DNA of 33,971 nt, taken from positions 1 to 33,971 of IMG/VR virus record IMGVR_UViG_3300049846_000715; one strand, written 5' to 3'. Origin of the DNA: a virus. The notes beneath the pieces were generated by a model. The model was not told the origin of the DNA. It worked only from the letters and a program-made list of their open reading frames with translations, and searched no databases. This document shows, piece by piece, positions 1 through 33,971 of the stretch. Positions within the stretch are counted from its first letter, which is position 1. Each line of letters begins with the position of its first letter. A program made the translations under genes and the position numbers.

Positions 1-24
1 TTCTACTAATTTTAAATTTTCCAT
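1..24 (-). CDS. Start of a further small ORF, cut by window edge
   Basis: An ATG at 24-22 opens a minus-strand frame (M-E-N-L-K-L-V-E) that runs off the window. It follows the cassette-like element at 56-107 just as the other left-end ORFs follow theirs, so it is probably the first codons of the next cassette gene. Only eight codons are visible, so no function can be given. Confidence 0.3.
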
Positions 25-55
25 ATTCCTTCGCTAAAAATTAAAACAAACTAAA

Positions 56-107
56 TATAACAGCACATTGGCGGCATTAAAACGACCGCCAATCTGCGAT
101 ACGTTAG
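56..107 (-). repeat. Cassette-boundary (attC-like) palindrome after the methyltransferase
   Basis: Read on the minus strand, the element opens with CACTAACG, which contains the methyltransferase stop codon, and closes with GTTATAT. The ends fit the integron R''/R' pattern (..YAAC / GTTR..) loosely. Inside is a perfect 8-bp inverted repeat, ATTGGCGG (67-74) with CCGCCAAT (86-93), around an 11-nt loop. The ~52 bp length is within the range of short attC sites. It could instead be an ordinary terminator-like hairpin, but the recurrence of TAACG after each neighbouring ORF argues for a mobile-cassette boundary. Confidence 0.5.
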
Positions 108-907
108 TGGCAATGCTCCCCGAACACACGAGTAACTGCCAACTCATAATATTTTACCTCTTTTTCAATTCCAATAAAAGAACGGTTCAATTCTTTTGCT
201 CCTAAACAAGTTGTTCCTACTCCCATTGTATTATCAAGTACATAATCATTTTCATCTGTAAAGGAACTAATCAATATTTTAAATAGTTTTAACGGTTTTT
301 GTGTTGGATGTAATCCTCTTTCAACATTTACCTTTAATATACTACTCAAATACTTTTCATCAGCCATTCCATCGCCTTGTGGAATTGATTGTTCTCCGTA
401 AGCATCCGATTTATGAAATACTCCTTGTTTGTTATTCCTTTTATTTTGCTCCAATCTTTTCTGCTTTTGTGGATTAAACTTTTCTTTGTTTGGTGCAAAA
501 ATCAAAATATCTTCGTGCCATTTCATAAATCTTATTTTTGCGTGAGCAGGGTTGCTCGGTCTTTCTTTCTCCCAAACTAAAGCGTATTTAAACCATTCAA
601 TTTTACTGTTTACTAAGGCACTTGTAAATGGTTGTGAAGCCGTTAAAACTATTGCGCCATTGTCTTTTATTATTCTACCATATTCAGCCCAAAGTTTGTT
701 AAATGGAATAATGCAATCCCACGCACAACTTGTTGTTCCGTAAGGCAAATCTGCCAAAATGAGTTGAACCGATTTATCAGGAATAAGAGGTAAAATATCC
801 ATACAATCAGCATTAAACAAAGCACTGCCACTAACATTGCATTGGCAATAGTTGGGCTTGACGTTGTTATTCAACTGTATTGCTTCTATTATCTTTTGTG
901 CTATCAT
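104..907 (-). CDS. DNA methyltransferase (adenine-N6 or cytosine-N4), beta-class order
   Basis: A 267-residue SAM-dependent DNA methyltransferase. The catalytic motif IV is DLPYG at about 53-57. It is followed by HPTQKP (about 200-205) and then the SAM-binding motif DNTMGVGTT (about 225-233). Catalytic motif before SAM motif, with the target-recognition region between, is the beta-class arrangement. The usual (D/N/S)PP(Y/F) box here reads DLPY. The product probably modifies phage or host DNA to evade restriction, since no cognate nuclease is next to it. It sits at the far downstream end of the minus-strand genes, 59 bp after the next ORF, and its stop codon lies inside a cassette-like element. 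Glu is mostly GAA, and no GATC occurs in or near the gene, unlike the phage genes. The recognition site cannot be read from sequence. Confidence 0.85.
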   Translation of the reverse strand: MIAQKIIEAIQLNNNVKPNYCQCNVSGSALFNADCMDILPLIPDKSVQLILADLPYGTTSCAWDCIIPFNKLWAEYGRIIKDNGAIVLTASQPFTSALVNSKIEWFKYALVWEKERPSNPAHAKIRFMKWHEDILIFAPNKEKFNPQKQKRLEQNKRNNKQGVFHKSDAYGEQSIPQGDGMADEKYLSSILKVNVERGLHPTQKPLKLFKILISSFTDENDYVLDNTMGVGTTCLGAKELNRSFIGIEKEVKYYELAVTRVFGEHCH

Positions 908-908
908 T

Positions 909-958
909 CAACTTTTGTTTTTCAAATTCCCAACCATCGCCAATGCTTTTGCGTTATA
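909..958 (-). repeat. Weaker cassette-boundary element
   Basis: The minus strand reads GCCTATAACGC right after the stop of the 87-residue ORF, followed by a GC-richer stretch (CATTGGCGATGG), and ends with GTTGAAT at the methyltransferase start. The left half matches the TAACG element seen after the other left-end ORFs. A clear second palindrome arm is not visible, so it may be truncated or degenerate. Confidence 0.35.
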
Positions 959-966
959 GGCAAGTG

Positions 967-1230
967 CTACCATCCTTCCGTAAACTCGGCAATAGTTGTT
1001 TCACCTTCCTTTACTTCTGCGTAACTAATACCAAGTTGTTTAACGGCATATTCTTTGTCAGCATCAATATCAATTCGGTAAATGTCGTCAGCATTACCGC
1101 CAACACTTACATATATTGATTTGCCGTTAAACTCGCCTCTAAATGAGAATGAGTATTTGTAATAAGATGTGAAAACAACTTTTGCCTCTCCATAAATTTC
1201 TAAAAATTCTTTTTCGTTTAAATTTGACAT
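967..1230 (-). CDS. Hypothetical protein in cassette-like unit (87 aa)
   Basis: I do not recognise this 87-residue acidic protein. It is rich in aromatic residues and appears mainly beta (Y-K-Y-S-F-S-F-R-G-E-F-N-G-K-S-I-Y-V), with no signal peptide, membrane segment or cysteine motif. It is flanked on both sides by TAACG-type elements, so it looks like the single gene of a cassette. Many integron cassettes carry small unknown proteins, toxin-antitoxin parts or defence genes, but nothing in the sequence places it in those groups. The ATG at 1230 is preceded by an A/T-rich leader and is the only sensible start. Confidence 0.6.
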   Translation of the reverse strand: MSNLNEKEFLEIYGEAKVVFTSYYKYSFSFRGEFNGKSIYVSVGGNADDIYRIDIDADKEYAVKQLGISYAEVKEGETTIAEFTEGW

Positions 1231-1255
1231 TTTAGTTTCAATTGCCGCACCAGCC

Positions 1256-1345
1256 TATAACAGCGGTTTTGCGCCACCGCTGGACAGTTGGTGCGCTGTT
1301 ATTAAAGTTATCTAAAGCGGCAGCGCAAAGCCGCAAAACGTTATA
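1256..1345 (-). repeat. Long palindromic cassette-boundary (attC-like) element
   Basis: This is the best example of the left-end elements, about 90 bp. It has perfect terminal inverted repeats TATAAC (1256-1261) and GTTATA (1340-1345). The inner imperfect arms GCGGTTTTGCGCCACCGC (1263-1280) and GCGGCAGCGCAAAGCCGC (1317-1334) are near-complementary. An alternative inner hairpin pairs ATAACAGCG (1257-1265) with CGCTGTTAT (1293-1301). The stop codon of the upstream gene (1341-1343) is embedded in its edge. Length, terminal GTTA/TAAC boxes and imperfect inner arms are all attC features, but no integrase is visible in this window. Confidence 0.6.
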
Positions 1346-1649
1346 CGCAAGGCAAGTAGCCCTTATAGACACACCAAGCGTACATTAAAATCATAGCATC
1401 TTTTGCGGTTTTTCCTTTGCAATCAATCTTTGGTTCTTCCCAGTTTACATCATTTCTTAATACAGCTTCCCAATAGTCATTATGCTCCATCTTGTAAAGC
1501 ATTACAGCAGGGAAGCCAAAAGCCTTGTACTTTAATTGGTCAAAAACCGCAAAAAGTTCATCCGTTGACAAATGCCCTGCGTATAACAAGGCATTGCAAA
1601 AAGCAGGGCTTGACTGCTTTAATTCATCTGTTGTAAGTTCTTTTATCAT
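1341..1649 (-). CDS. Hypothetical protein in cassette-like unit (102 aa)
   Basis: I do not recognise this 102-residue protein. It is soluble-looking, with alternating helices and several Trp/Tyr/Cys residues in the second half (W-E-E-P-K-I-D-C-K-G-K-T, then a Cys near the C terminus). There is no signal peptide and no convincing membrane segment. The TAA stop is fused to the long palindromic element, as expected for a gene cassette. Neighbouring genes give no functional hint. Confidence 0.6.
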   Translation of the reverse strand: MIKELTTDELKQSSPAFCNALLYAGHLSTDELFAVFDQLKYKAFGFPAVMLYKMEHNDYWEAVLRNDVNWEEPKIDCKGKTAKDAMILMYAWCVYKGYLPCV

Positions 1650-1722
1650 TTATGCTATATTGAAAGTTTGTACTATTAATCCCTGCCTTCTGCAATGCCC
1701 GAACCGTTAGCAGCAATAATAC
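1650..1722 (-). repeat. Cassette-boundary element with CTAACGG core
   Basis: Thirteen bases after the stop of the second methyltransferase, the minus strand reads GCTAACGGTTCGGGCATTG (core at 1705-1710), then a pyrimidine-poor spacer to the next ATG. The core matches the ones at 102-107, 952-957, 1340-1344 and 2483-2487. No clear inverted arm is seen. Confidence 0.35.
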
Positions 1723-2430
1723 TTACCTATTTCGCACTCCTGTATAATCAGTTGCCTTCACTTTGGTAACATCAAAAGCAAAACGCCAAACGCTTTTACA
1801 GTCAATACTATCAATCAATTCTACTTTTCTCCAATGGCACAGACCCCACAAAACTATCCGTTCTATAATTGTTTGCTCCGATGGATTTTGTTCTCCGTAA
1901 TAACTTATCAAATGAGTTTGCGTTATTCCGTTCAATATATTTACATAGGGTTTTGGCATCGTTACAAACAAAATCCCCTTCTCAATTAACAAAAATATAT
2001 CAGGAAAGAACCGGTTTGGAAATCCGTATGGGTCTATGTCAATAATATCGTAAATATTTTTTTGTCCTATCAGTTCGTGGTATCTCACATAACTATCCCC
2101 TGTCTTTAACCACTTCTTATCATAGGCATCTACATTTCCATATTCCTGATATATTTTTGTTAAGTTTCCCTGCCCAGCAAACAATTCTAAAACGGATAGT
2201 TTGCCATACTCTTCCTCGCTCCAAAAAGATAGAATTGATTTTATCTGATTAATCTTTTCGTCAGGGTGATGCACCTCATTGGCGTTTTGCTTTTGCTTCT
2301 CTCTCGTAATATCGTGCCTGATTGCCCGGTAAGTTTTACTGCTGCTAACAACGGGTTGCACAAAATTATTTATTAAAGGGCTTTCTACCTCTAATGAAAG
2401 TTTTTGCTGTATTAAATTCTTGTTTTTCAT
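1723..2430 (-). CDS. SAM-dependent methyltransferase with Trm1-like DxDPYG motif
   Basis: A 235-residue class I methyltransferase. The SAM-binding loop LELFAGQGNLT lies at about 81-91 and the catalytic-type motif DIDPYGFP at about 131-138. DxDP(F/Y)G is the hallmark of the Trm1 tRNA N2-guanine dimethyltransferase family, unlike the DPPY of amino-methylating DNA enzymes. The protein is much shorter than Trm1 and lacks an obvious tRNA-binding C-terminal domain. It could be an RNA methyltransferase, a DNA guanine modifier, or another cassette-borne methyltransferase. The N-terminal ~60 residues are polar and lysine-rich. It sits between TAACG-type elements and shares the GATC-free base composition of the left end. 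Methyltransferase is secure; the substrate is inference. Confidence 0.7.
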   Translation of the reverse strand: MKNKNLIQQKLSLEVESPLINNFVQPVVSSSKTYRAIRHDITREKQKQNANEVHHPDEKINQIKSILSFWSEEEYGKLSVLELFAGQGNLTKIYQEYGNVDAYDKKWLKTGDSYVRYHELIGQKNIYDIIDIDPYGFPNRFFPDIFLLIEKGILFVTMPKPYVNILNGITQTHLISYYGEQNPSEQTIIERIVLWGLCHWRKVELIDSIDCKSVWRFAFDVTKVKATDYTGVRNR

Positions 2431-2462
2431 ATCAATTTTTATCTGTTAATCACTTTAATAAA

Positions 2463-2487
2463 TAACTTCGGCAACCCGCAACCGTTA
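2463..2487 (-). repeat. Cassette-boundary element at the phage junction
   Basis: On the minus strand TAACGG begins in the stop codon of the last phage-type ORF (2485-2487), and a matching GTTA closes the element 25 bp on, so TAAC...GTTA forms terminal inverted repeats. The interior carries two GCAACC repeats on the plus strand. This is where phage-type sequence gives way to the accessory block. Confidence 0.4.
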
Positions 2488-2697
2488 ATAAAATTTATCA
2501 ACAACAATTCTCCCAACATCATCAAAATCAAATCCAAGAGATTCAACCAAACCGGTAACATCAATGCCCTTATAAATAACGGTTTCAATATCAAACCTCT
2601 TGGGAGTTCCTTTTGTGTCATTTGTATTTGGAGTTTCGGGAGTGAACACTCCAACAACATCAATGATAATATCCTTATGCCTTATTGTATGTATCAT
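2485..2697 (-). CDS. Hypothetical small phage protein (70 aa)
   Basis: Unrecognised 70-residue acidic protein (I-I-I-D-V-V-G-V-F-T-P-E-T-P near the N terminus). Its ATG overlaps the stop of the upstream ORF by 4 bp (ATGA), so the two are translationally coupled, which makes it part of the phage operon. It is the last gene before the cassette-like block. An overlapping 74-codon frame at 2439-2663 looks like a shadow and is not chosen because it lacks this coupling. Confidence 0.55.
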   Translation of the reverse strand: MIHTIRHKDIIIDVVGVFTPETPNTNDTKGTPKRFDIETVIYKGIDVTGLVESLGFDFDDVGRIVVDKFY

Positions 2698-2876
2698 ATT
2701 GCCTCGTTGTAAACTTTATATGTTGAATATCTATGAGCCAAAACATCAATTTTTTTGTTCAGCCTTTCAATCTCTTGAGGGTTTTTCTTTGTTTTTAAAA
2801 CTGCAATTGCATCAAACAGATCGGCCTCAATTTCCTTGATCTGAATGATTCTCTCCGTTGTTTTTAGGTTTGTCAT
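2694..2876 (-). CDS. Hypothetical coiled-coil phage protein (60 aa)
   Basis: A small charged protein that looks wholly alpha-helical (T-T-E-R-I-I-Q-I-K-E-I-E-A-D-L-F), probably a coiled coil. I do not recognise it. I chose the ATG at 2876; a second ATG at 2906 would add ten residues. It overlaps the upstream ORF by about 50 bp and the downstream ORF by 4 bp, showing dense packing after the terminator at 3308-3328. Confidence 0.5.
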   Translation of the reverse strand: MTNLKTTERIIQIKEIEADLFDAIAVLKTKKNPQEIERLNKKIDVLAHRYSTYKVYNEAI

Positions 2877-3021
2877 GTTGTTTGGTTTTTTTAAACATTT
2901 GTTCATGTTGCTCCCTTGTTGTTGCTAATGAATAAGCACTCAAAACAAGCTCTTTTTCTATATCTGAAAAGGATTTGATCTCATCAACTACCTTTTTAAA
3001 ATGCCGTTCATGGTTTGTCAT
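2827..3021 (-). CDS. Hypothetical phage protein (64 aa)
   Basis: Unrecognised small protein. Residues 1-45 look helical (H-E-R-H-F-K-K-V-V-D-E-I-K-S-F). The C-terminal twenty residues are polar and low in complexity and coincide with the overlap with the next gene. It starts one base after the stop of the preceding ORF (3023), in an operon driven by the promoter at 3285-3292. Confidence 0.5.
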   Translation of the reverse strand: MTNHERHFKKVVDEIKSFSDIEKELVLSAYSLATTREQHEQMFKKTKQHDKPKNNGENHSDQGN

Positions 3022-3022
3022 T

Positions 3023-3262
3023 TTAGCTATTTTTAAGATGTTGCTCTAAAGTTTCAAGTTGCTCAACCTTTTCAGTATCAAATGATCTCATTGCTGCAAT
3101 GTTCCTGATCTTTGTTATTCCATCCCTGTTGTTTTCTGATGGGTACAATTCAAGATAAGGCTCAAGCCAATGCTTGGGCAGCTCAGCCATTACCCTCATA
3201 ACTCTCAGCCGGAGTTCATTGTTGGGGTTTGCTTTGATTTGTTTTTTAGTTAGTTTAAACAT
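3023..3262 (-). CDS. Hypothetical small basic protein under the distal promoter (79 aa)
   Basis: A 79-residue, highly charged, helical protein. The start at 3262 is chosen over an ATG at 3340 because the promoter and terminator lie between the two. The sequence L-R-L-R-V-M-R-V-M-A-E-L-P-K-H-W suggests an amphipathic helix; a DNA-binding role is possible but not shown. It is the first gene of a short transcription unit (3262 to about 2485), separated from the lysis genes by a terminator. Its promoter shares a 26-nt element with the recT promoter, so this unit may be expressed early and serve host takeover rather than lysis. Confidence 0.6.
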   Translation of the reverse strand: MFKLTKKQIKANPNNELRLRVMRVMAELPKHWLEPYLELYPSENNRDGITKIRNIAAMRSFDTEKVEQLETLEQHLKNS

Positions 3263-3266
3263 GGTT

Positions 3267-3292
3267 TTTGTATTAGTATTTGTACAAACATA
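3267..3292 (-). promoter_or_regulatory. Bacteroidetes-type promoter with palindromic operator, twin of recT promoter
   Basis: Minus strand: TATGTTTG (3292-3285) matches TAnnTTTG. It is overlapped by the perfect palindrome TTTGTACAAA (3279-3288), then AATACTAATACAAA leads to the ATG at 3262. The 26 bases 3267-3292 match 33921-33946 with two differences. At the -33 position there is TTT, not TTG. The palindrome on top of the -7 box is a natural repressor site. Confidence 0.6.
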
Positions 3293-3307
3293 CAAACAAT
3301 ATTTAAA

Positions 3308-3328
3308 TAAAAAAAGCCCCTTAGGGCT
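3308..3328 (-). terminator. Rho-independent terminator after the lysis genes
   Basis: Minus strand AGCCC-TAAG-GGGCT followed by seven T. A 5-bp GC-rich stem, 4-base loop and T tract, just downstream of the last lysis ORF and just upstream of the promoter at 3285-3292, so it separates the two transcription units. Confidence 0.75.
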
Positions 3329-3355
3329 AATTTTCAACAAAAGTTTGTTAATAGG

Positions 3356-3772
3356 TTATTTTATGGCTAAAATGCCGAAAACAATACAAAGGGAGTAAGC
3401 TATCCATTTTTGAACCTTTTGCCCTTTTAGCTCTTTTTTAAGCTGATCGGCCTGATTGATCCGGAGGTTTATCTCCTCCTGTTTCAATGATGTTTGCTCA
3501 TTTGCATTTTTAAGCAATAAATCAAGGTTTTTGATTTGGCTTGTTTTAAGGCTGTTTAACGAATCACAATTGCTCAGGGCTATCTCATAACCATTGGCAA
3601 TTGAATCTGATGCCTGAGCCTTTGTGATTGCTTTTGCAAGGGTTTTTGATTGCTCATAGTTAAACCCAAGTAAAGTATCTCCCTGATTAATTAAAATCTG
3701 AGGCTTTAATGTTTGAGAAAAACTCAACAAGCCCATCCCGATCAAGGCTATCAATACGCTTAATGCTCTCAT
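3356..3772 (-). CDS. Spanin-like lysis protein: signal peptide, coiled coil, C-terminal membrane segment
   Basis: A 138-residue protein. Residues 1-20 form a signal peptide or membrane anchor (A-L-S-V-L-I-A-L-I-G-M-G-L-L). A long heptad-rich coiled coil spans about 40-117, and a second membrane segment lies at 120-137 (W-I-A-Y-S-L-C-I-V-F-G-I-L-A-I). Two anchors joined by a periplasmic coil is what a spanin that bridges the envelope looks like. It lacks the lipobox cysteine expected of an outer-membrane or unimolecular spanin. It starts inside the -1 frame extension of the preceding gene, the nested arrangement of lambda Rz/Rz1, and lies downstream of the endolysin and holin candidate. The ATG at 3772 has the CAAAGCAAAATG leader shared with two other genes. 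Function is inferred from topology and context. Confidence 0.6.
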   Translation of the reverse strand: MRALSVLIALIGMGLLSFSQTLKPQILINQGDTLLGFNYEQSKTLAKAITKAQASDSIANGYEIALSNCDSLNSLKTSQIKNLDLLLKNANEQTSLKQEEINLRINQADQLKKELKGQKVQKWIAYSLCIVFGILAIK

Positions 3773-3839
3773 TTTGCTTTGCTTTTAAGGTTTTAATTTG
3801 TTTCCGGCTCTCGGAGTATTGACTGCTTAAAATGTTTAC
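3687..3839 (-). CDS. -1 frame extension of the i-spanin-like gene
   Basis: After the A-run, the -1 frame stays open for 50 codons and ends with TAA at 3689-3687. It reads V-N-I-L-S-S-Q-Y-S-E-S, then a lysine-rich helix, then D-S-L-D-R-D-G-L-V-E-F-F. The heptad pattern continues from the zero-frame part (V-D-S-L-K-H-Q-A-D-S-L), so the joined ~117-residue product has the size and fold of an Rz-type i-spanin, whereas the zero-frame product stops after 67 residues. The extension has no ATG of its own. It overlaps the first ~28 codons of the next gene. It is reached either by programmed frameshifting or because one A is missing from the assembled homopolymer. Confidence 0.6.
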   Translation of the reverse strand, partial: VNILSSQYSESRKQIKTLKAKQNESIKRIDSLDRDGLVEFFSNIKASDFN

Positions 3840-4039
3840 TTTTTTTTTAAAGTATCATTTTGATTGCTCAATGAATCAGCCTGATGCTTTAAGCTATCAA
3901 CTTTAACTGCCAATGAATCAATTTTGTTTTGATCGGCTGAGGGTTCAATGCTATCCTTTTTAAATACATAAGATATGCCCATTGCCATAAGAATTGAAAA
4001 TACAACAATTGCAATTGCTATTTTAAGGGTTGTTTTCAT
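3836..4039 (-). CDS. i-spanin-like protein, zero-frame part (67 aa)
   Basis: An N-terminal membrane segment (about residues 6-23, I-A-I-A-I-V-V-F-S-I-L-M-A-M-G) is followed by a coiled coil with repeated D-S-L units (about 38-64). This is the topology of an inner-membrane spanin that couples to an outer-membrane partner. The start at 4039 is chosen over an upstream ATG at 4117 because it immediately precedes the membrane segment; it overlaps the end of the holin candidate by 17 bp. The zero frame ends L-K-K-K-stop on a run of nine A, where the slippery heptamer A_AAA_AAG lies in register. See the separate extension entry. Confidence 0.65.
   Translation of the reverse strand: MKTTLKIAIAIVVFSILMAMGISYVFKKDSIEPSADQNKIDSLAVKVDSLKHQADSLSNQNDTLKKK
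3839..3845 (-). other. Slippery heptamer A_AAA_AAG at the zero-frame stop
   Basis: Zero-frame codons are TTA AAA AAA AAG TAA. The last seven bases before the stop form A_AAA_AAG in register, the heptamer used by E. coli dnaX for -1 frameshifting. A -1 slip enters a 50-codon open frame that continues the coiled coil. No strong downstream stem-loop is obvious, only short CTCCGAGAG-type pairings. A homopolymer length error is the rival explanation. Confidence 0.55.
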
Positions 4040-4310
4040 TTTGTATTGTTTTGTTAAATTGTTTCTCTTTTTCTGTTTTTGATACCTCATAACCGGCATA
4101 AACAAACAATGGACCAATTACAATCATGTTATCTGTTGCCGTAAATTTATCCTTGTTGTAAATAACAACAAATATTGTAAGCCCTAAGCCGGTAGCTGTT
4201 AAAACAAATCTGTTTATCCTCTTAGCAGACAAAAACGATTTTTCATTGCTAAATGTTTTGATCCATTCAAGAAAAGCCTTTTTAAAATTTTCCCATCCGA
4301 AAAACATCAT
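4023..4310 (-). CDS. Holin candidate, small two-membrane-segment protein (95 aa)
   Basis: A 95-residue protein with two hydrophobic segments (about 33-50, V-L-T-A-T-G-L-G-L-T-I-F-V-V-I-Y; about 61-77, M-I-V-I-G-P-L-F-V-Y-A-G-Y) and a charged C-terminal tail, the usual shape of a small holin. Its ATG overlaps the endolysin stop (ATGA), and it directly precedes the spanin-like pair, so endolysin, holin and spanins form one lysis cassette. Holin families are too diverse to assign on sequence alone. The coiled-coil membrane protein at 4786-5109 is the rival or a partner. Confidence 0.6.
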   Translation of the reverse strand: MMFFGWENFKKAFLEWIKTFSNEKSFLSAKRINRFVLTATGLGLTIFVVIYNKDKFTATDNMIVIGPLFVYAGYEVSKTEKEKQFNKTIQNENNP

Positions 4311-4783
4311 GCCGTTACGTTTTTATAATTAGCCCAATTTTTTAGTTCAAAATGAGGAGCATCCGGAAACTTCTCATCATTTGAATTTCCATTGTTGTTC
4401 CAATCTCCCCCCCAAATTATTCTTGGCTCAATTTCCTTTATTATTTTAGCAAATCTTTCAAATAGTGCCTTATTCCAATCAAGTTTTTGCTTTAAATTAA
4501 TAAATGCAATATCAAAAGCAAGAGATGGCAAATAATTATGAGGGCTTTGAGATGGCAATGCCTGAGTTACCTTTTCAGATGCCTCATCAATTATTCCGTT
4601 TCCATTATTATCAATCCCATCTTTAGGCTGATTAAACAAAAACAATTGCTCCTCATTTGATCTATAAGTACAGCAAGCAAAAGGCTGTGGATCTAATGGG
4701 TATCTTTTTTTATATTCAAGGCAGGCCTTTTCGTAAGCCTCCTTTAAAATAAAATGTAAGTCTTTTGTATCTCTTGAAGCCAT
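4307..4783 (-). CDS. Peptidase M15-type endolysin (L-Ala-D-Glu or D-Ala-D-Ala peptidase)
   Basis: A 158-residue zinc peptidase that would cut peptide bonds in peptidoglycan during lysis. The zinc ligands are readable as His82 and Asp91 in S-P-H-N-Y-L-P-S-L-A-F-D and His144 in D-A-P-H-F-E-L. The first motif is two residues longer than the classical SxHxxGxAxD. Two Asp/Asn/Gly-rich loops are unusual: D-G-I-D-N-N-G-N-G-I-I-D-E at about 55-67, which resembles calcium-binding loops, and D-W-N-N-N-G-N-S-N-D-E at about 127-137, just before the last ligand. There is no signal peptide, so export would need the holin. It sits between the coiled-coil membrane protein and the holin candidate, with a 4-bp overlap to the latter. 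Confidence 0.85.
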   Translation of the reverse strand: MASRDTKDLHFILKEAYEKACLEYKKRYPLDPQPFACCTYRSNEEQLFLFNQPKDGIDNNGNGIIDEASEKVTQALPSQSPHNYLPSLAFDIAFINLKQKLDWNKALFERFAKIIKEIEPRIIWGGDWNNNGNSNDEKFPDAPHFELKNWANYKNVTA

Positions 4784-4785
4784 TT

Positions 4786-5109
4786 TTATTTGAATAAATA
4801 ATGAATGAATCCTTTTATTTTAGGCCAAATTGAAATAAGAATCAAAGCTATTCCTCCAAGCCAAGCAAGAATTTTAAAAGTCCATGATCCGTAAAACTTT
4901 GCTTGCATTACCTCTTTAACAACAGGGTACATCTTATTGACACGATCAGATAAAATTGAGATGTTTTGATTCATTTTCTGAATTTCGTTCATCAGCTCTC
5001 GGTTTGTTTTTTGGGCTTGCTCATAGTCAATGATAAGCCTTTCAATCCTATTGTTGTTAATCTCAAGAATTGCAACCCGTTCTCTCAATGTTTTATCGTT
5101 TTCGTTCAT
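4786..5109 (-). CDS. Coiled-coil protein with C-terminal membrane anchor (lysis region)
   Basis: Residues 1-75 are a long charged coiled coil (R-E-R-V-A-I-L-E-I-N-N-N-R-I-E-R-L). One membrane segment lies at about 82-97 (I-L-A-W-L-G-G-I-A-L-I-L-I-S-I-W), ending in a basic tail. This shape recalls XhlA-type lysis accessory proteins, which act with a holin at the inner membrane. It ends 2 bp before the endolysin start, which supports a lysis role. The identification is by shape and position only. Confidence 0.55.
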   Translation of the reverse strand: MNENDKTLRERVAILEINNNRIERLIIDYEQAQKTNRELMNEIQKMNQNISILSDRVNKMYPVVKEVMQAKFYGSWTFKILAWLGGIALILISIWPKIKGFIHYLFK

Positions 5110-5117
5110 CCCTTTGT

Positions 5118-5528
5118 TTATTCATCAAGCTCAACCTTGAACAATACTCCGTTGAGGGTTTGTTTTACCCAATAGGATAATTCCTCAACTCTTGTGTTAT
5201 CCGTACAGATATACGGCTCAAGCTCAAACTCCTCGGTTTCAAATAACTGTTTAACTTTTTTGTTTTTGTTTTTTAAACCCTCTTTTGAAAACTTGTATTG
5301 CCCTTTATCATCAACAAGGATGATCCCATCCTTATCGGTTGAACAAAGCTCAATGTTTATATCATTGATTTTCTCGTTCAGTTGCTTTTGTACTGCCGAT
5401 AATTTTACTCCTAACTTTGTACAGGCATAAGTAAGTTTATCCTTAATCTCTTTGCCGTTTGTGTCCGTTGTTGGAATTGAGTTCAGGGCTGAAATAAACT
5501 CGTTTAACTTTTCAAATTTGTGTTTCAT
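5118..5528 (-). CDS. Hypothetical phage protein (136 aa)
   Basis: I do not recognise this 136-residue soluble protein. The first half looks helical (L-N-E-F-I-S-A-L-N-S-I). The middle holds a short beta segment (G-I-I-L-V-D-D-K-G-Q-Y-K-F-S-K-E-G), then a lysine-rich linker and an acidic tail. It has its own TAnnTTTG box at 5553-5560 and the conserved CAAAGCAAAATG leader, and it is the first gene of the lysis transcription unit, 9 bp before the next ORF. A lysis-regulatory or late accessory role is possible but unsupported. Confidence 0.6.
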   Translation of the reverse strand: MKHKFEKLNEFISALNSIPTTDTNGKEIKDKLTYACTKLGVKLSAVQKQLNEKINDINIELCSTDKDGIILVDDKGQYKFSKEGLKNKNKKVKQLFETEEFELEPYICTDNTRVEELSYWVKQTLNGVLFKVELDE

Positions 5529-5560
5529 TTTGCTTTGTGTTTTTGGTTTTTACAAATATA
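5526..5560 (-). promoter_or_regulatory. Promoter and leader ahead of the lysis unit
   Basis: Minus strand TATATTTG (5560-5553) matches TAnnTTTG; no TTG is seen 19 nt upstream. The leader ends in CAAAGCAAAATG (5537-5526), a 12-nt string also found at 14846-14835 and 3781-3770, each time including a start codon. Confidence 0.5.
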
Positions 5561-5565
5561 AAAAT

Positions 5566-5901
5566 TTACTGTTCTACTGTTACAGTCATTCCTGTATTTT
5601 CTTCCATTAATTTTTCAGCAACCTTTGTGTAAATTGTTAATGGCAATCCGGCTGCTGCTGTTTCATTGGCAGTTAAAACAACATTGCAATCGGTTATTTT
5701 TGAGCCATTTTCTCCAATAGGCCAAACATTTTCCTTTGCATCTGTTTTTGCCTGAGCATTGATCCACCAATTTATTGAGGATTTTACGTTTAATCCACCC
5801 TGATCGTTGATTGATGGGCTTGTATTTAAAGTTCCTACAATGTTTGTCGCATCTGAACCTCCTATTGAAAGAGGCGTTGAAGTTGTGATTTTTAAGTTCA
5901 T
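5566..5901 (-). CDS. Hypothetical protein next to tail fibre (111 aa)
   Basis: Unrecognised 111-residue protein with many Thr/Ser/Gly and alternating beta pattern (L-K-I-T-T-S-T-P-L-S-I-G-G). It looks like a small structural or fibre-associated protein. It lies 14 bp after the tail-fibre gene in the same direction, so a fibre chaperone or tip protein is a reasonable guess. There is no catalytic motif or membrane segment. Confidence 0.5.
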   Translation of the reverse strand: MNLKITTSTPLSIGGSDATNIVGTLNTSPSINDQGGLNVKSSINWWINAQAKTDAKENVWPIGENGSKITDCNVVLTANETAAAGLPLTIYTKVAEKLMEENTGMTVTVEQ

Positions 5902-5915
5902 GTTTTTATTTTTTA

Positions 5916-7571
5916 TTAAACAATATTTACTACTCCGCTATTATTCCATAAGTCGCCCGAAACAAGTCCCGTTGCGCTTGTTGGTAGGTTCTGCATACGA
6001 ACTCTACCATCGTTCCTAACAGATAAGTTTTGCTGTGTTTCCGCATTATTATAAACTACTAATCCAAAATTTGTTGAAGTTCCATCAGCAACAATTCTCA
6101 ACCTTTTTCCTGATTCGGGGCTATTAGCACCAATTACCCAATCGCCTGCACTATTTGAATTTAACACATAAGCTGAACCATTACGTAATATTCCAAATCC
6201 ACCTGAACTATTAAATCCTGCGCCTTCTGCAATTAGTTCAAAAGATGTTGTACCGCCTGCACCACTATTAAGCAACTTTAATACTGCACCGCTTGTTGTT
6301 GAACCGTTCGCCTCTATTGTTAGTAATGAATCAGCAACATTTGTTCCTGCTTTATATATGTGTAAACTTGTTGATGGCGTTGTTGTGTTTATACCAACAC
6401 TTCCCAATAAATAAGCCTCACCGTTATCCTTTATCGTAAATAAATCCGTTGGCGTGTTGTTCGTTACTTTTAATGCGTATGTTCCGCTTCCTGTGCCTGA
6501 ACCCTTTACATGAACTGCTGCCGATGGCGCTGCTGTGCCTATTCCTAATCTATTGTTTGTATCATCCCAAAAAAAGTTTGTTGAATCTTGTTGTAATACG
6601 TTGCCCGAGCCTTGAAATAAAACTCCTCCTATTGTTCCGCTTGCAATACTTGTTGTTCCTACGGTCAAGCCTCCTCCTCCTGCTGCCTGCCATGTAGCTA
6701 CTCCACTCCCGTCTGTTGTTAAAACAAAACCGTTTGTTTCGTTACCGTCTTTGTAAATCAATCTACGGTCATCTCTTAATTGAAACCAAGGAGTTGGCGT
6801 ATCATTCTCAACCCATAATGAATATGTTGCATTTGATCCTCCTCCTTTTATATGTAATTTACCTGATGCAGTTATTGATGAACCAATGCTTAAACGCCCA
6901 TTTGTTTCAAGTTTCATTTGAGCAACGCCTGATCCAACGTGCCATGTTAAATCTGAACTTGCTCTTGTTTCTCCATATAACCATAATGTTTTCCAATATT
7001 TATTGGATAAAGCAAAAGGACCTCCAAGAGAATATGTATTGTTTGTATCAGGAGCAAAACTGCCTGCAATATAAATTGCAGGATCTCCGGCTGCCTCAGT
7101 TAATAAGGAATCGGTTAAGGATGCAGCTCCTGACCATTTAGGCAACTTGTTTAAAGTTCCTGATCCTGAAACTCCTCCGGCTGCGTTTTGGTTTACCCAA
7201 ACTCCCCCTTGATAGGTTAAAACTTGGCCGTTTACAGGGCTTGATATTGTTACATCAGATAAAGCATTTAAAGCAATTACCTCGGGGCCTACAATAGCGG
7301 ACCAATGAGCAGGATTAAATGTTCCGGTTGTTGCCGTTGTACATTGGTAAATTACTCCCAATTTAATCGCACCCTCTCCAACCTCGTATGATCTTGCTGT
7401 GTTGTACTCTCTTAAATTCAAAAGGGGTTTATCATCAACCCTGTTGATTGACGAATCAATCAAATCGTTAAAGGCTCCACGTATATCAGCCGGAGATATA
7501 TCTCTTGTTGTATTGTCGTTGATTGCCGTTGCTGTGTCGGCAGTTAAATTTGCTTTTGTTTTTATGCTCAT
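5916..7571 (-). CDS. Tail fibre protein with repeated GIG(T)xxPS beta modules
   Basis: A 551-residue virion protein. The N-terminal part (about 1-130) includes N-T-A-R-S-Y-E-V-G-E and likely anchors to the baseplate. After that come repeated units built on R-L-G-I-G-T-A-A-P-S, V-G-I-N-T-T-T-P-S and R-L-S-I-G-S-S, each followed by a short beta hairpin with L-H-I-K or V-H-V-K. This pattern is common in Bacteroidetes phage and surface fibre proteins and suggests a trimeric beta fibre that binds the host. The C terminus is short (N-L-P-T-S-A-T-G-L-V-S-G-D-L-W-N), and I see no S74-type self-cleaving chaperone. It is the last gene of the baseplate block. Confidence 0.75.
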   Translation of the reverse strand: MSIKTKANLTADTATAINDNTTRDISPADIRGAFNDLIDSSINRVDDKPLLNLREYNTARSYEVGEGAIKLGVIYQCTTATTGTFNPAHWSAIVGPEVIALNALSDVTISSPVNGQVLTYQGGVWVNQNAAGGVSGSGTLNKLPKWSGAASLTDSLLTEAAGDPAIYIAGSFAPDTNNTYSLGGPFALSNKYWKTLWLYGETRASSDLTWHVGSGVAQMKLETNGRLSIGSSITASGKLHIKGGGSNATYSLWVENDTPTPWFQLRDDRRLIYKDGNETNGFVLTTDGSGVATWQAAGGGGLTVGTTSIASGTIGGVLFQGSGNVLQQDSTNFFWDDTNNRLGIGTAAPSAAVHVKGSGTGSGTYALKVTNNTPTDLFTIKDNGEAYLLGSVGINTTTPSTSLHIYKAGTNVADSLLTIEANGSTTSGAVLKLLNSGAGGTTSFELIAEGAGFNSSGGFGILRNGSAYVLNSNSAGDWVIGANSPESGKRLRIVADGTSTNFGLVVYNNAETQQNLSVRNDGRVRMQNLPTSATGLVSGDLWNNSGVVNIV

Positions 7572-7582
7572 CTCAATTCGTT

Positions 7583-7864
7583 TTAACTAAAAAAGCCCTC
7601 TGAGAAACCCAAATCAAATGAATAACCATCATTGATGATCGGGTTTGAGGTGTTTATATTTATTTTTTTAAGCAGTAAATCCTGAACCAATTTCAAACTT
7701 GAATCAGGAACATCAACTGTTTTATTGGTAATGTTTCCATTGTTGATGTTTACAAGCTGATCAAGGTTTGATACAACCAAATCAATAACAGATGAAACAT
7801 TGCCATACTTTTGTAAAGCAACATCAAACAAACTTTGCCCATCTGTAACCCTATATTGTGCCAT
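7583..7864 (-). CDS. LysM-domain tail protein (gpX-like)
   Basis: A 93-residue protein whose N terminus (Y-R-V-T-D-G-Q-S-L-F-D-V-A-L-Q-K-Y-G) is a LysM module, as in P2 gpX and other small tail proteins located near the tail tip. The C-terminal half is unassigned. It overlaps the gp25-like gene by 14 bp and precedes the fibre gene, which fits a baseplate or tail-tip role binding peptidoglycan or the hub. Confidence 0.65.
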   Translation of the reverse strand: MAQYRVTDGQSLFDVALQKYGNVSSVIDLVVSNLDQLVNINNGNITNKTVDVPDSSLKLVQDLLLKKININTSNPIINDGYSFDLGFSEGFFS

Positions 7865-8171
7865 TTTTTACCCTTGTAAAATCAATAAAAAATTGATTTG
7901 TTTCGTTGCTAATATTTACATTGATGTTGTTTATCAAATATCCATCATTTGTAAGTTGTGAAACAATATCCGTTTTGAGTTTTCCTGATTGCCCTGAACT
8001 TGATCTGTATAAATCAACCCCAACTCCAAGCAAAGGAAATTCTTTCCAATGCCCTACCCAAGTTCTCAAAATATGTTCAACGTGCTGCTCATCAGATTTG
8101 ATCAACCTGAAATCTCCTCCCAAAATTGAGAGATCATCCGTAAACTCAACATCTTTAACTTGTATAGCCAT
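7851..8171 (-). CDS. GPW/gp25-like baseplate wedge protein
   Basis: A 106-residue protein. The central segment G-D-F-R-L-I-K-S-D-E-Q-H-V, then W-V-G-H-W-K-E-F-P-L-L-G-V-G-V, has the pattern of gp25/gpW/Mu gp46-type baseplate proteins that form the wedge around the hub. Size and position between the spike and LysM genes match. It overlaps the spike gene by 17 bp. Confidence 0.65.
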   Translation of the reverse strand: MAIQVKDVEFTDDLSILGGDFRLIKSDEQHVEHILRTWVGHWKEFPLLGVGVDLYRSSSGQSGKLKTDIVSQLTNDGYLINNINVNISNETNQFFIDFTRVKNGTI

Positions 8172-8670
8172 GTTTAACGGTTTTGTTTTCCAACTCCTGT
8201 TGCTGTGTTATTACCAACTGCTGAGCTGCCCATGATGCTGCTGTTGCTTTCAAGGCTGCTCCTCCATCAGTCGGAACAACTACCCATGATGCAAAGATAG
8301 TTTTTAAGGTATTGAGTTCGTTTTCTAAGGCATTGATTTTGCTTAATAAACTTGTAACAATAACAAGCCCCCCATTTTGATCCCCGTTTAACTCAATGCT
8401 TTTTACCTTTGAATAGGCAACAATTACTCCTGCCGTTGGGGTGTACATTTGAACAACAACAATTGAATCATCTTGAGGGATCAACTTTGTTGCTCCTGAT
8501 AAATCAACAGAAAAACGAGCCTCCGGAACCTCAACCTCCCCGTTTAAAGGATCAACAATACATGATCCATTGCTCTCATTTACTGAGCCGGTTCTAACTT
8601 TCCCAATTATTGTTTTTTGCTCGTTGGCAATCTTTTCAACAAATTGCTTTAAAGCATCATAAAGCTCCAT
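8155..8670 (-). CDS. Baseplate spike or assembly protein (gpV/Mu gp45-like)
   Basis: A 171-residue protein. An N-terminal helix is followed by a beta-rich OB-like region (G-K-V-R-T-G-S-V-N-E-S-N-G-S-C-I-V-D-P) typical of spike proteins, then V-P-E-A-R-F-S-V, and a short helical C-terminal region with a coiled coil (about 110-130). It follows the hub gene by 3 bp, the usual hub-spike order in contractile phages. I see no metal-binding HxH tip. Confidence 0.6.
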   Translation of the reverse strand: MELYDALKQFVEKIANEQKTIIGKVRTGSVNESNGSCIVDPLNGEVEVPEARFSVDLSGATKLIPQDDSIVVVQMYTPTAGVIVAYSKVKSIELNGDQNGGLVIVTSLLSKINALENELNTLKTIFASWVVVPTDGGAALKATAASWAAQQLVITQQQELENKTVKHGYTS

Positions 8671-8673
8671 TTA

Positions 8674-9663
8674 TCAAAGTTTTGTTTCAAGTTCAATCTC
8701 CTGCCTATATCCGTTCACTCCCCATGTATAATTTACTGATTTTATTAAATACAAGCCATTCCTTTCAGGCATAACGATTGAAACCAATGAGGCAACATCT
8801 CCTGAATCAACGTGAGGCTCCCCAAATGTTACAAATGTTCCAATGTAACCGGTATATTTTACCCGATCAAGCTCCCTCTTGGCTGCCTTTTGAACATCCT
8901 CAAATGGTACATTGTAAAGGTTTATAGTTCTCAAATCTCCATCAATATCCCCAAAATAATAAGGCTCCGTTTTCCGGTTATCAGAATAAAAATAATTCAC
9001 TTTAACTCTGATCTTTAAATCCTCCTGAATTTGATACTTTAAATTTGAATCATTGATGATGTTTTGCTCAAACTTAAATACCTGAGTTTTTTGGTTTGCT
9101 ACAATGTAAGGCTCCCCAACGTATAAACCTCCGTTTTCCATCCTTGCAAATAGCCCCTGAGATTTTAACTGCTTTAATACGTTTGATACGTTTGAACCAC
9201 TTGAAACCCTCCAATCTCCAACGGTAATATCAAGAGCCGTAAAGCTGTACCCAACAGGCAAGATTCCTGTTAGTAGTTGTTTTAATGTTACTCCCGTTCC
9301 TGCAAAGGGCCTGCAAGCCATTTGTTTCAATAAAAACATTCCATCCTCGGCCTCAATCTCAATCGGTATCTTTGCATTTACCTGAGAGATATATCCCGAA
9401 AAGATTTGTTTGATCGTTGGAAAGTAACCAAGCCAAACCTCAATTTTATCCCCTCTTTTAAATATTGGTTTTGCCCCGTTTATTATTTGCCTATCCTCAA
9501 GGCCGTTTTTACGGGGAAAAATAATTTTGCAAGTATCTGTTAAGCCATCAAAACCTTTGTTGATCTCAATGTTGTTTGCATAATTCAAAACGGTTTTTGT
9601 TGATCCGGTTTGAGCATCTGATACAATTATTTTACATTCAAGCCTAAGCATTGTTTGAATCAA
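8674..9663 (-). CDS. Baseplate hub protein (gpD/Mu gp44-like)
   Basis: A 329-residue protein with beta-rich N-terminal hub domain (I-N-K-G-F-D-G-L-T-D-T-C-K-I-I-F-P-R) and the typical hub string R-G-D-K-I-E-V-W-L-G-Y, followed by an I-F-S-G-Y-I segment. The C-terminal part contains V-D-S-G-D-V-A-S-L and G-L-Y-L-I-K-S-V-N-Y-T-W-G-V-N-G-Y-R-Q-E, as in late-control D proteins. It closes the tail tube and carries the spike. Length and neighbours fit the Mu/P2 hub. Confidence 0.75.
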   Translation of the reverse strand: MIQTMLRLECKIIVSDAQTGSTKTVLNYANNIEINKGFDGLTDTCKIIFPRKNGLEDRQIINGAKPIFKRGDKIEVWLGYFPTIKQIFSGYISQVNAKIPIEIEAEDGMFLLKQMACRPFAGTGVTLKQLLTGILPVGYSFTALDITVGDWRVSSGSNVSNVLKQLKSQGLFARMENGGLYVGEPYIVANQKTQVFKFEQNIINDSNLKYQIQEDLKIRVKVNYFYSDNRKTEPYYFGDIDGDLRTINLYNVPFEDVQKAAKRELDRVKYTGYIGTFVTFGEPHVDSGDVASLVSIVMPERNGLYLIKSVNYTWGVNGYRQEIELETKL

Positions 9664-10429
9664 TTATTAAACCGTTCTCAAGCTCCTTTTCACTTATTGC
9701 CGTTATCTCAAAAAATTGTAAGTTCCTCCTCCCCTCGGTTTGAGGGAAATTGTAATCAAGGATAACAATTTTATCAATATCAAATATCCTCAAGTAATTA
9801 CTTACCACCTCCAAAGGAACGGGAGCTGATAAATATTTTTTAAAGATATTCATATCCTCAATAGGATATTTATTAGGGTTTGAGGATTCAATATATCCCC
9901 TCATTTTTATTTGATAATCTCCATCTCCAATATATTCCTTTATTGTTCCGTTTCCTCCTGCAATTGGTGTAACAATTACGTTTCTTGTTTGTGTTACCTC
10001 CATCAAAACGGTATTGATCAAAAAGGCATTTGGCTCGTTTTCTCCTTGTGCTTTTATCTCTGTGTTTGAGTTTTGAGTTTTTGCATCAGGCAAAGTTGAG
10101 TTTCCTGTTTCATCAACAGTTGTTGTTTGAATCAGCTCTCCATTTGGGTTTGTTAATATTGTGATATTATCCTTAGCCGTTTTTACTAAATAATATGGTT
10201 TTTTAAAAATGATGTTATCAAAAACATTTGTTCCTAACCTACTAACAGCATCCCTCTCATCCTCCTCCTCAACAATTACATAAGGATATTGATCCTCCTT
10301 TTTTTTCAATCCTCCACTTGGCAAAGAGTAAAATTTACGTTTTATTGCATTTAGTCCGTAACTTTTAAGGATGATCTCGGCCTTGGGTTGAGATAATATT
10401 CCTCCTGTATTTATGATAGGCTCATTCAT
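9644..10429 (-). CDS. Tail/baseplate protein, DUF6046-like
   Basis: A 261-residue protein between the tape measure and the hub. The C-terminal half (about 150-260) has Y-Q-I-K-M-R-G-Y-I-E-S-S-N-P-N-K-Y-P and I-V-I-L-D-Y-N-F-P-Q-T-E-G, which recalls the DUF6046 proteins of Bacteroidetes phages. The N-terminal half is polar and variable. In Mu this slot holds a tail/DNA-circularisation protein (gp43). It overlaps the hub gene by 20 bp. The domain name is from memory of the family and should be confirmed. Confidence 0.55.
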   Translation of the reverse strand: MNEPIINTGGILSQPKAEIILKSYGLNAIKRKFYSLPSGGLKKKEDQYPYVIVEEEDERDAVSRLGTNVFDNIIFKKPYYLVKTAKDNITILTNPNGELIQTTTVDETGNSTLPDAKTQNSNTEIKAQGENEPNAFLINTVLMEVTQTRNVIVTPIAGGNGTIKEYIGDGDYQIKMRGYIESSNPNKYPIEDMNIFKKYLSAPVPLEVVSNYLRIFDIDKIVILDYNFPQTEGRRNLQFFEITAISEKELENGLIIDSNNA

Positions 10430-10433
10430 TTTT

Positions 10434-11903
10434 TTAACGTGCTATGTAATTAACATCATTCAACATTGTAAGCAGGGCCTTTTTAACTTCATCAGCTATT
10501 TTGCTTGCTGATTCTGTTAAATTTTGTGCAACAATCTCTTGAGTTTCAATCAGCTTTCCAATGGTAACATTTATGTTTGTAGCTCTCCGGCTCTCAACAT
10601 CATTCAAAGGAGTTGAAACTCCTGCAACTGTTGTTCCTGCTGCTGCTGTTTTTGGTTTTGATAAACTTGCTTTTGCTGATTCAATGTTCTTGTTTACTAA
10701 TGCCTTTAATGTTTCACTCTCATTCAAACTAATATCAAAGGCATCTGCACTCTTTTGAGTTGCTTTTATGAGCTTTTCACTATTGGCAATATATTCATTT
10801 ATCTTGCTTTTGTTTCCTGTTCCAACAGCCTCATTTAATAGCTGAGTGTTACGATCAAAAAACATGCTGATCCGGTCAAAGGCTCCTCCAAGAGCATTTT
10901 CAACATTCAATGATTCGCCAAATGCTTTTATATCTGATGGCTTAAATCCTGCTGAAAATATCTCATTTACATTTTTGGAGCCTGCCAAGGATTTGAAATC
11001 AATGTTAAAAGCATCAATAAACTTTCCCTTTTCTGAAAAGGCATCCCCTGAAATTATATCATTTATGTTGTTTAAAATTCCGGTTAAACCCTCAACAACA
11101 ACATCAATTGCCGGTTTTACTTTTGTAAATATATTGCTTGCTAATTTTGTAAAGGCATCAGCCATGTTTGAGATTTTTCCTGATGTTGTTTCTGATTGCT
11201 TTTCCATTAAATTGAAAAACAAACCACCCTCCTTTGTCATTCCTTTAAGGGCTTGCTCAACATCATTAAAACCAACCTTGCCATCATGTACCATGTTCAC
11301 AATTTCAGAATCAGCCTTTTTAAAATGCTTAGCTAATGCCGAAACAATTGGAACTCCGGCCTCTGTGAATTGCCTCAATTCATTTCCTGTTAGCTTTGTT
11401 GCTGTTTTAACTTGGCCAAATGCCAAAATCAACTGAGGCAATTTATCTGTTCCAACTCCTGCTGAAATATCTCCCAAAACTTTAAGATCAGGGATAAGGT
11501 TCTCAGCCTCTATTCCATAAGCAAGTAAAGCCTTTGCACCCTGAGCAACATCCTCCAATTCAAAGGGTGTTTTTAGGGCAAAATTTTGTATATCTGAAAT
11601 TAATTTATCACTTCTTTGCTTTGATCCAAGCATTGTTTCAAATGATACTCCAAGTTGTTCAACAAATGAACCTGCATCAAGCACTTTTTTTCCAAACAAT
11701 GTAAGCCCTGAAATAACGGCAGCAGATCCCAAAGCTGAGGCAATCCCTCCTCCTGATGAGCCTTGAGCTTTCATGCCATCCAAAGAGGTTTGAGTTTTTT
11801 TTACTGCATCATTCAGCTTATTTGTTTCTGATGTTGCCGTTTTTATTTTACTCGTAAATAAGTCCTTGAGGCCTACCTCATATACAACCTTTTCCGTTGC
11901 CAT
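10434..11903 (-). CDS. Tail tape measure protein
   Basis: A 489-residue protein that sets tail length and is ejected with DNA. Residues ~50-220 form the tape-measure domain: L-G-V-S-F-E-T-M-L-G-S-K, then F-A-L-K-T-P-F-E-L-E-D-V-A-Q-G-A-K-A-L-L-A, and E-L-R-Q-F-T-E-A-G-V-P-I. The rest is helical and low in complexity. The protein is short for a tape measure: at the usual ~0.15 nm per residue it would span about 70 nm. A hydrophobic segment at ~55-70 may aid membrane passage. Its position downstream of the chaperone and tube genes is canonical. Confidence 0.8.
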   Translation of the reverse strand: MATEKVVYEVGLKDLFTSKIKTATSETNKLNDAVKKTQTSLDGMKAQGSSGGGIASALGSAAVISGLTLFGKKVLDAGSFVEQLGVSFETMLGSKQRSDKLISDIQNFALKTPFELEDVAQGAKALLAYGIEAENLIPDLKVLGDISAGVGTDKLPQLILAFGQVKTATKLTGNELRQFTEAGVPIVSALAKHFKKADSEIVNMVHDGKVGFNDVEQALKGMTKEGGLFFNLMEKQSETTSGKISNMADAFTKLASNIFTKVKPAIDVVVEGLTGILNNINDIISGDAFSEKGKFIDAFNIDFKSLAGSKNVNEIFSAGFKPSDIKAFGESLNVENALGGAFDRISMFFDRNTQLLNEAVGTGNKSKINEYIANSEKLIKATQKSADAFDISLNESETLKALVNKNIESAKASLSKPKTAAAGTTVAGVSTPLNDVESRRATNINVTIGKLIETQEIVAQNLTESASKIADEVKKALLTMLNDVNYIAR

Positions 11904-11906
11904 TAT

Positions 11907-11984
11907 TTAAGTTTTATCCCTATTCTTAGGGGGTTGAACCTTGAGCAAAGCACACTCATAAACATCCCCCGTTGAATAGGTTTT
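11907..11984 (-). other. In-frame open extension after the TAA of the 128-aa ORF
   Basis: Immediately after the TAA at 11987-11985 the same frame stays open for 25 codons to a second TAA (11909-11907). It encodes K-T-Y-S-T-G-D-V-Y-E-C-A-L-L-K-V-Q-P-P-K, which looks like normal protein. There is no ATG in this frame. It may be a C-terminal piece lost to a point mutation, reached by readthrough, or chance. Confidence 0.3.
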
Positions 11985-12371
11985 TTATTTTTCATCCTTT
12001 TCAATTGCCTTTATGCTGTGATTTTTCTCAAATAAATTTAAGAATTTATCAAATGCAATTCCCCATTTTGTTAGGTAAGTAACAAGTTTATTTTTACCAA
12101 TTACTGATGAGATCGTTTCATCAGGATTTCCAAACTTTGCATTGCTCTCCGGTTTTATCAGTAAATCATTGAATAAGTATTTTGCAACAACATTCCCCAA
12201 TTGATCAATTGCAATTGCTAAATCCTTATAATGGGCTGTTGATTCCTTAAATGAACTGTATCTCATTGCTGAATAAAACAACAACAAAGGAGAAAACAAA
12301 AGCATTGCAGCCCTTGCAATAAAACAAACCAAAAACCAAAAAAACAATTTTATCATTTCATTAAGTCGCAT
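11985..12371 (-). CDS. Membrane-anchored phage protein upstream of tape measure (128 aa)
   Basis: Unrecognised 128-residue protein with one or two N-terminal hydrophobic segments (about 8-35, L-F-F-W-F-L-V-C-F-I-A-R-A-A-M-L-L-F). A helical soluble part follows (Y-K-D-L-A-I-A-I-D-Q-L-G-N-V). It ends E-K-D-E-K-TAA. The frame then continues open for 25 more codons, so the stop may be a recent mutation or a readthrough site. It overlaps the next gene upstream by 19 bp. Confidence 0.5.
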   Translation of the reverse strand: MRLNEMIKLFFWFLVCFIARAAMLLFSPLLLFYSAMRYSSFKESTAHYKDLAIAIDQLGNVVAKYLFNDLLIKPESNAKFGNPDETISSVIGKNKLVTYLTKWGIAFDKFLNLFEKNHSIKAIEKDEK

Positions 12372-12613
12372 AATTTTGAATATAAAAGATCATTATCTGT
12401 TATCTCTACTCCATCAATGCTATCAACATATTCATGTTTGAGTACAAAGTTTTTTGAATCGGACCAAATAACTTCAACCCCTTTATTGTCGATCATTTTG
12501 CAAACAGATCGGGCCTGAGTTCTCTTGAGTTTAACCCTGTTCCATTCTGCTGAGGCATCATTGAACTCAACATAAATAAAATCAACATCTGATGTAATTA
12601 CTATAAAAGCCAT
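12353..12613 (-). CDS. Hypothetical small phage protein (86 aa)
   Basis: Unrecognised 86-residue acidic protein with predicted beta strands at the N terminus (F-I-V-I-T-S-D-V-D-F-I-Y-V-E-F). It sits in the tail block between a putative structural protein and the membrane-anchored ORF. No motif is visible. Confidence 0.5.
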   Translation of the reverse strand: MAFIVITSDVDFIYVEFNDASAEWNRVKLKRTQARSVCKMIDNKGVEVIWSDSKNFVLKHEYVDSIDGVEITDNDLLYSKLCDLMK

Positions 12614-12617
12614 GTTT

Positions 12618-13286
12618 TTAAATTTGTGCTAAATCAAACCCCGTTGCAAATGCCGTAAACTCCCCAACTTGGCTAAGATCATCATTTACCTGAATAATTA
12701 TTTTTTGATCAGCCGATTGCCTTAGCCTTATACCCCATTGAAATCCAAAGGCTCTACGTACATCCAATACAGGAAAATATCCATGCAATGTATTTACTCC
12801 GGTTCCCGATATACTACCAACCTTAAAAGCATCATTGCCCGTACCAAAGGCAGGATTCCCCAACGATAATCTTATAAATTCAAAGTTTGTTTTTAAACCG
12901 GCTCCCTGTTGGAATGGTATTCTCCCTTTTTCCGTTTCATAGTAAATTTTAACTCCATTTGTTAAGGCAGCAGCCAATCCTGCAAATACGTTCAATGTAA
13001 CTGATCCGCTTGAATTGTCGGCAATGGTAAATGCAAGGCTTGTAATATATCTATCCCCTGTTTGAGCTGAAACAATACTGAACTCTTGAGGTGTAACTGA
13101 TCCGTTCACGTTCATGTTTGTTGATCCTGTGATCAATCCATTTGAGGAAAACAATTGGGCAAAAGGGATTTGATCATCTCGGGTTGATACTGTTGGAATT
13201 GGAATTGCTTTAACGAGCAAAGCATTATCCTCATCAACCTTGGCCGATCTCCTACTGAAAAAATCTGATATTTGAATCCTTAGCAT
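12618..13286 (-). CDS. Putative virion structural protein (222 aa)
   Basis: A 222-residue beta-rich protein with no catalytic motif. It is rich in Gly/Ser/Thr and contains segments such as T-L-N-V-F-A-G-L-A-A-A-L-T-N-G-V and G-I-R-L-R-Q-S-A-D-Q-K-I-I-I-Q. It shares its start codon region with the next ORF upstream (abutting at 13286), suggesting coupled translation. Such proteins between chaperone and tape measure in Bacteroidetes phages are likely minor tail or decoration components. Confidence 0.5.
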   Translation of the reverse strand: MLRIQISDFFSRRSAKVDEDNALLVKAIPIPTVSTRDDQIPFAQLFSSNGLITGSTNMNVNGSVTPQEFSIVSAQTGDRYITSLAFTIADNSSGSVTLNVFAGLAAALTNGVKIYYETEKGRIPFQQGAGLKTNFEFIRLSLGNPAFGTGNDAFKVGSISGTGVNTLHGYFPVLDVRRAFGFQWGIRLRQSADQKIIIQVNDDLSQVGEFTAFATGFDLAQI

Positions 13287-13879
13287 TATACTACTTTTTG
13301 ATAAACCTCAAGAGCAAATTGGCATATCATGCTTGTATTTCCAACCGGAGGAGTTATGTTGATTCCTAAAGATGCTCCTTTTTTCAAAACAATACTGCCT
13401 GCCGTTACTTGTATTGTTGATCCTTGGGTTGATGATACTTGGGCAATGGTTCCAATTGCATCAGCTCCATCTGTAAACGTTGAACCGGTTGCTCCCTTAT
13501 ATGCAAGGGCTGAAATTGTGTTGTTGCTGCCAAAGTTCCTATTTACGTTTATTGATACACTTGTTGCTCCTGATACAATTGTTCCGGCTGATGGGTTTCT
13601 TAAAACCTCAACAAAAAGGTTTCCGGCTCCTCCTGTTGTTGTTCCTAAAATGTAAAACAATTTATCAACAATTATATCATTATCCCCTGTATTTTTCAGG
13701 TATAAAACAGCCGTTTTTGTTGCATTTGTTAAAGTAATATTTCCCGTATTGATGTTGAAGCCCGTTCCGTTTATCGTACTGAGTTTGCTCTCATCTTGTG
13801 TAACTGATTCGGTTTTCAGCCTGTTATTTGATACTTCTGCTGTTTGGCCTGTTTTGCCATCTGTGATGTAAAAATTCAT
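13286..13879 (-). CDS. Putative virion structural or decoration protein (197 aa)
   Basis: A 197-residue beta-sandwich-looking protein with I-T-L-T-N-A-T-K-T-A-V-L-Y-L-K-N-T-G and V-S-I-N-V-N-R-N-F-G-S-N-N segments typical of exposed virion proteins. There is no signal peptide. It forms a pair with the downstream ORF and follows the 162-residue ORF by 1 bp. A surface decoration or tail protein is the best guess. Confidence 0.5.
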   Translation of the reverse strand: MNFYITDGKTGQTAEVSNNRLKTESVTQDESKLSTINGTGFNINTGNITLTNATKTAVLYLKNTGDNDIIVDKLFYILGTTTGGAGNLFVEVLRNPSAGTIVSGATSVSINVNRNFGSNNTISALAYKGATGSTFTDGADAIGTIAQVSSTQGSTIQVTAGSIVLKKGASLGINITPPVGNTSMICQFALEVYQKVV

Positions 13880-13880
13880 G

Positions 13881-14369
13881 TTATGTTAGTATTATGGTTA
13901 ATAGTTTATTTGTTTTGATCTGTTCCTTTATTAATGTTGTAAGCAATACCTCAATCCTATTGTTTGAATCAAATGAGGATATTTTTTGAATCAATTCTGT
14001 TAGTGTTTTTTCTGTTGCAATATCATTTGCAATTGTGTTAAGCTCCTCGGCCAATGCAATTTGCTCATCTTGCTTTGCCTCCTTTGCTAAATCAGTAGGA
14101 ATTGAAACCGCAACAGATGAATAAAAAAAGTTTTTGCCTAACTTTTCAATCAAATCATTTCGGCTCGTATTTGCCGGAGTTGTAACTTGTTTCCAATCAA
14201 ATTTAAAGGCCTCCCTTGTTTCCAAAGGAGCTGATGTATCTGTAATTACAATCAATTCAGGATCGGCTGAATGAGCAATAACATTCATTGATGGATCAAG
14301 GCTAAAAACCTTAACTCCATCATCAACAATAACCTTTCCGTTTGTATCTTTTACGAATGTTATAGCCAT
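13881..14369 (-). CDS. Putative structural protein overlapping the chaperone extension (162 aa)
   Basis: Unrecognised 162-residue protein. It begins with a beta segment (I-T-F-V-K-D-T-N-G-K-V-I-V-D-D-G-V-K-V-F) and ends with a helical, Leu/Lys-rich coiled coil (L-L-T-T-L-I-K-E-Q-I-K-T-N-K-L-L). Its ATG lies inside the last codons of the tail-chaperone extension (overlap of 10 bp), so it is probably translated by coupling to the frameshift product. Confidence 0.5.
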   Translation of the reverse strand: MAITFVKDTNGKVIVDDGVKVFSLDPSMNVIAHSADPELIVITDTSAPLETREAFKFDWKQVTTPANTSRNDLIEKLGKNFFYSSVAVSIPTDLAKEAKQDEQIALAEELNTIANDIATEKTLTELIQKISSFDSNNRIEVLLTTLIKEQIKTNKLLTIILT

Positions 14370-14578
14370 TTGCTCAAATTAATATCCTTGTTTTCTCCTT
14401 TACGGTCCATTGCTCCTGTAAACTTTAAAAACCACCATAACCAATTTACTTGCTCGGCCCAAGCCTGATCATCAAGCTCCTCGGGGTTTATCTTAAAATA
14501 GAAACGGAGCAAAATATTGTTTTTCTCAATATCAAGCCCCGCTTCAGGTAGTCGCCTCTTGTGCTTGCAAGATCGGAA
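14360..14578 (-). CDS. Tail assembly chaperone extension (T-like), +1/-2 frame
   Basis: A frame open from 14578 to TAA at 14362-14360. Its likely coding part begins near L-P-E-A-G-L-D-I-E and runs through L-L-R-F-Y-F-K-I-N-P-E-E-L to W-L-W-W-F-L-K-F-T-G-A-M. It overlaps the end of the chaperone ORF, is in the +1 (equivalently -2) frame relative to it, and has no start codon until an ATG only 17 codons from its end. This is the G/GT arrangement of phage tail genes, where a fraction of ribosomes frameshift to make a longer chaperone. Mu is reported to use a -2 shift. The exact slip site lies somewhere in the 35-nt overlap and is not obvious. Confidence 0.65.
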   Translation of the reverse strand, partial: FRSCKHKRRLPEAGLDIEKNNILLRFYFKINPEELDDQAWAEQVNWLWWFLKFTGAMDRKGENKDINLSKWL

Positions 14579-14837
14579 CTACTGCATTTGATGCACTCCT
14601 TAGATTGTCAAAGTCGTTGGTAATTTTTTCCAACTCATCCCCTCCAATGTAAAGGTTTTTCAATAGCACCTCAGTTGCTTGCAACTCATCCTTTTGAATT
14701 ATTTTTGAAACTGCTGAGTAGGTTTGCCTATCCAATTTTTTCAAGTGAATAGTGATCAACTCTGAGCCTGTTTCTCCCGTTGGAATTTCCAAGGTGTAAA
14801 CTGTTCCAAACTTTTGTTTTAATTCCTCAATTGTCAT
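14544..14837 (-). CDS. Tail assembly chaperone, short form (G-like)
   Basis: A 97-residue protein located between the tail tube and tape measure genes, the fixed position of G-type tail chaperones, which coat the tape measure during tail assembly. The sequence is acidic and helical (E-E-L-K-Q-K-F-G-T-V-Y-T-L-E-I-P; L-D-R-Q-T-Y-S-A-V-S-K-I-I-Q). A second frame overlapping its 3' end encodes the longer form. It has its own promoter-like box at 14860-14867 and the CAAAGCAAAATG leader, so its synthesis may be set apart from the tube gene. Function is assigned by position and frameshift architecture. Confidence 0.7.
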   Translation of the reverse strand: MTIEELKQKFGTVYTLEIPTGETGSELITIHLKKLDRQTYSAVSKIIQKDELQATEVLLKNLYIGGDELEKITNDFDNLRSASNAVVPILQAQEATT

Positions 14838-14867
14838 TTTGCTTTGTTTTTAGTTTCCGTAAAGATA
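14835..14867 (-). promoter_or_regulatory. Promoter-like box and conserved leader before tail chaperone
   Basis: Minus strand TATCTTTA (14867-14860) differs by one base from TAnnTTTG. The leader ends in CAAAGCAAAATG (14846-14835), identical to the leaders at 5526-5537 and 3770-3781. Confidence 0.4.
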
Positions 14868-14875
14868 CTAAAAAT

Positions 14876-15304
14876 TTATTGCCATTCAATATGAGATAAA
14901 ACAAGTTCTAATTCAACAGGGATTGATGTATCTCCTTGAGAGCTTGTTCTGCCGTTGTTCATAAAACGAACATTTTTCAAAACGTGTTTACGTGTTACAA
15001 GGTTTGTATCAACAAACATAACCACAATATCAAACTCGGGGATCTGATTCAATCTCCCGATTGGAGCTGCTGCCATAAGGCTTTCAACCTCCTCCATTAA
15101 CATTGTAATTTTTGCCGTTGGCTCAACTTTTCCGTAGCCTCTTGAAACAGGATAAGCTCCTGCTCCATAGATATTCTCCATGTTTTGTTTTTCAGCATAC
15201 TCAAGAGCCGTAATACCTACAACAGGAACTCCTAAAATATTTACGATAATATCAGCCCATTCATAAGATTTGCCGTTTATTAAAGGTGTTAAATTTTGTG
15301 CCAT
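14876..15304 (-). CDS. Tail tube protein
   Basis: A 142-residue protein immediately downstream of the sheath gene, the standard sheath-tube pair of contractile tails. It has the beta-barrel-type pattern and phrase G-I-T-A-L-E-Y-A-E-K-Q-N-M-E-N-I-Y-G-A-G, then P-V-S-R-G-Y-G-K-V-E-P-T-A-K-I-T-M, seen in gpM-like tube proteins that form the inner tube. Its C-terminal part is also beta-rich. Confidence 0.75.
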   Translation of the reverse strand: MAQNLTPLINGKSYEWADIIVNILGVPVVGITALEYAEKQNMENIYGAGAYPVSRGYGKVEPTAKITMLMEEVESLMAAAPIGRLNQIPEFDIVVMFVDTNLVTRKHVLKNVRFMNNGRTSSQGDTSIPVELELVLSHIEWQ

Positions 15305-15308
15305 TTTG

Positions 15309-16811
15309 TTATGCTATTTGAGTAGTGAATGAAACATTTACCTCAATTACATCAGCAACCCCAACAGGAACAAGAGAAACAGCAAGAGTGATCTTGCTTG
15401 TTGCAAGTACGTTTTGAGCAGGATTGATCGTAACTGAATAAGCTGATAGCTCGTTATCTCTCTCCATTTGCTCTAAAGCTCTTTTTGCAAGGCTCTCAAA
15501 GTAACCAATTGAATCCTCTGATAAAGTTCCGTTTGAGTTTACTTTTATTGGGCTGCTTAATGCAGGCAATAAAAATGCTCTCATATTACGAATTGCTTTA
15601 TCAATTGTACGGTTGTTGAATATAGTTGAAAAGTCTGAACTTGTTGCAATTGCTGTTGCTGAACTATTGAAATAAGAGCCATCAACTCCCTGATGTTTTC
15701 TCAGGAAAATATACCCTTTTAGATCAATATTGTTGATCAATGAATTGCTCAAAGTACGGTAATTTGTACCATTTGCAATTGCTAACTCATCAAACTCAAC
15801 ATTGGCAACATTAAATTTTCCAACCCATGCAATTGATTCTGCAACTGAACTCAAAGAAACTGCTCCCAAAGTAGTTCCAAGGCAACCGATTGATTTGCCA
15901 AGGGCCTTGTAAAGGCTTGCACCGGTTCCGGCATAATCTTGGCCAATTGTTGCTGAAACATTTTTATTGCTCAAAGCTCTCAAATCTGATAACGTACTCA
16001 GATCAGTAACTGCCGAAAAATCTCCCTGATGGATGATTGATAGCGGAGTATTTTGAGCCTCGCAAGCTGTTGCTTGAGCCTGTAAACTTGTTAAATGAGT
16101 TGTTGAAAATGCTGTTGATGTTACATAGGTTCCAATTTGGCGAATCTTGCCTTGTGCAAAATTTTGCATTGTAACCACTTCATCAAATGTATAAGAAACA
16201 GGAACAGCATAAATGCCAACGTATAAGTTGCCACTTGGCTGAACTCTGAAATACTCATCAATTTGATAGTGCATAACATCAATAAATGATGCTACTCCTC
16301 CCGAAAACTGAACAAGGGATGTTGTTGCCGTTCCAACAATAACATTGCTGATAACGTAACTATTTGCACCTACTCCTGTTCCTGCCGGAGCTGTTAATGT
16401 TACAACAGCAGATAAGTTTGATGCCGTATAACCATGCGTTGTTGTTCCTGCATTTATAGCTGAAACAATTGCAGCAGCAACTGTTGTTGTTGTCGGGGTT
16501 GCCGGAACGGTAGCTGTTCCAATTGAGATCATAGAAACTCCGTTGTTTACCTTTGTTTCAATCGTATCTCCTGCAACTCCTGCTCCCGTAACGGTAATTG
16601 TACCCGTTGCCTTGGTTTCTCCAATGTGAGTATTTGTGATTCCCAAATTCTCAGCCTCCTCAATTGAGAAAACTTGCTTGATGCGGCCATTGGATGAAAA
16701 GCCTGAGGGCAAAGCACTTGTATAAAATAAAAGGCCGGAGATATAGTCCTCTCCTGCTAAGGGCCTGCCTAAACCGCCCTGACCTCTATTGAAAATGATC
16801 TGATTGCCCAT
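15309..16811 (-). CDS. Contractile tail sheath protein (DUF2586-like)
   Basis: A 500-residue sheath subunit. The N terminus G-Q-G-G-L-G-R-P-L-A-G-E-D-Y-I-S-G-L-L-F resembles the DUF2586 sheath proteins of Bacteroidetes phages. The C-terminal part holds F-L-R-K-H-Q-G-V-D-G-S-Y-F-N and a conserved helix (I-D-K-A-I-R-N-M-R-A-F-L-L-P). Residues ~66-170 form a Thr/Ala/Gly-rich inserted beta domain (T-A-T-V-P-A-T-P-T-T-T-T-V) that is probably exposed on the sheath surface. It contracts to drive the tube through the envelope. Confidence 0.8.
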   Translation of the reverse strand: MGNQIIFNRGQGGLGRPLAGEDYISGLLFYTSALPSGFSSNGRIKQVFSIEEAENLGITNTHIGETKATGTITVTGAGVAGDTIETKVNNGVSMISIGTATVPATPTTTTVAAAIVSAINAGTTTHGYTASNLSAVVTLTAPAGTGVGANSYVISNVIVGTATTSLVQFSGGVASFIDVMHYQIDEYFRVQPSGNLYVGIYAVPVSYTFDEVVTMQNFAQGKIRQIGTYVTSTAFSTTHLTSLQAQATACEAQNTPLSIIHQGDFSAVTDLSTLSDLRALSNKNVSATIGQDYAGTGASLYKALGKSIGCLGTTLGAVSLSSVAESIAWVGKFNVANVEFDELAIANGTNYRTLSNSLINNIDLKGYIFLRKHQGVDGSYFNSSATAIATSSDFSTIFNNRTIDKAIRNMRAFLLPALSSPIKVNSNGTLSEDSIGYFESLAKRALEQMERDNELSAYSVTINPAQNVLATSKITLAVSLVPVGVADVIEVNVSFTTQIA

Positions 16812-16813
16812 TT

Positions 16814-17038
16814 TTATTTAGATTTTTTTGAGGTTGTTTTTTGCTCATCCTTTGCCGTTGGAGCCTCTGAAAGTTCATCATTCGTAAACTCAAAACATTC
16901 AATGTTTTTCTCCTTGGCATGATGAAAAGCAAAGTTTTTTGTTTCAGCAAAGAAAACATTTCCATCAGCCGTAACATATACGGCTGAGGATTTGTTTTTG
17001 TGTTCGCTTGCTATTTTATTTGCTTGCTCTTTTGTCAT
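16814..17038 (-). CDS. Small hypothetical phage protein between capsid and sheath (74 aa)
   Basis: A 74-residue protein with a beta-hairpin-like centre (S-A-V-Y-V-T-A-D-G-N-V-F-F-A-E) and an acidic-then-lysine-rich tail (K-T-T-S-K-K-S-K). A protein of this size commonly sits between capsid and sheath in related phages. Its role is unknown; a head or neck accessory is possible. Confidence 0.55.
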   Translation of the reverse strand: MTKEQANKIASEHKNKSSAVYVTADGNVFFAETKNFAFHHAKEKNIECFEFTNDELSEAPTAKDEQKTTSKKSK

Positions 17039-17049
17039 GTGCTTAATTA

Positions 17050-17970
17050 TTAAGCTATTTGAACTAATACTGCAATTCCTTTTTCATCAGTTCTCAATTT
17101 GGCTGCTCCAAGCATTACCAAACCGCTAAGGATAATACCATAGTACTCCGGTTTACCTCTTCCGTTATCTCCTGAATCTGAGAAAACCTCAATTTGTCCT
17201 AAAGCCTTAGCAACATAATCAACATGCCAAGCAATACAACCCATGTTATCAGTTGCTGCTCCTGCTGCTCCTACTGCTTTTAAAGTTGGAGTTGCATCAT
17301 AAACAACTACTGATGGACGAATCATAATATCAAAACCAAATAATTGAGCAACAACTCCTGTTGCTAAAGCATTTACTTGGAAACCGTTGTATGATGCTCT
17401 AACAATCTCGGAGATTGTGAATAACTGCCAAAACATTTCAGCTTGCATCAATAATTTTCTGCCGTTACGTGGTACATTATCCATATCAAGGCGTTTTGCA
17501 AGGTTTGCAATATCCTCCAAAGCAACTGCTTTTCTTGTACCGGTTGCTGATGGAGCCAAGGCCGTTGAGCTGTTTGCTCCACTTGTACGAACAATACGGC
17601 CTGCCGTTGAGGTTGCCCATTTGTTAGCTACAAAAGTACCAACGGTTTCAGAAAGGGTGTTGATGTGTTGGCCCATTACTGAGTTGCGTTTGTCATAAGA
17701 AACTTGCAAATCATCAAGGTTTGTGATCAAAATAGGATCAGTTGAATATTGATCTAAGTTGTAAGTTAAATCAGTATCAGTTCTTTGAGTGATTGTTGCA
17801 GGCAAAGATGAACGGTTGATTGCTGTTGCAGGATTTGCTCCGGCTTGAGGGATATGAACTGTTTTGTTTGAAACGAATCCATCATGAGATGTACTCATTG
17901 GAACGAATAAAGATTGAGAGTAAAGATTCTCTTGTATATCATTTACCCAAATTTCGGTTTGTAATGCCAT
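17050..17970 (-). CDS. Major capsid protein
   Basis: A 306-residue protein directly downstream of the protease/scaffold gene and upstream of tail genes. It begins with an N-arm and helix (E-I-W-V-N-D-I-Q-E-N-L-Y) and contains H-I-P-Q-A-G-A-N-P and Y-S-T-D-P-I-L-I-T-N-L-D-D-L segments typical of HK97-fold coat proteins of Bacteroidetes phages. The upstream leader is very AT-rich and carries a 17-mer shared with the gp36-like gene, fitting high expression. I see no sign that it is itself cleaved. Confidence 0.8.
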   Translation of the reverse strand: MALQTEIWVNDIQENLYSQSLFVPMSTSHDGFVSNKTVHIPQAGANPATAINRSSLPATITQRTDTDLTYNLDQYSTDPILITNLDDLQVSYDKRNSVMGQHINTLSETVGTFVANKWATSTAGRIVRTSGANSSTALAPSATGTRKAVALEDIANLAKRLDMDNVPRNGRKLLMQAEMFWQLFTISEIVRASYNGFQVNALATGVVAQLFGFDIMIRPSVVVYDATPTLKAVGAAGAATDNMGCIAWHVDYVAKALGQIEVFSDSGDNGRGKPEYYGIILSGLVMLGAAKLRTDEKGIAVLVQIA

Positions 17971-17984
17971 TGTTTTTTAAATTT

Positions 17985-18001
17985 TAATTAGTTAATATTT
18001 T
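17985..18001 (-). repeat. 17-nt element upstream of capsid gene
   Basis: AAAATATTAACTAATTA on the minus strand, identical to 26502-26518 ahead of the gp36-like gene. It lies 15 bp upstream of the capsid start in a short AT-rich gap. A shared promoter, translation enhancer or processing site is possible. Confidence 0.4.
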
Positions 18002-18010
18002 TGTTTTTGT

Positions 18011-19120
18011 TTACTTGCTTTTTTTGTAATACTCATTGTACATACGATCATACTCCTCACTATTGTTCTTGTACATATTCGCTAACTCTTTAGGAGCTTT
18101 TTTCTCCCACGTACGAATGTTCCAACCTGAACGATCCTCTCCTGATTTTGCTGCTGTTGCAACTTTATCAAGGATTTTTGCAGCCTGAACTGTTTTTGTT
18201 ACAACGATTGCATCAAGGGAGTTCTTAACGGTTTCAAAATCTTTTTTAGCAAGAGCAATAAAAGGCTCTTTTGCCTCCTCTTTGATTTTACCCTCTTTGA
18301 TAGCGTTTTCAACTAATGCTGTTGATTCTGCTGTGATTTTAGCATCCTTTTCGGCTGCCTCTTTTTCCTCAATCTCTATTAGCTTAGCCTCAAGAGCTGT
18401 TTTTTCACTCTCTAATGCTGCAACCTTAGCATTTGCCTCGGAAACCTGAGCCTCAAGAGCAAGTTTTTCTTGTTCAGTCATTTGGTTTGTTATTGGTTCG
18501 TTTATTAATTTGTTGTAAATCGTAACTAAGTTGTATAAATTTTTCCTGTTGCTCTCCTCAAGTTTGAACTCTTTTGCTGAGCTTTGAACCTCATCAACAA
18601 AACCCATTTTTAGGGCCTCTGATGCTGAGAGCCATGTTTCTCCATCCATCATAAAAGCAATCTCCTCTTGGGTTCTTTTACAACGGTTTGAGATTATTTT
18701 CACAAGGGTTCCCTTGATATAATTCAATACATCATCAGAAACCCCCTCCCCGAATGGGTTATGTAACATCAGGGTTGAATAGTCCATCATGCAACATTGT
18801 TTGCCACAAACGGCAATTACTCCTGCAATTGAGGCTGCAAGCCCATCAACATAAGTATTGCAGGGAGCTTTTGAGTTCAACATTGCTGATATTATGCTGT
18901 AACCCTCGTAAACATTTCCTCCAACTGAGTTGATCCTTATGTTGATTTTATCAACCTTTTCAACCTCGTTTAAATATTGGATTTGTTCAGCAATGGCTGT
19001 TCCGGAAATACCTGAGTTCATTGAGCCATCAGCATTGTAAGTTGTTCCGATCTGATCATATAACATGATCGTTGCAACCCCGTTTAAAACATTGTTGATA
19101 TTTTTCTCAATTACTTGCAT
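18011..19120 (-). CDS. ClpP-type prohead protease fused to scaffold
   Basis: A 369-residue protein. Residues ~1-190 are a ClpP/S14-type serine protease fold: V-D-G-L-A-A-S-I-A-G gives nucleophile Ser97, L-M-L-H-N-P gives His120, and Asp176 is a candidate third residue. Residues ~215-300 form an Ala/Glu/Lys-rich coiled coil (A-K-V-A-A-L-E-S-E-K) of scaffold type. The C-terminal end (Y-D-R-M-Y-N-E-Y-Y) would bind the capsid. The protease would remove the scaffold after assembly. The start is preceded by a TAATTTTG box (19133-19126), so the transcript may be nearly leaderless. Just upstream lies the divergent plus-strand gene with two operators. Confidence 0.8.
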   Translation of the reverse strand: MQVIEKNINNVLNGVATIMLYDQIGTTYNADGSMNSGISGTAIAEQIQYLNEVEKVDKINIRINSVGGNVYEGYSIISAMLNSKAPCNTYVDGLAASIAGVIAVCGKQCCMMDYSTLMLHNPFGEGVSDDVLNYIKGTLVKIISNRCKRTQEEIAFMMDGETWLSASEALKMGFVDEVQSSAKEFKLEESNRKNLYNLVTIYNKLINEPITNQMTEQEKLALEAQVSEANAKVAALESEKTALEAKLIEIEEKEAAEKDAKITAESTALVENAIKEGKIKEEAKEPFIALAKKDFETVKNSLDAIVVTKTVQAAKILDKVATAAKSGEDRSGWNIRTWEKKAPKELANMYKNNSEEYDRMYNEYYKKSK

Positions 19121-19155
19121 TAAAACAAAATTATTATAAACTATCTTTAAAAACG

Positions 19156-19193
19156 TATTTTTGTTACAACTAAAACAAATATTTGTTACAACT
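19156..19193 (+). promoter_or_regulatory. Promoter of the plus-strand gene with two operator-like repeats
   Basis: Plus strand TATTTTTG (19156-19163) matches TAnnTTTG. The 12-mer TTTGTTACAACT occurs at 19160-19171 and 19182-19193, 22 bp apart (two helical turns). Each copy contains the perfect odd palindrome TTGT-T-ACAA. The first copy overlaps the -7 box and the second lies between it and the ATG at 19200, the layout of autorepression. The protease gene starts 40 bp away on the other strand, so binding could also control it. Confidence 0.55.
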
Positions 19194-19199
19194 TAACCC

Positions 19200-19382
19200 A
19201 TGCAAAGAAACGTAAACAAAAAAGCTGAGAGTTTCAGAATAAAAGTAACTACCTACATTCAGGGATCAATAAAAAATAAATTTGTTGAGGAGCTTATTGC
19301 AAAAGGCATAACGGAGGCCGAACTTGCTCGGCAAATCATTGAGCAACATTTCAGCAACAAGCACTCAAGGAATATCTATTGA
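19200..19382 (+). CDS. Small plus-strand protein, probable ribbon-helix-helix or similar DNA-binding regulator
   Basis: A 60-residue basic protein, the only convincing plus-strand gene. A short beta-like segment (E-S-F-R-I-K-V-T-T-Y-I) is followed by two helices (K-N-K-F-V-E-E-L-I-A-K-G; E-A-E-L-A-R-Q-I-I-E-Q-H-F), compatible with a ribbon-helix-helix or a small helical DNA-binding fold. It has its own TAnnTTTG promoter with twin operators, and lies convergently with the fibre-like gene (overlap of 7 bp at the 3' ends) and divergently from the protease gene. That places it between the baseplate-J block and the capsid block, where it could adjust late gene expression. Assignment as regulator is inference. 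Confidence 0.6.
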   Translation: MQRNVNKKAESFRIKVTTYIQGSIKNKFVEELIAKGITEAELARQIIEQHFSNKHSRNIY

Positions 19383-20236
19383 GTATGTATGTTGAACTCA
19401 AACTCATTTATACCAACATAGGAGAGTGTAGTTGTACTCAGGTTTTTATACCTCAATCCTATCTCGGTTCCTAATGGTACGGAGTTCAATTGATACGTTA
19501 AAAATACATCCTTTTCTTGGTTGATGCTGTTTACTGCATTTTCAACAATATTCATTGAGGCAATAACAGTTGATGTTGTAAAATTATACAATTGAATCTC
19601 ATTGTTGTAATTGAACGGACTGCCTGCCGTATTTTCAAAATTAGTTTTAAATCTAAAATTCAATTTCAGATTTGATTGAGTTTTCCCCAATGTAACTATT
19701 TTGAATAAATCATAAATCTGATTGATTGCAATTGATCCCGATTGCTCAAAGAAAATATTGCTATTAAATTTAAAGGTGTTTAAAAAACCCTGATTGCCAA
19801 ATGTTGAAATATTATAACCGGAATTTTGAGAGGCAAATCTCTGAGCCGTATCATAGTTAAATGTAATATACTGCCCTGATATTGGAGCTGATGTTGATGC
19901 TGCCGAAACTTGCTCCTCAAATACGTTTTGAGTTGATCCGTTGAAAAATACCTTTGTTGATATTACAGGAGTTCCTCTGTAAATGTAAACAGGATATGAG
20001 CCTGTATATCCGTTGAACTTTAATATTTGGTTATCAATCCAACAAACTCCGGCTGCAATTGTTACGTTTCCCCCTCCGTTATCGGTTGCCTCCATGCCTG
20101 AAATAACATAGGCATTTAAGCTTGTTCCCTTGAGGATTGCCTCTATTGAACTATAAACATCATCTTGTAAAATTGTAAGATCATTCTTATAAAAAGGCAT
20201 TTTGCCTGCCGGTAGTGGGGATATAAATTTTTTCAT
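19376..20236 (-). CDS. Baseplate-associated or fibre-like structural protein (286 aa)
   Basis: A 286-residue protein with N-terminal F-Y-K-N-D-L-T-I-L-Q-D-D-V-Y and then a beta-rich region (G-G-G-N-V-T-I-A-A-G-V-C-W-I-D-N-Q-I-L-K-F), which is like the N-terminal region of baseplate-attached fibre proteins. The C terminus is all beta. It is the last gene of the baseplate-J block and starts 2 bp after the previous gene. A receptor or baseplate periphery role is plausible. Confidence 0.5.
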   Translation of the reverse strand: MKKFISPLPAGKMPFYKNDLTILQDDVYSSIEAILKGTSLNAYVISGMEATDNGGGNVTIAAGVCWIDNQILKFNGYTGSYPVYIYRGTPVISTKVFFNGSTQNVFEEQVSAASTSAPISGQYITFNYDTAQRFASQNSGYNISTFGNQGFLNTFKFNSNIFFEQSGSIAINQIYDLFKIVTLGKTQSNLKLNFRFKTNFENTAGSPFNYNNEIQLYNFTTSTVIASMNIVENAVNSINQEKDVFLTYQLNSVPLGTEIGLRYKNLSTTTLSYVGINEFEFNIHTQ

Positions 20237-20237
20237 T

Positions 20238-20807
20238 TTAGTATGTTGCTATATTGTTTGTAACTCCAATTAGTTTGTATTTGTTTACCTCTGTTTGTAC
20301 TCTTGCCGATCTCTCGGGGTTTGTTGCTCCTAATGTATTATAGAGAGCCAACGGAACCCAAACCGTAAAATCATAGGCCGGCAAATATTCATCCTCATTT
20401 GCAATGAACAGCGTATCAACTTGATTTGGAGAATCTCCAACATAAGCAGGAACATCTCCTGTTGATACATCAGTTAAATAAATAGTATCAAGCCCCCCAA
20501 CAAAATTCTCAATATAAATGAACGGAGCCGAAACAACTGCAAACTCCTTATTGAGAATAAACTCCAATAAAATTGTTTGAGAGTTATATTTTAGCCTTTC
20601 ATTTAACCCAAAATTATCTGAGCCATCAAGCAAACAAACCCCTCCATCATAGTAATAAACATCAATAAGGTTATCTCTGATCTCCTGCATTGGTGTTAGT
20701 AATGATTTCAACCAAGCCAATTGTTTTGATTGCCTCATAAACGGAGGCAACAGCCTCTCAGCTACAATTGTAAAATCAATACTATAAAACGACCTCGGAA
20801 AAATCAT
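20238..20807 (-). CDS. Probable baseplate protein downstream of gpJ (Mu gp48/P2 gpI position)
   Basis: A 189-residue protein whose start overlaps the stop of the J-like gene by one base. The N terminus L-L-P-P-F-M-R-Q-S-K-Q-L-A-W-L-K-S-L-L-T-P-M recalls gpI-type proteins that follow J. The C-terminal half is beta/loop. I rank it as a baseplate wedge partner by position rather than sequence. Confidence 0.55.
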   Translation of the reverse strand: MIFPRSFYSIDFTIVAERLLPPFMRQSKQLAWLKSLLTPMQEIRDNLIDVYYYDGGVCLLDGSDNFGLNERLKYNSQTILLEFILNKEFAVVSAPFIYIENFVGGLDTIYLTDVSTGDVPAYVGDSPNQVDTLFIANEDEYLPAYDFTVWVPLALYNTLGATNPERSARVQTEVNKYKLIGVTNNIATY

Positions 20808-21655
20808 CAGGATAAAATTAAATTTATTGTATCATTCAATGTATTTGATGCCGTTGTTTCTCCAACAATGTAACCGGCTGATGTTTCGTAGTTTCTACTC
20901 AACCAATCTGATCCTGTAACCATGTTAGTAACTAAATTGCTTGAGAGGGCAACAGTATCGGGCCTCGCAACTACTGTATTGAGGACAACATCATTAACCC
21001 CCTCAACATTTTGAATTGCATCAATCAACTTATTAAGCGAAACCGTACCATCAAAAGGCAAGGCAGCTAAATAATCATTGATAGCATTTATTACATTCGT
21101 TTTTACTGTACTTTGTACATACTGCCCATCATAATAAACATCAGCAGCAACCTTGAGCTTATCGGCCTCTTGAGATATAACATTGGTTTGAGTTCCTGCA
21201 AACTTGATTTTATCAATATAGCTTGTAAATGCAGCCAACTCAACGGCTGATAAGGCAGTCAATGAGGGAGTTGTTCCCTTTGCAACCTTGATCAAAACAA
21301 GTCTGTTTCCGGTTTGCTTTACTGATGCCTGTGTTACAATTTGCTTTGTTGTATCTGTTGTAGGATACCCAACGCTGAAATCAGAATTAACCTGAACAAC
21401 ATCCCCAAACTGAAACTTGAGGCTCCTGTCTTTTAGCCAAGGAGATGTACCAACAACGGCTGATGCTGCAATTTCCTCAACCTCGGTTTTTAATAGGTCC
21501 ATCAACTGCTCAAAGTAATTGATTGACTGAGCCGTTATAAATGCCCAAACATTCCAAATTGCTGATTGAGAATTGCTCGTTAAATCATTGAGAGCCGTTT
21601 CAGCATTTTTTGCATCAATGATTGATTGTTTTATTACTGTTGTTGATCTTGCCAT
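20807..21655 (-). CDS. Baseplate J-like protein (Mu gp47-like)
   Basis: A 282-residue protein. After an N-terminal helix-rich part it has W-L-K-D-R-S-L-K-F-Q-F-G-D and the middle/C-terminal pattern V-A-A-D-V-Y-Y-D-G-Q-Y-V, N-A-I-N-D-Y-L-A-A-L-P-F-D-G-T-V and I-Q-N-V-E-G-V-N-D-V seen in J-like baseplate proteins, which form the outer wedge. It is upstream of capsid and protease, not with the hub genes, an unusual split of the baseplate genes. Confidence 0.7.
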   Translation of the reverse strand: MARSTTVIKQSIIDAKNAETALNDLTSNSQSAIWNVWAFITAQSINYFEQLMDLLKTEVEEIAASAVVGTSPWLKDRSLKFQFGDVVQVNSDFSVGYPTTDTTKQIVTQASVKQTGNRLVLIKVAKGTTPSLTALSAVELAAFTSYIDKIKFAGTQTNVISQEADKLKVAADVYYDGQYVQSTVKTNVINAINDYLAALPFDGTVSLNKLIDAIQNVEGVNDVVLNTVVARPDTVALSSNLVTNMVTGSDWLSRNYETSAGYIVGETTASNTLNDTINLILS

Positions 21656-21711
21656 GATGTAAAGTTAAATAAAGCCTTTGTTTTTTTGATTCAACTATTA
21701 AAATTTACTTA

Positions 21712-22251
21712 TTACAAGCCATCTCCGGACCTTAAAATGATATTATCAATATCAAGATTGGCATTGATCTCAACCGCAATTGGAGGAGCAACCTCAACCT
21801 TATCATTTTCGGTTGAAAAATCAGCATCTTTTCCACTCAATTGATATTCTTGAATGTAAATATAAATGTTGTTATGCTCTGTGTCTGTTGTTTCCTTGAG
21901 CCTGATCAATTTGCCGTATATCTTGTCTGTTGTTACCTGAAACCCTTGCAGGGCTTTGAAAATGTTTTGCTTTAAAGTAAATATATCGGTGTCCTCGTTT
22001 TTGTAGCTCTCAAAACCAATATGCAGCCTCAATGTTCCGGTATAAGATTGCAGCAATGATGTTGCCGTTGTATATTCAATATCCGTAAACTCCAAAAAGC
22101 AACAAGGATATAAAAAAGCCTGTTCATCATTGTTCTCATTTACATCTGAGTTTGAATGATTAAATTGATCGTTGAATAGTTTTATAGTTTTAAGATCAGG
22201 CACTTTTGCCTGTAACCTTGTAACAATTCCGTTATATAAATTTGTATTCAT
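21712..22251 (-). CDS. Neck or tail-completion protein (179 aa)
   Basis: A 179-residue protein placed after the gpG-like gene and before the baseplate J block. It contains F-L-Y-P-C-C-F-L-E-F-T-D-I-E-Y and L-R-L-H-I-G-F-E-S-Y-K-N-E-D segments compatible with a tail-terminator or Mu gp37-like fold. It overlaps the upstream gene by 4 bp. Exact role unproven. Confidence 0.5.
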   Translation of the reverse strand: MNTNLYNGIVTRLQAKVPDLKTIKLFNDQFNHSNSDVNENNDEQAFLYPCCFLEFTDIEYTTATSLLQSYTGTLRLHIGFESYKNEDTDIFTLKQNIFKALQGFQVTTDKIYGKLIRLKETTDTEHNNIYIYIQEYQLSGKDADFSTENDKVEVAPPIAVEINANLDIDNIILRSGDGL

Positions 22252-22703
22252 TCGTAAAATGCTTTTGTTAGTTGCCGTTTTAAAGTTAGTACGTTTTTCC
22301 TCATCAGTTTTTTTGATATGCCCATGAACCTCCTCTGAGGCATTTTAAATCTATGTTTGCCCCAAGCCCTGCCATATAGCCCATAGTTATGAATAGCCGA
22401 ATAAGGCAAATCAGATTCAACCCGATATTTATAGGCATTGAGCCTCCTCCTTAAAACCGATCTTTTTAATGCTCCCGATTGAGTTAGGATTGCCCTTTTT
22501 TTAAATGGGTTGTTTTTGTCGGCTCGGCTCGGCCTTTTCCTTGGTTGCCATTTTTCAACAACCTCATCCTCAAAGCCCTCATTCCGGAACGATCTTTTAA
22601 AATGATTTTCTGAATCAGTTGCAATGATAGTCATGGCATCCTGAACGGCCTTGATCAGCCTTGCCCCCTTTTTATCAAACTCAAACTTGCTCTTGGTTGC
22701 CAT
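22248..22703 (-). CDS. Mu gpG-like virion morphogenesis protein
   Basis: A 151-residue basic protein. F-K-R-S-F-R-N-E-G-F, W-Q-P-R-K-R-P, L-T-Q-S-G-A-L-K-R-S-V and P-Y-S-A-I-H-N-Y-G are the conserved phrases of the gpG/tail-completion S family, proteins needed for head-tail joining. I chose the ATG at 22703 (M-A-T-K-S-K), which overlaps the previous gene, rather than the Met-rich upstream extension to 22745 that looks non-coding. Confidence 0.75.
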   Translation of the reverse strand: MATKSKFEFDKKGARLIKAVQDAMTIIATDSENHFKRSFRNEGFEDEVVEKWQPRKRPSRADKNNPFKKRAILTQSGALKRSVLRRRLNAYKYRVESDLPYSAIHNYGLYGRAWGKHRFKMPQRRFMGISKKLMRKNVLTLKRQLTKAFYE

Positions 22704-22890
22704 TTGGAATAAATGTAATTGAGCCATCATCATCAGCCCCATCAACGTATGTAATTTTGATCAAAAGGTTTTCATCAATTGCCTTTTTAAACATAGCCTC
22801 AACATCATCCAATGGGGTAAGCATGGCAGCAATCATTGCATCTCCCTTGTTATTTGGGTTCAGTTTTATGTATTGCTCAAAATAGCTCAT
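22681..22890 (-). CDS. Hypothetical small protein in the head module (69 aa)
   Basis: Unrecognised acidic 69-residue protein, helical for the first ~45 residues and ending in a beta hairpin (I-K-I-T-Y-V-D-G-A-D-D-D-G-S-I-T-F). It overlaps the F-like gene by 4 bp (ATGA) and the gpG gene by 23 bp, so it is translated in the head operon. Confidence 0.55.
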   Translation of the reverse strand: MSYFEQYIKLNPNNKGDAMIAAMLTPLDDVEAMFKKAIDENLLIKITYVDGADDDGSITFIPNGNQEQV

Positions 22891-24389
22891 TTTTTCAAAT
22901 ATTTTATAAATTTTATACTCTCCTCATAAACCTCCGGCATTACCTTTTTAAATACAGGATTGCCAACGATTGCATTTTCCATTGAATGAGCAAAGACCTC
23001 AGCCTCCTTTGCCCCTTTCCGTTCAAAATATGATATTTTATGCCCCTCTCCTCTTGCATATCTATTGTTCGTTAATGCCTGTAACGTATCTAAGCAACAG
23101 CCAATCATCTCCTTGCAGTCCTCAAATGTATATCCTGACAATTCGCCCTGTAATAAAGATACATCTTTTCTAAATGCTGCAAAAGTTTTTAGATGTAATT
23201 CTTTTTCAATTTCAGCCTCTTTGCCTTTAATTAGCTTTTTTAGGCTGTTAAAATGGTTTGAATATTCCTCAGAAACATGGCCGTTTGCTGTTTTTATCAA
23301 ATTTCGCTGTGTATGAACTGCATGCCCAACCTCATGATCAAATATTTTTTTCCTAAACCATGCTGATCGTTTCCAACGGGCTGAATTTATATCGATATAA
23401 ACATTATTTGTTTGATGATAAAACTCATTTTTTTTCTTTGGTATTTTAAGGCTATCAAGGGGCTTGTTTAAATAACTAAAAACCTCCTTGTTTATATCAT
23501 TCTCAATCCCCCACTCTTTTAATTCTTTTGGTATAATATTATCTATTCCAACAGCACCCTTAACCGGTCCAACAAGCTCCTTTGTAGGTGTTTGAGGGAT
23601 TGGCAAATTGAAATTGTTTACAGCAAGCCCCATATCTCGGGGATGAACCTCATAGTAAGGGTGTTTATCGTTAAATATGATCCGTTGTTTTCCTGTGTTC
23701 ATCAGAAACTCATCAGGAACATCCTTGGGCTGTTCAAAGTTTGTCATATCCGTTTCCTCGGCCTCCTCAAGCTGTAAAACCGTACAACGGCAGTTCCATC
23801 CGTTTGGGGGCATGTAGCTCAACCAAAAAGGATCATCAACTTTTCTAACAATGCCATCAAGGGCCTGATGTGTTGGCCGTACTCTTTGATCTCCAACGGT
23901 TTCGTATTGTAAGTAAGGCAACAGGTGCTTTGTTTCCTCAATCTTATCCCAAAAAATTGCGTTTTGGGATCCGGCAACAGTCCTTTGATATTCTGCTGCT
24001 AAATAGTTTGAATTGAATGTATCTAAAACCTTGCTTGCCTCTTTTTTAAATTGGCCGTATGTTCGTGCCTCCCCATTTTCTCCAACAAGCAACTTGTTTA
24101 ACTGCAATGTTTGTTGATAGGTTTTGGCTCCTGAAAACCGGTAAATGTTTTGCTGTAAATCTTTTGCAAGCCTGTACTTGTTGTCCTCCTCGGGGATTCC
24201 CTCGGCTCCTATTGCAAGCCCCAACCTCAATCCCTCTGTTAGTTTGTCGGCTGTTTTGTAATACATTAATCGGCTTAATTGGCTTGTTGTATTGATGCCT
24301 TTCCAAACATCATCAACAAAACGATCAAGCTCCTCATCCGTAAATGGGTTGAGGTTTAAAGAGTTTTGTATTTCGCACAAGTAACACAC
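22887..24389 (-). CDS. Mu F-like minor head protein fused to HExxH metallopeptidase
   Basis: A 500-residue fusion. Residues ~1-215 are the Mu F/SPP1 gp7-type head protein: R-P-T-H-Q-A-L-D-G (171-179) and P-P-N-G-W-N-C-R-C (194-202) are the family signatures. After a linker with short proline-rich stretches (~260-285), residues ~290-500 form a second domain with the zinc-binding H-E-V-G-H (352-356). A downstream A-K-E-A-E-V-F-A-H (460-468) could supply the third ligand. F-like heads carry varied C-terminal toxin or enzyme domains in other phages. This one would be packaged or injected with the head, so it may act in the infected cell or in prohead maturation. A 1-bp gap follows the portal gene. 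The fusion is seen; substrate and timing are inference. Confidence 0.8.
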   Translation of the reverse strand: MCYLCEIQNSLNLNPFTDEELDRFVDDVWKGINTTSQLSRLMYYKTADKLTEGLRLGLAIGAEGIPEEDNKYRLAKDLQQNIYRFSGAKTYQQTLQLNKLLVGENGEARTYGQFKKEASKVLDTFNSNYLAAEYQRTVAGSQNAIFWDKIEETKHLLPYLQYETVGDQRVRPTHQALDGIVRKVDDPFWLSYMPPNGWNCRCTVLQLEEAEETDMTNFEQPKDVPDEFLMNTGKQRIIFNDKHPYYEVHPRDMGLAVNNFNLPIPQTPTKELVGPVKGAVGIDNIIPKELKEWGIENDINKEVFSYLNKPLDSLKIPKKKNEFYHQTNNVYIDINSARWKRSAWFRKKIFDHEVGHAVHTQRNLIKTANGHVSEEYSNHFNSLKKLIKGKEAEIEKELHLKTFAAFRKDVSLLQGELSGYTFEDCKEMIGCCLDTLQALTNNRYARGEGHKISYFERKGAKEAEVFAHSMENAIVGNPVFKKVMPEVYEESIKFIKYLKK

Positions 24390-25667
24390 TCAATGAGTAT
24401 AAACTTTTGAGAATTTTTCTGCCTGCTTAACAATGAAATCATTTACATTGATAGCCTCATTTTCTGTTCCTGTTGCCTCCTCCTCATTTTCCATCTCAGC
24501 TTCCTCAACAGGGGTTCCATATTTATTTTTGATATACTCAGGATCAATGTGATATTTGCCTGATTTTATCAATTCAATATCAAAATTTGCCTGATCTGTT
24601 ATTTTAAGCTGATCCTTTTCAATGAACTCAAAACGCAAATCATTCAATTTGAATCCATGCCTTAGCAATACAGGGAAAAGTTTATCATTTACTACTGTAC
24701 ACAAAAACTCTTTATCCGCCTGCTCAACCTGTTTTGCAACCCTTTCATGAACCTCAGCCTGTGAACGGCTTGAGCCATCCTCCATTGTCATTGTTTGCCC
24801 AAGGATCAATTTACTGATCTCTTTGTTCATTAAATCAATTAGCCCTCCGTAAATACGTTGTACATCTTTACGGCCCCCCTCAATCACTTCAATAATATCA
24901 TCCTTATCAAATACACCCCAAGGAGCTGATCCCATGTTTTCCAACATCCCCTGCATATTAGCTCTCGTTGTTTCATCCCTTACATCTGTTTTACCAATTC
25001 GTAAAGGAGATCCAAATATTTCAGCATGTTCACTCCATGCTCCAACGGTATTTTTTTTCCAAATAACGAGAGGAGAGGCTTTCATTAAAAGCCCCAAATC
25101 CCGTTTTTCACCTACTGAAATAACCCAATCCGTATAAGGCGGAACATCATATCTCTCTCCTGCTGTTCCTGCTGAATGTTGAGTAACAACGCAAAACTCC
25201 GGCTTTACATATTGCCTCGGTATCAATTCTATATCGTTGAACTTAAACTCGTTTAAATCTCCTAATTGTATTAAGCTATGCCCCCAATATTTTGATTCCA
25301 TTGAGTAATACAAATATTTTTGAAACCAATCTGTTTCAAGCAATTTTGTTGCCTCCTCGTTGTACTCTCCATTGCTATCAACAATTTGCCATCCTGAATT
25401 GGCAGCGTTTAAAGTACGTTGTTGCATGGCTCCCGATAAATGGGCATCAAGTACAACATCTTTGTATGTTTGATATAATAAATATCTATTTGGGAAAAAA
25501 ACACTCTCAGCCGATTTTACAGCCGTTCTCCATTTTTGAATATCTTGCCTTACTCGTTGGATTTGTTGCTCCCAAGTAATTACTCTCCTGATGTTGGCCT
25601 CCTCGGGTTGCTGTTGAGTTAGGTTGTTGGCCCTTGAAAAACTTATATCAAATCCAAATATTTTCAT
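24390..25667 (-). CDS. Portal protein (DUF935, Mu gp29-like)
   Basis: A 425-residue portal, the dodecameric ring at the packaging vertex. Diagnostic stretches are D-A-H-L-S-G-A-M-Q-Q-R-T-L-N-A, W-G-H-S-L-I-Q-L, I-E-L-I-P-R-Q-Y-V-K-P and S-K-L-I-L-G-Q-T-M-T-M-E-D-G-S-S-R-S-Q-A, all typical of DUF935. It lies between the gp36-like gene and the F-like gene; Mu also has portal next to F. The C-terminal tail is acidic (E-M-E-N-E-E-E-A). Confidence 0.85.
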   Translation of the reverse strand: MKIFGFDISFSRANNLTQQQPEEANIRRVITWEQQIQRVRQDIQKWRTAVKSAESVFFPNRYLLYQTYKDVVLDAHLSGAMQQRTLNAANSGWQIVDSNGEYNEEATKLLETDWFQKYLYYSMESKYWGHSLIQLGDLNEFKFNDIELIPRQYVKPEFCVVTQHSAGTAGERYDVPPYTDWVISVGEKRDLGLLMKASPLVIWKKNTVGAWSEHAEIFGSPLRIGKTDVRDETTRANMQGMLENMGSAPWGVFDKDDIIEVIEGGRKDVQRIYGGLIDLMNKEISKLILGQTMTMEDGSSRSQAEVHERVAKQVEQADKEFLCTVVNDKLFPVLLRHGFKLNDLRFEFIEKDQLKITDQANFDIELIKSGKYHIDPEYIKNKYGTPVEEAEMENEEEATGTENEAINVNDFIVKQAEKFSKVYTH

Positions 25668-26486
25668 TTAGTAAAAGTTTACGTTTTTAGTTTGGGATCC
25701 GTATCTTATTGAAACCCCCTGCTCAGGGTTGATCTCTTTTAGATCGGCAGTAATATCTCCACTCGCAACCATTTTCAACCATTTTATTGCCTCCTCATAT
25801 CTCAAGCCTCTTAATTGAGGGATGTTTCTTGGGTTGATCCTTGAATGTAAATGATACAAAGTAACATCAACCATATACAAAACAATTTGCTGATTCCGGT
25901 TATCTCCTTTAGTCCATTTTGATACATCCGTTGGTTTTGTTCCTGCCAAAACTGAGTAAGGAGTTCCGGCTCCCCATGTTGCAAGGCTTGAATCAGGAGC
26001 AACATTTTCATTTTCAACAACAGCAGTATAAACTGAATCTTTATACCAAACAATTGAGCCTGCTGAGTATTTTGTTTTGTAATTCCATTCGTTGTTCGGC
26101 AATGTAACATAAAACAAAAGCTGATCATCAACAACATAACTCCAATCTGATAAATTTGTATCAGGTTGCTTGTTTGTATTGTTTGTTAATGCCTGATAAA
26201 TTTTTCCTGAATAAGAAACCCGATTGCCTATTAAATAAGCTGTTGCATTGCTCCAAGCCGTTTCAGTATATTCAACAAGGTTTTTTGCCTTGTACGTTGT
26301 TGAGTTTGAGTAAACATCCGTATCTCTGAATGTTTCGCTTATGATATACCTTTGAGATAAATAACTTGTCAATTCTGCCTGAGCAGCAAGCTCGGTATCT
26401 TTACGCACCTGATCAATGTTCTCAATTACCTGATTGAGATTATCTGATTGGATTTGCTTTAAATAGTCTAATTTTCGGAGAAACAT
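25668..26486 (-). CDS. Mu gp36-like (DUF1320) adaptor with two carbohydrate-binding-type inserts
   Basis: A 272-residue protein. Its ends (about 1-60 and 200-272: L-T-S-Y-L-S-Q-R-Y; D-V-T-L-Y-H-L-H-S-R-I-N-P-R-N-I-P) match DUF1320/gp36 head-tail proteins, which normally have ~140 residues. Between them lie two ~38-residue repeats (78-116 and 134-171), each starting with Trp, with Y-x-x-G-x-x-V/I-x-Y/W and V/I-Y-x-A and ending D-x-S/N-L-x-x-W. This is the pattern of small chitin-binding CBM5/12-type modules. The inserts would display sugar-binding patches on the virion neck. Upstream is the AT-rich 17-mer shared with the capsid gene. Confidence 0.7.
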   Translation of the reverse strand: MFLRKLDYLKQIQSDNLNQVIENIDQVRKDTELAAQAELTSYLSQRYIISETFRDTDVYSNSTTYKAKNLVEYTETAWSNATAYLIGNRVSYSGKIYQALTNNTNKQPDTNLSDWSYVVDDQLLFYVTLPNNEWNYKTKYSAGSIVWYKDSVYTAVVENENVAPDSSLATWGAGTPYSVLAGTKPTDVSKWTKGDNRNQQIVLYMVDVTLYHLHSRINPRNIPQLRGLRYEEAIKWLKMVASGDITADLKEINPEQGVSIRYGSQTKNVNFY

Positions 26487-26501
26487 ACAACAAAAATATT
26501 A

Positions 26502-26518
26502 TAATTAGTTAATATTTT
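26502..26518 (-). repeat. 17-nt element upstream of the gp36-like gene
   Basis: Second copy of AAAATATTAACTAATTA (minus strand), 16 bp upstream of the start. See 17985-18001. Confidence 0.4.
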
Positions 26519-26543
26519 GTCGCTTTGTTATAAGTTTTTAAGC

Positions 26544-27863
26544 CTAAAATTGGTTTTGTTCTGAAACCGCCTGATTGATAATTCTCATAATCTTGTTTGA
26601 ATATCTCACAAATAATGCCTTGAATGTTTCCTTGTGCTTTGTTCCATCCTCGGCCTGCTTAACTTGCATCAGGTCCTCAGCCGTTTTTTTGCAGTTCTTG
26701 TTGATTGATATGTTGATCCCTGCAAAATTGGATGATAAAACAGCGTTTATGAATTGGCCTCTCATGTAAACAGATGGGTTTGAACTCGGGAGCCTAAGCA
26801 CCGGCTTGAACTGCTCCAATTCCCTCTGAATAAGTTTAAAAAAGTTAAAGCCTTTCTCAATCTTTACATCCTGCTTTTTGCTTGTTGCATCCCCTGTAAT
26901 CATCATGCCGTTTACATGGTTGAAATACTTTGATCTGATCATCTCACAAATTCCGGAAACGGTATTTTGAGGATGCTTTGCTGCAAACTCATCAATGATA
27001 AACAGGCTCTTGCCTTTTACCTGAGCAACAACGCAACTAAGATACGGGTTTACGTTTTCATCAAATGAAACGAACAATGGGAGGGATGGATCATAAACTG
27101 CAAGCTCTGATGTATGATTGAAAAACGAAAAACCAAAATAAAACTCTTGCCCTGTTTTTTGTAGTACATCCCAATTACCATTTACATAAACCTCAAACTC
27201 ATATGGAGGCATATTGTTTTTTAATGATTCTATATAATCCTTACTCAAATAAGGGTTATCAGTTAGCTTTGCCGGAATGTAAGCCCATCCTTTTGGCAAT
27301 TGGCTCTCTTTGTGTTTGTCGTAAATCCTTTGCTTTACCCAACCTAATGTTGGATTGCAAGTTGCCAAAATCTTAGGAGGGCATTGGGAGCCGTTCCAAG
27401 AGCCTGATCGTTCAATCACTTTGTTGAACGTAACCTCCTCAATTTCGTTTACCTCATCAATGCCTGCTCCATTGATCTCAAGCCCCCTGAATTTATTGAG
27501 TTCTTTGTCTGAATCATAACTCTCAGCCATGAACAAAATTTGAGAGCCGTTGTTCCAAGTAGCTGTTAAACTTTGCCCATCAAATTTTTTCAGGTATTGC
27601 TCAAAGCCTTCGGCCAACATTTGCCGGAATGATACTAAAATAGTACGTTCTAAATTGGTATATGATGCCCTGAGAATGATCCAACGGGAATTGGGATATT
27701 GGAAACAATATGTAATAAGTTCCAATAATAACCAATAAGATTTGCCTCCCCTGATAGCCCCACCATAAACAACAACTGTGTTATTTTTCAAAATGAGATG
27801 GGCCTCTTTTTGCTTAGGGGTTGGGTTGATCCTCTTGGGTTGAATCTTTTGTCGTCCAATCAA
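26544..27863 (-). CDS. Terminase large subunit
   Basis: A 439-residue packaging motor. The ATPase part shows Walker A G-G-A-I-R-G-G-K-S (34-42), Walker B G-I-D-E-V-N-E (134-140, catalytic Glu137) and coupling motif A-T-C-N-P (167-171). The nuclease part has acidic candidates Asp268 (S-F-D-E-N), Asp291 and Asp325 (T-G-D-A-T). It would cut and pump DNA through the portal two genes downstream. It overlaps the small subunit gene by 50 bp, and the ATPase-nuclease order is intact, so it appears functional. Confidence 0.9.
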   Translation of the reverse strand: MIGRQKIQPKRINPTPKQKEAHLILKNNTVVVYGGAIRGGKSYWLLLELITYCFQYPNSRWIILRASYTNLERTILVSFRQMLAEGFEQYLKKFDGQSLTATWNNGSQILFMAESYDSDKELNKFRGLEINGAGIDEVNEIEEVTFNKVIERSGSWNGSQCPPKILATCNPTLGWVKQRIYDKHKESQLPKGWAYIPAKLTDNPYLSKDYIESLKNNMPPYEFEVYVNGNWDVLQKTGQEFYFGFSFFNHTSELAVYDPSLPLFVSFDENVNPYLSCVVAQVKGKSLFIIDEFAAKHPQNTVSGICEMIRSKYFNHVNGMMITGDATSKKQDVKIEKGFNFFKLIQRELEQFKPVLRLPSSNPSVYMRGQFINAVLSSNFAGINISINKNCKKTAEDLMQVKQAEDGTKHKETFKALFVRYSNKIMRIINQAVSEQNQF

Positions 27864-28302
27864 TTAAAATCGGTGTTTGTATTTTTTCTCCATCCGTTGT
27901 AAGGTCGAGCTTATCCCCGTACTTTTTAGGCTTTAATTTAGATGCAATGAATTTCCTTGTATCAACTCTCAACCGGCTCCTATTTACCCATTCTCTGTTT
28001 TCAATCTCCTCCCCCATCCTGTTTAAAGTTGTATCATTGGTTGAGTTATCAGCAATCTCAAGCATCTCCTCAGCAAGATAATCAGCTTGATCCTCTCTTG
28101 CTTTTGCGTATTTGTCCGAAAATTGCTTGTTTTCGCTGATCCATTTATGAACTGTTGAACGTGTTGGCATCCCCTCTTGCTTGCAAATAGTAACAAGGCC
28201 CCTGTTTGAGTTAGCAATTGCCTCACAAATACGATCAGCAAGCTCCTCGGAGTATTTTGTCGGCCTGCCAACGCTATTTTTTTTATCCTCTTTTTTTGCC
28301 AT
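27814..28302 (-). CDS. Terminase small subunit
   Basis: A 162-residue DNA-recognition subunit. K-K-N-S-V-G-R-P-T-K-Y, then a helix-turn-helix-like core (I-C-K-Q-E-G-M-P-T-R-S-T-V-H-K-W-I) is the family pattern, followed by a helical oligomerisation part (A-D-Y-L-A-E-E-M-L-E-I) and the R-K-F-I-A-S-K-L-K-P-K-K-Y-G-D phrase. The overlap with the large subunit gene (50 bp) is typical of paired terminase genes. Confidence 0.85.
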   Translation of the reverse strand: MAKKEDKKNSVGRPTKYSEELADRICEAIANSNRGLVTICKQEGMPTRSTVHKWISENKQFSDKYAKAREDQADYLAEEMLEIADNSTNDTTLNRMGEEIENREWVNRSRLRVDTRKFIASKLKPKKYGDKLDLTTDGEKIQTPILIDWTTKDSTQEDQPNP

Positions 28303-28338
28303 TGTTACAGTTTTTTAATAACAATAAAGATAATAAAA

Positions 28339-28485
28339 TTAAATGAAATAATGCTTAAAAACATAAAAAGGGGATAAATTGTAAAACTCGTATGTTCCTT
28401 TTTTTGTTGTTAGGTTTATTTTATTTCCCTCAATTGAGAGGTTTCTGTTTGTAAGTTTAAAGAGTAAAACAATTGTTTTGTTCAT
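28339..28485 (-). CDS. Small ORF translationally coupled upstream of terminase (48 aa)
   Basis: A 48-residue ORF, ATG at 28485, TAA at 28341-28339. The ATG overlaps the stop of the preceding 73-residue ORF (ATGA), which supports translation. The protein is basic and hydrophobic (T-I-V-L-L-F-K-L-T-N; F-Y-N-L-S-P-F-Y-V-F). Function unknown. The remaining 36 bp to the terminase start is AT-rich with no clear promoter box. Confidence 0.5.
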   Translation of the reverse strand: MNKTIVLLFKLTNRNLSIEGNKINLTTKKGTYEFYNLSPFYVFKHYFI

Positions 28486-28703
28486 AGTATTTTGATTAAT
28501 TTGTTGTTGTACTCCTCAATAAATTTATCGGCCTGAATCTCAAATTTTTTACCCGTTGCAACATTTTCAATTTCAAACCTGAGATAAAAGCCAATAAAGG
28601 GCCTGAAATATTCTCCTGATCCTCTACCTGAAACAATTGAGAGGATTCTAAAAACCCCCTTATCTGTTTTAAATGTTTGGTTCAAAGTTGGAAAAATAAT
28701 CAT
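28482..28703 (-). CDS. Hypothetical small phage protein (73 aa)
   Basis: Unrecognised 73-residue beta-rich protein (F-R-I-L-S-I-V-S-G-R-G-S-G-E-Y-F-R-P). Overlaps both neighbours by 4 bp (28703/28700 and 28485/28482), so it belongs to the replication-packaging operon. Confidence 0.6.
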   Translation of the reverse strand: MIIFPTLNQTFKTDKGVFRILSIVSGRGSGEYFRPFIGFYLRFEIENVATGKKFEIQADKFIEEYNNKLIKIL

Positions 28704-29014
28704 AAAGAATCAATCTGAGTTAGTTTTTTATGTTCAGCTTGGAGGCTCATCAATTCGCTTTTTTGTTTAAAATATTCATTCCTAAGATCGTTCAACCGTT
28801 CATAGGTTAAACGTAACTCTTGTTCTAATTCCAAGGCCTCAAGGATTCCCTCTGATATTTGTTTTAGTTTTATTTTACGATCATTGAGAGCAGGATGATT
28901 TGGGTTTTTCTCCTCAAAAGTTAAACATTTGATCATAAGATCGTTTATTGCTTTTCCTGATTGCTGAATTTTAGAAAGGGATAATATCCTCCCGTTGGTT
29001 GATAAATTGTTCAT
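28700..29014 (-). CDS. Hypothetical coiled-coil protein (104 aa)
   Basis: A 104-residue protein, helical throughout, with a coiled coil at about 55-98 (E-L-E-Q-E-L-R-L-T-Y-E-R-L). No motif. Starts inside the helicase 3' end (overlap of 44 bp), typical of tight phage packing. Could be a helicase loader or accessory by position, but the sequence does not show it. Confidence 0.55.
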   Translation of the reverse strand: MNNLSTNGRILSLSKIQQSGKAINDLMIKCLTFEEKNPNHPALNDRKIKLKQISEGILEALELEQELRLTYERLNDLRNEYFKQKSELMSLQAEHKKLTQIDSL

Positions 29015-29927
29015 TTGGTGTTAGTTTTTGTTGTTGTTTTGTTTCTTTTTTTGGGTTAGTTGCGTATTGCCTTTGCCCTGCAATATGCTCATAATATCTT
29101 GATCGTTGATAATCAAAGTAAAGCCGGCATTGCCCCTTTTTTCCGATATGTTTTGGCTTAGCCTTTTGGATGATAATATCAGCCTCGTTTGTTTCAATGC
29201 TTGGCCTGTTTACGCAAATAATTGTTTCAGCCTTAGCATACCAAGCAGCCCCTCCTGATAGTTCAAAGGCTGTTGGGGGTTTGTACGTTCCATCAGCCTG
29301 CTGCTGCAAGGTCCTTGGATGGGCAATAACAAATGCGTGAACGTGCAATTTTCTTGCAACCCTCCTGATTTTACCAAGGGCATACTCAAGGTATTTATCC
29401 TCTCGGCCTCCATGCTTATCAAATTTATGGCTTAACTCATTCCAAGGATCAATTGAAAAGGTATCAAGCCCCTCGGTATCTTTTGCCTCCTCAGCCATTT
29501 TCAAAACATCATCAAGCGTAACATCTTGAGCATCAGTATTTGCAATATAAAAATAATTACTCAAATAGGCATCAGCCTTGTATTTTTCTTGAGTTGAAAT
29601 TTTGTTGTTGTATTGGCTTAAATAGCTTTTTCCCGTTAATTTATGTGTTAATTCTGCAACAATTTCGGCAGGGGAGCCGGTTTCAGGAGCAAAAATAAGA
29701 TGTTTAAAACCATAAAATTCAGTAAGGTTCAAAAGCAGCTCCATGTGAAACTCAGATTTTCCATGGCTCGGGATTCCTCCGATATAAGTTGTACAACCCC
29801 GTTTAACCCTATACAAATCGCTTATAGCAGCGAATCCCACCCCAAGCCCTATATCAATACCTTTTTCAATAAGCGTGTCTGTAATGGGCTGTAAATCGTT
29901 TGCTGTTAAATATGGCTTTTTTATCAT
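28971..29927 (-). CDS. DnaB-like replicative helicase / RecA-fold ATPase
   Basis: A 318-residue ATPase that likely unwinds DNA at the phage fork. The start at 29927 (M-I-K-K-P-Y) overlaps the initiator stop by 4 bp and is preferred over the ATG at 29975. Walker A is G-G-I-P-S-H-G-K-S-E (50-59), the DnaB/Twinkle-type G-x-P-x-x-G-K-S. Later come F-S-I-D-P-W-N-E-L (Walker B region), H-A-F-V-I-A-H-P and S-G-G-A-A-W-Y-A-K-A-E-T (motif 4-type). It lacks the DnaB N-terminal domain, so it is a helicase-core protein working with the DUF4373 initiator. The C-terminal tail is Lys/Gln-rich. Confidence 0.8.
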   Translation of the reverse strand: MIKKPYLTANDLQPITDTLIEKGIDIGLGVGFAAISDLYRVKRGCTTYIGGIPSHGKSEFHMELLLNLTEFYGFKHLIFAPETGSPAEIVAELTHKLTGKSYLSQYNNKISTQEKYKADAYLSNYFYIANTDAQDVTLDDVLKMAEEAKDTEGLDTFSIDPWNELSHKFDKHGGREDKYLEYALGKIRRVARKLHVHAFVIAHPRTLQQQADGTYKPPTAFELSGGAAWYAKAETIICVNRPSIETNEADIIIQKAKPKHIGKKGQCRLYFDYQRSRYYEHIAGQRQYATNPKKETKQQQKLTPNEQFINQREDIIPF

Positions 29928-30598
29928 AAATTTGCATTGTTTGATTTGTGTTTGTTTGCATTTGTAGCAAGCCAATTGTTAAAATGCTCTTTAAATTCTT
30001 TTTTTGTTTTGGCCGGAGCATTTGTTGAGATCAAGTGATAAACAAAAGCACCCATGCAAGCAGATAAATCGTTCCACGTTTTTGATAGTTTGTATTTCAT
30101 TGAAATTGCCTCAACCCAAATTTGTTCCTTTTCAACCTCAGCAGCTAAACTCCAAAAATCATCAGTTGCCTTATTTATTATATTTCTTTCTTTCTTTTCT
30201 TTAGTATCGGTTTTGTATGGTTTTTGTAATACCGTTGTATTAATCTCTTGATTTTCAATGTTTTCCCTTTTCCATCTTTTTAAAACATTATTCCTTCCCC
30301 TACTTGATTTTTCTATTCTTTTCCCAATGCTTTGTAATACCCTTGTATTACAGTAGTAATACTGTTGTATTTCAAAAAGTTCATAATTTTCAAGAATATC
30401 AATGATTACATTTTCATCATCCTGAAGCTCAAACGCTATTGAGTTTATTTCATCTTTTTTAATCATGCCCTCCTGTTCGTGCATTATCTCAATTAAGCAC
30501 CAATAAATGCCTATCCCTTTCATCCCTTTAATTCTCCTTAGTCGAATTAATTTAGGATCACGCCTTGCGTTGTAATCATGGTCAAAATAAAAAGCCAT
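29924..30598 (-). CDS. Replication initiator-like protein (DUF4373 type)
   Basis: A 224-residue protein. The N terminus M-A-F-Y-F-D-H-D-Y-N-A-R-R-D-P-K-L-I, then G-I-G-I-Y-W-C-L-I-E-I-M-H-E, is the DUF4373 (Lin1244/Lin1753-like) winged-helix domain of phage replication initiators. A basic linker (S-S-R-G-R-N-N-V-L-K-R-W-K-R) joins it to a C-terminal helical domain (L-S-K-T-W-N-D-L-S-A-C-M-G-A). The start at 30598 is chosen because it begins the family motif; an upstream Met at 30634 is less likely. It precedes the helicase with a 4-bp overlap, and its leader carries inverted repeats that may hold the origin or an attenuator. Confidence 0.75.
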   Translation of the reverse strand: MAFYFDHDYNARRDPKLIRLRRIKGMKGIGIYWCLIEIMHEQEGMIKKDEINSIAFELQDDENVIIDILENYELFEIQQYYYCNTRVLQSIGKRIEKSSRGRNNVLKRWKRENIENQEINTTVLQKPYKTDTKEKKERNIINKATDDFWSLAAEVEKEQIWVEAISMKYKLSKTWNDLSACMGAFVYHLISTNAPAKTKKEFKEHFNNWLATNANKHKSNNANL

Positions 30599-30767
30599 TT
30601 TATAAATAGTACGTACAAAGGAAAGCCCTACCAACCCGCTAAGAATGGAAAAGGGCTAACCCTGTACGATTATTTTAAATATGTTATTGTTGATTTCATT
30701 TAGCGAGTTGGATTTCAGTTCACAAATATAACAACTCAACCAATTTGATGAGCAGTTATTGAAAACT
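30599..30767 (-). promoter_or_regulatory. Leader of the replication operon: promoter box and competing hairpins
   Basis: A 169-bp gap with TATATTTG on the minus strand (30730-30723). Inside the transcribed leader are inverted repeats: CCAACCCGCTAA (30631-30642) with TTAGCGAGTTGG (30700-30711), and AGCCCT (30624-30629) with AGGGCT (30652-30657). A smaller AGGG-TTAG-CCCT-TTTT hairpin near 30650-30665 would compete with the last pair. A TTTGTACGTAC string lies near the ATG. It could hold the phage origin or an attenuator. Confidence 0.4.
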
Positions 30768-30971
30768 TTAATAAAGGTCTTTTTCTTTTAGCTCAGGGAT
30801 CAGGCTGAAAATATCCTCTCCCCTTGAGAGCCTTGATAGCTTTTTTTGAATCTCAATGTTAAACTGAGTAAAGGCATTGCCAACCGGAGTTTGTAATTCA
30901 AACCGTTGTTTTTTGATTTCCTGATCAATTTCATGCTCAATGATGAGCTTTATCTGTTGTATTAGTTGCAT
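30768..30971 (-). CDS. Hypothetical helical protein (67 aa)
   Basis: A 67-residue charged protein, helical (I-K-L-I-I-E-H-E-I-D-Q-E-I-K-K-Q-R-F), lacking cysteines and membrane segments. It ends before the replication-operon promoter. I do not recognise it. Confidence 0.5.
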   Translation of the reverse strand: MQLIQQIKLIIEHEIDQEIKKQRFELQTPVGNAFTQFNIEIQKKLSRLSRGEDIFSLIPELKEKDLY

Positions 30972-30978
30972 AGTTGTT

Positions 30979-31323
30979 TTACATTAAAAATTTATTCAAT
31001 CCATCAGCAGCCCTCTGAATAGCTGATGCCCGTTCATTTAGGCTGATGATGTGTTTTGTTAGTTCTCGTTTATCCCTTGAGCAATAATACCCCTCTGAGG
31101 TTGCAATAACAGGGAGCATTGAGTTTGTTCGTATAAAGTTTATGATTTTTCTCAGCCTTACCTCTGAAAACTTATGCCCTGCCTTTTTCATTGCCTTAAC
31201 AATATCAGCCCCCTTGATCGGGTTGCTTTTTGTTTTGGTTTCAAGCCCTCGGCAAATTGGCCTAACAAGTTTAAGCTCATCCTCTGTTAGCTCTTTTGTT
31301 AATGTTTCAAATCCGGTTATCAT
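30979..31323 (-). CDS. Probable winged-helix DNA-binding early protein
   Basis: A 114-residue basic protein. I-V-K-A-M-K-K-A-G-H-K-F-S-E-V-R-L-R-K-I-I-N-F-I-R resembles a winged-helix/HTH recognition region, followed by a Y-Y-C-S-R-D-K-R-E-L wing-like segment and a C-terminal helix. It may be an early DNA-binding or replication accessory protein. Start could also be the ATG at 31341; I prefer 31323 after an A-rich leader. It overlaps the ribbon-helix-helix-like gene by about 17 bp. Confidence 0.55.
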   Translation of the reverse strand: MITGFETLTKELTEDELKLVRPICRGLETKTKSNPIKGADIVKAMKKAGHKFSEVRLRKIINFIRTNSMLPVIATSEGYYCSRDKRELTKHIISLNERASAIQRAADGLNKFLM

Positions 31324-31468
31324 GCTTTTTTGTTTTAACATGGTTCAATAAAACTGTTTCAATGTAGTTGTTTAGTTTTCTGTTATCCTGCTTTGCAAGT
31401 TCAGATAGCTGAACAAGGAGATTTTTATTCCCCTTGCTCGGTCTGAATGTTAGTGTTTCGTAAGGCAT
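31307..31468 (-). CDS. Small ribbon-helix-helix-like protein (53 aa)
   Basis: A 53-residue protein, ATG at 31468, TGA at 31309-31307. It has a beta-like start (Y-E-T-L-T-F-R-P) and two helices (N-L-L-V-Q-L-S-E-L-A-K-Q; K-L-N-N-Y-I-E-T-V-L-L-N-H-V), which is the Arc/MetJ ribbon-helix-helix plan. It begins right after the 70-residue ORF and overlaps the winged-helix-like gene, so the early unit has two likely DNA-binding proteins in a row. It could be the regulator that reads the TTTGTACAAA operators, but that is inference. Confidence 0.5.
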   Translation of the reverse strand: MPYETLTFRPSKGNKNLLVQLSELAKQDNRKLNNYIETVLLNHVKTKKHDNRI

Positions 31469-31471
31469 TTT

Positions 31472-31684
31472 TTATGATATAGATTTTAGGAACTTTGCAA
31501 ATGTTGTATATCTGATGCCATCAACAAAAACATAATATAATTCAGCTACTGTTTTTGTTGGTCGTGGCAATCTATTAATAGTATAATTAATACCATTAAC
31601 CTGAATTACCTCTGTGTTAGATTGTTCTGTATATGGAACAATTACTGAATATTGCTTTTTGCAATGTTTGATATTGGTTTCCAT
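31472..31684 (-). CDS. Hypothetical early protein (70 aa)
   Basis: A 70-residue protein, beta-rich (T-E-V-I-Q-V-N-G-I-N-Y-T-I-N; Y-Y-V-F-V-D-G-I-R-Y-T-T-F-A-K), unrecognised. It is the first gene after the promoter at 31735-31764 and is followed closely by the ribbon-helix-helix-like gene. Confidence 0.5.
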   Translation of the reverse strand: METNIKHCKKQYSVIVPYTEQSNTEVIQVNGINYTINRLPRPTKTVAELYYVFVDGIRYTTFAKFLKSIS

Positions 31685-31734
31685 GATTTCAAAGTTTTAA
31701 AGGTTTATGTTTGTGCTTATACTGTTTTATACGT

Positions 31735-31764
31735 CAAATGTAACACAATAGTTTCAATAAACAA
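31735..31764 (-). promoter_or_regulatory. Strong Bacteroidetes-type promoter within the early region
   Basis: Minus strand TTG (31764-31762), 19-nt spacer, TACATTTG (31742-31735), matching TTG-N19-TAnnTTTG. It lies between the RusA gene and the 70-residue ORF and would drive the small regulatory genes. Confidence 0.65.
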
Positions 31765-31805
31765 CAGTTTTTTAAAAAAAATGAAACATATTGATTTTGT
31801 TGCTA

Positions 31806-32132
31806 TTAAAAATTGCTGTTTATTGAAAAATCAATAAATTCAAGCCCTTTTTTTACAACCTCCTTTTTAACATTCAGCTCAAAAATATACCTATCATTAA
31901 AACCGTATTTTTTTTGGAGTATATCAATAAAGGGCTTAACAGGGTTATCAATATCGGCAAGAGGAGAGGAAACTCCAAAAACAAGGCTCAACTTATATGG
32001 AGGATCAGGCAATTTTAACGGCCTTAATAACAACATAACATCTCTCTGATATAAATTATAAGCAACTGTTTTAAATCGTTTCCCCTGCCATGCCTCATTT
32101 ACACTCAAGGGTTTTATCTTAACCCTGATCAT
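31806..32132 (-). CDS. rusA: RusA-like Holliday junction resolvase
   Basis: A 108-residue endonuclease that resolves branched recombination and replication intermediates. The metal-binding acidic residues sit in A-D-I-D-N-P-V-K-P-F-I-D-I-L (Asp60, Asp62, Asp70) and G-F-N-D (Asp80), with Lys66 between; these are the RusA signatures. It is slightly shorter than E. coli RusA (120 residues). Its ATG overlaps the YqaJ-like exonuclease stop by 4 bp (ATGA). Assignment is strong at family level; the gene symbol follows the family. Confidence 0.85.
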   Translation of the reverse strand: MIRVKIKPLSVNEAWQGKRFKTVAYNLYQRDVMLLLRPLKLPDPPYKLSLVFGVSSPLADIDNPVKPFIDILQKKYGFNDRYIFELNVKKEVVKKGLEFIDFSINSNF

Positions 32133-33040
32133 TTTAACAGGAACCTCCTTGATCCGGCTCTCTCTTTTAGGTATTTTGAGTACAACTCAGGCTGCTCCTT
32201 TTTAAATGTTTCAACATCAAATATTGTTGATGCCTTTGAACTTTTCCAAGTGATCAAGGTATTGCCTAAGTATGAGAGCCTCTCAGAATCCTGCAAAACC
32301 AATTTTAACTGCTCTTTTAAGCTCTCAGCCTTATCCTCAAGGGTTTTGATATGTTCGTTTACCTCAGCCAATTCAGAAACAACAAGAGCCGTTTCCTCGT
32401 TGGCCTCAGTTGTTTTTCCCTCGGTTGATCTGTTAAACAGTTTCTCAATATCGGAGCCTGAAATTGGCTCAGGAGCTATTCCTGTTTGAACATGATTAAG
32501 CCAAAACTTTTCAGCCTCGTTTACCATGTATTTGAAAAGCTCCTCATCAAATGAAACATAAACAACATTGAAATTTAAACCCCTCTCAAGCCAAGCAATT
32601 GCTCCTGTTTTAAGCCCAAAGATACCCATGTACCATTGAACTTGACAAAACCAATTTTTTGGCAACTCATCCTCATCAATAGTTTTTTGAGTTGTTTTAC
32701 ACTCCAAAACCCCAAATGAATCATTGAGCTTGAAAATACGATCAACAGTTCCAAGGATATAAGGCTTTGAGAGCAGTTGCTGTTGGATGATGCCATCATC
32801 TCCGGCAATGATCTCGGCTCCGGTTTCCTCAACAAAGTAATCAACAACAACGGCCTCCAATTTTTTCCCTGCTCTTGTATGTTCATTTCCTTTGAACGGT
32901 TCACTTTGCCCTGTTTTGTCAAGGAAAACATCCAACGGGGTTTTGTAAGGATCAAGGCCAAGGATTGCAGTTATCTCTGATCCTCCGATCCCCTTGGCTC
33001 GTTCCTGATGCCAAAGGGTTTCATTAATTTGTTTTATCAT
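32129..33040 (-). CDS. YqaJ/lambda-exo-type recombination exonuclease
   Basis: A 303-residue 5'-3' exonuclease that generates single strands for RecT. N-terminal G-I-G-G-S-E (17-22) is the YqaJ signature. The catalytic residues are visible as Asp100 (G-T-V-D-R) and Glu113/Lys115 (L-E-C-K-T-T). Residues 200-260 form a helical C-terminal extension (coiled coil L-E-D-K-A-E-S-L-K-E-Q-L). It overlaps RecT by 4 bp, so exonuclease and annealase are made together as a recombination pair. Confidence 0.85.
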   Translation of the reverse strand: MIKQINETLWHQERAKGIGGSEITAILGLDPYKTPLDVFLDKTGQSEPFKGNEHTRAGKKLEAVVVDYFVEETGAEIIAGDDGIIQQQLLSKPYILGTVDRIFKLNDSFGVLECKTTQKTIDEDELPKNWFCQVQWYMGIFGLKTGAIAWLERGLNFNVVYVSFDEELFKYMVNEAEKFWLNHVQTGIAPEPISGSDIEKLFNRSTEGKTTEANEETALVVSELAEVNEHIKTLEDKAESLKEQLKLVLQDSERLSYLGNTLITWKSSKASTIFDVETFKKEQPELYSKYLKERAGSRRFLLK

Positions 33041-33903
33041 AACAATTCAGTTTGTTTGTTTGTGTTTTCATTTTTTGGCTCCTCCTGAGAGGGTTGTTCC
33101 TCAATTACCTCTGAATAATCAAAGGCATCAACATCAAGCCCTTGGCCGTTGTTGGTAAATGCTTTCTCTCTTATGATTGCCTCATCTGCCTTTGATGCCT
33201 CATAAATCGTATCTGATAGGGGTAAATACTTGATCAGTTGTTTTATTGCCTTAGCCTTAGCCATTGCCTCATAATCGGTTGCCCATGCTCCTGATGGCTT
33301 AACAGCGTTCTTTGTCATTGGGTTCCTTAATCTCAACCTCTCAACTTGTTGCTTTGTCAATACTGCAAAGTTATGCCCTCCATTCATAAGATGAGCAACA
33401 GCGTAAACATATTTGATCTCTCCGGTTGCCTCGGGGTTTGGTTTATGAATCAGCTTAGGATAAAGGCCAAGCTCATACTCAAAAACATCCCCCTCTCTAA
33501 CAACCTCGGCAAAAATGTTTCTCACTTGGCCTGATTGCTGAGCCAATTTTATAAAACCTTTATATCCGATCTGAAACTGAACTTGCCCCCCATACGGGAT
33601 AAAATAACACTCCCCAAGAGAATCAACCGGCTTGAACCCAAGTATTGATGCCTGCATTACTGCTCCGATCAAACTCTGAGCCGTACATTCAGCAATTTTT
33701 GGATTCTTAGCAATCAATGATGTTGCCATTTGGATCATACGATCAGCCGTTAAATGTTTCGGGAGGGCCTGAGATATTTGCAATTTCATTCCATTCAATA
33801 CCGTTTGAATGTCGGTATGTTTTAATCCTGCAAGAGTTCCTTTTTTTGTACTCTTTGCCATTGCCTCAGTAATGATTGAGGCGTTTTCTGTTTGCTTTGT
33901 CAT
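33037..33903 (-). CDS. recT: RecT-family single-strand annealing protein
   Basis: A 288-residue annealase that pairs homologous single strands. Core phrases: L-G-F-K-P-V-D-S-L-G-E-C-Y-F-I-P-Y, V-Q-F-Q-I-G-Y-K-G-F-I-K-L-A-Q-Q-S-G and G-A-W-A-T-D-Y-E-A-M-A-K-A-K-A-I-K. The C-terminal tail is acidic (S-Q-E-E-P-K-N-E-N), as in single-strand binding partners. First gene of the early operon, with a consensus promoter just upstream that shares a 26-nt element with the promoter at 3267-3292. Confidence 0.9.
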   Translation of the reverse strand: MTKQTENASIITEAMAKSTKKGTLAGLKHTDIQTVLNGMKLQISQALPKHLTADRMIQMATSLIAKNPKIAECTAQSLIGAVMQASILGFKPVDSLGECYFIPYGGQVQFQIGYKGFIKLAQQSGQVRNIFAEVVREGDVFEYELGLYPKLIHKPNPEATGEIKYVYAVAHLMNGGHNFAVLTKQQVERLRLRNPMTKNAVKPSGAWATDYEAMAKAKAIKQLIKYLPLSDTIYEASKADEAIIREKAFTNNGQGLDVDAFDYSEVIEEQPSQEEPKNENTNKQTELL

Positions 33904-33920
33904 AGTTATTTGGTTTTTAG

Positions 33921-33968
33921 TTTGTATTTGTATTTGTACAAAGATAAGATAATATTTTTAATATACAA
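33921..33968 (-). promoter_or_regulatory. Early promoter of recT with TTTGTACAAA operator
   Basis: Minus strand TTG (33968-33966), 19-nt spacer, TATCTTTG (33946-33939), a full TTG-N19-TAnnTTTG promoter. The palindrome TTTGTACAAA (33933-33942) overlaps the -7 box. The leader holds AATACAAATACAAA. Bases 33921-33946 match 3267-3292 with two differences. Confidence 0.7.
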
Positions 33969-33971
33969 CAT

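Follow-up and report, generated by a model that had tools for sequence, protein, structure and literature searches.

An overlapped spanin-like gene pair with a probable one-base lesion in the lysis cassette of a putative Bacteroidota phage

The last two genes of the lysis cassette in IMG/VR virus record IMGVR_UViG_3300049846_000715 (33,971 bases, one strand given 5' to 3'; this whole stretch is here called the window) appear to encode a spanin-like pair, A and B, of which gene A is broken at a run of nine A's. The best explanation, to which as a whole we give a probability of about 0.72, is that the virus is a contractile-tail phage of Bacteroidota with A and B as the outer-membrane-disruption pair of its lysis cassette, and that A is a normal, uninterrupted i-spanin-type gene from which one A has been lost, whether by an assembly error or by a change in the virus itself. 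An initial annotation had proposed a spanin-like pair built around a regulatory frameshift site. The pair is borne out by its layout and anatomy, but the regulatory device is not, as A is intact in all four comparison pairs and the site has no recognizable stimulator; since A is unbroken in those four pairs, we consider a one-base lesion more probable than a frameshift that serves as a switch. Of greater interest than the break is the overlapping partner without a lipobox, an unusual arrangement that is recurrent in Bacteroidota phages.

Genome setting and lysis cassette

Genes of the window follow the order of a contractile-tail phage (terminase, portal, sheath, tape measure, baseplate hub), and the nearest matches of the large terminase, at ~29%, are Bacteroides phage BS-TP1 and the Flavobacterium phages pippi8/lotta8 (Winoviridae). 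Searches with the baseplate hub and tape-measure proteins returned only relatives at ~30-50% identity. The lysis cassette lies on the minus strand and runs XhlA-like gene, M15 endolysin, holin-like gene, A and B (Table 1), so that A and B follow the other lysis genes as the members of a two-component spanin do. Its genes overlap or abut, with the sole exception of 63 nt between the stop of A0, the zero-frame part of gene A, and the start of B.

The endolysin also matches PF13539 at E 1e-4, just under the Pfam cut-off, and it is 71% identical to the endolysin (6001-6444) of L002, an 82-kb phage in which the genes around the endolysin are otherwise unlike those in the window. This identity amid differing neighbours suggests a lysis-enzyme exchange. 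Near the L002 endolysin (8564-9148) is a 194-aa protein with an N-terminal transmembrane segment (TM) and a C-terminal stretch resembling outer-membrane beta strands, which may be another spanin-like design. The holin-like protein of the window is 34-35% identical to small proteins of L211 and L212, two uncultured megaphages of ~640 kb.

Table 1. Features of the window and of the four comparison pairs
Feature	Location	Strand	Description	Basis or layout
XhlA/hemolysin-like coiled-coil protein	4786..5109	minus	107 aa; C-terminal TM; first cassette gene	phrog_937 hemolysin E 0.005; phrog_5211 E 2e-4
Endolysin	4307..4783	minus	M15 D-Ala-D-Ala peptidase type	phrog_465 E 2e-17
Holin-like small membrane protein	4023..4310	minus	95 aa	ORF list; 17-nt overlap with start of A
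A0, zero-frame part of gene A	3836..4039	minus	67 aa; TM at the N-terminus followed by coiled coil; closes on LKKK-TAA	direct read and ORF list
A9 run	3840..3848	minus	TTA AAA AAA AAG TAA	heptamer A_AAA_AAG in register
-1 frame extension	3687..3838	minus	50 codons; C-terminal half of gene A	codon usage, heptad register
B	3356..3772	minus	138 aa; signal peptide (LLSFSQ/T) that lacks a lipobox, then coiled coil and a hydrophobic C-terminal segment	direct read and ORF list
Flavobacterium phage pippi8-1 A/B	gp52/gp53		A 119 aa, single ORF	overlap 80 nt
Croceibacter phage P2559S A/B	A 27300-27674, B 27508-28065		A 124 aa, single ORF	overlap 167 nt
IMG/VR contig L091 A/B			A 151 aa, single ORF, adjoins holin and lysozyme	overlap 98 nt
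L111 A/B			A 110 aa, single ORF, after endolysin and holin	overlap 104 nt

Gene A and its continuation in the -1 frame

When the minus strand is read directly, A0 begins with the ATG at 4039 and its zero frame closes on ...NDTLKKK-TAA, with the stop at 3838-3836, which confirms that the gene ends on nine A's and that the heptamer A_AAA_AAG is in register. The -1 frame then continues as VNILSSQ...ASDFN to a stop at 3689-3687, and the fused product is 117 aa long, in agreement with the 50 open codons and ~117 residues first described. The coiled coil likewise carries on across the break in exact register: the heptads IDSLAVK-VDSLKHQ-ADSLSNQ-NDTLKKK of A0 are followed by VNILSSQ-YSESRKQ-IKTLKAK with phase unchanged, and hydrophobic residues occupy 7 of 11 core positions (shuffle p 0.003, best of seven registers).

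Codon usage gives the same picture. With a model trained on 24 longer genes, the segment that separates the A0 stop from B scores +2.3 bits in the -1 frame, as against -13.0 and -4.5 bits in the other frames, and in the overlap with B the extension scores +13.5 bits versus +5.2 bits for B's own frame. On the basis of this codon usage, the heptad register, the +1 phase of B and the four comparison pairs described below, it is almost certain that the second half of gene A is encoded by the extension.

These properties argue strongly against the idea that A0 functions alone, as a truncated 67-aa inner-membrane coiled coil next to a -1 frame that is open by chance. A0 does carry a complete TM and four heptads, but a -1 frame entered at a random codon inside this phage's genes stays open for at least 50 codons only 2.2% of the time, the extension has coding-like codon usage and continues the heptads, comparable proteins are 110-151 aa long, and the 63-nt gap that would be left before B is unusual where the other cassette genes overlap or abut; this reading is accordingly considered very improbable.

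By sequence, hydropathy and heptads, the fused 117-aa A has the N-terminal TM and the periplasmic, usually coiled-coil, domain of an i-spanin, and it is best regarded as an i-spanin-type protein for which we infer a spanin function. A match to the phrog_739 'Rz-like spanin' profile also improves when the two parts are joined, from 22.7 bits (E 1.8e-4) for A0 to 35.3 bits for fused A. This profile is unspecific, however: TM-plus-coil proteins match it in 9 of the 14 genomes used as controls, and annotation from PHROG 739 alone is therefore unreliable and its match to A weak evidence. The same profile matches TM-plus-coiled-coil proteins across many bacteria and archaea.

Gene B, a partner without a lipobox

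Gene B extends from the ATG at 3772 to the stop at 3356 and thus begins inside the extension of A, as was first noted, 86 nt before the extension ends. With this 86-nt overlap the layout belongs to the overlapped class, and the nested, embedded arrangement of the Rz/Rz1 type that had been suggested for the pair does not apply. B is in the +1 frame relative to the extension and in phase 0 relative to A0. Its N-terminus is MRALSVLIALIGMGLLSFSQT, with no Cys at the lipobox position, and its C-terminus, WIAYSLCIVFGILAI, is hydrophobic; the earlier description of B as a protein with a signal, a coiled coil and no lipobox is therefore upheld.

The o-spanin of a two-component system is a lipoprotein of the outer membrane, marked by a lipobox Cys, and the two spanin genes may be separated, overlapped or embedded. 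B lacks that Cys and so is not an o-spanin of this kind. Nor does it combine, as a unimolecular spanin does, an outer-membrane lipoprotein signal with a C-terminal TM, since of these B has a hydrophobic C-terminal segment and no lipobox.

Comparable gene pairs in other lysis cassettes

Four pairs were available for comparison, three from a layout scan of related records (pippi8-1, L091 and L111) and a fourth from the published isolate P2559S. In every one of them A is uninterrupted and B starts inside A, always in the +1 frame, and the 117 aa of the window's fused A lie within the range of the comparable A proteins (110-151 aa). Aligned identity with the window is only 11-27%, at which sequence homology is not proven, and the agreement is one of position, layout, size and phase. 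Because B is +1 to the extension but phase 0 to A0, the window fits this common layout if A misses one base.

The initial annotation had looked to homologous lysis loci for conservation of the A run and of both frames. None of the four pairs found, each of them distant, has the zero-frame stop or the open -1 frame, and since A is intact throughout, the frameshift is not a shared feature. No close relatives of fused A, B or the holin were found in IMG/VR, where a DNA search with a flexible A run gave no second copy of the site, and tblastn with A or B in phage records gave no convincing relative. Searches of Bacteroidota genomes with B and phrog_739 yielded coiled-coil noise only, and an A/B layout scan of forty further stretches of related viral records added no new cases.

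The B proteins of the window, pippi8-1, L091 and L111 share an S-Q or A-Q motif near the end of the signal peptide, a coiled coil, a C-terminal hydrophobic segment and the lack of a lipobox. That of P2559S (L205) has a C-terminus unlike that of the other B proteins, and it resembles an outer-membrane beta segment whose last residue is aromatic. From these sequences it is plausible that the recurring A/B pair of Bacteroidota phages is an overlooked spanin variant.

Two observations concern the database entries of these pairs. The annotated start of P2559S B (GTG at 27826) misses the signal peptide, and the real ORF is that of Table 1. The contig L111, whose phage cassette is of Bacteroidota type, is assigned to a Neisseriaceae MAG, which is probably a binning error.

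What the A_AAA_AAG heptamer shows

The sequence at the break has the X_XXY_YYZ form of a -1 slip site, A_AAA_AAG, in register in the zero frame, and with nine A's at the frame break it also has the length of homopolymer (at least nine A or T) associated with transcriptional slippage. The initial annotation proposed frameshift-regulated spanins from the heptamer. In a fuller form of this reading, programmed frameshifting, a selected A9/A_AAA_AAG, slipped on by the ribosome (-1) or by RNA polymerase, would set the ratio of short A0, a possible antagonist, to the full-length i-spanin and might be coupled to, and control, the translation of B. The dnaX-type heptamer is indeed in register and the stop follows it immediately, polymerase slippage usually becomes significant once a run reaches nine A's, as in the A9 of Thermus thermophilus dnaX (PMC1088944), and the start of B is enclosed by a weak long-range fold. 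A close organisational precedent is also provided by Shigella spa13/spa32, in which slippage after 58 codons of spa13 lengthens the product by 112 aa; this extension overlaps spa32 and influences how that gene is expressed (PMC5009743).

Nevertheless, loss of one A from TTA AAA AAA AAA GTA (K-K-K-V, A10) automatically produces both the in-register A_AAA_AAG and the TAA that follows it. The heptamer is then a by-product of the lesion; it provides no independent evidence for programming, contrary to what was first supposed, and cannot separate the hypotheses. A -1 slip at the A9 would merely reverse the loss of one A, and the same protein results either way. In addition, five more in-register A_AAA_AAG copies among the window's ORF calls show no sign of recoding.

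The surroundings of the site also lack the stimulatory elements, an SD-like sequence and/or a stem-loop, of a programmed frameshift. No SD-like sequence is present within 40 nt upstream of the slip site, and the 69 nt directly after it fold no better than shuffled sequences (z -0.6, pseudoknot-free prediction). A stimulatory RNA structure was considered in the wider downstream region, whose fold looked notable at z -2.8; 23 of 418 segments of the same genome (5.5%) reach that value, and the structure is unexceptional. Together with the absence of the feature from the four other pairs, these points make programmed frameshifting of this kind unlikely.

Nine or ten A's

The favoured explanation is that gene A was ancestrally one continuous i-spanin-type gene and that the contig misses one A in its K-K-K run. 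Two origins would account for this, and the choice between them is, like the spanin function, a part of the explanation that goes beyond what is shown: the assembly may have miscounted an A10, or the virus may have a true A9, in which case full-length A would arise by RNA-polymerase slippage and/or by -1 ribosome slippage at A_AAA_AAG. Such slippage on a true A9 would rescue the gene fortuitously and would not amount to a conserved means of regulation. If the A9 is real, full-length A is probably still made in part; slippage is known to rescue Citrobacter rodentium tssM, which is interrupted at a poly-A run, at ~20% (PMC4256274).

The A9 is the sole homopolymer of at least nine in the 34-kb window, where 4.4 are expected under a fourth-order Markov model, and as the longest run of the contig it is the place to expect either a miscount in assembly or a genuine slip in replication. 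That the break coincides exactly with this run, and that frame continuity, once restored, gives the layout of the four other pairs, would both be explained by an assembly or sequencing error alone, the virus having ten A's and a normal single ORF. On the other side, none of the shorter runs in other genes is accompanied by a break, runs of eight leaving those genes open, and the ORF and homopolymer listing shows no obvious second broken gene in the contig as a sign of poor general quality. Runs of ten within genes are also rare in comparable phages: the genes of seven Bacteroidota phage isolates have one A10/T10 run and a dozen of nine, so that an A10 original would be uncommon yet not unheard of, which argues mildly against it. 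A pure artefact is thus a serious contender, although it falls somewhat short of an even chance.

Significance

No description of frameshift-regulated spanins was found in the literature searched, and a true frameshift device at this locus would be a new way to set the ratio of lysis proteins, with outer-membrane lysis under the control of recoding. With a one-base lesion as the preferred reading, what stands out is that several lineages of Bacteroidota phages have an i-spanin-like gene overlapped in the +1 frame by a gene for a signal-peptide protein without a lipobox. A 2018 survey listed P2559S as spanin-less while itself raising the possibility of spanins with other topologies (PMC6139136), and according to a 2025 survey all spanins used by Bacteroidetes phages are unimolecular (PMC12596118). 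Should the A/B pairs work as spanins, both surveys would have to be corrected on this point, and the route by which the second partner reaches the outer membrane becomes a testable question.

Comparison with known systems

Among poly-A slip sites, that of E. coli dnaX has the identical heptamer A_AAA_AAG in the same register and directs a -1 ribosomal frameshift, but the window has neither the SD-like stimulator nor a clear stem-loop, and the shift there would give an extended, not a shortened, product. T. thermophilus dnaX (A9), spa13/spa32 and tssM likewise have a poly-A run at the frame break; in spa13, as in A, the extension overlaps the next gene, and in tssM slippage rescues an interrupted gene. 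Unlike in these slippage genes, the A9 of the window is not conserved in the other pairs found.

Two-component spanins of the overlapped class (of the Rz/Rz1 type, overlapped as in P2) resemble A and B in several ways: the pair comes last in the lysis cassette, A combines an N-terminal TM with a periplasmic coiled coil, and the partner overlaps it in the +1 frame. The differences are that B, with no lipobox and a hydrophobic C-terminal end, is not a typical outer-membrane lipoprotein, and that A of the window is frame-broken.

A protein of 190-205 aa that is encoded on the opposite strand in phages with a related endolysin (minus strand; L101 1018-1599, L103 4823-5413, L104 4706-5323, L105 4630-5211, L106 4618-5190) has an N-terminal TM directly followed by a conserved Cys, and its C-terminal membrane segment is rich in Gly; by this anatomy it appears u-spanin-like with a non-canonical lipobox.

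Like B, the unimolecular spanin gp11 of phage T1 has an export signal at its N-terminus and a hydrophobic anchor at its C-terminus; B differs in lacking a lipobox and in being accompanied by an upstream i-spanin-like partner. A classical protein with a lipobox and a C-terminal TM is found in or near the lysis region of Flavobacterium phages 11b and FCL-2, Cellulophaga phage phi17:1 and Polaribacter phage P12002S. These proteins also have the export signal and C-terminal anchor in common with B, whereas B is a protein without a lipobox that has A as its partner.
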